From positions 4,836,001 through 4,900,000 of the forward strand of contig NZ_JAGGMQ010000001.1 in assembly GCF_017875465.1 (NCBI RefSeq): a stretch of 64,000 nt of DNA, in the 5' to 3' direction. A program made the position numbers and the translations under genes. How positions within the stretch are numbered: position 1 is the stretch's first letter; every line of letters starts with the position of its first letter. The notes under the pieces are model-generated. The model was not told the origin of the DNA. It worked only from the letters and a program-made list of their open reading frames with translations, and made no database searches. This DNA comes from Winslowiella toletana (GTDB lineage Bacteria; Pseudomonadota; Gammaproteobacteria; Enterobacterales; Enterobacteriaceae). Shown here in pieces: positions 1 to 64,000 of this stretch.

Positions 1-1
1 C

Positions 2-844
2 TTTCTGCAATCCGGCGCTTCGGTGGGCTTTGCGGTTGGCTCGATTGTGGTGTCGGCGCTGATCGCGTTCTATAACTGGCGCATTATGTTTTTTGTGCTC
101 GGCCTTGCGGGTGTGGCGCTGGCGCTGCTGTTATGGCTGGTGTTGCGTGAGCAGCCGGTCAGCCAGTCACAGCAGGTGGAGATCAGCGCGGCTGAACAGG
201 CGCGCAAAGGGTCAGAGAAGAAACGCCTGATGGAGATTATCACCCGACCGCTGACCTGGCAGGTTGCCGCCTGCTACTTCTTTACCAATATTGTGTTCTG
301 GGGACTGCAATCCTGGCTGCCTTCATACTGGGTTAAAGTGAAAGGCATGAGCATGGTGTCGATGGGCGCCTGGTCGGTACTGCCGCCGACGCTGGGCTTT
401 ATCTCCTTCCTGACCTGTGGCTGGCTGCTGGACCGGTTCTTTAATGGCCGCGAAAAGTACCTGATTGCTATCGGCGCAGCGGTATCGGCACTGTTTATCT
501 GGCTGATGTTTAATGCCTCCTCTATCCCGCTGGCCTTCACCTGGCTGTCGCTGTCGAACATTTTCCTCAATGCCATCAGCATCAGCGTGTTTGTCACCAT
601 TATCAAACAGTTCCCGAAAGACTCAGTCGGCACTGCCACCGGCCTGATTAACTCGGTGGCGCAGATCGGTTCATTTCTGTCGCCGCTGGTGATCGGCTAC
701 ATCCTGAAATTAACCGACCAGAACTATTCGTCAGCTTTTTTGATGATTATCGCCTGCGCCATCATCACCTGCCTGATTTCCCTGTCCATTAAACATCAGA
801 ACGCCCCGGTCGACGCAGAGCTGACTGCCGGCCCTGCACGCTAA
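2..844 (+). CDS. MFS transporter, C-terminal part (5' end outside window)
   Basis: The reading frame is open from base 2, so the gene starts left of the window; a GTG at 23 is internal. The visible 280 residues contain about eight hydrophobic segments, including the latter part of the N-terminal helix bundle, a charged central loop (residues about 50-75, rich in Q/E/K) and a full C-terminal bundle ending in a short hydrophilic tail. This is the shape of the anion:cation symporter type of the major facilitator superfamily (organic acid/glucarate-like carriers), an inner-membrane proton symporter family. It ends 12 bases before the downstream M20 hydrolase gene, so the two are probably co-transcribed and the carrier likely imports the hydrolase substrate or a relative. 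The substrate cannot be told from the sequence. Confidence 0.85.
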   Translation, partial: FLQSGASVGFAVGSIVVSALIAFYNWRIMFFVLGLAGVALALLLWLVLREQPVSQSQQVEISAAEQARKGSEKKRLMEIITRPLTWQVAACYFFTNIVFWGLQSWLPSYWVKVKGMSMVSMGAWSVLPPTLGFISFLTCGWLLDRFFNGREKYLIAIGAAVSALFIWLMFNASSIPLAFTWLSLSNIFLNAISISVFVTIIKQFPKDSVGTATGLINSVAQIGSFLSPLVIGYILKLTDQNYSSAFLMIIACAIITCLISLSIKHQNAPVDAELTAGPAR

Positions 845-856
845 AGAGAGAAACAG

Positions 857-2251
857 ATGAACTACTTAGACATTATTAAGCACACCCTGGAAAAAGAGCG
901 CGCGCGCATTGTGGCGGTAAGCGATCAAATCTGGGAATTTGCCGAAGTGCGCTACGAAGAAGAGCAATCCGCAGCGCTGATGGCGCAGACGCTGGAAGAC
1001 GCCGGTTTTGCCGTGACGCGTAATGCCGGTGATATCAGTACCGCGTTTGTCGCCAGCTTTGGTGAAGGGCAGCCGGTGATTGCCATTCTCGGTGAGTATG
1101 ATGCGCTGCCGTCACTGAGTCAGGAAGCGAATCGCGACTGCTATGCGCCGGTGGTGAAAGCAGGGCATGGACATGGTTGCGGGCATAATCTGCTGGGTTC
1201 CGGCGCGCTGGCGGCGGCGCTGGCGGCCAAAGCCTGCATCGAAACCCTCGGACTGGGCGGCACGATTAAATACTACGGTTGTCCGGCCGAAGAAGGCGGC
1301 GGGGGTAAAGCCTATATGGCGCGCGCCGGTCTGTTTGACGGTATTGATGCCGCTTTTACCTGGCATCCATGGGATGAAAATCTGGCCTATAACGCGCGCA
1401 TGCTGGCCACCAACCAGGTGAAGTATTCGTTTAAAGGCAAAAGCACCCATGCCGCTTTTAGCCCGCATCTCGGACGCAGTGCGCTGGATGGGGTTGAGCT
1501 GATGAATGTCGGCGCTAATTTCCTGCGTGAACATATTATTCCCGAAGCGCGCCTGCACTATGCGATTACTAACGCCGGTGGCAGAGCGCCAAATGTGGTG
1601 CAGTCCGACGCGGAGGTGCTGTATAAAATCCGTTCGCCAAAAATGCAGCAGGTACGCGAAATCACTGAACGCGTCCATGATATTGCCCAGGGAGCGGCGC
1701 TGATGAGCGGCACCGCAGTCAGTATCGAGTTTGATGCCGCCTCGGCTGATCTGATCCCGAACGTGACCCTTGCCAGCATGCTGGACGAAGAGCTGGCGAA
1801 AGTCGGCGCGCTGACCTTTACTGCAGAAGAGAAAGCTTTTGCCCGCGCCATTCAGCAGACGTTCTCGGATGAAGAGAAAAGACTGCTGGCGAAACGCGGC
1901 GATGTGCTGGCGGAACAACTGACGCCGCTGCGCAAAGAGCCTGACTTTCTGAATGGTTCCACCGATGTGGGTGATGTCAGCTGGCTGGTGCCGGTTGGTC
2001 AGGTGTATATCGCCACCTGCGCCAGAGGCACGCCGCCGCACTCCTGGCAGATGGTGACGCAGGGTAAAACCAGTTACGCCCATAAGGGGATGCTGCTGGC
2101 GGGCAGCGTGATGGCGGCTGCAGTGGTACGGGCGCTGACCACACCAGAATTAATTGCTGCGGCACAGCAGGAGCATACGGAGCAGCTGGATGGCGAAAGC
2201 TATCGCTCACTGCTGCCAGCGGAGGCAAAGCCACGTCCGCTTAGCGATTAA
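857..2251 (+). CDS. abgB: M20-family amidohydrolase, AbgB-like (p-aminobenzoyl-glutamate hydrolase subunit B type)
   Basis: This 464-residue cytosolic metallohydrolase carries the M20 signatures GEYDALP (about 79-85), GHGHGCGHN (about 103-111) and AEEGGGGK (about 144-151), which supply dizinc ligands and the catalytic Glu pair. It also has the dimerisation-domain motif HAAFSPHLGRSALD and a C-terminal block STDVGDVSW. Its run of motifs matches E. coli AbgB (481 aa), which with AbgA cleaves p-aminobenzoyl-glutamate. Here no abgA and no AbgT-type transporter follow. The neighbours are an MFS carrier upstream and a porin downstream, so the true substrate may be another N-acyl amino acid or small amide. 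Start ATG 857 has an AGAGAGAAAC ribosome site just after the upstream stop. Confidence 0.8.
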   Translation: MNYLDIIKHTLEKERARIVAVSDQIWEFAEVRYEEEQSAALMAQTLEDAGFAVTRNAGDISTAFVASFGEGQPVIAILGEYDALPSLSQEANRDCYAPVVKAGHGHGCGHNLLGSGALAAALAAKACIETLGLGGTIKYYGCPAEEGGGGKAYMARAGLFDGIDAAFTWHPWDENLAYNARMLATNQVKYSFKGKSTHAAFSPHLGRSALDGVELMNVGANFLREHIIPEARLHYAITNAGGRAPNVVQSDAEVLYKIRSPKMQQVREITERVHDIAQGAALMSGTAVSIEFDAASADLIPNVTLASMLDEELAKVGALTFTAEEKAFARAIQQTFSDEEKRLLAKRGDVLAEQLTPLRKEPDFLNGSTDVGDVSWLVPVGQVYIATCARGTPPHSWQMVTQGKTSYAHKGMLLAGSVMAAAVVRALTTPELIAAAQQEHTEQLDGESYRSLLPAEAKPRPLSD

Positions 2252-2268
2252 TTAATTCTGTCTCGCCT

Positions 2269-2288
2269 GAGTGGGCGCCAGCCCGCTC
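2269..2288. other. Intercistronic hairpin between hydrolase and porin genes
   Basis: Arms GAGTGGGC and GCCCGCTC (one G-T pair) enclose loop GCCA, in the 78-base gap after the M20 gene. No T-run follows, so it is more likely an mRNA-end or differential-expression hairpin than a full terminator. The porin then starts 41 bases later behind an AT-rich stretch that could hold its own promoter. Confidence 0.4.
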
Positions 2289-2329
2289 AATAATAATATT
2301 AATAATAAACTTCAGATGATGAGGCTAAA

Positions 2330-3406
2330 ATGAGTGCAGGCAAAATCTCCATTATTATGGGGGCGTTGTTAATTTCTGGCGTTTGCGGTGCGGCGGAAAT
2401 TTATAATAAAGACGGTAATAAACTTGATCTGTATGGCAGCATGCGCGCACGCCACTATTTCAGTGATGATACCAGCGTCGATGGTGATAATAGTTATGTG
2501 CGTTTTGGTTTTCGTGGTCAGACGCAAATTAATGATAAATTAACCGGCTATGGTCAGTGGGAATACAGTATTCAGGCCAATAAAGCGGAGTCCGAAGGAA
2601 CCGAAGGGACGAAAACGCGTTTCGGTTATGCTGGCCTGCGTTATGGCGATTTAGGCTCGCTGGACTATGGCCGTAATGCGGGTGTGCTGTATGACGTTGC
2701 CGGTATTACCGACTACGCGCCGATCTTCGATATTATGACCGACAGCTATACCGATGGCTTTCTTACCGGACGCGCCAATGGCCTGCTGACCTGGCGTAAC
2801 AATACGTTGTTTGGCCTGACGGATAAGGTTAAGTTCGCGGTCCAGTATCAGGGAGCGGAGGGCGATGACAGCAACAGCAGCGGTCGTTCGGTGTATACCA
2901 CTAACGGCGAAGGCGCCGGGGTGTCGGTCAGCTACGACTTCGACTGGGATGGCACTCTGCTGGCGGCTTATGGCAACTCAAAACGCACTGCCGCTCAGCA
3001 GGCGCTGGCGTATGGCGATGGTGAACACGCTGAGATGTGGGCCGCCGGATTTAAATATAACCCTGGCAAGTTCTATGCGGCCATTAAATACTCGCAGGGA
3101 AAAAATATCACCCCGATTAAAAATTATGGCTACGCGAATAAGACGCAAAACTTTGAAGCTTATATGCGTTATGTTGCCGACAGTGGGGTGATTCCGGGAA
3201 TTGGCTGGTTCCAGTCAAAAGGTAAACAGATTGAAGGCTATGGCGACGTCGATTTAATGAAGTACCTTGATGTAAGTGTCTCGTATTTCTTTAATAAAAA
3301 CTTCTTCACCTATGCCGATTATAAAATTAATCAGTTAAATGATGACACGCCGTTTGGTATTTCTGGCGATGATACCTTTGGTGTGGGTATGACTTATCAG
3401 TTTTAA
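2330..3406 (+). CDS. Gram-negative general porin, OmpC/OmpF family, divergent
   Basis: This 358-residue outer-membrane beta-barrel precursor has a signal peptide of about 21 residues ending CGA, followed by AEIYNKDGNKLDLYG, the hallmark mature N-terminus of enterobacterial trimeric porins. It ends in the aromatic terminal strand GMTYQF required for Bam assembly. The blocks YVRFGFRGQTQIND, TRFGYAGLRYGDLGSLDYGRN and SYTDGFLTGRANG are family hallmarks. The constriction loop L3 normally carries PEFGGD, but here it reads PIFDIMTD, so the pore eyelet is altered. Placement behind an MFS carrier and an AbgB-like hydrolase suggests a substrate-dedicated channel rather than a housekeeping OmpC/OmpF. 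Start ATG 2330 follows AGATGATGAGG. Confidence 0.88.
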   Translation: MSAGKISIIMGALLISGVCGAAEIYNKDGNKLDLYGSMRARHYFSDDTSVDGDNSYVRFGFRGQTQINDKLTGYGQWEYSIQANKAESEGTEGTKTRFGYAGLRYGDLGSLDYGRNAGVLYDVAGITDYAPIFDIMTDSYTDGFLTGRANGLLTWRNNTLFGLTDKVKFAVQYQGAEGDDSNSSGRSVYTTNGEGAGVSVSYDFDWDGTLLAAYGNSKRTAAQQALAYGDGEHAEMWAAGFKYNPGKFYAAIKYSQGKNITPIKNYGYANKTQNFEAYMRYVADSGVIPGIGWFQSKGKQIEGYGDVDLMKYLDVSVSYFFNKNFFTYADYKINQLNDDTPFGISGDDTFGVGMTYQF

Positions 3407-3413
3407 CACGACA

Positions 3414-3442
3414 CAGAATGCGTCAGATAATGACGCATTCTG
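3414..3442. terminator. Hairpin between convergent porin and nth
   Basis: Perfect 12-bp arms CAGAATGCGTCA and TGACGCATTCTG with loop GATAA lie between the porin stop (3406) and the nth stop (3447). No strong T-tract follows on either strand. It probably acts as a shared bidirectional transcript end. Confidence 0.6.
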
Positions 3443-3446
3443 CGGA

Positions 3447-4082
3447 CTATATCTCGACCTTGTCGCTATATTCGCAAAGATCTTCAATCAGACAGGAACC
3501 GCAACGCGGTTTACGCGCCACACAGGTGTAGCGGCCATGCAGAATCAGCCAGTGATGACAATCAACCTTAAACTCGGCAGGCACCACTTTTAACAGCTTC
3601 TCTTCCACCTGCTCGACATTCTTGCCCGGCGCGAAGCGGGTACGGTTACTGACGCGGAAAATATGCGTATCCACCGCAATCGTCGGCCAGCCAAAAGCGG
3701 TATTCAGCACCACATTGGCGGTTTTACGTCCGACACCCGGCAGGGCTTCCAGCGCCGCGCGATCTTCCGGCACTTCGCCATTATGCTGTTCCAGCAACAT
3801 GCGGCAGGTTTTAATGATATTTTCGGCTTTACCGTTAAACAGCCCGATAGTCTTAATATACTCTTTGACGCCATCCACCCCCAGCGCCAGCATTGCTGCC
3901 GGAGTATTGGCAACGGGGTAGAGCTTTGCCGTCGCTTTATTGACGCTGACGTCAGTGGCCTGCGCCGACAGCAGCACGGCGATCAGCAGCTCAAAAGGGG
4001 AGCTGAACGCCAGTTCGGTGGTGGGATGCGGATTATTGTCGCGCAGACGGCTAAGGATCTGCTGGCGTTTCTCTTTGTTCAC
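3447..4082 (-). CDS. nth: Endonuclease III, DNA glycosylase/AP lyase
   Basis: This 211-residue base-excision repair enzyme removes oxidised pyrimidines such as thymine glycol and then cuts the backbone by beta-elimination. The helix-hairpin-helix [12 protein letters not shown] (about 114-125) contains the catalytic Lys120, and the active Asp138 sits in VDTH. A [4Fe-4S] cluster site Cys187-x6-Cys194-x2-Cys197-x5-Cys203 is intact at the C-terminus. Length equals the E. coli protein (211 aa). It is the last gene of the rsx operon, as in E. coli; its start ATG overlaps the end of rsxE by 4 bases, which suggests translational coupling. Confidence 0.97.
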
Positions 4083-4780
4083 ATTGCCTTCCCTGGATGG
4101 CCCTCGGGCGTTGCCTGGGTTGCGGCAATACGCAGCGCACGCTGTTTCATCTTTTGATCGATCATATATTTGCCAGCCAGCATCATCCCCAGACCGATAA
4201 AGGCGCCTGGCGGCAGCATCGCCAGCAGCATTGGCGAATCGAAATGCACCACTTCAACGCGCAGTACTTTTGCCCATGGACCCAGCAGCTGGTCAGCACC
4301 GTTAAAGAGGGTGCCGTTGCCGATAATTTCACGCAGTGAGCCGAGTACAAACATCGCACTGGTGGCGCCCATACCGGTGGCAAAGCCATCCAGCGCCGCC
4401 AGCGGCACGCTGCTTTTCGACGCCACCGCTTCGGCGCGACCAACCACAATACAGTTGGTGACGATCAGCGGGATAAAGATCCCCAGCGACTGGTACAGGC
4501 CGTAGGCATAGGCGTTAATCAGCATCTGCACACAGCTCACCACTGCGGCGATAATCATTACGTAGATTGGAATACGGATTTCCGGCTTCACCCAGCGGCG
4601 CGAGGCGGAAATGGCGCTGTTAGTACAGATCAGCACCAGCGTGGTGGCAAGACCCAGTCCCAGCGCATTGGTGGCGGTAGAGGTCACCGCCAGCAGCGGA
4701 CAGAGGCCCAGCAACTGCACCAGCGCCGAGTTGTTTTTCCACAGGCCGTTAATTAACAGGGTTTTAGCTTCACTACTCAT
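4079..4780 (-). CDS. rsxE: Rsx/Rnf electron transport complex subunit E
   Basis: Inner-membrane subunit of the Rsx (Rnf-type) complex, which in E. coli keeps SoxR reduced and in other bacteria couples NADH/ferredoxin redox chemistry to ion flow. Six hydrophobic segments are visible, with family blocks [18 protein letters not shown] near the N-terminus, [27 protein letters not shown] and [18 protein letters not shown]. The start chosen is ATG 4780 (233 residues; E. coli 231), behind GGAGACACCA and matching the homologue; an ATG 12 bases upstream lacks a better ribosome site. It overlaps the rsxG stop by 8 bases. The C-terminal tail is basic and variable. Confidence 0.95.
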
Positions 4781-5411
4781 TGGTGTCTCCACAGTCAGGC
4801 AGCGACGTGAGTCTGGCCGGCAGCGTTTCTACATACAGGGCAGTGCGTCTGGCTGCATTCACCACTGCGCGTGGGGTAATGGTGGCGCCGGTAAACTGGT
4901 CAAAATCGCCACCATCTTTCTTTACCGCAAACCGTTTATCATCCGGGCCGGAAAGCTGTTTGCCATTAAAACTGTTAATCCAGTCGGAAATGCGCAGCTC
5001 AATTTTATCACCCAGCCCCGGAGTTTCATGATGTTCCACCACACGTACGCCGTACACTTTACCGCTGAAGCTGGCGCCGACCAGCATCTGAATCTCTCCA
5101 GAATAGCCGTCTGGCGCGGTAGTCTCAATAGCCACCGCCACCGGTTTATCCTGCATGCGCGCCAGGTAGAGATGGTGAGGTTTGCCATTACCCAGCGCCT
5201 TATCAGTGACAACGTAACATTCCTGCTGGATGTGATTACTGTAAATCTCTGGCGGCACTACCTGATCCAGCAAGATTTTCTGCTGCACCGCGGTCTGATG
5301 TTCAATCGTCGGTTTGGTTACGGCATTAATCACGGCGGTGACGCCAGTGGTTACCGCCGCAAACAGCGCCAGGGTTACGCCATTTTTCCTGATGGAATCC
5401 AGCATGCTCAT
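4773..5411 (-). CDS. rsxG: Rsx/Rnf electron transport complex subunit G (FMN-binding)
   Basis: This 212-residue protein has one N-terminal membrane helix (about residues 9-28, [17 protein letters not shown]) and a large periplasmic FMN-binding domain. The motif [12 protein letters not shown] near residue 175 contains the threonine that carries covalent FMN in RnfG/NqrC proteins. [14 protein letters not shown] is a second family hallmark. It lies between rsxD (6-base gap) and rsxE (8-base overlap) in the standard A-B-C-D-G-E order. Length is close to E. coli RsxG (206 aa). Confidence 0.95.
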
Positions 5412-5417
5412 GATTGC

Positions 5418-6476
5418 TTATTCCTTGCGATGGCCGTAAACGCGCGGCTTAGTATAGTAGTCAATCAGCGGCACGGTGATATTGGCCAGCAGAACCGCAA
5501 AAGCCACCCCATCCGGATAGCCGCCAAAACTGCGGATCAGCCACACCAGTAAACCAATCAGTACGCCAAATATCAGACGCCCTTTATTAGTGGTGGAGGC
5601 GCTAACCGGATCGGTCGCGATAAAGAAAGCGCCAAGCATGGTCGCGCCGGAGAACAGATGAATGACCGGCGACGCCAGGCTTTGCGGTGCAATCAGCCAG
5701 CCAAGCGTGGCGCAGAAGGCCAGCGACAGCAAAAAACTGACCGGGATATGCCAGCGAATACAGTTGGTCCACAGCAGAAACAGGCCGCCGAGCAGAAAGC
5801 CGATATTGATCCACTGCCAGCCTAAACCGGCAATCACACCGCTATAGATCGGCTGCGCTAACAGCTGTCCGGCGCTGTGTCCGGCGCGCAGACCAGTCTT
5901 AAAGGTATCCAGTGGTGTGGCCTGGCTGACGCCATCAATGCCGACTTGCAGCTGCTGCATGGTTTCACCGGCCAGTGTGTGGTGGGTGAAGATCATGCTA
6001 AGGGAATCGAGAAAACCAGGGGTGATCGATTGCAGCGAATCCGGTGGTAACCAGCTGGTCATCTGCACCGGGAAGGAGATCAGTAACACCACGTAGCCAA
6101 TCATCGCCGGGTTAAACGGATTCTGCCCAAGGCCACCGTACAACTGTTTGGCAATCACCACGGCAAACAGCGTACCCAGCACAATCAGCCACCAGGGGGC
6201 GAGAGGCGGAATGCTGATACCCAGCAGCAGGGCGGTCAGCAGCGCGGAGTTATCACCGAGATTCGCCGCCAGCGGTTGTTGACGCAGTCTGAGGATCAGA
6301 CCTTCAGCCGACAGGGCGACAATCGCCGCCAGCGCCACCTGAATCAGGTTGCCACAGCCAAAGTAATACCACTGGGCAGCCATGCCCGGAATCGCCGCCA
6401 GTAGCACCAGCAGCATAATGGTGCCGGTGCTGCGACGATTGTGGGTGTAAGGCGAACTTGCAATACGAAAAGCCAT
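5418..6476 (-). CDS. rsxD: Rsx/Rnf electron transport complex subunit D (FMN-binding)
   Basis: This 352-residue integral membrane subunit has about nine to ten hydrophobic segments. N-terminal [21 protein letters not shown] is the usual RnfD opening. The motif [16 protein letters not shown] (near residue 275) holds the Thr to which FMN is bound in RnfD/NqrB proteins, and [15 protein letters not shown] near the C-terminus is conserved. It begins one base before the rsxC stop, so translation is tightly coupled. Length matches E. coli RsxD (352 aa). Confidence 0.96.
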
Positions 6477-8768
6477 TTATTCCTCTTGCACTGAATGCTG
6501 CTGCGCGGCTTTGCGCGCTTTTACACGAGCGATGGCCGCCGCCACTGCCGCTTTACGGGGATCGTCGCTTTCAGTTTCGCTGACAGCGGGTGCAGGTGAT
6601 GCCGTTGGTTCAGTGGGTTGCTGAGCCGCCTTCTTCGCTTTGGCACGGGCTACCGCTGCTTCAATCGCTGCTTTACGCGGATCAACCTTTTCAGGCTGCT
6701 CAGCGGTTTCGCTGACTGCAGGGGCCTGCGCCGCTGCTTTTTTCGCTTTAGCGCGGGCAATTGCCGCTTCGACGGCCGCTTTACGCGGATCAACCGTTTC
6801 AGGCTGCTCAGCGGTTTCGCTGACTGCAGGGGTTTGCGCCGCTGCTTTTTTCGCTTTAGCGCGGGCAATTGCCGCTTCGACGGCCGCTTTGCGCGGATCA
6901 ACCGTTTCAGGCTGCTCAGCGGTTTCGCTGACTGCAGGGGGGTGCGCCGCTGCTTTTTTCGCCTTAGCGCGGGCAATTGCCGCTTCGACGGCCGCTTTGC
7001 GCGGATCAACCGTTTCAGGCTGCTCAGCGGTTTCGCTGACTGCAGGGGGTTGCGCCGCTGCTTTTTTCGCTTTAGCACGGGCAATTGCCGCTTCGACCGC
7101 GGCTTTACGCGGATCCGCACTCTGACGGGTAACCGGCTCGGTCTCAGCCTGTTTTTCCGCCTGACGGGCATGCGCCTGTGCTCTGCGTGCTTCACGCTGT
7201 GCCATCACTACCGCGCTATCCGGCTCTTCAACCGTCTCTGTGGGGGCGCTGGCGGCATTTTTCGCTTTCACCCGTTCCAGCGCGGCCGTGATTTCACCCT
7301 GATCGCTGTTGCTGACTTTGCGTTTGGCCTGTTCATGGCGTGCTTCACGCGCCTGTTTCTCCCGCTCAAGACGCTGCTGACGCGCTTCAAAACGCGCTTT
7401 AGCCTGCGCGGTGCGCTGGGCTTCAAGGTCTATCGCCCGCAGCTCGGCTTTTTCCTGGCGATAGTACTGCACCAGCGGAATATTACTCGGGCAGACATAG
7501 GCACAGGCGCCGCACTCGATGCAGTCGTCAATATAGTGCGCGCGGGCTTTTTCATGATCGGCGCCCTGGCTGAACCAGTAGAGCTGTTGCGGCAGCAGAT
7601 TGGCCGGACAGGCATCGGCGCAGGCGCTACAACGAATGCAGGATTGCTCCGGCTCGTTGTTGCCCATTTCGCTGGCGGATGGCGCCAGAATGCAGTTGGT
7701 GATCTTCACCATCGGTACATCCAGCGCGGGCAGGGTAAAGCCCATCAGCGGACCGCCCATCACCACCATCTGACCAGCCGCCGGGGTAAATCCAACATGG
7801 TGCAGCAGGTGGCTGACCGGGGTGCCAAGCCGGCCCCACAGGTTACAGGGTTGCGCCACTGATTCGCCAGTCAGGGTGACTACACGTTCGGTAAGCGGTT
7901 CGCCATCAATGATCGCGCGCTTAACTGCAAAAGCGGTGCCGACGTTCTGCATCAGCACGCCAATATCTGACGAACGACCACCGTGCGGCACCTCTTTACC
8001 GGTCAGAATTTTGGTCAGCTGTTTGGCGCCGCCGGAGGGGTATTTGGTCGGAATCACGCGCAGTTGCAGATCGCTGGCGCTGCCAAGGGCCTGTTTCAGC
8101 GCGGCGATAGCTGCGGGTTTATTATCTTCCACCCCGATCAGCACCTGCTCTGCATGCAGCACCCAGGCGAGGATACGCGAGCCTTCGAGAATTTCGTCAG
8201 CATAGTCCTGCATCAGACGGTCATCGGCGGTGATATAGGGTTCGCACTCGGCGGCATTGATAATCAGGGTGTTGACGCCGCTCAGTCCGCCTTGCAATTT
8301 GGTGCCGGTGGGGAAACCGGCGCCACCGAGACCGGCCACGCCCGCCTGGTGAATACGATTAATCAGTTCACTGCGATCCAGCTGGCGATAGTCGCTAAGG
8401 GTTTCGCGCTCAATCCAGCGGTCTGCACCATCCGGCGTAATAAATACGCACATCTCAGACAGCGCCGAGGGATGAGCGGTGATATGCGGGGCAATAGCTT
8501 CGACGGTGCCGGATGTTGGCGCATGCACCGGCAGCATCCGTCCGCGACCAAAGGTCAGCGGCTGGCCGCGCAGGACTTTGTCGCCCGGGCTGACGCACAG
8601 TTCACCTTCATGACCGATATGTTGCTTCAGCGGCATGATAAAGCGTTCCGGCAGCGGGATTTGACGCAGCGGCGTGCCATTAGACTGGGTCTTCATCTCC
8701 GGCGGGTGAATGCCGCCTTCAAAATCCCAGATCTTCTCTTTTTTCAGAAAATTAAACAGATTACGCAT
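6477..8768 (-). CDS. rsxC: Rsx/Rnf electron transport complex subunit C (Fe-S/FMN/NADH-binding), with repeat-rich tail
   Basis: This 763-residue peripheral subunit is the entry point for electrons. The N-terminal domain has GGIHPPEMK, the glycine-rich [13 protein letters not shown] (FMN/NADH-binding fold, about 147-159) and [13 protein letters not shown]. Two ferredoxin-type clusters follow: [15 protein letters not shown] and [15 protein letters not shown]. After about residue 450 the protein becomes a charged Ala/Lys/Arg-rich tail, probably helical. It contains four nearly identical 36-residue units beginning [20 protein letters not shown] plus two diverged ones. E. coli RsxC is 740 aa with a comparable but differently repeated tail. 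The start overlaps the rsxB stop by 8 bases. Confidence 0.96.
6679..7110. repeat. Four head-to-tail 108-bp repeats inside rsxC
   Basis: The plus-strand phrase GGATCAACC...TTTCAGGCTGCTCAG recurs at 6679, 6787, 6895 and 7003, each exactly 108 bases apart, and a partial copy begins at 7111. The units are in frame (36 codons) and differ at only a few bases, so copy number can change by recombination or slippage without breaking rsxC. This is a coding repeat and not a CRISPR: there are no unique spacers and the whole unit is conserved. Confidence 0.95.
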
Positions 8769-9339
8769 GACTTTCCACAGGAATAACCCGTACCGGAATG
8801 GTGTTCAGATCCCACTTCCAGTTGGCGGTAGTGGTCGCCACCGGACGCATTTCAATACAGTCGGTTGGGCAAGGGGCCACGCAGAGATCGCAGCCGGTGC
8901 AGACGTCGCTCAGCACGGTATGCATCGCGCGGGTGGCACCGACAATCGCATCGACCGGGCAGGCCTGAATGCATTTGGTGCAGCCGATGCAGTTCTCTTC
9001 ATCGATCCACGCCACGGTGCGTACCGGTTCCTGCGCCGCCGCATCGCCATCAATGGGCTGTGGATCGACGTTCAGCAGTCCGGCCAGTTTCAGCATGGTC
9101 TGCTCGCCGCCCGGGGCGCATTTATTAATGGCTTCACCGTTGTTACCGACCGCTTCCGCATAGGGGCGGCAGCCAGGATAACCGCACTGGCCACACTGGC
9201 TCTGCGGCAGAATCTCATCGATTTGTTCGACAATCGGATCCGCCTCCACTTTAAAGCGGCGCGCGGCGTAGCCCAGCAGAGCGCCAAACACCAGACTCAG
9301 GGCGCTTAACGCAATAATCGCAATCCAGATGGCTGACAT
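8761..9339 (-). CDS. rsxB: Rsx/Rnf electron transport complex subunit B (ferredoxin-like)
   Basis: This 192-residue iron-sulfur subunit has one N-terminal membrane anchor ([23 protein letters not shown], about 4-26). A cluster motif follows, [24 protein letters not shown], typical of the RnfB 4Fe-4S domain. Two ferredoxin motifs come next: [16 protein letters not shown] and [16 protein letters not shown]. It relays electrons between RsxC and the membrane subunits. It overlaps rsxA by 1 base and rsxC by 8 bases. Length equals E. coli RsxB (192 aa). Confidence 0.96.
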
Positions 9340-9920
9340 CAGAACTTCACCAGTCCGGAGAAGCCCATAAAGGCAAGAGACATCAGACCGGCGGTGATTA
9401 GCGCAATCGAAGAGCCTTTAAATGGCGCAGGCACATTGGCCAGCACCAGTCGTTCACGCATCGCGGCAAACAGCACCATCACCAGTGAGAAACCAATCGA
9501 GGCGCTAAAACCATACATCGCCGCCTGCATAAAGCTGTGATTCAGGTTGACGCTCAGCAGCGGCACCGCCAGCACGGCGCAGTTGGTGGTGATTAACGGC
9601 AGAAAGATCCCCAGCAGGCGATAGAGCGCCGGGCTGGTTTTACGCACCACCATCTCGGTGAACTGCACGGTAACGGCAATAACCAGGATATACGCCAGGG
9701 TGCGCAGATAAACCAGATCCAGCGGCAGCAGAATAAGGTGATTCACCAGCCACGCACAGATTGAAGCCAGTGTAATAACGAAGGTGGTGGCGAGTCCCAT
9801 GCCAATTGCCGTTTCCAGTTTTTTGGAAACGCCCATAAAGGGACAGAGGCCGAGAAACTTCACTAATACGAAGTTATTCACCAGCACTGTGCCAACAAAA
9901 AGAAGCAGGTATTCGGTCAT
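9339..9920 (-). CDS. rsxA: Rsx/Rnf electron transport complex subunit A
   Basis: This 193-residue integral membrane protein has six hydrophobic segments. Family blocks are [23 protein letters not shown] at the N-terminus and [13 protein letters not shown] in the middle, the pseudo-symmetric partner of the same motif in RsxE. Length equals E. coli RsxA (193 aa). It is the first gene of the rsxABCDGE-nth operon. The promoter should lie in the 126-base gap to ydgK, although ydgK and cnu lie on the same strand upstream and could read through. Confidence 0.96.
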
Positions 9921-10046
9921 GGTTACGCCTGGAGGAAAAATAAAAGCCGCTTATTATCGGGCATTCGCGGCGGTATCACAATATCTGCGCCCCGGCGTGG
10001 GGACGGATAGCACTCAGGATTAAATTACTGACGATTTTGACATCAC

Positions 10047-10490
10047 TTATGGCTCAATAAATGTTGTCTTAACCCGCTGAGAACGTTTGAAATAGGGTGC
10101 CAGAACCGATGCAGCCAGCAGTGCGATCAGCAAAGTCCGAATTGCCGTGCTGTCGCTCACCGGCGAGAAGGCAAAGGTTTTAATCGCCAGCACCACCGTC
10201 AATAGCAGCCAGATAATGTAGTGGCGCGGCAAACGCTGCGAGCGTTTACAGAACATCCAGGTGACCCAGATGCTGTAAACCCACATCGCCAGCGAGGTAC
10301 CCAGTGACAGCGTCCACTGCAGGGTAAAGGCGTGAGTGTTATTCAGCAGTGCCTGACGCAGTTCCGGATTAAATAACGCGCTGAGATACATCGCCAGCAC
10401 CAGCGCGCTGGTCAGCAGCGTCATAATCAACCAGGCCAGCGGCACAATAAGCCAGCCGCCAATACGTGGCGCAGAAGGTTGCACAGACAT
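10047..10490 (-). CDS. ydgK: DUF2569 inner-membrane protein YdgK
   Basis: This 147-residue protein has four hydrophobic segments: GGWLIVPLAWLIMTLLTSALVL, WTLSLGTSLAMWVYSIWVTW, YIIWLLLTVVLAIKTFAF and IRTLLIALLAASVLAPYF. They are joined by short loops and followed by a basic tail. The opening GGWL and this layout fit the DUF2569 family, whose function is not established. Its position just upstream of rsxA is the same as E. coli ydgK (136 aa). Start ATG 10490 has GGAAATG upstream. Confidence 0.88.
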   Translation of the reverse strand: MSVQPSAPRIGGWLIVPLAWLIMTLLTSALVLAMYLSALFNPELRQALLNNTHAFTLQWTLSLGTSLAMWVYSIWVTWMFCKRSQRLPRHYIIWLLLTVVLAIKTFAFSPVSDSTAIRTLLIALLAASVLAPYFKRSQRVKTTFIEP

Positions 10491-10568
10491 AATTACATTT
10501 CCTGACTGAGATAAACGGCGATAAGTAAGGCGAGGATTATACAGAAAAAAGGGGCAGATAACATCACA

Positions 10569-10589
10569 GGGCGGCGATTGCTGCCGCCC
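10569..10589. terminator. GC-rich hairpin after cnu
   Basis: Arms GGGCGGC and GCCGCCC with a 7-base loop lie 15 bases beyond the cnu stop. There is no T-run on the minus strand, so it may be a weak terminator or a 3'-end stabilising hairpin. It belongs to the same GGCGGC-type hairpin group seen at 32581, 48324 and 53702. Confidence 0.5.
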
Positions 10590-10603
10590 GCGCAGCGTTA
10601 CGA

Positions 10604-10819
10604 CTATAACACGTAGCGCCAGACCGATTTCGGCACACAGCCCAAATCAAATAAGCGTCCACCGGAAACTAATTCGGCGCGACGATGATCGGCAGCGCGA
10701 TACATATTCAGAATCTCACTGTCATCGCTAAGCGAATAGTTAAGATGATCAAATAATTTTTCCAGGGTTTCTAAATTACTCACTTTACGAAATTTCAACA
10801 GGTAATCTTGTGCTGTCAT
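10604..10819 (-). CDS. cnu: Hha/YmoA-family nucleoid modulator Cnu (YdgT)
   Basis: This 71-residue Hha-family protein starts [13 protein letters not shown] and contains [15 protein letters not shown] and [11 protein letters not shown]. The conserved Asp/Arg-rich surface binds the H-NS/StpA N-terminal region, and E. coli Cnu also binds an oriC-adjacent site. Length equals E. coli Cnu (71 aa). The ATG at 10819 is chosen because it gives the family N-terminus; an in-frame extension to 10858 adds a proline-rich stretch with no family support. Its position next to ydgK and the rsx operon is as in E. coli. A likely role here is co-repression with H-NS of AT-rich genes. Confidence 0.95.
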
Positions 10820-11203
10820 AGTTGTCGTCGGATCAGGTAGGGGACAATAAGCTTCCAAGTATAGGGAGACGGTTAAAGCTGTCTATACCTCAAAGCGTAA
10901 ACAGGCGTCAGAATCAGAAAAATGCGCCCCAATACCTCACAAAATGCTGCTTTTAAGAGTTTTCTGCACGCAATGGCCGTTCTGTTTGCCTTTGTGCAAC
11001 CTAAATACACGCTTGTCAGCGACTAAGCGGCCAGGCTGAATCGAATAAAGCTAGCCCGATCATCATAAAAAATAACCCGTAAGCCCACTCCCTCGCCATT
11101 ACAGGCAAAAAGGTCTTCTCCACCGCAGGCGTAAATAATCGCTTTCTGCCGTTGCCGCCATTTTTTCCGCTGTTACCGGTAAAAACAACAGTAAAGCTTC
11201 CAG

Positions 11204-11219
11204 TGTGCGACCAGTCACA
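11204..11219 (+). promoter_or_regulatory. CRP-binding site candidate upstream of ytfQ
   Basis: TGTGC-GACCAG-TCACA matches the CRP consensus TGTGA-N6-TCACA at 9 of 10 informative bases. If it activates from near -41, transcription would start near 11253 and leave a leader of about 270 bases before the ytfQ ATG. A second, weaker candidate TGTGA-AGTAAG-TCGAA lies at 11429-11444 and would imply a start near 11480. Confidence 0.55.
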
Positions 11220-11279
11220 GATTAGATAATTTTTTTTATGCCTGACCATGGGAGCGAAATGACAGAACTTTACGTGGTG

Positions 11280-11320
11280 CTGTAATCGCTTCCAAATGCT
11301 GGTGTGTTAACCGCTTCTGT
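11280..11320 (+). promoter_or_regulatory. GalR/LacI-family operator candidates upstream of ytfQ
   Basis: CTGTAATCGCTTCCAA (11280-11295) fits the GalR/GalS consensus GTGTAANCGNTTNCAC at 11 of 13 defined bases. A second core, TAACCGCTT, lies at 11308-11316 with its centre 25 bp downstream. Galactose-type repression would suit a galactofuranose importer. A different LacI-family regulator with a similar half-site is equally possible. Confidence 0.45.
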
Positions 11321-11521
11321 TTATTACGATTATTCAGCCGCGGTTAAATGAGTGGCAGGAAAAAACTCCATATGTGAGGCGGCGAAATCTGCCCCGTTTT
11401 TACGTAACTCATTTAATTCGTGGCATTTTGTGAAGTAAGTCGAAATTGTTTTCACCCGGATAGTCCAGGCTTGAGTGGCTTTGTCCCTATACAGCAATCT
11501 CCCATCAGAGGAAAAAAGATT

Positions 11522-12478
11522 ATGTGGAAGCGTTTACTCTTAACCACCCTGGTGAGTGCCGCACTCTCCGGTTCTGTGCTGGCAGCCGATATGACGGTCG
11601 GTTTTTCGCAGGTTGGCTCTGAATCGGGCTGGCGCGCGGCCGAAACCAGCGTGGCGAAAAGCGAAGCGGTTAAACGCGGCATTACGCTGAAAATTGCCGA
11701 TGGTCAGCAGAAGCAGGAGAATCAGATTAAAGCGGTGCGCTCGTTTATTGCGCAGGGCGTAGATGCCATTTTTATCGCCCCCGTCGTGCAAACCGGCTGG
11801 GAACCGGTACTTGAAGAAGCAAAAGACGCTAAAATTCCGGTCTTTCTGCTGGACCGCGCCATCGTGGTGAAAGATAAGTCGCTGTATGAGGCGGTGGTCA
11901 CCGCTGATAACGTACTGGAAGGAAAACTGATTGGTGACTGGCTGGTAAAACAGGTGGCAGGCAAACCCTGTAACGTCGTCGAGCTGCAGGGCACCGTTGG
12001 CGCCAGTGTCGCTATCGACCGTAAGAAAGGTTTCGCTGAAGCGATTGCCGGCGCCAAAAATATCAAAGTAGTCCGTTCCCAGTCTGGCGACTTTACCCGC
12101 AGTAAAGGGAAAGAGGTAATGGAGAGCTTTATCAAGGCGGAAAACAACGGCAAAAATATCTGCATGGTTTATGCCCACAATGACGATATGGCGATTGGCG
12201 CTATTCAGGCGATTAAAGAGGCAGGCCTGAAACCGGGCAAAGATATTCTTACCGGATCGATTGACGGTGTACCGGATATTTATAAAGCGATGCTGGCGGG
12301 TGAAGCCAACGCCAACGTCGAGCTGACGCCGAATATGGCTGGTCCGGCATTTGATGCGCTGGAAAAACTGAAAAAAGATGGCACCAAACCGCCGAAAATT
12401 ATCAAAACCGAGTCAAAACTGTTCCTGCCAGCCGATGCGCAGACCGAGTTAGACAAGAAAAAAGGTATGGGTTACTAA
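11522..12478 (+). CDS. ytfQ: Galactofuranose ABC transporter, periplasmic binding protein
   Basis: This 318-residue sugar-binding lipobox-free precursor has signal peptide MWKRLLLTTLVSAALSGSVLA and mature start ADMTVGFSQVGSESGWRAAE. It belongs to the ribose/galactose cluster-B periplasmic binding fold. Blocks such as IADGQQKQENQIKAVRSF, QGTVGASVAIDRKKGFAEA and GKNICMVYAHNDDMAIGAIQ are almost identical to E. coli YtfQ (318 aa), which binds galactofuranose. The start ATG 11522, behind AGAGGAAAAAAG, gives exactly the family length; the frame stays open upstream to 11420 without support. It is first in ytfQRT-yjfF, with a hairpin terminator after it that should leave this gene more highly expressed than the rest. 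Confidence 0.96.
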   Translation: MWKRLLLTTLVSAALSGSVLAADMTVGFSQVGSESGWRAAETSVAKSEAVKRGITLKIADGQQKQENQIKAVRSFIAQGVDAIFIAPVVQTGWEPVLEEAKDAKIPVFLLDRAIVVKDKSLYEAVVTADNVLEGKLIGDWLVKQVAGKPCNVVELQGTVGASVAIDRKKGFAEAIAGAKNIKVVRSQSGDFTRSKGKEVMESFIKAENNGKNICMVYAHNDDMAIGAIQAIKEAGLKPGKDILTGSIDGVPDIYKAMLAGEANANVELTPNMAGPAFDALEKLKKDGTKPPKIIKTESKLFLPADAQTELDKKKGMGY

Positions 12479-12486
12479 GCATAGCG

Positions 12487-12563
12487 CCGCCTGATTCACA
12501 GCCACCCCCCCTTTAGCAGCATAAGGGATTGCGGGGCAGGCTATGCAATCAGGCGGTTTTTTT
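12487..12563 (+). terminator. Long-range hairpin with T-run between ytfQ and ytfR (attenuator-like)
   Basis: Arms CCGCCTGATT (12487-12496) and AATCAGGCGG (12547-12556) are perfectly complementary over 10 bp and are followed by seven T. The 50-base loop can fold internally (CCCC...GGGG). It sits inside the operon only 22 bases before ytfR and probably terminates a fraction of transcripts, so the binding protein is made in excess of the ATPase and permeases. Confidence 0.75.
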
Positions 12564-12584
12564 CATGTTTAAGAGGCGACGTTT

Positions 12585-14105
12585 ATGACCACGCAAACAG
12601 AGGAGACGCTGTTAGATATTCGCGGCGTCAGTAAGTTTTTCCCCGGCGTAAAAGCGTTGGATAATGTCTCTTTTAGTATCAGGCGTGGTGAAATCATGGC
12701 GCTGCTGGGGGAGAACGGCGCCGGTAAGTCGACGATGATCAAGGTGCTTACCGGCGTCTATCAGCGTGATACCGGCACCGTGACGCTGGACGGGCAGGCG
12801 ATCAATCCACATAACACCGCGCAGGCGCAACAGATCGGTATCGGTACGGTGTATCAGGAAGTGAACCTGCTGCCCAATATGTCGGTGGCGGATAACCTGT
12901 TTATTGGCCGCGAACCACGACGCTTTGGCATGATCGACCGAAAGGCGATGGTGCGGGATGCGACGAAATTACTGCAGAATTACGGTTTTGAACTGGATGT
13001 GACCCGTTCGCTCGGCCAGTATTCGGTGGCGATGCAGCAGATTATCGCCATCTGCCGCGCGGTGGATCTCTCGGCGCAGGTGCTGATCCTTGATGAACCT
13101 ACCGCCAGCCTCGATGCCAGCGAGGTGGAAATGCTGTTTACCCTGATGAACCAGCTCAGGGCGAAAGGCATGAGCCTGATTTTTGTCACCCATTTTCTCG
13201 ACCAGGTGTATCGCATCAGCGACCGGATCACCGTACTGCGCAATGGCCAGTTTATTGCCACCCGCGAGACGAAAAGCCTGCCGCGTATAGAACTGATTAA
13301 ACTGATGCTCGGGCGCGAGCTGCTGGAGACCGCGTTGCAGCGTGCTGGCAGTACGCTGCGCAGTAATCAGCCGGTCGTGGAATTTACCGATTACGGCAAG
13401 AAGGGCACCATTGAGCCGTTTAGCCTGCAGGTGAGGCCGGGCGAGGCGGTAGGCCTGGCCGGACTGCTGGGATCTGGCCGCACCGAAACCGCCGAACTGC
13501 TGTTTGGCATCCGGCGGGCCGATAGCGGTAGCGCGAAGGTCAAAGGCAAACCGCGCACCATCCGCACCCCGGCGCAGGCATCGCGTCTGGGAATGGGGTT
13601 CTGTCCGGAAGATCGTAAAACCGACGGCATTATTGGCGCAGCTTCGGTGCGCGAAAATATTATTCTGGCATTGCAGGCGCAGCGTGGCTGGCTGCGGCCG
13701 ATTAAACGGCGTGAACAGCAGCAGATTGCTGAACGCTTTATCAAAAGCCTGGGTATCCGTACTCCGGATGCCGATCAGCCGGTGGAGCTGCTCTCCGGTG
13801 GTAATCAGCAGAAAGTCTTGCTGTCACGCTGGCTGGTAACGCGGCCGCAGTTTCTGATTCTCGATGAACCAACGCGCGGCATTGACGTGGGGGCGCATGC
13901 TGAAATTATTCGTCTGATTGAATCACTCTGTGCCGACGGCCTGGCGCTGCTGGTGATCTCTTCGGAGCTGGAAGAACTGGTGGGCTATGCCGATCGGGTT
14001 GTGATCCTGCGCGATCGCCGTCAGGTGGCGGAAATTCCACTCGAACAGCTCTCGGTAGCGTCAATCGTCAACGCGATTGCTGACGGAGGGGCGCAATATG
14101 CTTGA
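12585..14105 (+). CDS. ytfR: Galactofuranose ABC transporter, ATP-binding protein (two NBDs)
   Basis: This 506-residue fused double ATPase is of the sugar-import (RbsA/AraG/MglA) type. N-terminal half: Walker [10 protein letters not shown] (about 42-50), Q-loop VYQEVNLL, Walker B LILDEPTAS; the signature SVAMQQ is atypical, as in the family. C-terminal half: degenerate P-loop GLLGSGRTE, CPEDRKTDG, canonical signature [10 protein letters not shown] and Walker [15 protein letters not shown]. Length is close to E. coli YtfR (500 aa). Its stop overlaps the ytfT start by 8 bases. Confidence 0.94.
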   Translation: MTTQTEETLLDIRGVSKFFPGVKALDNVSFSIRRGEIMALLGENGAGKSTMIKVLTGVYQRDTGTVTLDGQAINPHNTAQAQQIGIGTVYQEVNLLPNMSVADNLFIGREPRRFGMIDRKAMVRDATKLLQNYGFELDVTRSLGQYSVAMQQIIAICRAVDLSAQVLILDEPTASLDASEVEMLFTLMNQLRAKGMSLIFVTHFLDQVYRISDRITVLRNGQFIATRETKSLPRIELIKLMLGRELLETALQRAGSTLRSNQPVVEFTDYGKKGTIEPFSLQVRPGEAVGLAGLLGSGRTETAELLFGIRRADSGSAKVKGKPRTIRTPAQASRLGMGFCPEDRKTDGIIGAASVRENIILALQAQRGWLRPIKRREQQQIAERFIKSLGIRTPDADQPVELLSGGNQQKVLLSRWLVTRPQFLILDEPTRGIDVGAHAEIIRLIESLCADGLALLVISSELEELVGYADRVVILRDRRQVAEIPLEQLSVASIVNAIADGGAQYA

Positions 14106-15117
14106 GACACACCTGACCCCGGAGAAGCCACGTATGCTGAAACGTAAACTGCCGCCGGGTATGCCGCAAATTGCCGCTCTGATCCTGGTTCTGCTGGTCG
14201 ACAGTCTGGTTGCCAGTAACTTTTTTGCCATCCATTTGCAGGATGGCCGCCTGTTTGGCAGTCCCATTGATATTCTCAATCGCGCCGCGCCGGTGGCGCT
14301 GCTGGCGATTGGTATGACACTGGTAATCGCTACCGGCGGCATTGATCTGTCGGTGGGGGCGGTGATGGCGATTGCCGGCGCGACGGCGGCCACCATGACG
14401 GTGGCCGGTTACAGCCTGACGCTGGTGATCCTCGCCACGCTGGGTACCGGCATCGCCTGCGGCCTGTGGAATGGCGTGCTGGTGGCATTACTGAAGATCC
14501 AACCGTTTGTTGCCACCCTGATTCTGATGGTGGCGGGGCGCGGCATTGCTCAGCTGATTACTCAGGGACAGATTGTCACCTTTAACAGTGATGCACTGGC
14601 GCGGATTGGTAGCGGCACCCTGTGGTATTTGCCGGTGCCGGTATGGATCACTTTGCTGGTAGCGCTGCTGGTGTGGTGGTTAACCCGCAAAACCGCGCTC
14701 GGTCTGTTTATTGAGGCCGTGGGGATTAATCTGCGCGCGGCTCGCAATGCCGGGGTGACCGGCTGGCTGGTGGTGATGTCAACCTATGCGATTAGCGGGC
14801 TGTGCGCCGCAGTGGCAGGGTTGATTGTTGCCGCCGATATTCGCGGCGCCGATGCCAATAATGCCGGGCTGTGGCTGGAGCTGGATGCAATTCTGGCGGT
14901 GGTGATTGGCGGCGCTTCGCTGATGGGCGGGCGCTTTAATCTGGTGTTGTCGCTGATTGCCGCACTGATTATTCAGGCGATGAATACCGGTATTCTGCTT
15001 TCCGGTTTTCCACCGGAGCTGAATCAGGTGGTAAAAGCGATAGTGGTGATGTGCGTTCTGCTGTTGCAGTCGCCGCGCTTTATCCAGTTATTTAAACGAG
15101 GGCGTCGCCGTGATTAA
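14098..15117 (+). CDS. ytfT: Galactofuranose ABC transporter permease
   Basis: This 339-residue inner-membrane permease of the ribose/galactose BPD family has eight to ten hydrophobic segments. Blocks are AIGMTLVIATGGIDLSVGAVMA, the conserved coupling/substrate region, and LWLELDAILAVVIGGASLMGGRF. The ATG at 14098, behind GGAGGGGCGCA, is chosen over a TTG at 14077 and overlaps the ytfR stop (ATGCTTGA). E. coli YtfT is 341 aa. It forms the membrane pore together with YjfF. Confidence 0.93.
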   Translation: MLETHLTPEKPRMLKRKLPPGMPQIAALILVLLVDSLVASNFFAIHLQDGRLFGSPIDILNRAAPVALLAIGMTLVIATGGIDLSVGAVMAIAGATAATMTVAGYSLTLVILATLGTGIACGLWNGVLVALLKIQPFVATLILMVAGRGIAQLITQGQIVTFNSDALARIGSGTLWYLPVPVWITLLVALLVWWLTRKTALGLFIEAVGINLRAARNAGVTGWLVVMSTYAISGLCAAVAGLIVAADIRGADANNAGLWLELDAILAVVIGGASLMGGRFNLVLSLIAALIIQAMNTGILLSGFPPELNQVVKAIVVMCVLLLQSPRFIQLFKRGRRRD

Positions 15118-16096
15118 ACGTCATTTGCCATTAATGATTACCCTGCTGGTGTTTGTCGCCGGTTATCTGTTTTGTCTGAGCCAGTTTCCCGGTTTTGCCT
15201 CGACGCGAGTGATCTGCAATATCCTGACCGATAACGCTTTTCTCGGTATTATCGCGGTGGGCATGACCTTTGTGATCCTTTCCGGCGGTATCGATCTCTC
15301 TGTTGGGGCGGTGATCGCCTTTACCGGTGTATTTCTGGCACGGGCAATTGGGGATTTCAATCTGTCGCCGTGGCTGGCATTTAGCCTTATTCTGCTGGCC
15401 GGTTCGGCGTTTGGCGCCATGATGGGCTGGCTGATTGATGCGCTGAAAATCCCGGCATTTATTATTACCCTTGCCGGGATGTTTTTTCTGCGTGGTTGCA
15501 GCTATCTGGTGGCGGAAAGCTCGATCCCGATCGATCACCCGCTCTATTCCACGTTGTCTTCAATGGCGTGGAAAATTCCCGGCGGGGGGCGGCTCAGCCT
15601 GCTGGCGCTGATGATGCTGGTGGTGGTGGCGGCTGGAATTTTGCTGGCGCACCGCACGCGCTTTGGTAATCAGGTGTATGCGATTGGCGGCAACGCCACC
15701 TCGGCGCAGCTGATGGGGATTTCGACCCGCGCCACCACGGTGAAAATTTATATGTTGTCCTCCGGGCTGGCGACGCTGGCCGGAATCGTTTTCTCGTTGT
15801 ATACCTCGGCAGGCTATGCGCTGGCGGGTATGGGCGTTGAACTGGATGCGATTGCCTCGGTGGTGATTGGCGGAACCTTGCTATCTGGCGGTGTAGGGAC
15901 GGTGCTGGGGACGCTATTTGGCGTACTGATTCAGGGACTGATTCAGACCTGGATTAACTTTGACGGCACGCTGAGTTCCTGGTGGACCAAAATTGCCATC
16001 GGTATTTTGTTGTTTGGTTTTATTGCGTTGCAACGGCTGTTAACGGTGATCTGGGATCGGCAGCAAAATGCGCCGGTGAAGCGGTTGCATTCGTAA
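15110..16096 (+). CDS. yjfF: Galactofuranose ABC transporter permease
   Basis: This 328-residue partner permease of YtfT has the same fold, with blocks VGMTFVILSGGIDLSVGAVIAF and GMGVELDAIASVVIGGTLLSGGVGT. The start is GTG 15110, overlapping the ytfT stop by 8 bases (GTGATTAA). E. coli YjfF is 331 aa. It is the last gene of the operon, followed by a perfect terminator. Bases 15479-15607 of this gene have a decayed second copy at 19339-19467. Confidence 0.93.
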   Translation: MIKRHLPLMITLLVFVAGYLFCLSQFPGFASTRVICNILTDNAFLGIIAVGMTFVILSGGIDLSVGAVIAFTGVFLARAIGDFNLSPWLAFSLILLAGSAFGAMMGWLIDALKIPAFIITLAGMFFLRGCSYLVAESSIPIDHPLYSTLSSMAWKIPGGGRLSLLALMMLVVVAAGILLAHRTRFGNQVYAIGGNATSAQLMGISTRATTVKIYMLSSGLATLAGIVFSLYTSAGYALAGMGVELDAIASVVIGGTLLSGGVGTVLGTLFGVLIQGLIQTWINFDGTLSSWWTKIAIGILLFGFIALQRLLTVIWDRQQNAPVKRLHS

Positions 16097-16105
16097 GCGG
16101 CAAAG

Positions 16106-16129
16106 AAAAGGCTCCTGACGGAGCCTTTT
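16106..16129. terminator. Bidirectional terminator between yjfF and adhesin 1
   Basis: AAAAGGCTCC-TGAC-GGAGCCTTTT is a perfect stem flanked by A- and T-runs, so it can end transcripts of both yjfF (plus) and the adhesin gene (minus, stop at 16155). A near-copy lies at 19512-19536 after the second adhesin. Confidence 0.9.
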
Positions 16130-16154
16130 CAGGACTAATGGTTAGCTGAAAGCA

Positions 16155-18803
16155 TCAGACCGACTTGACGCAAACATAGCCTTCAAAATCAATGTTTACA
16201 TCATTAATAACGCCATGGGGTGATCCAATGGAATTGAGATCAGCCCCTTTGCCGTGACCGGTGGTCCAGTTGTCAGATATTTTATACGCCCAGTCCTGGA
16301 ACTCATCCGCTACTGACTGGGTGGCGAAATCGGCTTTGCCGGGGCCAAAATCATTGACATCAGAGCTGTTTAACAAGCGCCCACCACCGTAGTTTTGGCA
16401 ATTAGCAAGGGCAACTGAAGCTGGCGCACTATTACTAATCCGGTGATCCCTGATCAGGGTCCAGTAATATTTACCGTTGGTCTGCAGTACCGCACGGATG
16501 CCGATATCCATGGTTGCTGGCGTACCAATTGTCGCCTTAGCAGAGACTTTTGCCGTAATATCAGTGGTTGCCGCTCTGACTGCACTCAGGGTAATCTGCG
16601 TTTTACCGTCGCTATCGGTGGTTGAGTTTGGATTATAGCTACCTGCATTTGATTGCCAGGTAACTGTCGCACCCGGCACCAGATTGCCTTTCGCATCTTT
16701 TACCGTGGCAGTAAGCTGCGCCTCTTCACCACCAGTACCGGTTATTCTTGTCTTATCGCTGGTTAAAGTAACCACTTCCGCGGTGGTGATATCAGCAATA
16801 AAACGGGTGTCAACCTTCGCATTGATGCCGCCATTAGCGGTCAGCGTGGCATTCACGGTGACCGTCTCGGCAACGGTGTTGGTATAGCTGATGCTGGCCT
16901 TGCCCTGATCATCAGTCACTATCTGTAACGTATTGTTGACCGGTATTGCACTACCGCTAAGCGTAAAGTCCACCGCGATACCCGGGATTGGGTTGTCGTT
17001 GGCATCAGTGACAATCGCATCAACCTGGTTGGTCGCTACGCCATCTGCCACGCTGCCAGTAGTGATAGCAACGATGGTGTCACCTTTAAAGTGCGCAGTG
17101 CTGATATCAGCGGTCTGCTGCACGGTAACTGCTTTTAAGGCGGTGCCGTTAAATGATGGTGTCACCACCAGGCTGCCTACGCGGGTGCCTGACGTTAAGG
17201 TGGCTTCATATACGCCAGGGGCGTTCTCTTTAACTTCACCAATCGCCGCATGCTGCAACTTCATTGCCCGCTGCGCTTTCGGCTGATCCTTATGCTGGGT
17301 TTCTACCAGCGCCATGGTCATCGCCGGCGCCATATCGGTGATTGGCTGACCGTTGCCGTCAACCATCGTCACCTGTACCAGTGAGGCGTTGGTGCCGTCA
17401 GCGATAATGCTGGGCGGCGTCGCCGTTGTGGTACTGCCATCAACGCTGACGTCGGCGATATCCACCACAATCTGGCTGGTGGCGGTATGGGTATTGCCTT
17501 TCACATCGGTAATGGTGCCGCTCAGGGTATAGTTGTTGGTCCCCTTTATCTGCCAGGCGGGCAGGGTGATATTCAGACGGCCTTCACCGGCTGGCGTAAT
17601 CACGCCGCCTGCCGCGGTCAGCGCGGGGGATTCCCACTTGATGCCCTGTATCGCATAACTATTTTTTACCTTATAGCTTAATGGCAACAGGCTATGGCTT
17701 TTACCCGTGACGCTTTCCGGTAGTCCCAGCGTCAGGTACTCCTGTTTACGATAGTCGAGCACAATGTTGTTATTACGTTCCACCAGATCCAGACGGCTGC
17801 CGCTTAACAGGCGGGCGGCATCGACACGCGACGGGTCAATCTGCGACTGCCAGGATTCACCAAGACGGTAGTTCAGCGCGAGATTAAGCTGTGAATCCTG
17901 TTTACCGCTCTTGCCAGCACGATGCTCCGCGCCAACGGTGATCAGCGGAACCGGTGTATAATTTACGCCGCCGGTAAACGCCCATGGATTTTTCTGGCGA
18001 TTATCTTTGCCAAACAGCGCAACTTCATTCCCCTGGTACTGTTCATACATGACTTTGGCGCCGAGCTGCGGATAAGCGGGAAGCCAGCCTTCTGCACGGA
18101 CATCATAGCCATTGGCCGGGCGCTCATCATAGTCAGCAAAGTCCCGTGACTGATGCCAGTTGTTCAGACGCCAGTAGCTGTTGCCGGATAATTTCAGGTA
18201 GTCGCGCCAGGCTTCGACGCCAACGCCGAGTCGGCGGTTTTTACCAGTAAAATCATTGTCATAGAAAGTGTTAACTCCGAGCATCCAGTCCCCGGTCATG
18301 GTACGTACACCGGCGCCGATATTGCCGGTAGTACGCTGGTCGGCATTACGCAGACCTAACTGGGTAAATAACAGCGTGTTGTTGTTATCATACATCGGCA
18401 GCAGTACATCAGCCTGGCTGCCCTGCAGGGTGAATTTCTCATCGAGATTCAGCTGAACCTGAGCGGTACCAAACTGATTGAGCCAGCCTGAGAGCGCATT
18501 GTTCATTTCGCCAGTGGCGGCGGAACGCGCCATCCCGGCTGCAGCGGCGGCAGAGTTGTCCTGCGCCAGCAGTGAGCCTGCGGTAGCCAGTCGATCGCTC
18601 TGTTTCTGGTACAGCGCCTGTTCTTCCGGCGTCAGATTACCGCTCTGGTACCACTTCAGCGGCTCTTCTTTGGCGGTGGCGCTGTGAATATAGAATGGGG
18701 AGATAGCCAGCGCGATCTGCGCGGCTATCTGTGAAAGTACAAGGAACTTACCAGTTCTGCTCCCTGGGTTTTTAGCAATAGGGGAAAAACTTTTCTGTTT
18801 CAT
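16155..18803 (-). CDS. Inverse autotransporter adhesin (invasin/intimin family), copy 1
   Basis: This 882-residue surface protein has a basic N-terminal extension and signal-like hydrophobic stretch (about 18-44, FLVLSQIAAQIALAISPFYIHSATA). Next come the family linker WYQSGNLTPEEQALYQKQ and an outer-membrane beta-barrel at about 100-350, with hallmarks GVNTFYDNDFTG, RRLGVGVEAWRDY and DYDERPANGYD. Three Ig-like (Big_1) blocks follow, at about 460-560, 570-670 and 680-770. The C-terminal domain (about 780-882) has two Cys and ends YVCVKSV, resembling the lectin-like tips of this family. No LysM domain is visible. The barrel inserts in the outer membrane and exports the C-terminal arm, which would bind a surface or host. 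The ATG at 18803 gives a short AT-rich leader; ligand and regulation are unknown. Confidence 0.9.
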   Translation of the reverse strand: MKQKSFSPIAKNPGSRTGKFLVLSQIAAQIALAISPFYIHSATAKEEPLKWYQSGNLTPEEQALYQKQSDRLATAGSLLAQDNSAAAAAGMARSAATGEMNNALSGWLNQFGTAQVQLNLDEKFTLQGSQADVLLPMYDNNNTLLFTQLGLRNADQRTTGNIGAGVRTMTGDWMLGVNTFYDNDFTGKNRRLGVGVEAWRDYLKLSGNSYWRLNNWHQSRDFADYDERPANGYDVRAEGWLPAYPQLGAKVMYEQYQGNEVALFGKDNRQKNPWAFTGGVNYTPVPLITVGAEHRAGKSGKQDSQLNLALNYRLGESWQSQIDPSRVDAARLLSGSRLDLVERNNNIVLDYRKQEYLTLGLPESVTGKSHSLLPLSYKVKNSYAIQGIKWESPALTAAGGVITPAGEGRLNITLPAWQIKGTNNYTLSGTITDVKGNTHTATSQIVVDIADVSVDGSTTTATPPSIIADGTNASLVQVTMVDGNGQPITDMAPAMTMALVETQHKDQPKAQRAMKLQHAAIGEVKENAPGVYEATLTSGTRVGSLVVTPSFNGTALKAVTVQQTADISTAHFKGDTIVAITTGSVADGVATNQVDAIVTDANDNPIPGIAVDFTLSGSAIPVNNTLQIVTDDQGKASISYTNTVAETVTVNATLTANGGINAKVDTRFIADITTAEVVTLTSDKTRITGTGGEEAQLTATVKDAKGNLVPGATVTWQSNAGSYNPNSTTDSDGKTQITLSAVRAATTDITAKVSAKATIGTPATMDIGIRAVLQTNGKYYWTLIRDHRISNSAPASVALANCQNYGGGRLLNSSDVNDFGPGKADFATQSVADEFQDWAYKISDNWTTGHGKGADLNSIGSPHGVINDVNIDFEGYVCVKSV

Positions 18804-19275
18804 TAAATCGCTCTGCTTTAATTATGCATTTATATGCGAAGAAATAACTGGCCACTGCTTTGGGGCCGTTCCTCTTCAGTAAGAAAATTTATTAACCGCC
18901 TGGAAATCTGCTGGCGGGCAGAAGTAATAAACGACTTAACATGCAGGGTGAAAATGAAATTTACTTATATTTAAATGGTTTAGGTGTTTATCATGTCTTT
19001 ATCAGAGTATTATCATGAGTGATTTGCAACCGACTTATTGCTAAACGGCGACAGATAACATCGATGTCAGAAAAACTTAGCAATAACCCTTTCCTTTTTT
19101 CATATCAGATGAGAGAAAATTCCTAACGACATCAGGGTGAAAATTAACGTGAGCCATTGTTGTGAGTTTTTCAGGCTAATTAATGGTAAATGCCGTCAGG
19201 CATATTAAGCGATAAAAAGAAGGGGGAGGCCTGTCATTCTCTGAGCGGGTTAAACATCTTAAACCTTATTTCAGC
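18804..19275. other. AT-rich leader upstream of adhesin 1
   Basis: About 470 bases with markedly lower GC than the flanks, and no gene recognised. It presumably holds the adhesin 1 promoter (minus strand). Such AT-rich upstream regions are typical H-NS targets, and the H-NS partner Cnu is encoded in this window, but no specific site can be claimed. Confidence 0.4.
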
Positions 19276-19467
19276 ATGAAATGGCTGGCTGAGTGATGGG
19301 TGTGCGGACAATTCCGGCATTTATATTCTCCGCATCGGATGTTCTTACTGCGCGGTGGTTATTATCGGATGGCGGAAAGTTAGCTGCCGATCGAACACTC
19401 TTTCTGTGCCATGCAGTTATCGATGGTGTGGGAAATCTCTGACGGTGGGAAGCTGAGTTTGCTGGCG
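19276..19467 (+). pseudogene. yjfF: Decayed internal fragment of a second yjfF
   Basis: Bases 19339-19467 align codon by codon, without gaps, to 15479-15607 of intact yjfF (residues about 124-166). By hand count about 91 of 129 bases match, many differences falling at third positions. The frame reads M-F-L-L-R-G...A-E-S-stop-L-P-I-E-H...G-G-K-L-S-L-L-A against M-F-F-L-R-G...A-E-S-S-I-P-I-D-H...G-G-R-L-S-L-L-A, with an in-frame TAG at 19381. Upstream, 19276-19338 still resembles yjfF (ATGGCTGGCTGA, CCGGCATTTAT) but contains small insertions and deletions that shift the frame. The 3' half of yjfF is missing; the terminator homologous to the one after yjfF follows at 19512. This is not a functional gene. 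Confidence 0.8.
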
Positions 19468-19511
19468 GGAAGGGGGCTGGAGGAGTTTGCTTCAGTGCTG
19501 ATACTGGCAAG

Positions 19512-19536
19512 AAAAAAGGCTCCTTGCGGAGCCTTT
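19512..19536 (-). terminator. Terminator after adhesin 2
   Basis: Stem AAAGGCTCC/GGAGCCTTT with loop TTGC, preceded on the plus strand by more A (a T-run on the minus strand), 9 bases beyond the stop of the 1108-residue adhesin. It shares the stem GGCTCC...GGAGCC with the terminator after yjfF at 16106. Confidence 0.85.
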
Positions 19537-19545
19537 AGCATTTAA

Positions 19546-22500
19546 CTAAATATTTTTAACACAGACATATTTCCATGAGCCCTGGTCAAGTTGACGATCG
19601 ACCGTGGTGCCAATAAGGCCCGGGCCGTCCTGCGAACTGAGGTAAGCTCCGGTGGTTCCCCAGCTGCCCACCAGCGGATAATAGCCGGGTTTAAACTCTC
19701 CCTGCACCTGCATATTGCTAAAGTCTATCTGACCGGCAGCGGTACCGAAATCGCTTAAATCACTGCGCTCAAGCATCCTGTCAGCACTGCCGCGACTCCT
19801 GCAGGCCAGGATGGCGTGATCTTCCAGATCGGTGCCATAGCGGGTGCTGAGTGTCCAGTAATATTTACCCGAAGCTTGCATAACCGCAGTGATCTCCACC
19901 AGCTGATTGCCGACAGGCTGATAATCTGACCCATCGATGCTGGTGGTTACTGTCGCCATCGCATTCTGTGACGCAACCAGAACCGGAGCTGTCAGGTAAA
20001 CCGTTGCCTGACCACTGCTATCGGTTTGTGAGGTTGCGTCGATGCTACCCAGGTTACTGCGCCATATGACCGTAGCATTTGGTATCAGGTGACCATAGTT
20101 ATCCTCAACTCTTGCGGTTAATTCAGCCCGTTCCATACCTGTACCGGTAATTTGCGACTTGCTGGATTGCAAGCTGACTACGCGCGCCGTTTTGATGTCG
20201 ACTGTAAAAATGACCGGTTGTGCATTGGCGCTTTTACCGTTAACTGTCGCCGTCACCTGTGCATTGCCCAGTGCTGTGCTGCTCAGGGTAATGGTTGCCA
20301 CACCATTATTATCAGTGTTGCTGCTATTGCTGCTATTGCTGCTAAGGTCGCCATGGCTGGTTTGCCAGCTGACGCTGATATCCGGCACCAGGTTGCCAGC
20401 GGCGTCCTTAACGGTTGCGGAGAAGGTCGCCTTATCACTGCCGTTGGCCACAACCTGGGTCTTGTCTACGGTAACCGCACCGTCGATCTGTCCACTGTCG
20501 CTATCGGCGGTAAAGTTAACCAGCGGGGCATTGACCGCCGCCCGGGCGCCAACTCTGGCCGTCACCTGCGCTTCACCTGCTGAGGTGGAGCTGAGCATAA
20601 TCGTCGCTTTGCCGTTCGCATCGGTAGTGCTGGTTCCCCCAGTCAGCGCGCCGCGGTTGGTGGTCCACTCAATGGCAATATTCGGCACCAGGTTGCCGCT
20701 GCCATCCTTAACGATAGCGCTGTAGGTCACCTGCTCGCGGCCATTGGCGACAGCGGTGGGTTTATCGCGGGTCAGATCGCGACTGTCGATACCCGCCTGG
20801 GCGCTATCGGCGATAAAGGTTACCGCTTTAGTGATGCCTGCACCGTTTACCGTTGCAGTAACTTGTGCATCCTCTGCCACCGTGTGACTCAGCGTGATGG
20901 TAGCTTTACCCGCTGCGCTGCTAATGCTGCTGGCGCCGCTAAGCACCCCGGCACTGGTGCTCCAGTTGACGGTGATCCCTGCCAGCGGCTTACCACTGTC
21001 GCCGGTTACCAGCGCAGTAAAGGTGGCTTTATCAGCGCCATTGGCCGGTAGCTGATCTCTGTCAACCGTCAGGTTTCCGTCTTTAAGCGATGCATTTTCG
21101 CTGGTCAGCTCAAGGGTCATCGTTTTTAACATTATGCCGTTAATGGATGGCGTTACCACGACGCTGCCATTGCGGGTACCTGAGGTGAGCACTGCTTCGT
21201 AGACACCTGCGGAGGTTTCCTTCACCTCAGTGATGGTTGCATTCTGCTGCTTCAGCGTACGCTGCTCCTGCGCAAGGGTCTGTTTTAATGCTATTTTCAG
21301 CGCAGACGCCATATCTGTCACTGCTTTAGCATCTTTATCCAGCAGTGTGACGGTCACAACCGAAGTGCTGGCGCCATCAGCCGGGATAGCTGGCGGCATG
21401 GCGGCAATGCTGCTGCTGTCGGCGCTGATGTCGGCGATTTCCACCATAATCGGCATGGCGGCGCTGTGGCTGTTGCCTTCCACATCATAAACGGTGCCGG
21501 TCAGGGTATAGCTGTTACTCCCGGTAACCTGCCAGGCGGGCAGGGTAATATTAAGACGCCCGTCACCGGCTGGAGTAATAATGCCGCCCGCCGTTGTCAG
21601 CGCCGGTGAGTGCCAGTCAATGCGCTGTATCGGATGGGTATTTTTCACCACAAAGCTGACCGGCAGCACACTGCGGCTTTTACCACTGGCTTTGTCCGGC
21701 AGGCCCAGCGTCAGCAGTTCGCGTTTACGGTAATCCAGCACAATTGTGTTATTACGTTCAACCAGATCGTAGCGGCTGCCGCTTAGCAGGCGTGTGGCGC
21801 CAACGGCGGAGGCATCAAGCTGCTTATGCCAGGCTTCGCCCAGACGGTAGTTTAGCGCCAGGCTAAGCTGAGAATCCTGCTGACCGTTTTTACCGGCCCG
21901 GTGTTCAGCGCCGACGGTAAGCAGCGGGAAGGGCGTATAGCTGACGCCGCCGGTAAACGCCCATGGATTTTTCTGGCGATTATCTTTGCCAGACAGCGCA
22001 ACCTCATTCCCCTGGTACTGTTCATACATAACTTTGGCGCCGAGCTGCGGGTATGCGGGCAGCCAGCCTTCCACGCGCAGGTCGTAACCATTTGCCGGAC
22101 GTTCGTCGTAGTCGGCGAAATCACGCGACTGACGCCAGTCGCTCAGTCGCCAGTAGCTGTTGCCGGACAATCTCAGGTAGTCGCGCCAGGCTTCGACGCC
22201 AACGCCAAGACGGCGGTTATTGCCGGTAAAATCGTTGTCGTAGAAAGTGTTAACGCCAAACATCCAGTCGCCAGTAAAGGTACGGACGCCCGCGCCGAGG
22301 TTGCCGGTGGTGCGTTTATCCATCCGGCGAACACCGAGCTGGCTGAACAGCAGGCTGGTGTCATTTTCATACAGCGGCGCCAGCACATCGGCCTGGCTAC
22401 CTTCCAGAGCGAATTTTTCATCGAAATGCAGCTGCACGCGGGCATTGCCGAACTGGTTCAGCCAGCCAGAGGTAGCGTTACCAAGTTCAGCGGCGGCGGC

Positions 22501-22791
22501 GGAGCGCGCCATCCCGGCAGCGGCCTGACCCGGATTATCCTGTGACATCAGGGTCGCTGCAGTGGTCATCCGTTCGCTTTGCAGGCGATATTGCGCCTGT
22601 TCCTGCGGACTAAGATTGCCGCTCTGATACCACTTAATATCCGCTGGAGTGGCGGCAGCCTGCACGGTGGGAAGATAACAAGGGCTGATAGCAACGGAAA
22701 TCTGTAATGCTATCTGGGATATTACCACCAGCCTGCCCCAGCCCCGGTCAGTTTTTTTTGTAATGTCTGAAAGAGTTTGCTTAGTCATCAT
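19546..22791 (-). CDS. Inverse autotransporter adhesin (invasin/intimin family), copy 2
   Basis: Starting at the paired ATGs 22791/22788 this is about 1081 residues; the frame extends to 22872 but the extra N-terminus is not family-like. It has the same layout as copy 1: a signal-like stretch WGRLVVISQIALQISVAISPCY, linker WYQSGNLSPQEQAQY, and a barrel with GVNTFYDNDFTG and DYDERPANGYDLRVEGWLPA. About five Big_1-type Ig blocks follow (each opening like ANGADKATFTALV, ANGREQVTYSAIV or ANGSDKATFSATV), then a C-terminal domain with two Cys ending YVCVKNI. Barrel DNA of the two copies is nearly identical over long stretches, whereas the Ig arm here is longer and the tip differs. Both probably project adhesive tips of different length or specificity. 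Confidence 0.9.
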   Translation of the reverse strand: MMTKQTLSDITKKTDRGWGRLVVISQIALQISVAISPCYLPTVQAAATPADIKWYQSGNLSPQEQAQYRLQSERMTTAATLMSQDNPGQAAAGMARSAAAAELGNATSGWLNQFGNARVQLHFDEKFALEGSQADVLAPLYENDTSLLFSQLGVRRMDKRTTGNLGAGVRTFTGDWMFGVNTFYDNDFTGNNRRLGVGVEAWRDYLRLSGNSYWRLSDWRQSRDFADYDERPANGYDLRVEGWLPAYPQLGAKVMYEQYQGNEVALSGKDNRQKNPWAFTGGVSYTPFPLLTVGAEHRAGKNGQQDSQLSLALNYRLGEAWHKQLDASAVGATRLLSGSRYDLVERNNTIVLDYRKRELLTLGLPDKASGKSRSVLPVSFVVKNTHPIQRIDWHSPALTTAGGIITPAGDGRLNITLPAWQVTGSNSYTLTGTVYDVEGNSHSAAMPIMVEIADISADSSSIAAMPPAIPADGASTSVVTVTLLDKDAKAVTDMASALKIALKQTLAQEQRTLKQQNATITEVKETSAGVYEAVLTSGTRNGSVVVTPSINGIMLKTMTLELTSENASLKDGNLTVDRDQLPANGADKATFTALVTGDSGKPLAGITVNWSTSAGVLSGASSISSAAGKATITLSHTVAEDAQVTATVNGAGITKAVTFIADSAQAGIDSRDLTRDKPTAVANGREQVTYSAIVKDGSGNLVPNIAIEWTTNRGALTGGTSTTDANGKATIMLSSTSAGEAQVTARVGARAAVNAPLVNFTADSDSGQIDGAVTVDKTQVVANGSDKATFSATVKDAAGNLVPDISVSWQTSHGDLSSNSSNSSNTDNNGVATITLSSTALGNAQVTATVNGKSANAQPVIFTVDIKTARVVSLQSSKSQITGTGMERAELTARVEDNYGHLIPNATVIWRSNLGSIDATSQTDSSGQATVYLTAPVLVASQNAMATVTTSIDGSDYQPVGNQLVEITAVMQASGKYYWTLSTRYGTDLEDHAILACRSRGSADRMLERSDLSDFGTAAGQIDFSNMQVQGEFKPGYYPLVGSWGTTGAYLSSQDGPGLIGTTVDRQLDQGSWKYVCVKNI
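20318..20344. repeat. Three 9-bp repeats in an Ig domain of adhesin 2
   Basis: TTGCTGCTA occurs three times head to tail on the plus strand. On the coding strand it gives a Ser-Ser-Asn tripeptide repeat in a surface loop of an Ig-like domain. In-frame slippage would vary the loop length without frameshift. Confidence 0.8.
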
Positions 22792-23187
22792 ATTCTGCTC
22801 AAGTCTTAAATAATAAAATCGATTATTTTGTCCGCAAGGGTTTGCAAAAAGCTCGCGTAAATAAACGATCAATGCCTGAGCAGATAAATACGTTTTACAT
22901 ATGTTTTAACAGTCACCTGTGTGCTGAGGTTTTTTTCAGGTTTTAATCAGATGATTCATAGAGAAATCGGTTTAAATCTATTGATGATTGATGCAGGGCT
23001 GGAGGGGAGCGGAGAAGTTTCGTGATACCACCCTTATTTACTGCAGCGTGGAGGAGACGATTCTTATCGACTGGATGTCAATTATATGACCGCTATTTTA
23101 GCATGTAAATAGTAAGGCAGTTTATTTATGGTAATAAGGTTATTAATATTGCGCGGGAAACAGATATTAACCTTGCGGGTGTAAATT
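22792..23187. other. Intergenic region adhesin 2/araA
   Basis: About 400 AT-rich bases between two minus-strand genes. It must carry the adhesin 2 promoter close to 22800-22950. The araBA terminator closes its right end. No gene, further yjfF relic or convincing operator was recognised. Confidence 0.4.
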
Positions 23188-23214
23188 AAAAGGCGGGGTT
23201 TAATCCGCCTTTTT
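23188..23214 (-). terminator. Terminator after araA
   Basis: Stem AAAAGGCGG...CCGCCTTTT with loop GGTTTAAT lies 31 bases past the araA stop and has T-runs on both strands. It ends the araBA transcript and insulates the adhesin 2 promoter region. Confidence 0.85.
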
Positions 23215-23244
23215 AATAATGCTGTTAAGTATAGAGTTTATTAG

Positions 23245-24750
23245 TTAACGCATATTCAGACGATAATAAGCCTCGTTCCAGCGCAGCGCATCCTTAAATG
23301 CTGGCAGGGTGGTGTCGTTATCAATCACCAGCACTTCAATACCATGCATTTCAGCGTACAGGCGCATATCCTCCACATCCAGCGCCTGGCTGAATACCGT
23401 ATGATGCGCGCCGCCGCCGAGAATCCACGCCTCCGCTGCGGTTGCCAGCGTCGGCTGAGCGCGCCAGATGGCACGTGCCACCGGCAGTTTCGGCAGTGGT
23501 TTCGGCTGTTCAATCGCATCGACCACATTAACCAGCAGGCGGAAGCGGTCGCCCATATCCACTACGCTGGCATTAACCGCCTGTCCGGCAGGCGCCGAGA
23601 AGATCAGACGCGCCGGATCGGCTTTGCCGCCAATCCCCAGATACTGCACATCAATTAACGGTTTCTCCTCACGGGCAATCGACGGGCACACTTCCAGCAT
23701 ATGGGATCCCAGCACCAGGTCGTTACCTGGTGCAAAGTGATAGGTATAGTCCTCCATAAAGGAGGTGCCACCTGGCAGGCCCTGCGCCATCACTTTGAAA
23801 ATATGCAGCAGCGCGGCGGTTTTCCAGTCGCCTTCACCAGCAAAGCCATAGCCCTGCGCCATCAGACGCTGCACCGCAAGGCCCGGTAACTGCGTCATAC
23901 CATGCAGGGTCTGGAAGTTAGTGGTAAAAGCATGACAATCTTCCGCCTCGAGGAAGCGCTTGATGCCAAGTTCAATACGCGCCGCATCCAGCACGTTCTG
24001 GCGCTTCTCGCCATTCACCGCCGCTACGGCGGTAAATTGATACTGGCTTTCATACTCGTCGATTAGCGCACTGACGTCGCCATCGGAAACCTGGTTAATC
24101 ACTTCCACCAGATCGCCGACGCCCCAGCCATTGACGGCATAACCAAACTGGATCTGGGCGCCCACTTTATCACCCTCGGTGACCGCCACTTCCCGCATAT
24201 TGTCGCCAAAGCGCGCCACTTTCAGCTGCTGACTGGCCCGTTTCGCCGCCGCGCCGCGCATCCATCTGGCGATGCGCTGGTGGCTGAGCGGATCCTGCCA
24301 GTGGCCGGTGATCACGCTGTGCTGCAGATGCATGCGCGCACCGATAAAGCCGAACTCACGACCGCCGTGCGCGGTCTGGTTGAGGTTCATAAAGTCCATA
24401 TCCATGCTGTCCCACGGGATCGCCGCGTTAAACTGGGTATGGAACTGCATCAGTGGCTTGTTGAGGATCGACAGGCCACCAATCCACATTTTTGCCGGCG
24501 AAAAGGTGTGCAGCCAGGTGATAATCCCGAGGCAGCTGTTATCAAAATTGGCGTCACGACAGAGTGCCAGCGCTTCATCCGGACTTTTCACCAGCGGTTT
24601 CAGCTGCAGTTTAAACGGCAGACTGGCCTCGCGATTTATGCCGTCAACCACCTGCTGCGCGTGCTGCTCTACCTGGCGCAACGTTTCGGCGCCATAGAGA
24701 TGCTGCGTGCCAATCACAAACCACACGCTAAGCGCGTTAACCTGTTCCAT
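23245..24750 (-). CDS. araA: L-arabinose isomerase
   Basis: This 501-residue cytosolic Mn-dependent enzyme converts L-arabinose to L-ribulose, the first catabolic step. Recognisable blocks are [18 protein letters not shown] at the N-terminus, [30 protein letters not shown] and [13 protein letters not shown], which hold conserved catalytic Glu and His residues. Length is that of E. coli AraA (500 aa). It lies 11 bases behind araB with ribosome site AAGGAGTGG. No araD follows, unlike E. coli araBAD. Confidence 0.97.
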
Positions 24751-24761
24751 AAAACCACTCC

Positions 24762-26447
24762 TTACATATCGGATGAAGTGCGCGAGGCAAACTGCGGTTC
24801 AGCAGCCTCACACCAGTGTTGGTAGCGTTGATACAGTTGCTCGAAGCGCGCGACGCGCCCGGCGTCCGGTTGCAGGGTGGTGGCGATCGGGCTGGCCATC
24901 TGCTGCTGCGCGCTGGGGATATCGGCCCAGACACCGGCGGCAACCGCGGCGAAAATGGCGGCGCCGAGCGCGCAGCACTCATCGGAAGCGACAATATCAA
25001 GTGGACGGTTCATCACATCACTGCATACCTGCATAATCGCCGGTGATTTGCGCGCGATACCGCCGAGGGCCAGGATGTTTTCTACCGGAATTTGTTGCTG
25101 TTCAAAGCACTCCATAATCGCGCGTGCGCCAAACGCGGTGGCGGCGATAAATCCGCCAAACAGGGTTGGCGCATCGGTGCCTAAATTAAGGTCGGTGATC
25201 ACCCCTTTCAGACGCTGATTGGCGAACGGGGTGCGGCGGCCGTTAAACCAGTCCAGCACCACCGGCAAATGATCCATATTGGGTTTCGCCACCCAGGCTT
25301 CGGTTAACTGACGTAACAGATCCTGCTGGATGGCTTCCAGCTGGTGCGCCAGCTGTGGCTGATCTTTTGCTGCCTGTTGCAGTGGCCAGCTCAGTAAACG
25401 GCTAAACCAGGCGTACATATCACCAAACGCCGACTGGCCTGCTTCGAGACCGATGGTGCCCGGCGTCACGCTGCCATCCACCTGACCACAAATGCCTTTA
25501 ATCGCCCGGTCGCCAACCTGTTGCGCATCGGCGATCAGAATGTCGCAGGTAGAGGTGCCAATCACTTTTACCAGCGTGTAGGGTTGCGCTCCGGCGCCTA
25601 CAGCGCCCATATGGCAGTCGAAAGCGCCACCGGACAGCGTCACTGTCTGCGGCAGACCCAGACGCTGCGCCCATTCGGCGGTCAGGGTGCCGACCGGGAC
25701 TTCGGCAGTCCAGGTGTCCGTAAACAGCGGGAAGTCGAGATCGCGCGTCAGCAAGGGATCGAGCGCATTAAGGAACTCCGCATCCGGCAGACCCTGCCAC
25801 TCCGGGTGCCACAATGACTTATGTCCGGCGGCGCAGCGCCCACGGCGGATGGCTGCCGGTGCGGTGGTACCGCTTAACAGCGCTGGCACCCAGTCGCACA
25901 GTTCAATCCAGGATACCGCGGCTTCGCGTACTGCGGCATCTGCACGCGAGACATGTAAAATTTTCGCCCAGAACCACTCGGAGGAGTAAACGCCGCCGAT
26001 ATAGCGGGAATAATCATTAAATTTGCCGCTATGACACAGCTTATTAATCGCCTCGGCTTCTTCAATCGCCGTATGATCTTTCCACAATACAAACATCGCA
26101 TTGGGATTGTCGGCAAACTCCGGACGCAGCGCCAGCACCCGGCCTTCACGGTCGATCGGGGCAGGGGTGGATCCGGTTGAATCGACGCCGATGCCGACCA
26201 CGCTGGCGCGCTGTTCCGCACTTAACAGCGCCACCACGCCGACAATCGCCTGTTCCAGCGCATCAATATAATCCTGCGGATGATGACGAAAGCGGTTGGC
26301 GCTTGGGTCACAATATTTCCCCTCTTTCCATCGCGCATAGGCAATTACCTGTTTTTGCAACTCGGCGCCGCTCTGGCAATCTACCGCCAGAGCGCGCACC
26401 GAATCACTGCCGAAATCAAGACCAATCGTAATAGCGCCAGCACGCAT
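24762..26447 (-). CDS. araB: L-ribulokinase
   Basis: This 561-residue FGGY-family sugar kinase phosphorylates L-ribulose to L-ribulose 5-phosphate. It opens [18 protein letters not shown] (ATP-binding beta-hairpin) and has [30 protein letters not shown], the phosphate-loop region VIGTSTCDI and the C-terminal [14 protein letters not shown]. The ATG at 26447, behind AGGAGAGTCCC, matches the family N-terminus; the frame extends 8 codons further without need. E. coli AraB is 566 aa. It is first in the araBA operon and divergent from araF. Confidence 0.96.
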
Positions 26448-26820
26448 CGGGACTCTCCTGTTAATCCTCAATCACTGCAGATAACCCTAAGAAGATGGCG
26501 GTAAAGCGGTTAGTCGCCTGCGGCTGCAAATATGCACATTTCTGCCATCCTGTTGCGATCTGTGACCGACATCAAAAGTTAACGGACGGTTAAATTTGCT
26601 GAATGTATGGAGGATTCTGCTGTTATTCCACGATGTGATAGCGCTCTACATTTTTTGTGATATTTCTGCGTACAACTAGCCCAGCGGTTGTTCAGCGAGT
26701 GTGCAGTTTGCACGCTAATTAACTGATTTATAGTCGCTGTAAAGTTCAGTCGACTGACTGGTATCGGTTACACCGTTTCGCTTATCTCATGCAAAAAACA
26801 TCATTGAGCCGGAGAGCATC
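26448..26820. promoter_or_regulatory. Divergent araBA/araFGH control region with AraC half-sites
   Basis: For araB (minus strand) two direct-repeat AraC half-sites are seen on the plus strand as TATGGAGGATTCTGCTG (26606-26622, I1-like) and GACGGTTAAATTTGCTG (26585-26601, I2-like). Each matches the E. coli motif TATGGATAAAAATGCTA at 11 of 17 bases. They are spaced exactly 21 bp with the I2-like copy nearer araB, as at E. coli araBAD. TGTGATAGCGCTCTACA (26634-26650), just upstream of I1, is in the position of the CRP site. TGTGACCGACATCAAA (26561-26576) is a second CRP-like match (9 of 10). TATGCACATTTCTGCCA (26531-26547) is a further half-site candidate in the araB leader. Sites for araF were not resolved. 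Confidence 0.65.
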
Positions 26821-27804
26821 ATGCATAAATTCACTAAAACGTTAGCCGTCGTCGGGCTGGCTGCCGTTATGTCACATTCGGCTATCGCCGAAACCCTGAA
26901 ACTGGGTTTTCTGGTCAAACAGCCGGAGGAACCCTGGTTTCAGACCGAGTGGAAATTCGCTGATAAAGCAGGCAAGGATTTGGGCTTTGAAGTGATCAAA
27001 ATTGCCGTCCCGGATGGCGAGAAAACCCTTAATGCTATCGACAGTCTGGCGGCCAGTGGCGCCAAAGGTTTTGTGATTTGTACGCCGGATCCAAAACTGG
27101 GATCGGCGATTGTGGCCAAGGCGCGTAGCTACGATCTAAAAGTGATTGCCGTCGATGACCAGTTTGTCACCGCTAAAGGCAAACCGATGGACACCGTGCC
27201 ACTGGTGATGATGGCCGCCACCAAGATTGGCGAGCGTCAGGGGCAGGAGCTGTACAAAGAGATGCAGAAACGCGGCTGGGATGCGAAGCAGACCGGCGTA
27301 ATGGCGATTACGGCTAATGAGCTGGATACCGCGCGTCGTCGTACTGGCGGTTCAATGGATGCGCTGAAAGCCGCCGGTTTCCCGGAAAAACAGATCTATC
27401 AGGTGCCGACCAAATCCAATGATATCCCAGGCGCGTTTGACGCCGGTAACTCACTGCTGGTGCAGCATCCGGAAATCAAACACTGGTTGATCGTTGGTAT
27501 GAACGATAACACCGTGCTGGGCGGCGTCCGCGCCACTGAAGGCCAGGGCTTTAAAGCGGCGGATGTGATCGGTATTGGTATTAACGGCGTCGATGCGGTG
27601 AGTGAGCTGTCGAAAGGCAACGCCACCGGTTTCTACGGTTCGCTGCTGCCAAGCCCGGACGTGCATGGTTATAAAAGCAGCCAGATGCTGTATGAGTGGG
27701 TAACCAAAGGCGCTGAGCCCGCCAAATTCACCGAAGTTACCGACGTGGTGCTGATCACCCGCGACAACTTTAAAACTGAACTGGCGAAAAAAGGGCTGAT
27801 GTAA
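26821..27804 (+). CDS. araF: L-arabinose ABC transporter, periplasmic binding protein
   Basis: This 327-residue precursor has signal peptide MHKFTKTLAVVGLAAVMSHSAIA and mature start ETLKLGFLVKQPEEPWFQTEW. Blocks FEVIKIAVPDGEKTLNAIDSL, KVIAVDDQFV, ELDTARRRTGGSMDAL and IVGMNDNTVLGGVRATEGQG are those of E. coli AraF (329 aa), the high-affinity arabinose receptor. It is the first gene of araFGH-araC, with ribosome site CCGGAGAG. A GC-rich hairpin follows its stop. Confidence 0.96.
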   Translation: MHKFTKTLAVVGLAAVMSHSAIAETLKLGFLVKQPEEPWFQTEWKFADKAGKDLGFEVIKIAVPDGEKTLNAIDSLAASGAKGFVICTPDPKLGSAIVAKARSYDLKVIAVDDQFVTAKGKPMDTVPLVMMAATKIGERQGQELYKEMQKRGWDAKQTGVMAITANELDTARRRTGGSMDALKAAGFPEKQIYQVPTKSNDIPGAFDAGNSLLVQHPEIKHWLIVGMNDNTVLGGVRATEGQGFKAADVIGIGINGVDAVSELSKGNATGFYGSLLPSPDVHGYKSSQMLYEWVTKGAEPAKFTEVTDVVLITRDNFKTELAKKGLM

Positions 27805-27818
27805 TCAGCGCCGTGTTA

Positions 27819-27841
27819 CGGGGCCTGCCAGTCAGGCCCCG
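27819..27841 (+). other. Intercistronic hairpin between araF and araG
   Basis: CGGGGCCTG-CCAGT-CAGGCCCCG is a perfect 9-bp stem in the 72-base gap, with further outer complementarity GTTACG/CGTAAC. No T-run follows. It likely protects the araF mRNA 3' end, giving more binding protein than ATPase, in the same place as the attenuator after ytfQ. Confidence 0.6.
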
Positions 27842-27876
27842 GTCTGCGTAACAGAGTGATTAACAGGGAGACCACC

Positions 27877-29400
27877 ATGAGCACTGAACCCGCTTTTCTG
27901 TCGTTTCATGGCATCAGCAAAACTTTTCCCGGCGTCAAAGCGCTGCAGGACATCAGCTTCGCGTGTCATGCCGGACAGGTTCATGCGCTGATGGGCGAAA
28001 ACGGCGCCGGAAAATCGACGCTGTTAAAAATTCTCAGCGGCAGCTATCAGGCGACCAGCGGCGAGATCCGTATTAAAGGGCAGCAGATGCACTTTAATCA
28101 GGCCACTGACGCGCTTGACGCCGGGGTGGCGATTATTTATCAGGAGCTGCACCTGGTGCCGGAAATGAGCATCGCTGAAAATATCTATCTTGGTCAGCTG
28201 CCGCAGCGCGGTGGCTGGGTAAATCGCTCACTGCTGCGCTATGAGGCCGGACAGCAACTGCAAAATCTCGGCATGGATATCGACCCGGATACACCACTGA
28301 AGTATCTGTCGCTTGGTCAGTGGCAGATGGTGGAAATCGCCAAGGCGCTGGCGCGCAATGCCAAAATTATCGCCTTTGATGAACCGACCAGCTCACTGTC
28401 GGCGCGTGAAATCGAACAGCTGTTTCGCGTTATCCGTAACCTGCGCGATCAGGGCCGGGTGGTGCTGTATGTCTCGCACCGCATGGAAGAGATCTTTGCC
28501 CTCAGCGATGCGATTACGGTGTTTAAAGACGGGCGCTATGTGAACACCTTTACCGATGTCGCTAATACCAATAATGACCAGCTGGTGCAGGCGATGGTCG
28601 GCCGTGAAATTGGCGATATCTATGGCTACAGCCCGCGCCCCTGTGGCGAGGTGCGTCTGCAACTGAATCAGGTGCATGCCCGCGGCGTGCGTACGCCGGT
28701 TTCGCTGCAGGTGCGCGCCGGCGAGATTGTCGGTCTGTTTGGTCTGGTGGGGGCCGGACGCAGCGAACTGATGAAAGGGCTGTTTGGCGGCACGCGGATT
28801 AAATCCGGAGAGGTGTGGCTGGATGGCGAACAGCTGAAAATCAGCGAACCCTCCGACGCCATTCGTGCCGGCATGATGCTCTGCCCGGAAGATCGTAAAG
28901 CCGACGGTATTATTCCGGTGCACTCGGTACGCGACAATATCAATATCAGCGCCCGCCGCAACAATGTCACCGCTGGCTGTCTGATCGATCATCGCTGGGA
29001 AGCGAAGAACGCCGACAAACATATCCGTGCGCTGAATATCAAAACGCCGTCAGCAGATCAGCTGATTATGAATCTTTCCGGCGGTAATCAGCAGAAGGCG
29101 ATTCTTGGGCGCTGGCTGTCGGAGGAGATGAAGGTGATTTTGCTCGATGAGCCGACGCGTGGCATTGATGTCGGCGCCAAACATGAAATCTATAACCTGA
29201 TTTATGCGCTGGCTGCGCAGGGGATTGCGGTGCTGTTTGCCTCCAGTGACCTGCCGGAAGTGATGGGTCTTGCCGACCGTATTGTGGTGATGCGCGAAGG
29301 TGAAATTGCCGGTGAATTAAGCCATGACGAGGCGACAGAGCAGAAAACGCTGCGTCTCGCTATGCCGAAAACCTCTCAAATGGCCGCTGCGACGGTCTGA
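27877..29400 (+). CDS. araG: L-arabinose ABC transporter, ATP-binding protein (two NBDs)
   Basis: This 507-residue double ATPase has N-terminal Walker [11 protein letters not shown]-loop [12 protein letters not shown], signature-region [15 protein letters not shown] and Walker [11 protein letters not shown]. The C-terminal half has [35 protein letters not shown] and [15 protein letters not shown]. coli AraG is 504 aa. The ATG at 27877, after CAGGGAGACCACC, is used rather than the upstream in-frame ATG at 27856. It energises AraFGH uptake. Confidence 0.95.
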
Positions 29401-29422
29401 TTAAGCATTCAGGAGTGCTGTT

Positions 29423-30412
29423 ATGTCTTCATCAACGACCTCAAATACCACGCCACCGACGCAACGTTCCGGCGTCAATCTGGGCCGCATCTGGGATAAC
29501 TTCGGCATGCTGGTGGTGTTTGCCGTGCTGTTTATCGGCTGCATGATTTTCGTCCCCAATTTTGGCAGCTTTATCAATATGAAAGGGCTGGGGCTGGCGA
29601 TGTCGATGTCCGGTATGGTGGCCTGCGGCATGCTGTTTTGCCTTGCCTCGGGTGATTTTGACCTCTCTGTGGCGTCAGTGATTGCCTGTGCCGGAGTCAC
29701 CACTGCGGTGGTGATCAATATGACTGAAAGTTTATGGATCGGTATCGCTGCGGGTCTGTTGCTCGGTGTTGCCTGTGGTCTGGTTAACGGTTTTGTGATC
29801 GCGAAGCTGAAGATCAATGCGCTGATCACCACACTGGCGACCATGCAGATTGTGCGCGGGCTGGCGTATATCTTCTCCGATGGTAAAGCGGTTGGTATTG
29901 AAGATGAGCGTTTCTTTGCGCTGGGTTACACCAACTGGCTGGGTCTGCCAGCGCCAATCTGGCTGACCATCGGCACCATGATTATCTTTGGTTTTCTGCT
30001 GAATAAAACCACTTTTGGTCGTAATACGCTGGCGATTGGCGGTAACGAAGAAGCCGCGCGGCTGGCCGGGGTACCGGTGGTGCGCACGCGAATTATTATT
30101 TTCATTCTCTCCGGACTGGTGTCGGCTGCGGCCGGGATTATTCTGGCGTCGCGTATGACCAGCGGCCAGCCGATGACCTCGCTGGGCTATGAGCTGATTG
30201 TGATCTCAGCCTGTGTTCTGGGCGGCGTATCACTGAAAGGCGGGATTGGCAAAATCTCTTACGTGGTGGCCGGGGTGCTGATTCTGGGTACGGTTGAGAA
30301 TGCGATGAATCTGTTGAATATATCGCCGTTCTCACAGTATGTCGTACGAGGTTTGATATTGTTGGCGGCAGTGATTTTCGACCGCTATAAACAGAAAGCA
30401 AAAACCCATTAA
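29423..30412 (+). CDS. araH: L-arabinose ABC transporter permease
   Basis: This 329-residue permease has about eight to ten membrane segments after a hydrophilic, Thr/Ser-rich N-terminus. [23 protein letters not shown] is the AraH version of the family motif, and [22 protein letters not shown] is the second conserved block. Length equals E. coli AraH (328 aa) within one residue. It lies 22 bases after araG and is followed by a hairpin and araC. Confidence 0.95.
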
Positions 30413-30415
30413 ATC

Positions 30416-30441
30416 TACCGGCGGTGAAAATGCCGCCGGTA
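30416..30441 (+). terminator. Hairpin between araH and araC
   Basis: TACCGGCGG and CCGCCGGTA enclose loop TGAAAATG, directly behind the araH stop and 45 bases before araC. No long T-run follows, so araC may be partly co-transcribed with araFGH. Confidence 0.5.
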
Positions 30442-30485
30442 ATGATGATTTTCTCGCACCTGCAAAATTCACCACCGGAGGAAAC

Positions 30486-31400
30486 ATGTATCATCGTCTG
30501 CCTTCAGCTATACAATCCAACCCGTTGCTGCCGGGCTATCCGTTTAATGCCTGGCTGGTGGCCGGGTTAACGCCAATCAGCGCCAACGGACCGCTGGACT
30601 TTTTTATTGACCGTCCGCTGGGGATGAAAGGTTACATTCTGAATCTGACGATCAAAGGGCGAGGCCGGGTATTTGATGGCGAAGCGGCCTTTGATTGTGA
30701 GCCGGGTGATCTGCTGCTGTTTCAGCCAAAAACCCCGCACTACTATGGCCGCTCAGCCGAAAGCGACTGCTGGTTTCATCGCTGGATCTATTTCCGCCCG
30801 CGAGCCTACTGGAGCGACTGGCTTCAGTGGCAGGATGAAACCCAGGGAGTGGGACGTCTGCGCCTGCCAGAATCGCTGCGTGGCGAGTTTGACCGCCTGT
30901 TCGCTAATATCGAACAGACTCATAACTCCGGTCGTCGTTTTGCCGAAGAGCTGGCGATGAACCTGCTGGAACGTCTGCTGTTGCGCGCGGTGGAGGAAGA
31001 TCCGCGATCGCATCAGCAGGTGCGCGATCCTCGGGTGATCGAAGCCTGCCAGTATGTCACCGGGAATCTGGCGGCTGAGGTGAAGATTGAAGAAGTCGCG
31101 AAGTATGTCTGCCTGTCGCCATCACGGCTGGCGCATCTGTTCCGCGAGCAGATGGGGGTTAATCTGCTGCGCTGGCGTGAAGATCAGCGGGTGATCCGTG
31201 CCAAACTGCTGCTGCAAACCACTCAGGAGCCCATCGCCAGTGTCGGACGCGATGTGGGCTATGACGACCAGCTCTACTTCTCGCGCGTATTCCGTAAACG
31301 GGTTGGCGTCAGCCCCAGTGATTTCCGCCGCCGTAGTCAGGATGCACATGATGCGCTGGTGGCCCAGGAGAGCTGGGATCTGCCGCGCACCGCCGGATAG
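30486..31400 (+). CDS. araC: Arabinose operon regulator AraC
   Basis: This 304-residue regulator has the N-terminal arm and cupin that bind L-arabinose ([56 protein letters not shown]). The C-terminal part is a two-HTH AraC/XylS domain ([24 protein letters not shown] and [21 protein letters not shown]). E. coli AraC is 292 aa. In E. coli araC is divergent from araBAD; here it sits at the end of the araFGH gene line on the same strand, so arabinose-induced feedback through read-through is possible. Ribosome site CCGGAGGAAAC. Confidence 0.96.
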
Positions 31401-31525
31401 CGATATTTCAGGCGAATCCGCCTTGTTCTCCGTGGCCGATTGGTTTTAAATCATTGAGGTAACGCTCTGTCGTCAGGCAGATCCCGCCCTGGCGGCAGAG
31501 CGCAGAGTGAACAAGAGGAAGACTA

Positions 31526-32566
31526 ATGAGTGATAAAATTCGTGTCGGCCTGGTGGGCTATGGTTTCGCCAGCAAGACGTTTCATGCTCCGCTAATTGCC
31601 GGTACCTCAGAGATGGAGCTGGCTGCTGTCTCCAGCAGTGATGCGACCAAAGTTCACGCCGACTGGCCTTCGATGCAGGTGGTTGCCGATCCGCAGGCGC
31701 TGTTTGATGACCCGACGCTGCAACTGATTGTTATCCCCACGCCTAATGACACCCATTTTCCGCTGGCAAAAGCCGCGCTGAATGCCGGTAAGCATGTGGT
31801 GGTCGACAAACCATTCACCGTGACACTGTCACAGGCACGTGAGCTGGAAGCGCTGGCGAAAGCCAAAGGTCTGCTGCTGTCGGTGTTCCATAACCGTCGC
31901 TGGGACAGTGATTTCCTGACGCTGAAAGCGCTGCTGGCTGATGGTACGCTGGGTGAAGTGCGTTATCTGGAATCCCATTTCGATCGTTTCCGTCCGGAAG
32001 TGCGTCAGCGCTGGCGTGAAATGAAAGGTGCGGGCAGCGGTATCTGGTTTGATCTTGGTCCGCATGTTATTGACCAGGCGCTACAGCTGTTTGGCGCGCC
32101 GGTGGCGATTAATGTTGATATGGCTGAGCTACGTTCCGGCGCGCAAACCACCGATTATTTCCACGCGGTGCTGACTTATCCGCAACGCCGGGTGGTGCTG
32201 CATGCCAGTATGCTGGTGGCGGCAGAGTCAGCCCGTTTTCAGGTGCACGGCACCCGCGGCAGCTATGTGAAATATGGTCTGGATCCACAGGAAGACAGTC
32301 TGAAAGCCGGCGCGCGCCCACCGCTGGAAGACTGGGGTTATGATATGCGCGATGGTGTGCTGACGCTGGCCGAAGGTGACGTGATGGCCGAGCAGACGCT
32401 GCTGACCATTCCGGGCAACTATCCGGCCTATTACGCGGCAATCCGCGATGCGATTAATGGTAGCGGCAGTAATCCGGTTACCGCCGCCGAGGCGATTCAG
32501 GTGATGGAACTGATTGAACTGGGATTACAGTCTGCCGAGAAACGCCAGACACTGTCACTGAAGTAA
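31526..32566 (+). CDS. ydgJ: Gfo/Idh/MocA-family oxidoreductase YdgJ
   Basis: This 346-residue NAD(P)-dependent oxidoreductase has a Rossmann motif at the N-terminus, GLVGYGFASKTFHAPLI. The family signature is VVVDKPFTVTLSQARELEALA (the Lys of the EKP-like motif is present), and the GFO C-terminal domain contains GIWFDLGPHVIDQALQLFG. Length equals E. coli YdgJ (346 aa); the physiological substrate is not established. It is convergent with add, as in E. coli. Confidence 0.93.
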   Translation: MSDKIRVGLVGYGFASKTFHAPLIAGTSEMELAAVSSSDATKVHADWPSMQVVADPQALFDDPTLQLIVIPTPNDTHFPLAKAALNAGKHVVVDKPFTVTLSQARELEALAKAKGLLLSVFHNRRWDSDFLTLKALLADGTLGEVRYLESHFDRFRPEVRQRWREMKGAGSGIWFDLGPHVIDQALQLFGAPVAINVDMAELRSGAQTTDYFHAVLTYPQRRVVLHASMLVAAESARFQVHGTRGSYVKYGLDPQEDSLKAGARPPLEDWGYDMRDGVLTLAEGDVMAEQTLLTIPGNYPAYYAAIRDAINGSGSNPVTAAEAIQVMELIELGLQSAEKRQTLSLK

Positions 32567-32580
32567 GCGGACTGGGCAGC

Positions 32581-32640
32581 GGGCGGCGATAACGCCGCCC
32601 CTGCATCAATATTTCCGTAGGGTCGGCGTTATCGCCGCCC
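32581..32640. repeat. REP-like inverted repeat between ydgJ and add
   Basis: Perfect 17-bp arms GGGCGGCGATAACGCCG (32581-32597) and CGGCGTTATCGCCGCCC (32624-32640) face each other across 26 bases. The left part is also a hairpin by itself (GGGCGGCG-ATAA-CGCCGCCC). It occupies the convergent ydgJ/add junction and can end or protect both transcripts. The same GGCGGCG core recurs at 48324. Confidence 0.8.
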
Positions 32641-32648
32641 ATTGGTGA

Positions 32649-33647
32649 TCAGGCTGCAACCTTCGCGCGAATCTTCGCTTTCTCTGCTTCAGTTAAAAAC
32701 GCAATCTTCAGCCCATTTTCCTGTGCGGTACGGATCTGCTGCGGGCTAAGACCTGCCTGCGGCGCTGCCACCTGATACTCATGCGCCAGCTCAATTCCCT
32801 GCACCGCCGGATCGTCAGTATTAATGGTGGCCAGAATACCGTGATTAAGGAAAGTCACCAGCGGATGGTTGCTGAGCTGCGCCACCGTACTGGTCTGAAT
32901 ATTGGAAGTGAGGCAGGATTCAATCCCGATCTGATGCTCAGCAAGGAAATCCATCAGCGCGGCATCTTCAATCGCTTTAACACCGTGACCGATACGCTCG
33001 GCGCCCAGTTCACGGATCGCCTGCCAGATGCTTTCCGCACCGGCCGCTTCACCAGCATGTACTGTGATACGGAAACCGGCATCGCGCGCGCGCGTAAAGT
33101 GGCTGAGGAACTGACTGCCCGGGAAGCCCAGTTCGTCACCGGCCAGATCCAGCGCAGTAATACCGTCGCGATGCGCCAGCAACGCTTCCAGTTCACGCAG
33201 ACACGCCTCTTCACCAAAGGTGCGGCTCATAATACCAATCAGGCGTACCTCGATATCATGTTGCTGGCAACCGGCTTTAATGCCGTCAATCACTGCTTCC
33301 ACCACGCCCGCCACTGGCAGATTATGCGTCATCGCCATATAACCCGGTGAGAAACGCAGTTCGGTATAGTGAATACCCGCGCGTGCCGCATCTTCGACAT
33401 TTTCTCTGGCGATACGACGACAGGCATCCAGCGAACCCAGCACTTTGACGCCCCAGTCCAGTTTCTGCAGGAAACTGACCAGATCCGGTTCGTTTTGGGT
33501 GACCTGTACATGGGGACGCAGGGTTTCCAGCGTAGTGGCAGGCAGGGAGAGGTTAAATTCGCGACCTAAATCGAGAATGGTTTGCGCGCGAATATTGCCG
33601 TCAAGATGGCGATGAATATCAGTCAGGGGAAGGCGGGTATCGATCAT
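32649..33647 (-). CDS. add: Adenosine deaminase
   Basis: This 332-residue zinc enzyme converts adenosine (and deoxyadenosine) to inosine in purine salvage. N-terminal [13 protein letters not shown] supplies the metal-binding Hx[16 protein letters not shown] holds a metal His and the catalytic Glu region, [14 protein letters not shown] follows, and [14 protein letters not shown] carries the conserved Asp pair. E. coli Add is 333 aa. It stands alone on the minus strand. Confidence 0.97.
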
Positions 33648-33802
33648 TTCGCACTCTCTTGGTTATTTTAAGTAAAGTGCAGAGAATTATAAAAACAACT
33701 TGCGCAAATACGCCAGAGAATTGCGCAACAGGGCGGTTTAACTGCTGGTTAATTGGCCGTGTCGCGCGAAAGTCCGTGGCTGGCAGCCGAATCGGCGCAG
33801 GA

Positions 33803-35182
33803 TTAGCGATTCTGGCCCGCCATCAGCACATATTTCACCTGCATGTACTCTTCAATACCGTAGTGTCCACCTTCGCGGCCATAGCCGGATTGTTTGATGC
33901 CACCGAAAGGGACTGAAGCAGTGCCGACTGAAGCAGAATTGATAATCACCATACCCGCTTCCAGCTTTTTCGAAAGACGGAAGGCGCGGCCCAGATCACG
34001 TGTCCAGGCGTAAGCCACCAGGCCGTACTCGGTATTGTTGGCGCGGCGGATCGCCTCTTCTTCGCTGCTAAAACGGTAAAGGGCAAAAACCGGGCCAAAA
34101 ATCTCCGTATTATGTACTCCGAAGCTGTCGTCCAGATCGCCAAGGATCGTTGGCTGGTAGAACAGCCCGCCTTTTGCATCCCGCTTTCCACCCAGATGTA
34201 CGGTAGCGCCACGCGACACCGCGTCATCCACCAGTGAGGTCACTTTATCCACTGCCTGTTGATTAATCAGCGGTCCAACGACAAATTCATCCTGCATCCC
34301 CTGATCGACGCGGATGTTCGCCACCGCTGCCGTCAGCTGCTCAGCAAACTGCTGATAGATACCATCCTGCACCAGCACGCGGTTAGGTGAAATACATACC
34401 TGGCCGGAGTTACGCAGTTTGGCGCTAATCAGCCCGCTGACGGCATCGTTAAGCGTGGCGTCGTCAAATACGATAAAAGGGGCATTACCGCCGAGTTCCA
34501 GCGTCATTTTTTTCAGCGCGGCGCCGCAATTACTGGCCAGCAATTTGCCGACACGGGTGGAGCCGGTAAACGAAACTTTGTGAATGCGCGTATCGCTGGC
34601 AAAAGCTTCGCCGATAGCTTGCGGATCGCCGGTGACCATCTCAAACACCCCCGCCGGGATACCGGCTTCGCGGGCATACTCCAGCAGTTTCCAGGCGGTC
34701 AGCGGTGTCTCTTCTGCCGGTTTGATAATCATGGTGCAGCCTGCCGCCAGCGCGGTGGCAATCTTGCGGGTGATCATCATAAACGGGAAGTTCCATGGGG
34801 TGATCGCCGCCGTCGGGCCAAGCGGCTCTTTAACCACCAGAATTGAGGCATTAACATCGTGCGAAGGGATGGTGTCGCCGTAAACTCGTTTCGCCTCTTC
34901 GGCATACCACTCAATAAAGCCGAGGCCGTAGTCGATTTCGCCCATTGCCTCACTCAGGCATTTGCCATTTTCTTTCACCATAATTTCGGCGAACACGCGT
35001 TTATCGGCACGCACCAGATCGTACCAGCGACGCAGGATATCGCTACGCTGTTGGGCTGTTTTCTCAGCCCAGGCAGGAAAGGCGGCGCAGGTGCGATCGA
35101 TAGCCGCCGCCACTTCTTCTGCGCTCATCATCGGTGTTTCTCCGACAACTGAACCGTCGGCAGGATTAATTACTTTAATCAT
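33803..35182 (-). CDS. NAD(P)-dependent succinate-semialdehyde dehydrogenase-like aldehyde dehydrogenase
   Basis: This 459-residue member of the aldehyde dehydrogenase superfamily has the NAD-fold motif ITPWNFPFMMITRKIATALAAGC (about 127-149), general base Glu229 in LELGG and nucleophile Cys263 in NSGQVCISPNR. The closest match by motif is GabD (482 aa in E. coli), which oxidises succinate semialdehyde to succinate in GABA and polyamine breakdown. This protein is shorter at the N-terminus, and the second redox Cys next to the nucleophile seen in GabD is Ser here. No gabT or gabP is next to it. A divergent LysR gene starts 121 bases away and may control it. Confidence 0.85.
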   Translation of the reverse strand: MIKVINPADGSVVGETPMMSAEEVAAAIDRTCAAFPAWAEKTAQQRSDILRRWYDLVRADKRVFAEIMVKENGKCLSEAMGEIDYGLGFIEWYAEEAKRVYGDTIPSHDVNASILVVKEPLGPTAAITPWNFPFMMITRKIATALAAGCTMIIKPAEETPLTAWKLLEYAREAGIPAGVFEMVTGDPQAIGEAFASDTRIHKVSFTGSTRVGKLLASNCGAALKKMTLELGGNAPFIVFDDATLNDAVSGLISAKLRNSGQVCISPNRVLVQDGIYQQFAEQLTAAVANIRVDQGMQDEFVVGPLINQQAVDKVTSLVDDAVSRGATVHLGGKRDAKGGLFYQPTILGDLDDSFGVHNTEIFGPVFALYRFSSEEEAIRRANNTEYGLVAYAWTRDLGRAFRLSKKLEAGMVIINSASVGTASVPFGGIKQSGYGREGGHYGIEEYMQVKYVLMAGQNR

Positions 35183-35302
35183 CGTCTTTTTTTCCTTACT
35201 GATTGCGTTGTTGATACGCAGACGATTTTGTGTCGTTTGCCATCTGACGACAATCGATTAAAATTGCTCAACCGTTGATTAAAACTAAATGGTTACACTG
35301 TA

Positions 35303-36172
35303 ATGCGTGAACTGCCTCCCCTGAATGCACTGCTGGCTTTTGAAGTTGTCGCCCGTACCGGCAGCGTGCGCGCCGCGGCTGAAAGTATGTCCGTTACCCC
35401 GGGTGCGGTAAGTCGTCAGCTGCGGCTGCTGGAGGAGCACTTTGGCACCACGCTGTTTCAGCGCCAGGGACGTGGTCTGATGCTGACGCATGCCGGCAAC
35501 GCCTATTATCAGCAAATTAGCGGTCATTTTGACGGGCTGCGGCGCGCCGGACAGGTTTTGCAGCGCAGTGCGGGGCGCGCGGTGTTGCGCCTGCACTCGT
35601 TCACCACTTTTGCCACCCGCTGGCTGATCCCGCGCTTGTCCACCTTCCAGCTGGCGCATCCGGCTATTGAGGTGCGGCTGACGACTGCTTCGGACTGGGA
35701 TGATGCCACTGACTTTGATGCCGCCATCCGCCTTGGCCATGGCGACTGGCCGCAGCAGCATGCCACAGCGCTGGTGGAAAACCTGTTATTGCCGGTCTGC
35801 CGGCCCACGCTCACGCGTAAGGCGATATTCAATACGGCAAACCTGGCGCAACACACATTGCTTAGCGTACGAGGGCGTCCTGATGACTGGCAATTGTGGT
35901 GTGAAGCCTTTGGCGTGAATATCCATGCTCTGCACAACTGGCGCGAACTGGAAAGCTCCGCGCTGGCTTATCAGGCCGCGCTTGAAGGGCAGGGGATCGC
36001 GCTGGCGCAGCGGGTACTGGTAGAGAAGGAACTTGACGAGGGAACGCTGATGGCGATGGAACAGTGTCAGCTGGACTGCGGCAATCTTACCTATTATCTG
36101 GTATGGCGTGACGGCAGTCCGAAAGAAACCAATCTGTTGCGGCTGGAGAAATGGCTTACCGGCAGGCCTTAA
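35303..36172 (+). CDS. LysR-family transcriptional regulator (GcvA-like subgroup)
   Basis: This 289-residue regulator opens RELPPLNALLAFEVVARTGSVRAAAESMSVTPGAVSRQLRLLEEHFGTTLF-like, the N-terminal winged HTH of GcvA-type LysR proteins. A periplasmic-binding-like effector domain follows from about residue 90 and contains FDAAIRLGHGDWP, a GcvA-subgroup hallmark. It is divergent from the aldehyde dehydrogenase gene and likely regulates it. The effector is unknown. A hairpin follows at 36198. Confidence 0.88.
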   Translation: MRELPPLNALLAFEVVARTGSVRAAAESMSVTPGAVSRQLRLLEEHFGTTLFQRQGRGLMLTHAGNAYYQQISGHFDGLRRAGQVLQRSAGRAVLRLHSFTTFATRWLIPRLSTFQLAHPAIEVRLTTASDWDDATDFDAAIRLGHGDWPQQHATALVENLLLPVCRPTLTRKAIFNTANLAQHTLLSVRGRPDDWQLWCEAFGVNIHALHNWRELESSALAYQAALEGQGIALAQRVLVEKELDEGTLMAMEQCQLDCGNLTYYLVWRDGSPKETNLLRLEKWLTGRP

Positions 36173-36197
36173 TGCCGTTAGCGGTAAGTGGGTCAGT

Positions 36198-36223
36198 GAG
36201 TGGCCGCTGTAGTCTGGCCACTC
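36198..36223. terminator. Hairpin between the LysR gene and first PAS-LuxR gene
   Basis: GAGTGGCC and GGCCACTC enclose GCTGTAGTCT at a convergent gene junction. No strong T-run follows on either side. Confidence 0.5.
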
Positions 36224-36236
36224 GTTGCTCAGCGGT

Positions 36237-36971
36237 TCACGGCATCGGCTCTTCTGGATCATAATCGCCACTAAAACCAATACGTTTATTCGAAACCAGT
36301 CGTTGCGGCAGATAGCGATGAAGATTGCGTGCTTCACAAAATTCGCGGAAATCATCAAGGTGATTGACGCCAGCTTTTTGATACATATTTGCCAGCCGGT
36401 TTTCGATAGTTCGTGGGGAGAGATAGAGAAGATTACCGATATCTTTACTGCTCATTCCCTGTAATCGGAAGAAAATAATTTCACACTCTTTCTCGGTAAA
36501 AAAATCATCAGGTTTATTAAGCAGCAGTGACCCCGGTAGCCTGCCACGTACAAAATCATTAGGTGTGAAAACTTCAAGATATTTGACGCTGAGAAAAGCC
36601 CCCACGCACTGGTTATCATTATTATAAAAAGGGACCTTCCGACAAATATAAGGGCAGTCTACGGCATCAGGATGGATTTCAAGCATGGCTAAATATTTCC
36701 TGTTTTCAATAATATTTTTGTCCTGATCCCGCCATGCTTTGAGCGTATTTTCATTTTCAAACAGTATTGATGGTACTTCATAATCCAGGCGGCCGACTAT
36801 CTCTCTGCCTGATTTAAGACCGGCCAGTTTAAGCATTGCCAGATTGGCATAGATTACCCGGGTGTCCGGCGTCCGGATGCAGTATGGCTCTGGCAACAAA
36901 TCCAGAGAGCGGCTGAGCATTTCAGGTACGGCAATCTCATTATTCGTCCTTGACGGGTTATGTGAGTCCAT
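36237..36971 (-). CDS. PAS-LuxR transcriptional regulator, copy 1
   Basis: This 244-residue protein has an N-terminal PAS-like domain (about 18-135; LDLLPEPYCIRTPDTRVIYAN opens it) and a C-terminal LuxR/GerE HTH (about 160-225; FTEKECEIIFFRLQGMSSKDIGNLL, LSPRTIENRLANMYQKAGV). There is no autoinducer-binding domain and no receiver Asp. It shares long blocks with the protein at 37442, so the two are tandem paralogues, and both are AT-rich relative to the window. The signal and targets are unknown. Ribosome site GAGAGG upstream of ATG 36971. Confidence 0.85.
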   Translation of the reverse strand: MDSHNPSRTNNEIAVPEMLSRSLDLLPEPYCIRTPDTRVIYANLAMLKLAGLKSGREIVGRLDYEVPSILFENENTLKAWRDQDKNIIENRKYLAMLEIHPDAVDCPYICRKVPFYNNDNQCVGAFLSVKYLEVFTPNDFVRGRLPGSLLLNKPDDFFTEKECEIIFFRLQGMSSKDIGNLLYLSPRTIENRLANMYQKAGVNHLDDFREFCEARNLHRYLPQRLVSNKRIGFSGDYDPEEPMP

Positions 36972-37441
36972 TTTTTCCTCTCCATTTTATAACAGTTAGT
37001 TTTTCGTGCGAATTCCTTTCCTGGTTAAATAAGTTAAGCTGGTGCAACACATTAATTAGTGACGCTGTTAATGGTTTTGCTGATAAGGTTATTTACTGTC
37101 TGCTGAATTTGTAAGCCTCGTGGAATATAGATCATCTCATCTGTTTGCTCAATTTTATTTGACAAAAAAATACAGGAATGAGAGATGTTGTGAGAAGTGT
37201 GGCATTATAACCACAAAAGAGGGCGAGGAAATCCCCGCCGGTGACCATAAAATAGGAATGGAGTCTAATATTGTTGCTCAGGAACCTGATGTTTTCCCTG
37301 GTGTTGCAACCGCAACAATGGCGATAGTAACAACTGGGGCTGAAGGAACAGAGACTAATTAGTACCTTGAGGTCGGAGTATGTAATACTTGGTTTAAACC
37401 AGGCTGTCAGCTTTACTGCCATTTACTGTAGAAAACCGCAT
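36972..37441. other. AT-rich spacer between the PAS-LuxR paralogues
   Basis: 470 bases of low GC. Contains the promoter side of copy 1 and the downstream side of copy 2. A plus-strand ORF at 37120-37362 could encode up to 80 residues, or 34 from ATG 37259 (opening MESNIVAQEPDVFPG). Neither start has a well-spaced ribosome site and no family is recognised, so it is not called as a gene. A TTGACA at 37159 has no clear -10 partner. Confidence 0.4.
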
Positions 37442-38161
37442 TTAACTGACATCGATTTCCTCGTGAGTGGCCATTTTACGTTCGGAAAGCACTCTTTTAG
37501 GCAAATAGCGGTGTAAATTCCGACTCTCACAAAATTGCCGAAAATCATCAAGGTGATTTACGCGAGCTTTGGTATACATCTGCGCGATACGATTTTCAAC
37601 CGTGCGCGGCGACAGTCCCAATATCTGACTGATTTCTTTATTACTTACCCCTTGTAACCTGAAGAATATAATTTCGCACTGTTTCTCAGTGAAAAAGTCA
37701 TCAGGTTTATTCAGCAATAGCGAGCCAGGTAGCTTGCCTTTGATAAAATCGTTGGGCGTCAGGACTTCAAGGTATTTAATTGTGCAAAAAGTACCAATAC
37801 ACTCATCGTTGTGACTGTAAAAAGGCACCTTTCTGCACAGATAAGGCGAGTCGACCGCACTGGGATGAATTTCCAGCATGGTTAATGGCTTTCTGGTTTC
37901 TGAAACCGTTCTGTCCTGCTGACGCCATGCTTCGAGATCTTCCTGATTATCAAACAGCAGTGAGGGAATTTCATGATCCGGCCGTTCCATCATGATATGA
38001 GGCGATCGCAATCCAGACAGCTTCGCCATCGCCATATTAGCATACAGAAAAAGACCCTCTGCGGTCCGAATGCAATAAGGCTCTGCTAATAAATCCAGTG
38101 ACCGCATTATTGTTGCATTATTAATAATATCACAATTACTTAATCTATCATTTGAATACAT
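37442..38161 (-). CDS. PAS-LuxR transcriptional regulator, copy 2
   Basis: This 239-residue paralogue of the 36237 protein has a PAS-like domain opening SLDLLAEPYCIRTAEGLFLYAN and a LuxR HTH FTEKQCEIIFFRLQGVSNKEISQIL with LSPRTVENRIAQMYTKARVN. Shared stretches include LPGSLLLNKPDDFFTEK and FCESRNLHRYLPKR (FCEARNLHRYLPQR in copy 1). The linker KVPFYSHNDECIGTF aligns with KVPFYNNDNQCVGAF in copy 1. The pair probably arose by duplication and may bind related sites or dimerise with each other. Partner genes and ligand are not evident from the sequence. Confidence 0.85.
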   Translation of the reverse strand: MYSNDRLSNCDIINNATIMRSLDLLAEPYCIRTAEGLFLYANMAMAKLSGLRSPHIMMERPDHEIPSLLFDNQEDLEAWRQQDRTVSETRKPLTMLEIHPSAVDSPYLCRKVPFYSHNDECIGTFCTIKYLEVLTPNDFIKGKLPGSLLLNKPDDFFTEKQCEIIFFRLQGVSNKEISQILGLSPRTVENRIAQMYTKARVNHLDDFRQFCESRNLHRYLPKRVLSERKMATHEEIDVS

Positions 38162-38291
38162 AGTTTCCCTGCTCCATATCGGGGTATTTTAAAGTGCTGA
38201 TTCCATTTCTACACTGCAGATGCCGTCCTGAGAAAGAGGGCGCTCTATATTAAAATGATTTTTCTATTAATAACATGGCTTCATTAAGAAA

Positions 38292-38311
38292 GGGCGAGGG
38301 GATCCTCGCCC
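38292..38311 (-). terminator. Terminator after ydgA
   Basis: GGGCGAGG-GGAT-CCTCGCCC, a perfect 8-bp stem followed on the minus strand by TTTCTT, 11 bases past the ydgA stop. Confidence 0.8.
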
Positions 38312-38321
38312 TGAAGAGCAA

Positions 38322-39830
38322 TTATTCTGCTGGCAAACCTTGCGGCTGTGCAGACATGCCACCCAGCATATAACGTGACAGGAACTGGTCGAGCGGCATT
38401 TTCTCACCGTTCATGGTGACCTGGCCGCTGGTGTATTGCAGGCTGGTAACGATATTATTATCCTGCTGCGTGGTCAGCTTAAACATCTGGCCCATCGCCG
38501 CCAGGCCTTTCACCTGTTGTTCCGCCAGTCTGGCGGACTCTTCCTGCGAATGACCTTCAGCTATCGCCACATGGGTCATCAGCTCGGTGGCCATATCCAT
38601 TGAGATCACCAGTTTGCCGTCGAGGCTTTTCAGCACGCGATCGGCGGCCTGGTTGATATTCTGCGCTTCACCGCTGGCGGTGGCCGGATCTTTAAAGTTA
38701 ACCGCCAGGTTAAAGCTGCTCTCACCTTTATCGTTCTTCCAGCTCAGAGGCGCGATGGTGACGATCGGGTCGCCTTTCAGCAGGGTTGGCAAATTGGTAG
38801 CCAGGATCTGGTTCATTCCTTGCTGATAACGCAGTGGATCTTCGGCAATGCCTGGTTGATTCAGCAGCGCCTGTACCTGAGCATTGTAATTCTCAGAGAA
38901 GGTCTTCAGCGCCTCACCGTCGAACTGCGACAGTTTCATCGCCAGTTTACCCTGACCAAACGACTGGTTCTGCATTTTCAGGTTATCAAGGGTGTAATCA
39001 ATCTGACCGGACACCGCTTTATTATCAGAATCAAAGCGCGAATTGCCTTTCAGGCCTTCCAGCGTCACCGCTTCCTGACCATTAACCGAAGCAGTCAGCT
39101 TTTTCAGATCGATGCCCTGATCGCCAATACGCACGCCCTGTGGGCTAAGGTGAGTATTCGCCGTCGCTTTCAGGCCGTTCAGCGTAAACAGCACTGGCAT
39201 ACCCATCTGATTTTTGCTGGTGATTGCGACACTGTCGAGATTGCCATCAAAGCTGACTTTATCGCCTTGCGCATCAGCATCAACATTCAGCGTACCGCCA
39301 TTCCACGCAAAGCGCTGTCCGCTGGTGGCATTCTGATAATCGAGCGGCAGCAGGGTGATTGCCGAAGCGGTGGCGCCGCTGTAACCAATGCGGGTATCCG
39401 CCTGAATCACGGAAACACCTTTGGTCACTTCAAACAGTCCTTTAACCGCTTCAGTGTTTTCCAGCTCGGTATGCACTGACGCCATACTCGGAATCAGGTT
39501 AAATTTTTTCAGCTGGGCGAACGGGAAGGGACCATGGTCGATGGTTTCGTTCAGCACGATGCTCTGGCCCGGCTTCAGCAGCGCGTTATCTTCCGTCTGC
39601 GAGCTGGCCTGCACCACCAGTTTAGCGTGGCTGCTAAACAGACCGCGCTGATAGTCCTGATAGCTCACTTTCAGGCGACTGTCGGGCGCAATATTGTTCA
39701 GCTGGGCATTGGCGTTCTGCACCAGGGTATCCATATGGCTTTCGAGCTGCTTGCCGGTAAACCAGGCGCCGCCGGTCCAGATAATGCCCAGTGCAACCAC
39801 TACACCTACTGCAATCTTGGTCTTTTTCAT
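38322..39830 (-). CDS. ydgA: DUF945 family protein YdgA
   Basis: This 502-residue protein has a single N-terminal membrane segment (IAVGVVVALGIIWTGGAWFTG, about 6-26) and a long soluble part predicted outside the inner membrane. DYQRGLFSSHAKLVV and the NETIDHGPFP motif are typical of the DUF945/YdgA family. E. coli YdgA is also 502 aa and its role is not firmly known. It lies downstream of manA on the same strand, separated by a terminator, the same order as in E. coli. Confidence 0.92.
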   Translation of the reverse strand: MKKTKIAVGVVVALGIIWTGGAWFTGKQLESHMDTLVQNANAQLNNIAPDSRLKVSYQDYQRGLFSSHAKLVVQASSQTEDNALLKPGQSIVLNETIDHGPFPFAQLKKFNLIPSMASVHTELENTEAVKGLFEVTKGVSVIQADTRIGYSGATASAITLLPLDYQNATSGQRFAWNGGTLNVDADAQGDKVSFDGNLDSVAITSKNQMGMPVLFTLNGLKATANTHLSPQGVRIGDQGIDLKKLTASVNGQEAVTLEGLKGNSRFDSDNKAVSGQIDYTLDNLKMQNQSFGQGKLAMKLSQFDGEALKTFSENYNAQVQALLNQPGIAEDPLRYQQGMNQILATNLPTLLKGDPIVTIAPLSWKNDKGESSFNLAVNFKDPATASGEAQNINQAADRVLKSLDGKLVISMDMATELMTHVAIAEGHSQEESARLAEQQVKGLAAMGQMFKLTTQQDNNIVTSLQYTSGQVTMNGEKMPLDQFLSRYMLGGMSAQPQGLPAE

Positions 39831-39895
39831 CTTAATTTGTCATCCTTTCACTGATGTCAGCGCTGCCCACTCTGTCCCGTCACCGGCAGCGAAGA

Positions 39896-39916
39896 AAAAC
39901 GCCACGCGGGCGTTTT
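39896..39916 (-). terminator. Terminator after manA
   Basis: AAAACGCC-ACGCG-GGCGTTTT with T-runs on both flanks, between manA (stop 39974) and ydgA. On the minus strand the stem is followed by TTTTT. Confidence 0.85.
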
Positions 39917-39973
39917 CTGATTAATAGCTTGAATAATAATAGCAATTGCCCCGGCTGGCGTCAGTCGGATTAA

Positions 39974-41146
39974 TTACAAAGTATTATAGGCCTGTGCGAT
40001 GCGTCCGCTGCCGCTGATGGTGACAGACGTCTCATCGGCCGCGATAAAGCAGGACTCGCCAGGCTGCAGCACCAGCTGCTGATCGCCATTCGCGATAACC
40101 GCTTCGCCTTCGATACAGAACAGAATTGCCGCGCTCTGCTGGTCTAAGGCTGCAGGCGTCTTATCCAGCGTATGGATGGCGAAGGCAAAATCATCAACCG
40201 GAATCGGGAAGTTCAGGCTGTTGCCGTTAACTTCAGGTTGCGTCAGCAATCCGGCGAACGGGCTGGCGCTAAAGCGTACATTTGCCAGCAGTTCAGGGAT
40301 ATCGATATATTTTGGCGTCAGCCCGGCACGTAAGACGTTATCAGAGTTGGCCATCACTTCCAGCGCGACACCCTGCAGGTATGCATGTGGCGTTTCGGCA
40401 AACAGGAACATCGCTTCGCCAGGTTGCAGCTCAATCACATTCAGCAGCAGTGGCGAGAACAGACCGCTGTCATCCGGATAGACTTCCGCAATCGCTTTAA
40501 TGGTATCCCACGGCTGGCCCTGCTGGCTGCTAAGCGCTGATTTCAGCACGCCAAGCGCCAGCGACTTCTCTTCACCGTCCAGCGAAAGCAGACTGGCAAA
40601 CAGCTGCGCAAGATTTTCGGCATCGGGCTGCTGCAGAAAATGAGCAATTGCCGGATGCGCGCCCGCGACCGGTTGCAGCAGGGAAACAATTTCGCGGTTT
40701 TCACGGAAGCCGTTAATCGCGAGGAACGGCGTCAGGGCATACACCAGTTCAGGTTTGTGGTTAGCATCTTTATAGTTACGGTTAGCCGCGTTCAGATCGA
40801 TACCGGCCGCGTTCTCTTTCGCAAAGCCCACTTCTGCGGCGGCTTTGCTTGGATGCACCTGAATCGATAGCGGCTGATCGGCGCACAGGACTTTAAACAG
40901 AAAAGGCAGTTCACCAAAACGTTCGGCAACTTTTGCCCCCAGCAGACGCGTTTTATCACTGTCGATCACGCTGCGCAGGCTACGCGTTTCCCCGTCAATC
41001 TCTACCGCAGAACTGCTCTTCGGGTGCGCGCCCATCCATACTTCCGCCATCGGCAGATTGTCGGGATTGGCAATACCATACAGCTCGGTGAGGGCAGTTT
41101 TGCTACCCCATGCGTAGTTTTGCAACGAATTGAGCAACTTTTGCAT
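39974..41146 (-). CDS. manA: Mannose-6-phosphate isomerase
   Basis: This 390-residue type I zinc enzyme interconverts mannose 6-phosphate and fructose 6-phosphate for mannose use and GDP-mannose supply. Zinc-ligand and active-site blocks are LCADQPLSIQVHPSK, DANHKPELVYALTPF and FLFAETPHAYLQG. The second of two adjacent ATGs (41146) is preferred because AGGGA then sits at normal spacing; the first ATG at 41149 would be too close. E. coli ManA is 391 aa. It is divergent from fumC across 209 bases. Confidence 0.96.
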   Translation of the reverse strand: MQKLLNSLQNYAWGSKTALTELYGIANPDNLPMAEVWMGAHPKSSSAVEIDGETRSLRSVIDSDKTRLLGAKVAERFGELPFLFKVLCADQPLSIQVHPSKAAAEVGFAKENAAGIDLNAANRNYKDANHKPELVYALTPFLAINGFRENREIVSLLQPVAGAHPAIAHFLQQPDAENLAQLFASLLSLDGEEKSLALGVLKSALSSQQGQPWDTIKAIAEVYPDDSGLFSPLLLNVIELQPGEAMFLFAETPHAYLQGVALEVMANSDNVLRAGLTPKYIDIPELLANVRFSASPFAGLLTQPEVNGNSLNFPIPVDDFAFAIHTLDKTPAALDQQSAAILFCIEGEAVIANGDQQLVLQPGESCFIAADETSVTISGSGRIAQAYNTL

Positions 41147-41355
41147 CATTTATCCCTGTTTAAGATGAATTTAACTGGGTTTATTAAAACAGAAACTACC
41201 CTGATAAATACAGTCGAAATGCAATAAGGACGATTGAGTCTCATAATGTTAAATTATTGTATGGCAGAATATCGCGCGCCTTTGTTGCCCGTAGCGAATA
41301 CCGTCACGGTTAACCGGGCCTTTTAAATCAAATGTATGTGCTAAAGGAGACAGGA

Positions 41356-42753
41356 ATGGCCGCTAATCGCATTGAAAAAGACTCAATGGGACCCATTGAT
41401 GTACCGGCTGATAAACTTTGGGGCGCACAGACACAGCGCTCACTTGAACACTTTCGCATCTCTACGGAAAAAATGCCGACCGCGCTGGTTCATGCGCTGG
41501 CGCTGACCAAACGTGCCGCCGCAAAGGTGAACCGTGATTTAGGCCTGCTGGCGGATGAACGCGCCGAAGCGATTATCAAAGCGGCGGATGAAGTCCTTGC
41601 TGAACAGCACGTCAATGAATTCCCTCTTGCGATCTGGCAGACCGGTTCCGGTACCCAGACCAATATGAATATGAATGAAGTGCTGGCCAACCGGGCAAGT
41701 GAAATTCTCGGCGGCGAGCGCGGCATGTCACGTCTGGTGCATCCAAATGATGACGTTAATAAGAGTCAAAGCTCCAATGATGTCTTCCCGACCGCAATGC
41801 ATGTGGCGGCGGTTATCGCCGTGCGCGAACATCTGATCCCGCAACTGCATACGCTGAAAAAGACCCTGCATGCCAAGGCGGAAGCTTATAACGATATCGT
41901 TAAAATTGGCCGTACCCATCTGCAGGATGCAACACCGCTGACGCTGGGTCAGGAGATTTCTGGCTGGGTGGCGATGCTGGAACACAACCTGAAGCATATC
42001 GAACAGAGCATTCCGCATGTGGCGGAGCTGGCGTTGGGTGGTACCGCAGTAGGCACCGGACTGAATACTCATCCGGAATATGCGGTGCGTGTGGCTAAAG
42101 AGCTGGCAGAACTGACGAAACAGCCTTTTGTCACCGCGCCGAATAAGTTCGAAGCGCTGGCTGCCTGTGATGCACTGGTGCATGCTCACGGCGCGCTGAA
42201 AGGGCTGGCGGCTTCACTGATGAAGATTGCCAATGATGTGCGCTGGCTCTCTTCCGGTCCGCGTTGTGGCATTGGCGAAATCGCCATCCCGGAAAACGAG
42301 CCGGGCAGCTCAATTATGCCAGGCAAAGTTAACCCTACGCAGTGTGAAGCGATGACCATGCTGTGCTGCCAGGTGATGGGTAACGATGTGGCGGTCAATA
42401 TGGGTGGCGCATCCGGCAACTTCGAACTGAACGTGTTCCGTCCGATGATTATTCATAACTTCCTGCAGTCCATTCGCCTGCTGGCGGACGGAATGGATAG
42501 CTTTAATCATCACTGTGCGGCAGGCATCGAGCCAAACCGTGATCGTATTGAGCAGTTGCTTAATGAGTCACTGATGCTGGTAACGGCGCTGAATACCCAT
42601 ATCGGCTACGATAAAGCGGCGGAAATTGCGAAGAAAGCGCATAAAGAGGGACTGACCCTGAAAGGTTCTGCGCTGAAACTCGGTTATCTCACGGAAGAAG
42701 AGTTTGATGCCTGGGTGCGACCGGAAGATATGGTCGGCAGTATGAAGTCGTAA
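41356..42753 (+). CDS. fumC: Fumarate hydratase class II
   Basis: This 465-residue homotetrameric, iron-independent fumarase interconverts fumarate and malate in the TCA cycle. N-terminal [39 protein letters not shown], the [11 protein letters not shown] block and the superfamily signature [13 protein letters not shown] are all intact. The ATG at 41356, behind AAAGGAGACAGGA, is chosen; the frame extends upstream to 41332 without support. E. coli FumC is 467 aa. The oxygen-sensitive class I fumA, which in E. coli lies between fumC and manA, is absent here. Confidence 0.97.
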
Positions 42754-42772
42754 TATCCGGCCTGATCGCCGT

Positions 42773-42798
42773 AAGGGAGCCAGCTGGCTCCCTTTTTT
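42773..42798 (+). terminator. Terminator after fumC
   Basis: GGGAGCC-AGCT-GGCTCCC followed by six T, 20 bases past the fumC stop, and 9 bases before the convergent tus stop. Confidence 0.9.
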
Positions 42799-42806
42799 AT
42801 GCTGCA

Positions 42807-43736
42807 TTACACCAGCCGATCGCTATACAAATGCAGACGCGGAATGATGGCAAACAGCTTCTGCGCCTGTGGTTTATAACGATGTTTTACCTGTCCTGCA
42901 TCGTAATTAAGCAGTTCTCCCAGTGCTGGCACCTGATTTTTATCGGTACAAAGCACCAGCAGTGGCGAAGAGCAGGCCAGTTGCGTCTGTTTCTGTTGCT
43001 GTATATTCCAGGTGCGGGCAATCGGCTGCACTTTTACCGGACGCTTGATCTTCAGACGGGCGGAGGCGGGCAGGGAACGAATCGCTTCAATCTCCTCCAG
43101 CAGTTTCTCGGCCCACTGTTCACGTGACCAGGGCGCCACCGCACGACCGGCTTTCAGGCCACGCTCCAGTTTTTCCAGTACGTCTTTATGGCTCAGATTC
43201 TTCACAATATGCTTATTTGCCCAGCCAAAGCGCACGGTGTCGGGTGCATCAAGCAGGGTGATGGCGCGATAGGCGTTAAGGGTAATCAGTCCGCGCAGAT
43301 GAGTATGGACAAAATCAAAGCGCTCTTCACTTTCGACGCCGGACTCGACGGTAATAATCTGTTCCAGCCGCGCTTTAAGCTGATTAACCCGCGCCACCTG
43401 CTGGTGGAGCAGGGCAGACTGCGCCGAATCAGCAGCAAAACAGAGCGCGCCCGGCAGGCGTACGGCGGCTTTGGTGCTGATCTGTTCCGACTGATGCTGC
43501 ATAAATAGCCGACAATAGTGCTCTAATCCCAACTGTAGCGCTTCGCTACCGAGGTGTTGTCTGACGTCGATCGACGTAATGGCATCATGCTCTTTGCCTT
43601 TAACCACCGGCGGCAGGCTAAATACCCGGCCAGCCAGCAGGTGCAACGACTGTAACTGTTGTTGTAGCTGATTCAGTTCAGCTTCAAGTTGATTTACACA
43701 CTGATGTAGCGCGGCGACAGCGTCATATTGGTTCAT
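42807..43736 (-). CDS. tus: Replication terminator protein Tus
   Basis: This 309-residue monomeric DNA-binding protein locks onto Ter sites and stops the replicative helicase from one side. Conserved blocks with E. coli Tus (309 aa) are KAAVRLPGALC, LRGLITLNAYRAITLL, VRFGWANKHIVKNLSH, VAPWSREQWAEKL, KIKRPVKVQPIARTW and HRYKPQAQKLFAIIPRLHLY. The ATG at 43736, behind GAGGGATCT, gives the exact family length; the frame runs to 43763 through the Ter site and is not used. A Ter sequence overlaps the leader, which in E. coli mediates autorepression. Confidence 0.95.
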   Translation of the reverse strand: MNQYDAVAALHQCVNQLEAELNQLQQQLQSLHLLAGRVFSLPPVVKGKEHDAITSIDVRQHLGSEALQLGLEHYCRLFMQHQSEQISTKAAVRLPGALCFAADSAQSALLHQQVARVNQLKARLEQIITVESGVESEERFDFVHTHLRGLITLNAYRAITLLDAPDTVRFGWANKHIVKNLSHKDVLEKLERGLKAGRAVAPWSREQWAEKLLEEIEAIRSLPASARLKIKRPVKVQPIARTWNIQQQKQTQLACSSPLLVLCTDKNQVPALGELLNYDAGQVKHRYKPQAQKLFAIIPRLHLYSDRLV

Positions 43737-43743
43737 AGATCCC

Positions 43744-43766
43744 TCTTTAGTTACAACATACAAAAA
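43744..43766 (-). promoter_or_regulatory. Ter replication-arrest site overlapping the tus leader
   Basis: Plus-strand CTTTAGTTACAACATAC (43745-43761) is identical to the core of the E. coli TerB complement; over 23 positions 18 agree. Reading on the minus strand it is GTATGTTGTAACTAAAG, including the G of the G-C(6) lock pair. By the known polarity of TerB, forks arriving from the higher-coordinate side would be arrested and those from the lower side would pass. The overlap with the tus ribosome-site region suggests Tus autoregulation as in E. coli. Confidence 0.92.
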
Positions 43767-43866
43767 CTATAGTCGGTATTGGCGCATATTTCAGCATCAG
43801 AGTCGTTTATTTTTCAACAGGGAAGATCGGGAAAGGTAAAAGCGGGAGAAGGTATTCGATGAGCAG

Positions 43867-43896
43867 TGGCCATAATGAAATTAATCATTATGGCCA
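43867..43896 (-). terminator. Hairpin after ynfM
   Basis: GGCCATAATGA-AATTAA-TCATTATGGCC, a perfect 11-bp stem just beyond the ynfM stop. No clear T-run follows. Confidence 0.55.
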
Positions 43897-43904
43897 TGCT
43901 GTCA

Positions 43905-45161
43905 TTACAGCTGGCGTTGCTTTAAGCGGAAACCGACCAGTAGCGCCAGTATCAGCAAGGTCGCGATAAACGCGGTAATTCCCGGCCAGCCATAATTATG
44001 CCAGAACACGCCGCCGAGCGTACCGGCAACGCTGGAACCGGCATAGTAACAGAACAGATACAGCGAAGAAGCCTGGCCGCGGGCGCGACGGGCGCGCTTG
44101 CCGATCCAGCCGCTGGCGACCGAGTGGGCGGCAAAGAAACCGGCGGAAAACAGCATCATGCCGATAAATATCAGCCACAGCATATTAAATGCGGTCAGTA
44201 ATAAGCCACTGAGCATAACAGCGGTAGAGAACAGCAACACCTTACCGCGACCAAAGCGTGCAGTCATCGCGCCCGCTCTCGGTGAACTCCAGGAGCCAGT
44301 GAGATAAACCACTGACAACAGACCTACTACCGCCTGACTGAGAAACCATGGCGCACTTAACAGGCGATAACCGATGTAGTTAAACAGAGTGACAAACGCG
44401 CCCATCAGCAAAAAGCCTTCGGCAAACAGCAGCGGTAAACCCGCATCACGCCAGTGCAGACGGAAATTAATCAGTAAATTGCGCGGACGCAGCGATGCCG
44501 GACGAAAATGGCGTGAGGCCGGTAAAATTTTCCAGAACATCAGTGCGGCGGCGAGAGAGAAACAGCCGACGGTGGTCACCGCCACGCGCCATGAGGAAAA
44601 GTCAGTAATCACCCCGGTCAGCAGGCGACCGCTCATGCCGCCAATCGAGTTGCCGCTGATATATAACCCCATTGAGAAAGCCACCACGCTGGGATGGATC
44701 TCTTCACTCAGATAGGTCATACCCACTGCCGCCACGCCGCTCAGTGACAGGCCGATCAAGGCACGCATCAACAGAATGCCATGCCAGCTGGTCATGGTTG
44801 CTGAGATCAGGGTGCAGATCGCCGCCAGCAGCAGCGCGGTAACCATCACCGATTTACGACCAATGGCGTCAGAAAGCGGGCCGGTAAACAGCAGCCCCAG
44901 CGCCATCATTCCCGTCGCAATCGACAGCGAGATACTGCTCTCTGCGGGCGAAACGCCAAACTGTTGCGATAACACCGGCAGAATCGGTTGCACGCAGTAA
45001 AGCAGCACAAAAGTGGCCAGTCCGGCGGAAAATAGCGCTAAGGTAACGCGCATAAATTGCGGCGTACCGCGGGAGATATACAAGTTTTTTGCTGATGCGG
45101 GGGTGGAGACGCGTTCAACGCTGGAGTCGTCCAGCGTAACGGTCTGGGATGAGCGGTTCAC
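43905..45161 (-). CDS. ynfM: MFS transporter YnfM
   Basis: This 418-residue twelve-helix inner-membrane transporter has a hydrophilic N-terminal stretch of about 35 residues. Block RGTPQFMRVTLALFSAGLATF, motif A GPLSDAIGRKSVMVTALLL and SEEIHPSVVAFSMGLYISGNSIGG match E. coli YnfM closely (417 aa). The substrate is not firmly known; the family includes drug and metabolite exporters. It is divergent from ynfL, the same pair as in E. coli. Confidence 0.92.
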   Translation of the reverse strand: MNRSSQTVTLDDSSVERVSTPASAKNLYISRGTPQFMRVTLALFSAGLATFVLLYCVQPILPVLSQQFGVSPAESSISLSIATGMMALGLLFTGPLSDAIGRKSVMVTALLLAAICTLISATMTSWHGILLMRALIGLSLSGVAAVGMTYLSEEIHPSVVAFSMGLYISGNSIGGMSGRLLTGVITDFSSWRVAVTTVGCFSLAAALMFWKILPASRHFRPASLRPRNLLINFRLHWRDAGLPLLFAEGFLLMGAFVTLFNYIGYRLLSAPWFLSQAVVGLLSVVYLTGSWSSPRAGAMTARFGRGKVLLFSTAVMLSGLLLTAFNMLWLIFIGMMLFSAGFFAAHSVASGWIGKRARRARGQASSLYLFCYYAGSSVAGTLGGVFWHNYGWPGITAFIATLLILALLVGFRLKQRQL

Positions 45162-45257
45162 AACTGTTCCTCAGGGAATAAAATCAGAGTGTTAACCTTA
45201 GGCAAGCTGGATTATGATGTCTAATATATTAATAATCTCAAATAAGACGTTTAAAGT

Positions 45258-46142
45258 ATGAATATCGAATTGCGCCATCTGCGCTACTTTATTGCCGTCG
45301 CCGAAGAACTGCATTTTGGCCGCGCCGCTCAGCGGCTGAATATCTCTCAGCCCCCCCTCAGCCAGCAAATATTGCTGCTGGAACAACAAATTGGCGCACG
45401 TCTGCTGGCGCGCACTAATCGCAGCGTCAACCTTACCGCGGCCGGTGAGCAGTTTCTGACCGATGCCCGGCAGATATTACTGAATGTGGAACAGGCGGCG
45501 GATAAAGCTGCACGTCTGCATATGGGAGTGGAAGGAGAGTTGCGCATTGGTTTTACCTCGTCTGCGCCATTTATCGCCCCGGTTTCTGATGCGCTGTTTA
45601 TTTTTCGCCAGCGTTATCCGCAGGTTCATATTCAGATGCAGGAAATTAATACCCGTCAGCAGCTGGATCCACTCAGCGATGGGCGCCTTGATCTGGGGGT
45701 GATGCGTAATACGCCGCTGCCGGATAATCTCGACCATAAGCTGATTCTGCGCGAACCTTTATATGCGCTGGTGCATCGCGCTCATCCGCTGGCGCAGAAG
45801 CAGAGTATTCCGTTGCAGGCGCTGGCCAGCGAACCTTTTGTCTTTTTTGACCCGCAGGTCGGCACGGCGTTATACAGCGAAATTCTCGGTATGCTCAAGC
45901 GCCACCAGATCGAACCCTATATCACTCAGGAAGTGGGCGAGGCGATGACCATTCTCGGGCTGGTTTCTACGGGTCTTGGGGTATCGATTCTACCAGCGTC
46001 ATTTAAGCGTATTCATCTTACTGATGTGGTCTGGTTGCCACTGCAACAGCATGATGCCTTATCTGAAGTCTGGCTGGTTTGGGCGAAGCAGCGTGAACAG
46101 AGCGCGGTACTCCAGCATATGATGGGCCTGTTGTTAAAGTAG
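45258..46142 (+). CDS. ynfL: LysR-family regulator YnfL
   Basis: This 294-residue regulator opens MNIELRHLRYFIAVAEELHFGRAAQRL and ISQPPLSQQILLLEQQIGARLL, the standard LysR HTH, followed by an effector-binding domain (from about residue 90, GELRIGFTSSAPF). Gene order ynfM/ynfL/mlc matches E. coli, where YnfL is poorly characterised. It is divergent from ynfM and probably controls it from the 96-base gap. Confidence 0.9.
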   Translation: MNIELRHLRYFIAVAEELHFGRAAQRLNISQPPLSQQILLLEQQIGARLLARTNRSVNLTAAGEQFLTDARQILLNVEQAADKAARLHMGVEGELRIGFTSSAPFIAPVSDALFIFRQRYPQVHIQMQEINTRQQLDPLSDGRLDLGVMRNTPLPDNLDHKLILREPLYALVHRAHPLAQKQSIPLQALASEPFVFFDPQVGTALYSEILGMLKRHQIEPYITQEVGEAMTILGLVSTGLGVSILPASFKRIHLTDVVWLPLQQHDALSEVWLVWAKQREQSAVLQHMMGLLLK

Positions 46143-46298
46143 CGGCTGACAGGCTGGCTGACGGTTTTACGCGCATTATAAGCGCTTTTGTGTGCAGTAA
46201 ATCACATATCGAATCAAATATTTGACGCAACCCGCCAAGTGTTTCACCATAGCGAAAAGGGTTTATTTTGAAGCGCGAAAATAAGCGGGAGCAGGGTT

Positions 46299-47516
46299 GT
46301 GATAGCGGATAGTCAGCCTGGGCATATAGACCAGATAAAGCAGACCAATGCTGGCGTTGTTTATCGCCTGATAGATCAATTTGGTCCGATTTCGCGCATT
46401 GAACTCTCCAGACTTGCGCAACTGGCTCCGGCCAGCATTACTAAAATTGTGCGCGAAATGCTGGAAGCTCACCTGGTGCAGGAGACGGAGTTCCAGGAGA
46501 TGGGCAGCCGCGGACGGCCAGCGGTCGGTCTGATCCTCGATACTGCCGCCTGGCACTATCTTTCCGTGCGTATCAGCGCAGGGGAGATCACCCTGGCTCT
46601 GCGCGATCTGAGCAGTGCGCTGGTTATCGAGCAGCAACTGCCGTTGCCGCAGGAAGGCCGTGAGCCGCTGTTAACGCGCATTACCGCTGAAATTGACCAG
46701 TTTTTTATCCGCCATCAGCGCAAGCTTGAACGCCTGACCGCGATTGCCATCACTCTGCCGGGCATCATTAATACCCGCAGCGGCATTGTACATCGTATGC
46801 CGTTTTACGACGTGGTGGATATGCCACTGGGGCCGGAGCTGGAACAACGCACCGGCTTACCGATCTATATTCAGCACGATATCTGCGCCTGGACCATGGC
46901 TGAGTCGCTGTTTGGCGCCTCACGCGGCGCGCGCGACGTGATCCATGTAGTGATTGATCACAATGTCGGCGCCGGGGTGATTACCGGTGGGCGTCTGCTG
47001 CATAACGGCAACAGCACTCTGGTGGAGATTGGTCATACTCAGGTCGATCCTTATGGCAAGCAGTGTTATTGCGGCAACCATGGCTGCCTCGAAACGGTGG
47101 CCAGTATCAGCAGCATCCTTGCCCTCGCCGCACAACGTATGGTGTTAGCGCCAGCTTCCACGCTGCATAACCAGCCGCTGACGGTGACAGCACTCTGTGA
47201 TGCGGCGCTGGCTGGCGATCAGCTGGCCAGAGATATTATCGCTGGTGTCGGCAGCAGCGTTGGCCGCATTGTGGCGGTGATGGTCAATCTGTTTAATCCG
47301 CAAAAAATTCTGATTGGTTCGCCGTTAAATCGCGCCGCAGAAATCCTCTATCCGGCAATAACCGCCTGTATTCGCCAGCAATCGCTGCCCGCTTACAGTA
47401 CGCAAATCGATGTCGAACCGACGCAGTTTGTTAATCTGGGCACCATGCCTGGTGCGGCGCTGGTTAAAGATGCGATGTATAACGGGTCGCTGCTGGTCAA
47501 ACTGTTGCAGGGCTAA
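46299..47516 (+). CDS. mlc: Glucose-responsive repressor Mlc (ROK family)
   Basis: This 405-residue repressor has an N-terminal HTH (about 20-65, QTNAGVVYRLIDQFGPISRIELSRLAQLA-type) and ROK domain motifs ITLPGIINTRSGIVHRMPFYD, VVIDHNVGAGVITGG and a zinc site CYCGNHGCLE. Mlc represses ptsG, ptsHI, manXYZ and malT and is inactivated by sequestration on dephosphorylated EIICB-Glc at the membrane. The start is GTG 46299, giving the same N-terminus as E. coli Mlc (406 aa, also GTG). It lies upstream of bioD2 as in E. coli. Symbol dgsA is a synonym. Confidence 0.96.
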   Translation: MIADSQPGHIDQIKQTNAGVVYRLIDQFGPISRIELSRLAQLAPASITKIVREMLEAHLVQETEFQEMGSRGRPAVGLILDTAAWHYLSVRISAGEITLALRDLSSALVIEQQLPLPQEGREPLLTRITAEIDQFFIRHQRKLERLTAIAITLPGIINTRSGIVHRMPFYDVVDMPLGPELEQRTGLPIYIQHDICAWTMAESLFGASRGARDVIHVVIDHNVGAGVITGGRLLHNGNSTLVEIGHTQVDPYGKQCYCGNHGCLETVASISSILALAAQRMVLAPASTLHNQPLTVTALCDAALAGDQLARDIIAGVGSSVGRIVAVMVNLFNPQKILIGSPLNRAAEILYPAITACIRQQSLPAYSTQIDVEPTQFVNLGTMPGAALVKDAMYNGSLLVKLLQG

Positions 47517-47648
47517 TCCATTGCTGCTTATCCACAAAAGCTTGCGCTAACGCAAACTGGCGTCCGGCGCGCTACTCTACAATTTTCCGACACAAACCTT
47601 TGAGCAAAATCATTAATTTCAGGTTGTTGGCCTGTCGGAGACGCACCC

Positions 47649-48314
47649 ATGTTTAGTCGTATATTCGTAACCGGTACGGATACTGCTGTCGGAAAAACGG
47701 TGGTTTCCCGCGCACTGTTGCAAAAACTGGCCGCTGAGTACCCACGCGTGGTGGGCTATAAGCCGGTAGCCAAAAGCAGCCAGCAAACGGAAGAGGGCTT
47801 ACGCAACAAAGACGCGTTGGTGTTACAGGCGTCTTCCAGCCTGCAACTGCCGTATCAGGCAATAAATCCGTTCACCCTGCAGGAAGATGAGATCAGCGCC
47901 AGCCGCGATCATAAAATCAGCTACAGCCAGTTGAGCGCCGGTTTGCAGCACTTATGCGAGCAGGCGGATGCGGTGGTGGTTGAGGGGACGGGCGGCTGGC
48001 GCAGTCTGATGAATGATCTGCGTCCGCTTTCTGAATGGGCGGTACAGGAGAAACTGCCGGTGGTGATGGTGGTTGGCATCCAGTCTGGTTGTATCAGCCA
48101 TGCACTGCTAACCGCAGAATCGGTGATTAATGATGGCCTGCCGCTGCTGGGATGGGTTGCGAACCGGATTAATCCGGGACTGGCGCACTACGCAGAGATT
48201 ATCGATGTGTTGCGCGATAAGATCCCGGCGCCACTGTTAGGCGAGTTGCCCTATTTACCGCGGGCCGAACAGCGTGAACTGGCGAAATACCTCGATTTAT
48301 CGGCGATTAAATAG
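47649..48314 (+). CDS. bioD2: Dethiobiotin synthetase 2
   Basis: This 221-residue P-loop enzyme (ynfK in E. coli, 231 aa) has the Walker A variant FVTGTDTAVGKTVVSRALLQ (residues about 6-25), GYKPVAKSS and VVEGTGGWRSLMNDL. The family carboxylates 7,8-diaminopelargonate to dethiobiotin in biotin synthesis. The bio operon copy is elsewhere, so this is the paralogue of uncertain necessity. Gap to mlc is 132 bases. Confidence 0.9.
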   Translation: MFSRIFVTGTDTAVGKTVVSRALLQKLAAEYPRVVGYKPVAKSSQQTEEGLRNKDALVLQASSSLQLPYQAINPFTLQEDEISASRDHKISYSQLSAGLQHLCEQADAVVVEGTGGWRSLMNDLRPLSEWAVQEKLPVVMVVGIQSGCISHALLTAESVINDGLPLLGWVANRINPGLAHYAEIIDVLRDKIPAPLLGELPYLPRAEQRELAKYLDLSAIK

Positions 48315-48317
48315 TGT

Positions 48318-48341
48318 AAAAAAGGCGGCGTTATCGCCGCC
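48318..48341 (-). terminator. Terminator after osmV (convergent with bioD2)
   Basis: AAAAAA-GGCGGCG-TTAT-CGCCGCC: a 7-bp GC stem whose minus-strand reading is followed by six T, 15 bases past the osmV stop. The stem sequence is the same as the REP-like core at 32581-32640. Confidence 0.85.
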
Positions 48342-48355
48342 CGTCTTACCGATTT

Positions 48356-49492
48356 CTACAGGCCCAGCGCACGCCGCGTACGGCCAGAACTGAGATAATC
48401 TGCAATATAATCCTGCGAAATCTCACCGCTGTAGCGACCCTCTTCATCAACAATCGGCATCCACACCAGATTGTGCTCATAGAGTTTGGAGAGCACCACG
48501 CGCAGGTTCTCTTCGGCACGGCCGGTCACGGTAAACTGATGCAGCATTTCCGCGCAGACGCCGCTGGCGCCGCGCGCTTCGCGGCGTTTAACAAAGCCCA
48601 GTGGCTTGCCGTCATCATCCACCACGGTAACCGAACGCATATCATTATCGTCCATGGTGCCAAAGGCGTCTGACAGCGATGTCGATTTCTGTACGGTAAT
48701 GGTCGGCTGCTGATCGGTAACGTCACCCGCCTGCACCAGCAGCAGGCGTTTCAGCGTACGGTCCTGACCAACAAAAGATCCGACAAACTCATTGGCCGGT
48801 TTCGCCAGCAGCTCATCCGGGCTGGCGCACTGCACGATTTTACCCTGGCCAAATACCGCAATACGGTCGCCAAGCTTCAGCGCTTCATCAATATCATGGC
48901 TGACCAGCATCACGGTTTTCTTCAGCTGGCGCTGCATATCGAGAAACTCATTCTGAATCACTTCACGGTTAATCGGGTCTACCGCGCCAAAAGGTTCATC
49001 CATCAGCAGCACCGGTGGATCCGCCGCCAGCGCACGGATCACGCCGATACGCTGTTGCTGGCCACCAGACATCTCTTTGGGATAACGGTGCAGAAACTTA
49101 GTCGGGTCCAGCGCCACCATGCTCATCAGCTCACTGGCGCGATCTTTACAGCGCTTTTTATCCCAGCCCAGCATGCGTGGCACCACGGTAATATTCTCTT
49201 CAATAGTCATATTGGGAAACAGACCAATTTGCTGGATCACATAACCAATATTACGGCGCAGGGTAGTGGTATCGAGGCTGCTGGTATCTTCGCCATTAAT
49301 CAGAATCCTGCCGCTGGTTGACGGGATCAGACGATTAATCATCTTCAGCGTGGTGGTTTTACCGCAGCCGGACGGGCCAAGCAGCACACACATCTCGCCC
49401 TCAGGCACATTCAGGCTGACATTATCGACGGCATTAAAAGTGGTGCCGTTTTTCTGGGTAAATTGTTTAGTGAGATTTTCCAGTTTTATCAT
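48356..49492 (-). CDS. osmV: Osmoprotectant ABC transporter, ATP-binding protein with CBS domains
   Basis: This 378-residue ATPase has Walker A GPSGCGKTTT (about 39-48), Q-loop VIQQIGLFPNMTI, signature MSGGQQQRIGV, Walker B LLMDEPFGAVDP and a switch His in VSHDIDEA. After about residue 250 come two CBS-type segments (SVTVVDDDGKPLGFVKRR and NLVWMPIVDEEGRYSGEI), which in OpuA/OsmV proteins sense ionic strength. Length fits Salmonella OsmV rather than the shorter E. coli YehX. It is last in a four-gene operon; the first base overlaps the permease stop. Confidence 0.9.
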   Translation of the reverse strand: MIKLENLTKQFTQKNGTTFNAVDNVSLNVPEGEMCVLLGPSGCGKTTTLKMINRLIPSTSGRILINGEDTSSLDTTTLRRNIGYVIQQIGLFPNMTIEENITVVPRMLGWDKKRCKDRASELMSMVALDPTKFLHRYPKEMSGGQQQRIGVIRALAADPPVLLMDEPFGAVDPINREVIQNEFLDMQRQLKKTVMLVSHDIDEALKLGDRIAVFGQGKIVQCASPDELLAKPANEFVGSFVGQDRTLKRLLLVQAGDVTDQQPTITVQKSTSLSDAFGTMDDNDMRSVTVVDDDGKPLGFVKRREARGASGVCAEMLHQFTVTGRAEENLRVVLSKLYEHNLVWMPIVDEEGRYSGEISQDYIADYLSSGRTRRALGL

Positions 49493-50139
49493 TATCGAAT
49501 CCCCTTAGGAGTCAGCGCTAACTGCAGACGATGCAACAGCCAGTCAAGAATAATCGCCAGCAAACAGATCATCAAAGCGCCGGAAACTAACATGCGGATA
49601 TCACTGCCGCTGATACCATCAAGTAACAGCAGGCCCAGTCCGCCCGCACCAATCACTGCGGCGATGGCCATAACGCCAACGTTCATGACGACAGCGGTAC
49701 GAATACCGCCAAAAATGACCGGCAGCGCCATCGGGATTTCCACCCAACGCAGACGCTGCCAGAAAGTCATACCAATGCCGCGACCAGCTTCACGCAGACC
49801 GCCGGGAATATTCTCCAGTGCGGTATGGGTGTTCCGCACAATCGGCAACAGCGAGTAGAGAAACACTGCGGTTACTGCAGGCACGACGCCAATCCCCTGA
49901 CCGATCATCGAAAACAGCGGAATCATCAGGCCAAACAGCGCAATAGAAGGGATGGTCAGCACAATGGTCGCCAGTCCCAGCACCGGTGTCGCCAGCCATT
50001 TAAAGCGCATAATCAGGATGCCAATCGGCACGCCGATAATAATCGCGCAGCCGACAGCCAGCATTACCAGCCACAAATGCTGCCCGGTAAGGCTCAGCAG
50101 GTAACCCCAGTTGTCGACAATATAATGAATCGTATCCAT
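49492..50139 (-). CDS. osmW: Osmoprotectant ABC transporter permease
   Basis: This 215-residue permease of the ProW/OpuAB type has five to six membrane segments. The coupling motif region is ENIPGGLREAGRGIGMTFWQRLRWVEIPMALPVIFGGIRTA. The naming follows the Salmonella osmVWXY set; assignment of W versus Y between the two permeases is by length and order only. It pairs with the 51094 permease around the binding-protein gene. Confidence 0.85.
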   Translation of the reverse strand: MDTIHYIVDNWGYLLSLTGQHLWLVMLAVGCAIIIGVPIGILIMRFKWLATPVLGLATIVLTIPSIALFGLMIPLFSMIGQGIGVVPAVTAVFLYSLLPIVRNTHTALENIPGGLREAGRGIGMTFWQRLRWVEIPMALPVIFGGIRTAVVMNVGVMAIAAVIGAGGLGLLLLDGISGSDIRMLVSGALMICLLAIILDWLLHRLQLALTPKGIR

Positions 50140-50148
50140 AGCTTCTCC

Positions 50149-51072
50149 TTAAAGCATGCCGTGAGATTTCAGGAAATCGCGCGCAACCTGCTGCGGAGAT
50201 TGATGATCGATATCGACCTGTTTGTTCATCTCGGTAATCGCCTCATCGGTAATCAGCGGCGAGAGCTGATTCAGCGCTTCCGCCAGACCAGGATGGGCAT
50301 CCAGCGTATCCTGGCGTACCACCGGCGTAACGGCATAGCTCGGGAAGAAGCCTTTATCATCCTTCAGCACCTTCAGGTCGAAGCCTTTAACCCGGCCATC
50401 GGTGGTGTAAATCAGACCGGCATCGACGAAACCGTCGCGAATGGCGTTATACACCAGCCCCGGGTCCATCTGGCGGATCTGCGGACGATCCAGCTCCAGT
50501 CCATAGGCTTTCTGCAACGGTTTCATACCGTCGGAGCGGCCAGAAAACTCCAGGTCGAGGCCCAGCATCCAGTTATTGTCCGGATCGGTCTTACGCACCT
50601 GTTCGATTTTGGCCACCAGCTGCGACATGGTATCGATATGCTCTTTATCCGCGCGGTCGCGCTGCATGGCGAAGGCGTAGGTATTATTCATTGGCGCCGG
50701 ATCCAGCCAGATTAATCCTTTCTTACCGTCGAGCGTCTTCACCGTCTGATACGCTTCTTCCGCGCTCATTGGCTTTTCAACATGGTTAAAGATAATCAGC
50801 GACGTACCGGTATACTCCCAGGTCATATCGATCTGTTTACTCAGCATTGCACTGCGCGTAATGCTGACGGCAATGTTGGTTTTCGGTTCAACCTGAAAGC
50901 CTTTTTTCGTCAGCCACAGAGTGCTCATCGCCGATAGAATATGCTGCTCGGTAAAGCTTTTAGTCGCCATAATAATCGGCGCGGCTGAAGCGGCGCTGGT
51001 TAGCGCCAGTGTGGCGCTGAGGGCGAGAGTGGTGTGGCGGACCCAGCGGGTCAATTTATTGGCAGATGCCAT
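50149..51072 (-). CDS. osmX: Osmoprotectant ABC transporter, substrate-binding protein
   Basis: This 307-residue precursor has a signal peptide of about 30 residues ([15 protein letters not shown]) and mature start [19 protein letters not shown]. It belongs to the ProX/OpuAC glycine-betaine binding family; [11 protein letters not shown] and [18 protein letters not shown] are typical and several aromatic residues could form the betaine box. Ligand is likely glycine betaine, choline-O-sulfate or a related compound. It lies 9 bases before osmW. Confidence 0.9.
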
Positions 51073-51093
51073 AGCAAAGCTCCTGTTATTGTT

Positions 51094-51810
51094 TTAGACC
51101 GCCGTATGTGGGCTTAACAAACGACCCAGACCGGCCAGCAACATATCGAGGATTAGCGCAAACAGCGCCGTTGCCGCAGCACCCAAAATCAGCGTCGGGA
51201 AATCGTTCAGATAGATACCCGGGAAGATCAGCTCGCCATAACTGCTGGCGCCAATCAGAAACGCCAGCGGGGCGGTGCCGACATTGATCGCGGTGGCGAT
51301 ACGTATCCCGGAAAGAATCACCGGCGAGGCGTTAGGTAACTCTACCTGCCACAGACGCTGATTTTTAGTCATGCCAATACCGTTAGCCGCTTCCAGTAAC
51401 GAAGGCTGCACCGAGCAGAGTCCAGCGTAGGTATTGCGCACAATAGGTAATAACGAGGCGAGAAACAGCGCGAAGATTGCCGGGCCATCGCCAATACCGA
51501 TGATCACCATTGCCAGCGCCAGCACCGCTAACGGCGGCAGGGTGTTGCCGACGTTAAAGATTTGCATCACATATTCGGCCCAGCGACGGGCGAAAGGACG
51601 GCTGAGAAAAATTCCGCTGGGAATGCCGATCAGCAGGGCGAAGAACATCGACCAGAACACCAGCATCATATGCTGCTGACCGAGATAGACTAAATCGACC
51701 TGACGTGCGCGGATGGTATCGAAGCCAAGGCCATAAACCAGCAGCCCGACCACCACCATAATAAACAGCACCGCAAGGGCTGCACGCTTAGCCAGCGTAG
51801 AGTTTTGCAT
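51094..51810 (-). CDS. osmY: Osmoprotectant ABC transporter permease
   Basis: This 238-residue permease, first gene of the operon, has five to six membrane segments and the coupling region SVQPSLLEAANGIGMTKNQRLWQVELPNASPVILSGIRIA. Symbol osmY is used in the sense of the Salmonella OsmU transporter, not the unrelated E. coli periplasmic protein OsmY. Expression is likely osmotically induced, but no clear RpoS promoter was proven in the upstream gap. Confidence 0.82.
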   Translation of the reverse strand: MQNSTLAKRAALAVLFIMVVVGLLVYGLGFDTIRARQVDLVYLGQQHMMLVFWSMFFALLIGIPSGIFLSRPFARRWAEYVMQIFNVGNTLPPLAVLALAMVIIGIGDGPAIFALFLASLLPIVRNTYAGLCSVQPSLLEAANGIGMTKNQRLWQVELPNASPVILSGIRIATAINVGTAPLAFLIGASSYGELIFPGIYLNDFPTLILGAAATALFALILDMLLAGLGRLLSPHTAV

Positions 51811-52238
51811 AAACAGGATTCTCCCTGAAACGTCATTAATCAGGTCGGACTTCCATTGGGAGCCGGAAGCCTGCCCTTGTTATTTCATTCAGTTAGTGAA
51901 TCGACAGATATCGCCAAAACTGAACGCCATATCCAATACCGAAATCACCGCTTTAAGCAGACAAAAAAACTATTTTCCACCTTTTTTGCATGATAAAGGT
52001 TAAAAATGGCCTCTGAATCTATAGCAGTGTGTTGCTGATAATGGCAACTTTTACGGGCAAAATCAGCAGGATAGTTTTTCGCCAGATCTGGCTGAGAGCC
52101 GCGTCTCAACTGGCGCAAAGCGCATAAATATAAATTTAACCGGGGGAAGTGACCCTGTCACTATAAGTGGCGCACAATACGGAAACTATTGCCAGGCGGG
52201 ATAAGCTAGCCTTAAAAGAGACACAGGAAAGGAATACT
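51811..52238. other. Divergent intergenic region osmYXWV / MFS exporter
   Basis: 428 bases, AT-rich, without a gene. It must hold the osm operon promoter and the exporter promoter. A small palindrome CACT-ATA-AGTG at 52159-52169 lies 70 bases before the exporter ATG and could be an operator, but no regulator gene is adjacent. Nothing else stands out. Confidence 0.35.
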
Positions 52239-53699
52239 ATGACGGAAACTATTGATCATCAGGTCACGCATCGCCACTGGATTCTGATTGCCGCGATGTT
52301 GGCGATGTTTATGGCGGCGATTGAAGTCACCATTGTGGCCACAGCAATGCCCACTATCGTGGCGGAACTGGGCGGCTTTTCTCATTTTGGTTGGGTATTC
52401 TCTATCTATCTGCTGACGCAGGCGGTTAGCGTGCCGATTTATGGTCGTCTGGCCGATTTGTGGGGCAGAAAGAAAGTGTTCTTTATCGGTACATCGCTGT
52501 TTCTGCTGGGTTCGGTCCTGTGCGGCTTCGCCAGCAGTATGGGCTGGCTGATTCTGTTTCGTGCATTTCAGGGACTGGGGGCCGGGGCGATTATGCCGCT
52601 GACCTCCACTATCGTCGCAGATATCTATTCGCCAAAAGAGCGCGCCGGTATTCAGGGCTGGCTCTCCAGCGTCTGGGGTTTTGCGGCGATTATTGGACCG
52701 CTTTCCGGCGCCTGGATTGTGCAGCACTTTAACTGGGCGTTAATCTTCTGGGTTAATGTGCCAATTGGCCTGATTTCAATGCTGATGCTGGCGCGCTTTC
52801 TGCCGGATATGCAGGCGAAGCAGCAACATCGCCTGAATCTGGCGGGCAGTGGCTGGCTGATGCTCTGTGTCTCATCACTGTTGATCGCGCTGTTGCAGGC
52901 GGAAACCCTTGGCTACTGGTCGCTGGCGTTTCTGGCGTTGTCACTGCTTTGTGGCTTTGCGCTGGTAAGAAATGAGCAGCAGGCGAAGGAGCCGCTATTT
53001 CCGCTGGCTATCTGGCGCAGCCGGGTGATTGTGGCGGGTAACGCCGGAAATCTGATTATCGGCGCGGCGATGATGGGCATCAGCGCATTTCTGCCGACCT
53101 GGATCCAGGGCGTAAATGGCGGCACGCCGTTACAGGCGGGTAGCGCGCTGGCGATGATGTCGATTGGCTGGCCCATTGCCAGTGCGATTAGCGGTCATTT
53201 AATGCAACGCACCTCCTATCGCTTTACTGCGCAACTGGGCGCGTTGCTGCTGATTGTAGGTTGCGGGCTGTTGCTGACGCTGCAGCGTGACAGCAGCATG
53301 CTGCACGCCGCACTCTACGCCTTTATTATTGGCACCGGCATGGGCATGACCAGCACTACCTTCCTGGTTTCAGTGCAGAACAGCGCGGAGTTTCATATTC
53401 GTGGTATCTGTACTGCATCGATTATGTTCAGCCGCATGCTCGGTTCAGCGCTGGGGACGGCATTAATGGGCGCGGTGCTTAATTATAATTTGCTGCTGCG
53501 CTTGCCCGATCAGCAGGATCCGGTACAGCAGATAATGTCCGGAAATGAGCGTCAGGCATTACAGCACGACACTTTGCAACAGATGGTGACGCAGGTTGCG
53601 GCATCACTGCACTGGGTGTTTGTTGCTGCATTGCTGATTGCGTTGATGAGTCTGCTGATTGCTCGCGTGATGCCGCAGCGGCGGCCTGAAGACCTGTAG
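52239..53699 (+). CDS. DHA2-family (EmrB/QacA-type) MFS drug exporter
   Basis: This 486-residue transporter has about fourteen membrane helices. Motif D1-like AMFMAAIEVTIVATAMPTIVAELGG, motif A YGRLADLWGRKKVFFIG, motif C-type GFAAIIGPLSGAWI and WALIFWVNVPIGL are standard for proton-driven multidrug exporters of the 14-helix DHA2 group. The ATG at 52239, behind ACAGGAAAGGAATACT, is preferred to an in-frame start at 52167. No fused membrane-fusion partner (emrA-like) is next to it, so it probably works alone in the inner membrane. The substrate is unknown. Confidence 0.88.
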   Translation: MTETIDHQVTHRHWILIAAMLAMFMAAIEVTIVATAMPTIVAELGGFSHFGWVFSIYLLTQAVSVPIYGRLADLWGRKKVFFIGTSLFLLGSVLCGFASSMGWLILFRAFQGLGAGAIMPLTSTIVADIYSPKERAGIQGWLSSVWGFAAIIGPLSGAWIVQHFNWALIFWVNVPIGLISMLMLARFLPDMQAKQQHRLNLAGSGWLMLCVSSLLIALLQAETLGYWSLAFLALSLLCGFALVRNEQQAKEPLFPLAIWRSRVIVAGNAGNLIIGAAMMGISAFLPTWIQGVNGGTPLQAGSALAMMSIGWPIASAISGHLMQRTSYRFTAQLGALLLIVGCGLLLTLQRDSSMLHAALYAFIIGTGMGMTSTTFLVSVQNSAEFHIRGICTASIMFSRMLGSALGTALMGAVLNYNLLLRLPDQQDPVQQIMSGNERQALQHDTLQQMVTQVAASLHWVFVAALLIALMSLLIARVMPQRRPEDL

Positions 53700-53701
53700 A
53701 A

Positions 53702-53721
53702 GGGCGGTGTGAACACCGCCC
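53702..53721. terminator. Hairpin between the MFS exporter and ynfD
   Basis: GGGCGGTG-TGAA-CACCGCCC, a perfect 8-bp stem at a convergent junction, 3 bases past the exporter stop. No T-run follows. Confidence 0.6.
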
Positions 53722-53728
53722 GCTGCGG

Positions 53729-54025
53729 TTATTGCGCTGGGGCGTCCTGCGTACTGCCCGCGTCGGCAGGCACATTGGTGTCGCTATCAGTGGTCATGCG
53801 TTTATAAACAATTTTTTGCGTATCGTTTTCGCAATGACCGACGACCTGGCCACCGGCCTGGTCGGCCTGATCGTTAGGGACAATATCGAGGGTGAAACCC
53901 GATTCAGGCACACCGTTACTGATGATTTTTTTACTGATATCGGCTTTAACCGTCTCACAGGATGCCTGAGCAGCCAGCGGGGCGAATAAACAGAGTGCAG
54001 TGAGCATCAATGTAGACGTTTTCAT
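53729..54025 (-). CDS. ynfD: DUF1161 periplasmic protein YnfD
   Basis: This 98-residue small secreted protein has signal peptide MKTSTLMLTALCLFAPLAAQA and mature start SCETVKADISKKIISNGVPES. FTLDIVPNDQ and GQVVGHCENDTQKIVY match E. coli YnfD (DUF1161), including two Cys that could form a disulfide. The function is unknown. ATG 54025 is used because AGGATGATGTG lies upstream; a GTG at 54028 is adjacent. Confidence 0.85.
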   Translation of the reverse strand: MKTSTLMLTALCLFAPLAAQASCETVKADISKKIISNGVPESGFTLDIVPNDQADQAGGQVVGHCENDTQKIVYKRMTTDSDTNVPADAGSTQDAPAQ

Positions 54026-54076
54026 CACATCATCCTTTTGTTAAAAACTGTCGTAAGCATAGCATCAGTCAGCCGA

Positions 54077-54424
54077 TTATGGCGCTACCGGACGTCCGGT
54101 GCGGCGATCAAGGCAGCGCAGGGTGTTGGCTTCCCAGTACGCGTTAACGTTGTAGCTTTTATCGCAGGCATCACGGGTATCAAATGCGCGGTCAGATTTA
54201 TCGAACTCTTTTTCGACGCGGCTGTTAACTTTTTTTCGTAGCATACGCGTATCGTCCCACTGCTCTTTTTCCTGACGCGCCTGTTCGTTGCTAAGGGCGG
54301 CGTTGCCATTCTCGATAATCAGGCGATCGGTTTTTGCGCCTGCGGTGGCTGGTATTACCAGCGCTGCGCCCAGCAATGTCAGAGGCAGAAGGGCGGAGAC
54401 CAGGCGTTTATGCAGAGTTTTCAT
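54077..54424 (-). CDS. ynfB: DUF1283 periplasmic protein YnfB
   Basis: About 115 residues, with a signal peptide ([23 protein letters not shown]) and a charged mature domain: [29 protein letters not shown], then [17 protein letters not shown] at the C-terminus. This matches E. coli YnfB (113 aa; UPF0482/DUF1283), whose function is unknown. Two adjacent ATGs exist (54427, 54424); the second has better spacing to AGGATG. It is divergent from ynfA. Confidence 0.88.
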
Positions 54425-54559
54425 CATTACATCCTTAAGTTATTGCCGCAGCCAGCTACTGCTGCTGGGGTCACTATCTCTTTTATTATATCATTGTCGT
54501 TCAATTGCTCACCAGTCGCAGTTCCGGCCTGTTTATAGTTCTGAGAGATATTTTACAAA

Positions 54560-54883
54560 ATGATCAAAACTTCGCTGCTGTTTTTTCTTACCGCGCTGGC
54601 GGAAATTATTGGCTGTTTTTTGCCCTGGCTATGGCTGAAGAAGGGCGCATCGGTTCTGTTATTGATCCCGGCAGCATGCAGTCTGGCGCTGTTTGTCTGG
54701 CTGCTGACGCTGCATCCCGCCGCCAGCGGGCGTGTCTATGCCGCCTATGGCGGTGTCTATGTGATGACCGCGCTGTTATGGCTGCGTTTTGTTGATGGTG
54801 TGCGTCTGACGCATTATGACTGGCTGGGCGCAGCGGTAGCGTTTAGCGGGATGCTGATTATTGTGGCGGGCTGGAGTAAATAG
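54560..54883 (+). CDS. ynfA: UPF0060 membrane protein YnfA
   Basis: This 107-residue protein has four membrane helices: [61 protein letters not shown] and [31 protein letters not shown] is the family signature. YnfA proteins are small-multidrug-resistance-like and have been linked to export of cationic dyes in Shigella. E. coli YnfA is 108 aa. Confidence 0.92.
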
Positions 54884-54896
54884 GCGGCAAAATAAA

Positions 54897-54928
54897 CCCC
54901 GTATATTCACCACTGGCAATATACGGGG
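54897..54928 (-). terminator. Terminator after ydfG
   Basis: CCCCGTATATT and AATATACGGGG enclose a 10-base loop. Read on the minus strand the stem is followed by TTTATTTT. It lies between convergent ynfA and ydfG. Confidence 0.85.
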
Positions 54929-54936
54929 CAAAAAAA

Positions 54937-55683
54937 TCAATCCTTATGCACCTTTAGCCCTGCCAGCGTCTGGCTGACCGGCATCATCTCAAGGGTATTG
55001 ATATTGACATGTTTTGGCAGGGTGGCGACCCAGTACACCGCTTCGGTAACATCTTCCGCGGTTAGCGCGGTGGTGCCGTCGTAAACTTTACCGGCTTTAT
55101 CATCGTCGCCTTTAAAGCGCACATTGGAAAACTCGGTGCCGCCGACCAGACCCGGTTCGATATCGGTCACGCGCAGCGCAGTGCCGTGCAGATCAGTACG
55201 CAGATTAAGGCTGAACTGGCGTACAAAGGCTTTAGTGGCGCCATACACATTGCCCCCTGCATACGGCCAGCTGCCGGCGATCGAGCCGATATTGATGATA
55301 TGGCCAATATTGCGCTCGACCATCGCCGGTAATACCGCGCGGGTCATATACACCAGACCTTTATTGTTGGTGTCGATCATATCTTCCCAGTCATCAAGAT
55401 TCGCTTTGTGCGCCGGTTCGATACCCAGCGCAAGGCCCGCGTTATTGACCAGCACATCGATATCACGCCATTCCGCAGGCAGTCCCGCCAGCGCGGTCTC
55501 AATACCTGCACGATTGCGCACATCAAGTTGAAGAGTGAAAAGATTGTCGCCCAGCTCATCTTTCAGCGCCTGCAGACGTTCAACGCGGCGGCCCGTGGCA
55601 ATCACTTTGTGACCATCAGCGATAAAGCGGCGGGTGATACTTTGACCAAAACCGGCAGTAGCGCCGGTAACAAAAATAATCAT
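54937..55683 (-). CDS. ydfG: NADP-dependent 3-hydroxy acid dehydrogenase YdfG (short-chain dehydrogenase)
   Basis: This 248-residue classical SDR has the cofactor motif TGATAGFGQSITRRF (about 6-20), an Arg-rich NADP-binding segment TGRRVERL, structural NNAG, and the catalytic tetrad elements Ser in INIGSIAGSW and YGATK. YdfG oxidises L-allo-threonine, L-serine and related 3-hydroxy acids and reduces malonic semialdehyde and 3-hydroxypropionate-related compounds in E. coli. Length equals E. coli YdfG (248 aa). In E. coli it neighbours dcp; here guaD-xdhABC lies between. Confidence 0.95.
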   Translation of the reverse strand: MIIFVTGATAGFGQSITRRFIADGHKVIATGRRVERLQALKDELGDNLFTLQLDVRNRAGIETALAGLPAEWRDIDVLVNNAGLALGIEPAHKANLDDWEDMIDTNNKGLVYMTRAVLPAMVERNIGHIINIGSIAGSWPYAGGNVYGATKAFVRQFSLNLRTDLHGTALRVTDIEPGLVGGTEFSNVRFKGDDDKAGKVYDGTTALTAEDVTEAVYWVATLPKHVNINTLEMMPVSQTLAGLKVHKD

Positions 55684-55777
55684 CTCACTGTTCCTTAACG
55701 TATTTCAGGTATCTGACACCTTATCACTTCGCTGCGTGGTCGTTAAGAAATGAATCCTGCTAACAGTTCGCAAACTA

Positions 55778-55793
55778 TGCACATCAATGGTGC
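55778..55793 (+). promoter_or_regulatory. NtrC-binding site (enhancer) candidate upstream of guaD
   Basis: TGCACATCAATGGTGC has the strict GCAC-N6-GGTGC spacing of NtrC sites and resembles the strong site of the E. coli glnA enhancer. It lies about 220 bp upstream of the -24 element of the sigma-54 promoter at 55999, a normal enhancer distance. Confidence 0.7.
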
Positions 55794-55880
55794 GGATAAA
55801 GCAGGGCATGCGTCTTAACAGTGCAACGAAATAACCTGATTTAATTAAACTGAGGGCTGATATTAATCACAGCCAGCAAA

Positions 55881-55912
55881 GCAAACGTTTGCAAATTATA
55901 GCAACCGTTTGC
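55881..55912 (+). promoter_or_regulatory. Two PurR/LacI-family operator candidates upstream of guaD
   Basis: GCAAACGTTTGC (55881-55892, perfect palindrome) and GCAACCGTTTGC (55901-55912) are spaced 20 bp centre to centre, two helical turns on the same face. The E. coli PurR consensus is ACGCAAACGTTTGCGT; the first site matches 14 of 16 positions. PurR uses guanine/hypoxanthine as corepressor, so it would link the operon to purine status, although another LacI-family protein could use the same sequence. Confidence 0.6.
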
Positions 55913-55998
55913 GCGGCATCTATTTGGTTAAATCATGTAATTTATTCTCAATCTCAATATCTAATTGATATTTAACAGTAAATATATTTAATTCATTC

Positions 55999-56014
55999 TG
56001 GCATTGGTTTTGCA
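55999..56014 (+). promoter_or_regulatory. Sigma-54 (-24/-12) promoter of guaD-xdhABC
   Basis: TGGCATTGGTTTTGCA fits TGGCACG-N4-TTGCA with exact spacing between the invariant GG and GC. Transcription would begin near 56025, about 60 bases before the guaD ATG. With the NtrC-like enhancer upstream this predicts nitrogen-limitation control. Confidence 0.75.
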
Positions 56015-56085
56015 TTTCCAGTCATAAGCCATTTACCTGCTATTACACAGTGAGAAAGCGAAGCCCTTTCTCAAAAGGAATTGCT

Positions 56086-57417
56086 ATGTCAGTGAAATAT
56101 ACGCAAGCCATTCGTGGCCGCTTTTTCGATATTACCGCTACGGTTAAGCAGCCAGAACAACTGGCTGATAAGGCGCGCTATCTTGAGGATGGCCTGCTGC
56201 TGATCGATGAAGGGCGCATTGTCAGCCTGCAGAGCTGGCAGCAGGGACAGAGTTTGCTGAACGATCAGCATCAGCTGATTGATTATCGCGACAAACTGAT
56301 TGTGCCGGGCTTTGTCGATTGCCATATTCACTATCCGCAAACCGAAATGATCGGTGCTTTCGGTGAACAGCTGCTGGAGTGGCTGCAGCAGTACACTTTC
56401 CCGGTGGAGAGCCAGTATCACTGCCCGCAGCACTCGGCCAAAATGTCGGCGTTCTTTTTGCATCAGCTGTTGAGCAATGGCACCACTACCGCACTGGTGT
56501 TTGGTACTGTGCATCCGCAATCGGTCGAAGCGCTGTTTACCGCGGCGGAACAGCTTGGTATGCGACTGATTGCCGGAAAGGTGATGATGGATCGTAATGC
56601 GCCGGATGACCTGACTGAAACCGCCGATGACAGTTATCAGCAGACGCGCGCGTTAATCGAGCGCTGGCATAACCGTGGGCGGCTAAGCTACGCCTTAACG
56701 CCGCGTTTTGCGCCAACCTCATCGCCGGAACTGCTGGCCAATGTGCGTCGCCTGCGACAGGAGTTTCCCGATACCTGGCTGCATACCCATTTAAGTGAAA
56801 ACCCGCAGGAAGTGGCGTGGGTTAAAGCGCTGTTTCCGCATAACAGCAGTTATCTTGATGTTTATCATCAGTATCAGCTCACCGGCCGGCGCAGCGTGTT
56901 TGCACACTGCCTGCATCTGGAAGAGCAGGAGTGGGACTGTCTGCATCAGACCGCATCTTCCATCGCTTTCTGCCCGACCTCCAATCTGTTCCTTGGCAGT
57001 GGTCTGTTTGATCTGCAGAAGCGCTGGCAGAAGCAGGTGCATTGCGGCATTGGCACCGATGTCGGCGCTGGCACCACCTTTAATCTGCTGCAAACCCTCG
57101 GTGAAGCCTACAAAGTGGCGCAGCTGCAACGTTATAAATTGTCGGCCTGTGAGGCTTTCTATCATGCCACGCTGGGCGGCGCGCAGGCTCTTGATCTGGA
57201 CGATAAGATTGGCAACTTTAATGCCGGCAAAGAGGCGGATTTTGTGGTGCTGGATCCGGCGGTTTCCGCGCTGCAACAGCTGCGCCACGGCAACAGCCGG
57301 GATATCTGGGAACAGTTGTTTGTACTGATGACGCTGGGTGACGACCGCAATATCGCCGCCACCTGGGTTAATGGCGCCTGCGTCTGGCAGCGCGACAGCG
57401 TGGAGAAAGCGGCATGA
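56086..57417 (+). CDS. guaD: Guanine deaminase
   Basis: This 443-residue zinc amidohydrolase converts guanine to xanthine and ammonia. The metal motif VDCHIHYPQTEMIGAFG, HTHLSENPQEV, FAHCLHL and the C-terminal metal Asp in GIGTDVGAGTT are all present. The ATG at 56086, behind AAAGGAATTGCT, matches the family (E. coli GuaD 439 aa); the frame extends to 56050. It is the first gene of guaD-xdhABC, so its product xanthine is passed to the downstream dehydrogenase. Confidence 0.95.
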   Translation: MSVKYTQAIRGRFFDITATVKQPEQLADKARYLEDGLLLIDEGRIVSLQSWQQGQSLLNDQHQLIDYRDKLIVPGFVDCHIHYPQTEMIGAFGEQLLEWLQQYTFPVESQYHCPQHSAKMSAFFLHQLLSNGTTTALVFGTVHPQSVEALFTAAEQLGMRLIAGKVMMDRNAPDDLTETADDSYQQTRALIERWHNRGRLSYALTPRFAPTSSPELLANVRRLRQEFPDTWLHTHLSENPQEVAWVKALFPHNSSYLDVYHQYQLTGRRSVFAHCLHLEEQEWDCLHQTASSIAFCPTSNLFLGSGLFDLQKRWQKQVHCGIGTDVGAGTTFNLLQTLGEAYKVAQLQRYKLSACEAFYHATLGGAQALDLDDKIGNFNAGKEADFVVLDPAVSALQQLRHGNSRDIWEQLFVLMTLGDDRNIAATWVNGACVWQRDSVEKAA

Positions 57418-58856
57418 TTCAATTTTTGCTTAATCAGACGCTGGTCAGTGAGCAGGATATCGATCCCAATCTGACGGTGCTGAACTATCTGCGCAACCAT
57501 AAACAGCGTTGCGGCACCAAAGAGGGTTGCGCCTCCGGCGACTGCGGCGCCTGCACCGTGACGCTGGGCAAAGTCGTTGATGGCGGGATGCGCTATGAAA
57601 CCATTAACAGCTGCCTGACGCTGGTCAGCACTTTACAGGGCAAACAGCTGATTACGGTGGAAGATCTGAAGCAGGGTCAGCAGCTGCATTCGGTTCAGCA
57701 GGCGATGGTTGACTGTCATGCGTCACAGTGCGGCTTCTGTACACCGGGCTTTGTGATGTCGTTATTTACCTTGCAAAAAAACAGCCAGCGCTGGGATCGT
57801 CACCAGACCGAACAGGCGCTTTCTGGCAACCTGTGCCGCTGCACCGGTTATCGTCCGATTGTCGATGCCGCGCGCCAGGCTTGTGATCATCCGCAGGAGG
57901 ACAGTTTTTCCCGCCAGCAGCAGCAGGTTGCACAGCGCTTACTGGCGCTGCAATCGGATCAGCTACAGGAAATTGCGCGCGGTGAAAACCGCTGCCTGTT
58001 GCCGAAAACCGTCGCGCAGCTGGCAGCACTTTATCAGCAATATCCGCAGGCGAAGCTGCTGGCAGGTGGCACCGATCTGTCGTTGCAGATCACGCAGCAG
58101 TACCAGACCCTGCCGTTACTGATCGCACTGGAGCAGATTGATGAACTGAAGCAGTGCCAGATTGGCGAGCAGGAGGTAGTGCTGGGTGCTGGCGCTTCAC
58201 TAACGCACTGCTATCAGTTACTGAAAGAACATATCCCCGGTTTTGCCGCTATCCTGCAACGCTTTGCGTCATTACAGGTGCGTAATCAGGGCACGCTGGG
58301 CGGCAATATCGCCAATGCCTCGCCGATTGGCGATGCGCCGCCGATGCTGCTGGCGCTCAATGCTTCACTGATTTTACAGCAGGGCGAACAGCAGCGCCGT
58401 TTGCCGCTTGAACAGTTTTTCAGCGGTTATCGCCAGACGGCACTGCAACCCGCAGAGTTTATTCGCGCCATTGTGATACCGCATGTGACAACGTCACATA
58501 ACTTCCATGCATGGAAAGTGTCAAAACGGCTGGATGATGATATTTCGGCGGTATTCGCGGCGTTTAACCTGCAAATTGAACAGGATGTGATCGTCGATGC
58601 GCGCGTCGCTTTTGGCGGTATGGCGGCAACGGCTAAACGCGCCAGCGCCTGTGAACAGCAGCTTATTGGCCAGCACTTTAACGCCGCCACACTGGAAAAA
58701 GCCTGCCGCGCGCTGGAACAGGACTTCCAGCCGCTCAGTGATTTCCGCGCCAGCGCCGGTTACCGCTTGCTGGTAGCCAAAAACCTGCTGCGCCGTTACT
58801 ACCATCTGTTATGCGGCGAACTGAATGTTACGGAGGTATCAGCGTATGTCTCGTAA
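57414..58856 (+). CDS. xdhA: Xanthine dehydrogenase small subunit (2Fe-2S and FAD domains)
   Basis: This 480-residue subunit has a plant-type [2Fe-2S] domain at the N-terminus (CGTKEGCASGDCGACTV, about 33-49) and a second four-Cys [2Fe-2S] helical domain (CGFCTPGF and LCRCTGYRPIVDA). A FAD-binding domain follows from about residue 190 (LLAGGTDLSL; NQGTLGGNIANASPIGD). It transfers electrons from the molybdenum site to NAD. The start overlaps the guaD stop (ATGA). The domain fusion is like Rhodobacter and Pseudomonas XdhA rather than the split E. coli proteins. Confidence 0.94.
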   Translation: MIQFLLNQTLVSEQDIDPNLTVLNYLRNHKQRCGTKEGCASGDCGACTVTLGKVVDGGMRYETINSCLTLVSTLQGKQLITVEDLKQGQQLHSVQQAMVDCHASQCGFCTPGFVMSLFTLQKNSQRWDRHQTEQALSGNLCRCTGYRPIVDAARQACDHPQEDSFSRQQQQVAQRLLALQSDQLQEIARGENRCLLPKTVAQLAALYQQYPQAKLLAGGTDLSLQITQQYQTLPLLIALEQIDELKQCQIGEQEVVLGAGASLTHCYQLLKEHIPGFAAILQRFASLQVRNQGTLGGNIANASPIGDAPPMLLALNASLILQQGEQQRRLPLEQFFSGYRQTALQPAEFIRAIVIPHVTTSHNFHAWKVSKRLDDDISAVFAAFNLQIEQDVIVDARVAFGGMAATAKRASACEQQLIGQHFNAATLEKACRALEQDFQPLSDFRASAGYRLLVAKNLLRRYYHLLCGELNVTEVSAYVS

Positions 58857-61212
58857 CCGTCCGGCAGTGGCCGAAGAGGTGGTTGAACAGCAGTATCTGG
58901 CGGGTATTCAGACCGGCGTTGGACGCAGCAATAAGCATGAAAGTGCGGAAAAGCATGTGGCCGGTGAAGCGATCTATATCGATGACCGGCTGGAGTTTCC
59001 CGGTCAGCTGCATCTCTGCCCGCGCCTGAGTGAACACCCGCACGCGCTGATTACCCGTATTGATACCAGCCCGTGCTATGCGATTCCCGGCGTGGTGCAG
59101 GTATTAACCTGGCAGGATGTGCCGGGTGATGGCGATATCGGTCCGCTGGAACCTGGCGATCCGCTGATGGCGCAGGATCGGGTGGAGTATGTCGGTCAGG
59201 TGATTCTGGCGGTGGCGGCGGAAACACCCCAGGCGGCGCGTCAGGCAGCGCAGGCGGCGATTATTGAATATCAGCTGCTGACGCCGGTGCTGGAGGTGAA
59301 ACAGGCGCTGGAGCAGCGCAGTTTTGTGCAGGAACCGCATATCCACCAGCTGGGTGATGCGGATGCGGCGCTGGCCCGCGCGCCACATCGCATCAGCGGC
59401 GAATTTCATATTGGCGGACAGGAACATTTCTATCTGGAAACCCAGATTGCGCTGGTGATACCGGGCGAAGACGCCAGTTTACAGGTGTTCTCCTCCACGC
59501 AGAACCCGACCGAAGTGCAGAAACTGGTAGCTTCAGTGATGGGCATCAGTATGAATAAAGTCACCATTGATATGCGCCGCATGGGTGGTGGCTTCGGCGG
59601 GAAAGAGACTCAGGCGGCGGGCGTAGCCTGCCTGTGCGCAATTGCCGCGCGCAGCAGCGGGCGGCCGGTGAAAATGCGGCTGGCGCGTCGCGATGATATG
59701 CAGATCACCGGCAAACGCCACCCGTTTTATGTGCGTTATGACGTGGGATACGACGACGACGGGCGCTTTTGCGGGGTAAACATCGAGCTGGCCGGTAACT
59801 GTGGTTACTCACTTGATCTGTCCGGTTCGATTGTCGATCGCGCCATGTTCCATGCTGATAACGCTTATTACCTTGGCGATGTGCGTATTACCGGCTATCG
59901 CTGCCGCACCAATACCGCATCCAATACTGCCTATCGCGGTTTTGGCGGCCCGCAGGGCATGGTAGCGATTGAGCAGATTATGGATCATATCGCACGGGTG
60001 ACACGGCTGGATCCGCTGGAAGTGCGTAAACGTAACTATTACGGCAAAACCGAACGCAATATCACCCATTATCATCAGCGGGTGGAAGATAACCTGCTGG
60101 ATGAAATCACCGCCCAGCTGGAACAGAGTGCGGATTATCAGGCGCGCCGCCGCGAGATCAGCGCGTTTAACGCCAGTAGCCGTTTTATTAAACGCGGACT
60201 GGCATTAACGCCGGTAAAATTTGGCATCTCTTTTACTTCCAGTTTTCTTAATCAGGCCGGGGCGCTGATTCTGATCTATACCGACGGCACGGTGCAGCTG
60301 AATCATGGCGGCACCGAGATGGGACAGGGACTGAATACTAAAGTGGCGCAGATTGTCGCAGAAGTGCTGCAAATCGATGTCGATAATATCCAGATCACCG
60401 CCACCGACACCGGCAAAGTGCCGAATACCTCGCCAACCGCCGCCTCCAGCGGCACCGACCTGAATGGTAAAGCGGCGCAAAATGCGGCGCAGATCCTGCG
60501 TGATCGCATGGTGGAGATGCTGTGCAGGCTGCATAACTGTCTGCCGCAGGCGGTCAGTTTTAGCAATGGCATCGTCAGAGTGGCCGATAAGCACTTCACC
60601 TTTGCTGATGTGGCGCAGATGGCCTGGCTGAATCAGGTGCCACTGTCGGCCACCGGTTTCTATAAAGTCCCCGGCATTCACTACGATCGTCAGGCCGGAC
60701 GCGGCACGCCGTTTTACTACTTTGCTTATGGCGCCGCCTGCGCCGAAGTGGTGATCGATACGCTGACCGGCGAATACCGCCTGCTGCGCGCCGATATTTT
60801 GCATGATGTGGGTGCCTCACTCAATCCGGCGATCGATATCGGTCAGGTCGAGGGCGGATTTGTGCAGGGCATGGGCTGGCTGACCACGGAAGAGCTGGTG
60901 TGGAATGATCAGGGCCGTTTGCTGACTGATGGCCCGGCCAGCTATAAAATTCCGGCAATTGCCGACGTACCGGCCGATCTTCGGGTTACGTTGCTGGAAA
61001 ACCGCAAGAACCCGAAAGATACCGTGTTTCATTCGAAAGCGGTGGGTGAGCCGCCGTTTATGCTGGGGATCTCGGTCTGGTGTGCATTGCAGGATGCAGT
61101 GGCCAGCGTTGACGATTATCAGACACATCCGCTGCTGGATGCGCCAGCGACACCGGAGCGGGTATTCTGGGGCGCCAGCCGCCTGGCAGGAGGCGCTGAT
61201 GATTTATCATGA
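58846..61212 (+). CDS. xdhB: Xanthine dehydrogenase molybdopterin-binding large subunit
   Basis: This 788-residue subunit hydroxylates hypoxanthine and xanthine to urate. Blocks are GEAIYIDDRLEFPGQLH, the molybdopterin region MGGGFGGKETQAA, RTNTASNTAYRGFGGPQGM, and the active-site Glu loop SKAVGEPPFML near the C-terminus. The ATG at 58846, behind CGGAGGTATCAGC, is chosen; it overlaps xdhA by 11 bases. The enzyme needs sulfurated molybdenum cofactor, supplied with XdhC encoded next. Confidence 0.94.
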   Translation: MSRNRPAVAEEVVEQQYLAGIQTGVGRSNKHESAEKHVAGEAIYIDDRLEFPGQLHLCPRLSEHPHALITRIDTSPCYAIPGVVQVLTWQDVPGDGDIGPLEPGDPLMAQDRVEYVGQVILAVAAETPQAARQAAQAAIIEYQLLTPVLEVKQALEQRSFVQEPHIHQLGDADAALARAPHRISGEFHIGGQEHFYLETQIALVIPGEDASLQVFSSTQNPTEVQKLVASVMGISMNKVTIDMRRMGGGFGGKETQAAGVACLCAIAARSSGRPVKMRLARRDDMQITGKRHPFYVRYDVGYDDDGRFCGVNIELAGNCGYSLDLSGSIVDRAMFHADNAYYLGDVRITGYRCRTNTASNTAYRGFGGPQGMVAIEQIMDHIARVTRLDPLEVRKRNYYGKTERNITHYHQRVEDNLLDEITAQLEQSADYQARRREISAFNASSRFIKRGLALTPVKFGISFTSSFLNQAGALILIYTDGTVQLNHGGTEMGQGLNTKVAQIVAEVLQIDVDNIQITATDTGKVPNTSPTAASSGTDLNGKAAQNAAQILRDRMVEMLCRLHNCLPQAVSFSNGIVRVADKHFTFADVAQMAWLNQVPLSATGFYKVPGIHYDRQAGRGTPFYYFAYGAACAEVVIDTLTGEYRLLRADILHDVGASLNPAIDIGQVEGGFVQGMGWLTTEELVWNDQGRLLTDGPASYKIPAIADVPADLRVTLLENRKNPKDTVFHSKAVGEPPFMLGISVWCALQDAVASVDDYQTHPLLDAPATPERVFWGASRLAGGADDLS

Positions 61213-61972
61213 CTGGATTAGCATCCTCGGCGAGCTACGCGCCAGGCGCGAACCCTGTGTGCTGGTCACGGTGCTGGAGGAGAAAGGCTCGGTGCCGCGC
61301 GACAGCGGCAGTAAAATGGTGGTCACCGGTGATCACAGTTTTCTGACCATTGGCGGTGGCCATCTGGAATATCAGTGCATCGCGCAGGCGCGAGCGATGC
61401 TGCTAAGCGGTCAGCAGACGCCGCATAGCGAGCATTTTTCCCTTGGCGCGCGTCTCGGGCAATGCTGCGGCGGCATGACCACCATTCTGTTTGAACCGCT
61501 GATGCAGCAACAGCCGCAAATTGCGGTATTTGGCGCCGGGCATGTCGGACAGGCGCTGGTGAATCTGCTGTCGACGTTACCCTGTCACGTAAACTGGATT
61601 GATGAGCGTGCCGGGCAGTTCGCGCAGGTGCCCGCCGGTGTCAGCGCCTGTCATGCCGAAGACCCGCTGGATCAGGTCGCCGCAATGCCCGCTGACAGCT
61701 ATTTTGTGGTGATGACTCATCACCATCCACGCGACCTCGAGCTGTGCGAGGCGATTCTGCGGCGTGGCGACTATCGCTATTTTGGCGTGATTGGATCCGC
61801 GACTAAACGCCAGCGCTTCGATTATCGTCTTGAGGGTAAAGGCTTCAGTCAGCAACAACTGGCGACCATGCGCTGCCCGATTGGTTTAGCGGACGTAAAA
61901 GGAAAATTACCGGCGGAGATTGCGGTGGCGATTGCTGCTGAAATTATTGCGGTTTATCAGCACGCGCAGTGA
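61199..61972 (+). CDS. xdhC: Xanthine dehydrogenase accessory protein XdhC
   Basis: This 257-residue molybdenum-cofactor chaperone binds and protects the cofactor and delivers it to XdhB after sulfuration. LVTVLEEKGSVPRDSGSKMVV and IGGGHLEYQCI define the N-terminal XdhC domain, with a CQCCGG-like GQCCGGMTT. A Rossmann domain follows (VFGAGHVGQALVNLLS) and MTHHHPRDLELCEAIL is conserved. The ATG at 61199, with AGGAGG immediately upstream, overlaps xdhB by 14 bases; the frame is open far upstream inside xdhB but that part is not coding. Confidence 0.92.
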   Translation: MIYHDWISILGELRARREPCVLVTVLEEKGSVPRDSGSKMVVTGDHSFLTIGGGHLEYQCIAQARAMLLSGQQTPHSEHFSLGARLGQCCGGMTTILFEPLMQQQPQIAVFGAGHVGQALVNLLSTLPCHVNWIDERAGQFAQVPAGVSACHAEDPLDQVAAMPADSYFVVMTHHHPRDLELCEAILRRGDYRYFGVIGSATKRQRFDYRLEGKGFSQQQLATMRCPIGLADVKGKLPAEIAVAIAAEIIAVYQHAQ

Positions 61973-62019
61973 TTTTAATTTAGATTATTACTCTGGAGAG
62001 TAATAAGGAGAACACCGTC

Positions 62020-64000
62020 ATGTCAGCCGAACGCCAGAATCCGTTTAGTCAGCCCAGCAGTTTACCGTTCCAGACGCCCGCATTTGATCAGATCCATGAC
62101 AGTGATTATCTGCCCGCCATTGAGGCCGGGATGCAGCAGAAGCGCGAAGAAGTCCAGCGCATCGCCGAACACCCTGACGCAGCGACCTTTGATAATACCT
62201 TTGTGGCGCTGGAGCGCAGTGGTCAGCTGTTAACGCGTGCCCTCAGCGTGTTTAGCGCAATGACGTCGGCGCATACCAATGAGCTGCTGCAAAAAATTGA
62301 TGAGGAAACCGCGCCGAAGCTGGCTGCCCTTGACGATGAAATCAAACTTAACAGTAAACTGTTCGCCCGCCTCGACAGCGTTTATCAACAGCGCGCCAGC
62401 AGCCAGTTAACGCCGGAGTCCCTGCGTCTGGTTGAAGTCACCTGGCAGGCATTTAAGCTGGCCGGTGCGACGCTCTCTGCCCCCGAAAAACAGCAGCTGA
62501 AAGGGCTGAATCAGGAAGCGGCAACCCTCAGCACCCGCTTTACTAACCGGCTGTTAGCCGCCAGTAAAGCCGGGGCGCTGGTTGTTAGTGATAAACAGCA
62601 ACTGGCGGGACTGAGTAGAGAAGAGATCGACGCCGCTGCTGATGCCGCCAGCCAGCGTGGTTTACAGGATCGCTGGTTGCTGGCGTTGCAAAACACCACT
62701 CAGCAACCGGCACTGCAAACCCTCAGTCAGCGAGAAACCCGTAAAGCGCTGTTTAACGCGTCATGGCAGCGGGCAGAACAGGGTGATGAAAACGATACGC
62801 GGCAGATTATTGCGCGCCTGGCGCAGGTGCGCGCGGGTCAGGCGCAGTTACTCGGTTTTAACAGTTACGCGGCGTGGAAATTGCAGGATCAGATGGCGAA
62901 AACGCCTCAGGCGGCGCTGGAATTTATGCGAGGCATCGTTCCGGCGGCCCGCGCACGTGCCGGACGTGAAGCAGCAGATATCCAGGCGGTGATCGACCAG
63001 CAGCAGGGCGGTTTTAAACTGGCGCCATGGGACTGGGCTTTTTATGCCGAACAGGTGCGTCGCGCCCGTTACGATCTCGATGAGGCGCAAATTAAACCTT
63101 ATTTCGAGCTGAATAATGTGCTGGAAAAGGGGGCGTTTTATGCCGCCAGCCAGTTGTATGGCATCAGCTTTCAGTCGCGCCACGATCTGCCGGTTTATCA
63201 TCCCGATGTGAATGTCTATGAAGTTTTCGATGTTGACGGCAGTTCGCTGGCGTTGCTGTATACCGATTTCTTTAAGCGCGACAGTAAAGGCGGCGGCGCA
63301 TGGATGGGCAACTTTGTCGATCAGTCAAAACTACTGGGCACCAGGCCGGTGATCTACAATGTCTGTAACTACAATAAGCCGCTGGCCGGACAACCGGCGC
63401 TGCTTAGCTGGGATGAAGTGATCACCCTGTTCCATGAGTTTGGCCATGCGCTGCACGGTATTTTTGCCGATCAGCACTACCCGAGCCTCTCCGGAACCGC
63501 CACGCCGCGCGATTTTGTTGAATTCCCGTCACAGTTTAATGAGCACTGGGCCAGTGACAGCCAGGTGTTTAAAAACTTTGCCCGTCATTACCAGAGCGGT
63601 GAAGCGATGCCGCAGGCGTTGCACGATAAGATCATCAGGGCCGATAAATTTAATAAAGGCTACGATATGACGGAACTGCTGGCGGCCGCGCTGCTGGATC
63701 TCCACTGGCACAGCGTGCGGGCGGAACAGTCGTTACCGGATGTCGATCAGTTCGAGCAAAGCGCACTGCAGCAGGAGCAGATTAATCTGCCGGAAGTGCC
63801 GCCGCGCTACCGCTCCAGTTACTTCCAGCATATCTGGGGCAATGGCTATGCCGCAGGTTACTATGCCTATTTGTGGACAGAAATGCTGGCCGATGACGGT
63901 TTCGCCTGGTTCAGCGCACATGGCGGTTTAACGCGTGAAAATGGTCAGCGCTTCCGCGAGGCGATATTATCCAGAGGAAACAGTAGCGATCTGAAATTAT
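62020..64000 (+). CDS. dcp: Dipeptidyl carboxypeptidase Dcp (M3 family), 3' end outside window
   Basis: The first 660 codons of an M3 zinc peptidase that removes C-terminal dipeptides. It opens MSAERQNPFSQPSSLPFQTPAFDQI; the zinc motif HEFGHALHG begins at about residue 472, and the downstream region YDMTELLAAALLD and YFQHIWGNGYAAGYYAYLW is typical. E. coli Dcp is 681 aa, so only about 20-25 codons are missing beyond the right edge. The frame is intact to the last base. The start ATG 62020 has ATAAGGAGAACACC upstream; a promoter in the short gap after xdhC is likely. In E. coli dcp neighbours ydfG. Confidence 0.95.
   Translation, partial: MSAERQNPFSQPSSLPFQTPAFDQIHDSDYLPAIEAGMQQKREEVQRIAEHPDAATFDNTFVALERSGQLLTRALSVFSAMTSAHTNELLQKIDEETAPKLAALDDEIKLNSKLFARLDSVYQQRASSQLTPESLRLVEVTWQAFKLAGATLSAPEKQQLKGLNQEAATLSTRFTNRLLAASKAGALVVSDKQQLAGLSREEIDAAADAASQRGLQDRWLLALQNTTQQPALQTLSQRETRKALFNASWQRAEQGDENDTRQIIARLAQVRAGQAQLLGFNSYAAWKLQDQMAKTPQAALEFMRGIVPAARARAGREAADIQAVIDQQQGGFKLAPWDWAFYAEQVRRARYDLDEAQIKPYFELNNVLEKGAFYAASQLYGISFQSRHDLPVYHPDVNVYEVFDVDGSSLALLYTDFFKRDSKGGGAWMGNFVDQSKLLGTRPVIYNVCNYNKPLAGQPALLSWDEVITLFHEFGHALHGIFADQHYPSLSGTATPRDFVEFPSQFNEHWASDSQVFKNFARHYQSGEAMPQALHDKIIRADKFNKGYDMTELLAAALLDLHWHSVRAEQSLPDVDQFEQSALQQEQINLPEVPPRYRSSYFQHIWGNGYAAGYYAYLWTEMLADDGFAWFSAHGGLTRENGQRFREAILSRGNSSDLKL

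Follow-up and report, generated by a model that had tools for sequence, protein, structure and literature searches.

The intergenic stretch between two paralogous adhesin genes of Winslowiella toletana carries a decayed fragment of the sugar transporter gene yjfF, and we consider this feature, with a probability of about 80%, to be the scar of a segmental duplication that would have copied part of yjfF together with its terminator, the neighbouring adhesin gene and the region upstream of it. The window analyzed here, that is, the whole stretch of 64,000 nucleotides, contains the following features of this locus:

15110-16096, plus strand: intact yjfF, sugar ABC transporter permease (ORF of 328 aa; Pfam BPD_transp_2), the last gene of ytfQRT-yjfF
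16108-16127, no strand assigned: inverted-repeat terminator with a GGCTCC stem between the convergent yjfF and adhesin A, one of two exact-motif places
16155-18803, minus strand: adhesin A, predicted inverse autotransporter of 882 aa (IAT_beta, Big_1, Invasin_D3)
18804-19140, minus strand: adhesin A upstream region, homologous to that of B; right limit approximate, one alignment continuing to about 19212
19141-19282, no strand assigned: stretch expected to contain the duplication junction, without recognizable ytfQRT or yjfF 5' sequence
19283-19467, plus strand: yjfF relic block 1, equivalent to yjfF nt 316-498 (window 15425-15607); frameshifted, its gapless portion interrupted by a single in-frame stop
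about 19461-19508, plus strand: yjfF relic block 2, equivalent to yjfF nt 711-762 (window 15820-15871); its start overlaps block 1 ambiguously
19516-19535, no strand assigned: second terminator copy, now behind adhesin B
19546-22788, minus strand: adhesin B, predicted inverse autotransporter and paralogue of A (IAT_beta, Big_1, Invasin_D3)
22789-23091, minus strand: adhesin B upstream region, homologous to that of A; right limit approximate

Sequence comparison confirmed that 19283-19467 is a relic of yjfF, with the intact gene at 15110-16096 being its source or sister. The preliminary description had reported a gapless block of about 70% identity interrupted by a single in-frame stop, and this proved exact: 19339-19467 matches 15479-15607 at 91 of 129 bases (70.5%) with one in-frame stop. 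When this block of 129 bases was compared without gaps at every position on either strand of the window, only the block itself and yjfF gave at least 70/129 identities. The frameshifted similarity claimed further upstream was also recovered by a gapped local alignment of 19283-19467 with 15425-15607 (score 98, with identity at 134 of 179 aligned positions), which reaches 19283, whereas the earlier limit of 19276 fits by eye only. In 500 dinucleotide-preserving shuffles, the comparison that the preliminary description had proposed, the mean score was 22 and the maximum 35, the latter falling to 30 once the terminators were omitted. Throughout the organism's own 5.3 Mb genome, the relic had no match at E ≤ 0.001 other than itself and yjfF. 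A chance likeness of intergenic DNA to yjfF, for which we saw no supporting point, is practically negligible in view of these shuffles, and it is further refuted by the collinear yjfF pieces present in a second species and by the terminator common to yjfF and the relic, both described below.

The second relic block is separated from chance by a thin margin, scoring 20 where 1000 shuffles reached up to 18 (blastn E 0.001). In Winslowiella arboricola BAC 15a-03b (genome G005), the orthologous stretch between the adhesin genes contains yjfF nt 316-501, followed by about nt 666-747 and the terminator; there the second yjfF piece is longer than block 2 of the window and scores 35, compared with 22 for the best shuffle, the loss of mid-yjfF sequence being somewhat greater in the window relic. 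The remaining portions, yjfF nt 502-665 and 763-985, were unrecognizable in the relic of either species. The disabling lesions of the relic comprise the in-frame stop and frameshifting gaps, and its changes are distributed roughly evenly over codon positions 1, 2, and 3, a neutral pattern that shows no coding constraint. Differences from the yjfF of both species amount to 15/71, 19/73, and 17/71 at the three positions for the window relic and to 24/95, 34/95, and 33/96 for the W. arboricola relic, while the two relics differ from one another at 21/70, 24/71, and 26/70. With its homology to intact yjfF beyond chance, its disabling lesions, and its freedom from coding constraint, the relic qualifies as a pseudogene.

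Eleven changes are common to both relics and were found in none of 30 yjfF rows from 29 genomes (this count includes the second yjfF copy of genome G003). These shared, relic-only changes imply that the copying, and the onset of decay, came before the window species and W. arboricola split. Between the two species, 136 of 186 fourfold sites of intact yjfF are kept. The relic is kept at 143/228 positions, which is less than the adhesin A upstream region (256/333) and the terminator at 19512-19536 (23 of 25 bases). This argues against the stretch now being a functional element derived from yjfF, such as a small RNA or a leader, as does a search of 14900-23300 against Rfam, in which no match was found at the gathering threshold; its position between two adhesin genes would suit such an element, yet we regard this explanation as very unlikely, and the relic itself is most likely without function.

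The arrangement around the relic repeats that around the intact gene. As the preliminary description had it, relic, terminator, and adhesin follow one another in the order of yjfF, terminator, and adhesin and share the stem GGCTCC...GGAGCC, and both terminators and the order were found as described. Two places in the 5.3 Mb genome carry the exact motif AAGGCTCC-N4-GGAGCCTT, one behind yjfF and the other behind the relic. This count was restricted to the perfect stem with a loop of four bases, and each place is scored on both strands because the motif is a palindrome. We relied on this genome-wide motif count because a terminator and promoter scan yielded numbers barely above the shuffle means (9 and 8 sites against 8.1 and 6.7). 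The second terminator forms a minus-strand stem of nine pairs, after which comes a T-rich stretch. Across 30 yjfF loci from 29 genomes, GGCTCC...GGAGCC lies within 120 bases after yjfF at three (G000, G005, and G010), which are also the three loci with an adhesin match in the approximately 1.5 kb fetched behind yjfF.

By domain content, both adhesins are predicted to be inverse autotransporters (IAT beta-domain, 358.7 and 349.2 bits against a curated cut-off of 22.3), and we saw nothing unusual in them for this intimin/invasin family. They share 71% amino acid identity over their first 445 residues. The regions upstream of A and B are homologous as well: in comparisons of A with B in either species, local alignments scored 29.5, 41.5, 45, and 46 against shuffle maxima of 27.5, 23.5, 28, and 25, none of 1000 shuffles reaching the score in any of the four, and reverse-complement controls scored 13 to 19. 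The weakest of these comparisons, and a narrow one, is that of the window's own A and B (29.5 against 27.5). The homology indicates that the copied unit included the adhesin upstream region. At the far edge of the adhesin B upstream region, a promoter-like TTTACA-17-TATAAT (11/12) was noted at 23081-23109 on the minus strand, in a promoter scan that overall was hardly enriched.

Collinear homology on both sides was thus found for every part of the unit, which comprised part of yjfF, the terminator, the adhesin gene, and its upstream region. The preliminary description had proposed a tandem duplication of yjfF and adhesin followed by loss of most of the spare yjfF. Duplication of such a unit and subsequent decay of the yjfF part are supported by the relic, the gene order, the terminator, and the relatives, and the copying of a contiguous unit stands as well; that the copy was made locally is likely rather than proven. 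The copying of a whole yjfF is not required: no sequence of ytfQRT or yjfF nt 1-315 was found at 19130-19285 or in its W. arboricola counterpart (best E 0.023, both matches on the opposite strand), so the whole gene need never have been copied. The junction should lie within approximately 19141-19282. The same relic would be expected had ytfQRT-yjfF and the adhesin gene been copied as one block and all but a piece of yjfF deleted, and the gaps within the relic attest to a loss of material at this place. The missing traces of ytfQRT and of the yjfF 5' part speak against such a whole-operon duplication, albeit weakly after so much decay, and we consider it a real but minor possibility beside the copying of the shorter unit.

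Synteny in relatives, a comparison likewise suggested in the preliminary description, further supports the duplication. The W. arboricola locus, which contains two adhesin genes and the orthologous relic, reads araB, araA, adhesin B, adhesin A, yjfF, ytfT, ytfR, ytfQ, which is the window order reversed. Relatives of yjfF were found in 29 of 37 genus genomes at E ≤ 1e-60, and the relic as query matched 11 of the 37: the genome that it comes from, nine others by way of yjfF at verified positions, and G005, in this search by way of the terminator only. Genome G010, whose locus in part reads N, has one adhesin gene facing yjfF at the locus, and other ORFs separate it from araA. The several ORFs between araA and the adhesin gene (L046, 2498-6113) indicate that genes of other kinds are also taken up here; one of them resembles an EamA-type transporter. 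Genome G034, the sister of G010 in the yjfF trees (96.3/98), carries no adhesin gene behind yjfF (L055, 6840-7734) and has a degenerate terminator stem after it. Beginning some 45 bases behind yjfF, a 537-base stretch of G034 is 84% identical to one of G010 (within L046, 2296-6400) that lies there beyond the adhesin gene, between it and araA. No adhesin remnants were found in the yjfF-araA gaps of G034 or of loci L047, L048, L053, and L054. A single adhesin gene facing yjfF fits as the older state, but the gene may have been either lost from G034 or gained by G010.

The duplication could also predate the split from G010, with B lost there, because the grouping of adhesins A and B apart from that of G010 has weak support (36/65) in a tree of 16 sequences, of which 10 were outgroups from the genus, picked among the loci collected beforehand, and because the G010 adhesin upstream region resembles that of A (scores 27 and 25.5, reached by none of 1000 shuffles each) and not that of B (13.5 and 13, reached by 246 and 391 of 1000 shuffles). 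The window and W. arboricola each have two adhesin units at the yjfF 3' end, whereas G010 has one and G034 has none. With such variation, the yjfF 3' end might be a recurrent docking point at which adhesin units are gained and lost through recombination at the end of yjfF, leaving yjfF pieces as scars, a view that we find quite doubtful next to a single segmental duplication.

In a scan of named genomes, two loci were found, in W. arboricola and in Ewingella; the adhesin of Ewingella americana (L060), 50% identical, lies in a 23 kb locus in which none of the window's ytf, yjfF, and ara proteins that were compared found a match. A family-wide search reached E 1e-170 in 8 of 392 evenly drawn genomes, a draw that is not exhaustive, given that G005 and G010 pass this threshold and were not drawn. 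Genome G003 shows two ytfQRT-yjfF-ara loci on two contigs (L049 and L050) in an assembly with 10% contamination, and this double locus is probably an assembly matter.

As regards the origin of the copy, local copying is the simplest account and likely. The alternative would be import, in which a strain that itself had yjfF, terminator, and adhesin in this order would have been the donor of a segment that entered beside the resident copy by recombination, with subsequent decay of the donor's yjfF end. Such a history finds room in the approximately unbiased (AU) test on trimmed blocks, which allows the relics outside the clade of G000, G005, G010, and G034 (p 0.61) as well as within their own lineage (p 0.298) and rejected no constrained placement, the lowest p, 0.078, belonging to a grouping with G010 and G034. 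It would also accord with the varying number of adhesin genes at the locus among relatives (two, one, or none) and with the identity of the window relic, which is as high with the yjfF of G003, G004, and G031 (154/236 each) as with its own (153/236). Against import, both relics carry states shared by G000 and G005 and rare elsewhere (window relic at 3 of 3 such columns, W. arboricola relic at 2 of 4) and seldom those diagnostic of G010 and G034 (0 of 5 and 1 of 6, respectively). At fourfold sites of the gapless block, for which three genomes were compared, the window relic agrees with its own yjfF at 16/23 and with that of G005 at 18/23, compared with 11/21 for G010. The W. arboricola relic is closest to the yjfF of G000 and G005 (194/290 each). 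A tree on a looser alignment likewise placed the relics on the G000/G005 side (99.9/84), with support of 0/37 for their place within it. No closer donor was seen: with G000, G005, and G010 set aside, whole-length matches do not exceed 51% (G311), and partial matches reach 55% (G026) and 61% (Ewingella). Import would require an extra event as well, and we consider it unlikely compared with local copying.

We make no claim of own-lineage origin, since the placement obtained on the looser alignment moved after trimming and the AU test rejected no placement; on the trimmed blocks, the free tree set the relics beside G003 and G004 with support of 0/57. The relic trees and the AU test left out one of the 30 yjfF rows, the second G003 copy.

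We propose the following history for the segmental duplication. The older locus would have consisted of ytfQRT-yjfF, a terminator between convergent genes, and one inverse-autotransporter adhesin gene facing yjfF, as in G010. A contiguous unit, including at least yjfF from about nt 316, the terminator, the adhesin gene, and approximately 300 bp of upstream region, would then have been copied before the window species and W. arboricola diverged, the copy lying head to tail with the first unit, on the side of araA. Presumably redundant, the spare yjfF piece, of which no 5' part is seen, would have lost parts and drifted without constraint. The second terminator probably stayed intact beside the decayed relic because adhesin B is transcribed towards it, so that selection would have retained it. 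Both adhesins would have been retained and have diverged, perhaps towards distinct roles.

Liu et al. 2004 (PMC522871) count disabled native duplications among the three sources of pseudogenes in prokaryotes, and they describe these pseudogenes as enriched for horizontal transfer and stress failed transfers. The relic resembles the class of disabled native duplications in being a broken partial copy, with a stop, frameshifts, and missing parts, of a gene that is intact in the same genome, and differs in that the broken gene here was probably a passenger of a retained adhesin gene and that a native origin is not proven. The inverse-autotransporter locus yrIlm of Yersinia ruckeri is described as present in two or three copies (PMC10174560). 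The multiplication of an inverse-autotransporter locus is common to both systems. The copy number of yrIlm is reported to differ among isolates of one species, whereas the adhesins of the window are paralogues at the 71% identity given above, and their duplication is older than a species split. A literature search for papers containing both 'Winslowiella' and 'adhesin' found none.

An event of this kind is well known and ordinary, and no general view is altered by the relic. The preliminary description was correct in its facts and in its main reading. New beyond it are the second small yjfF piece, the larger unit, which includes the adhesin upstream region, and an age greater than that of the split from W. 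arboricola. The locus provides a clear example, datable relative to the divergence of two species, of the doubling of a surface-adhesin gene, in which passenger DNA decays while adhesin and terminator persist, and it illustrates that the intergenic stretch between paralogues can serve as a readable record of the copied unit.
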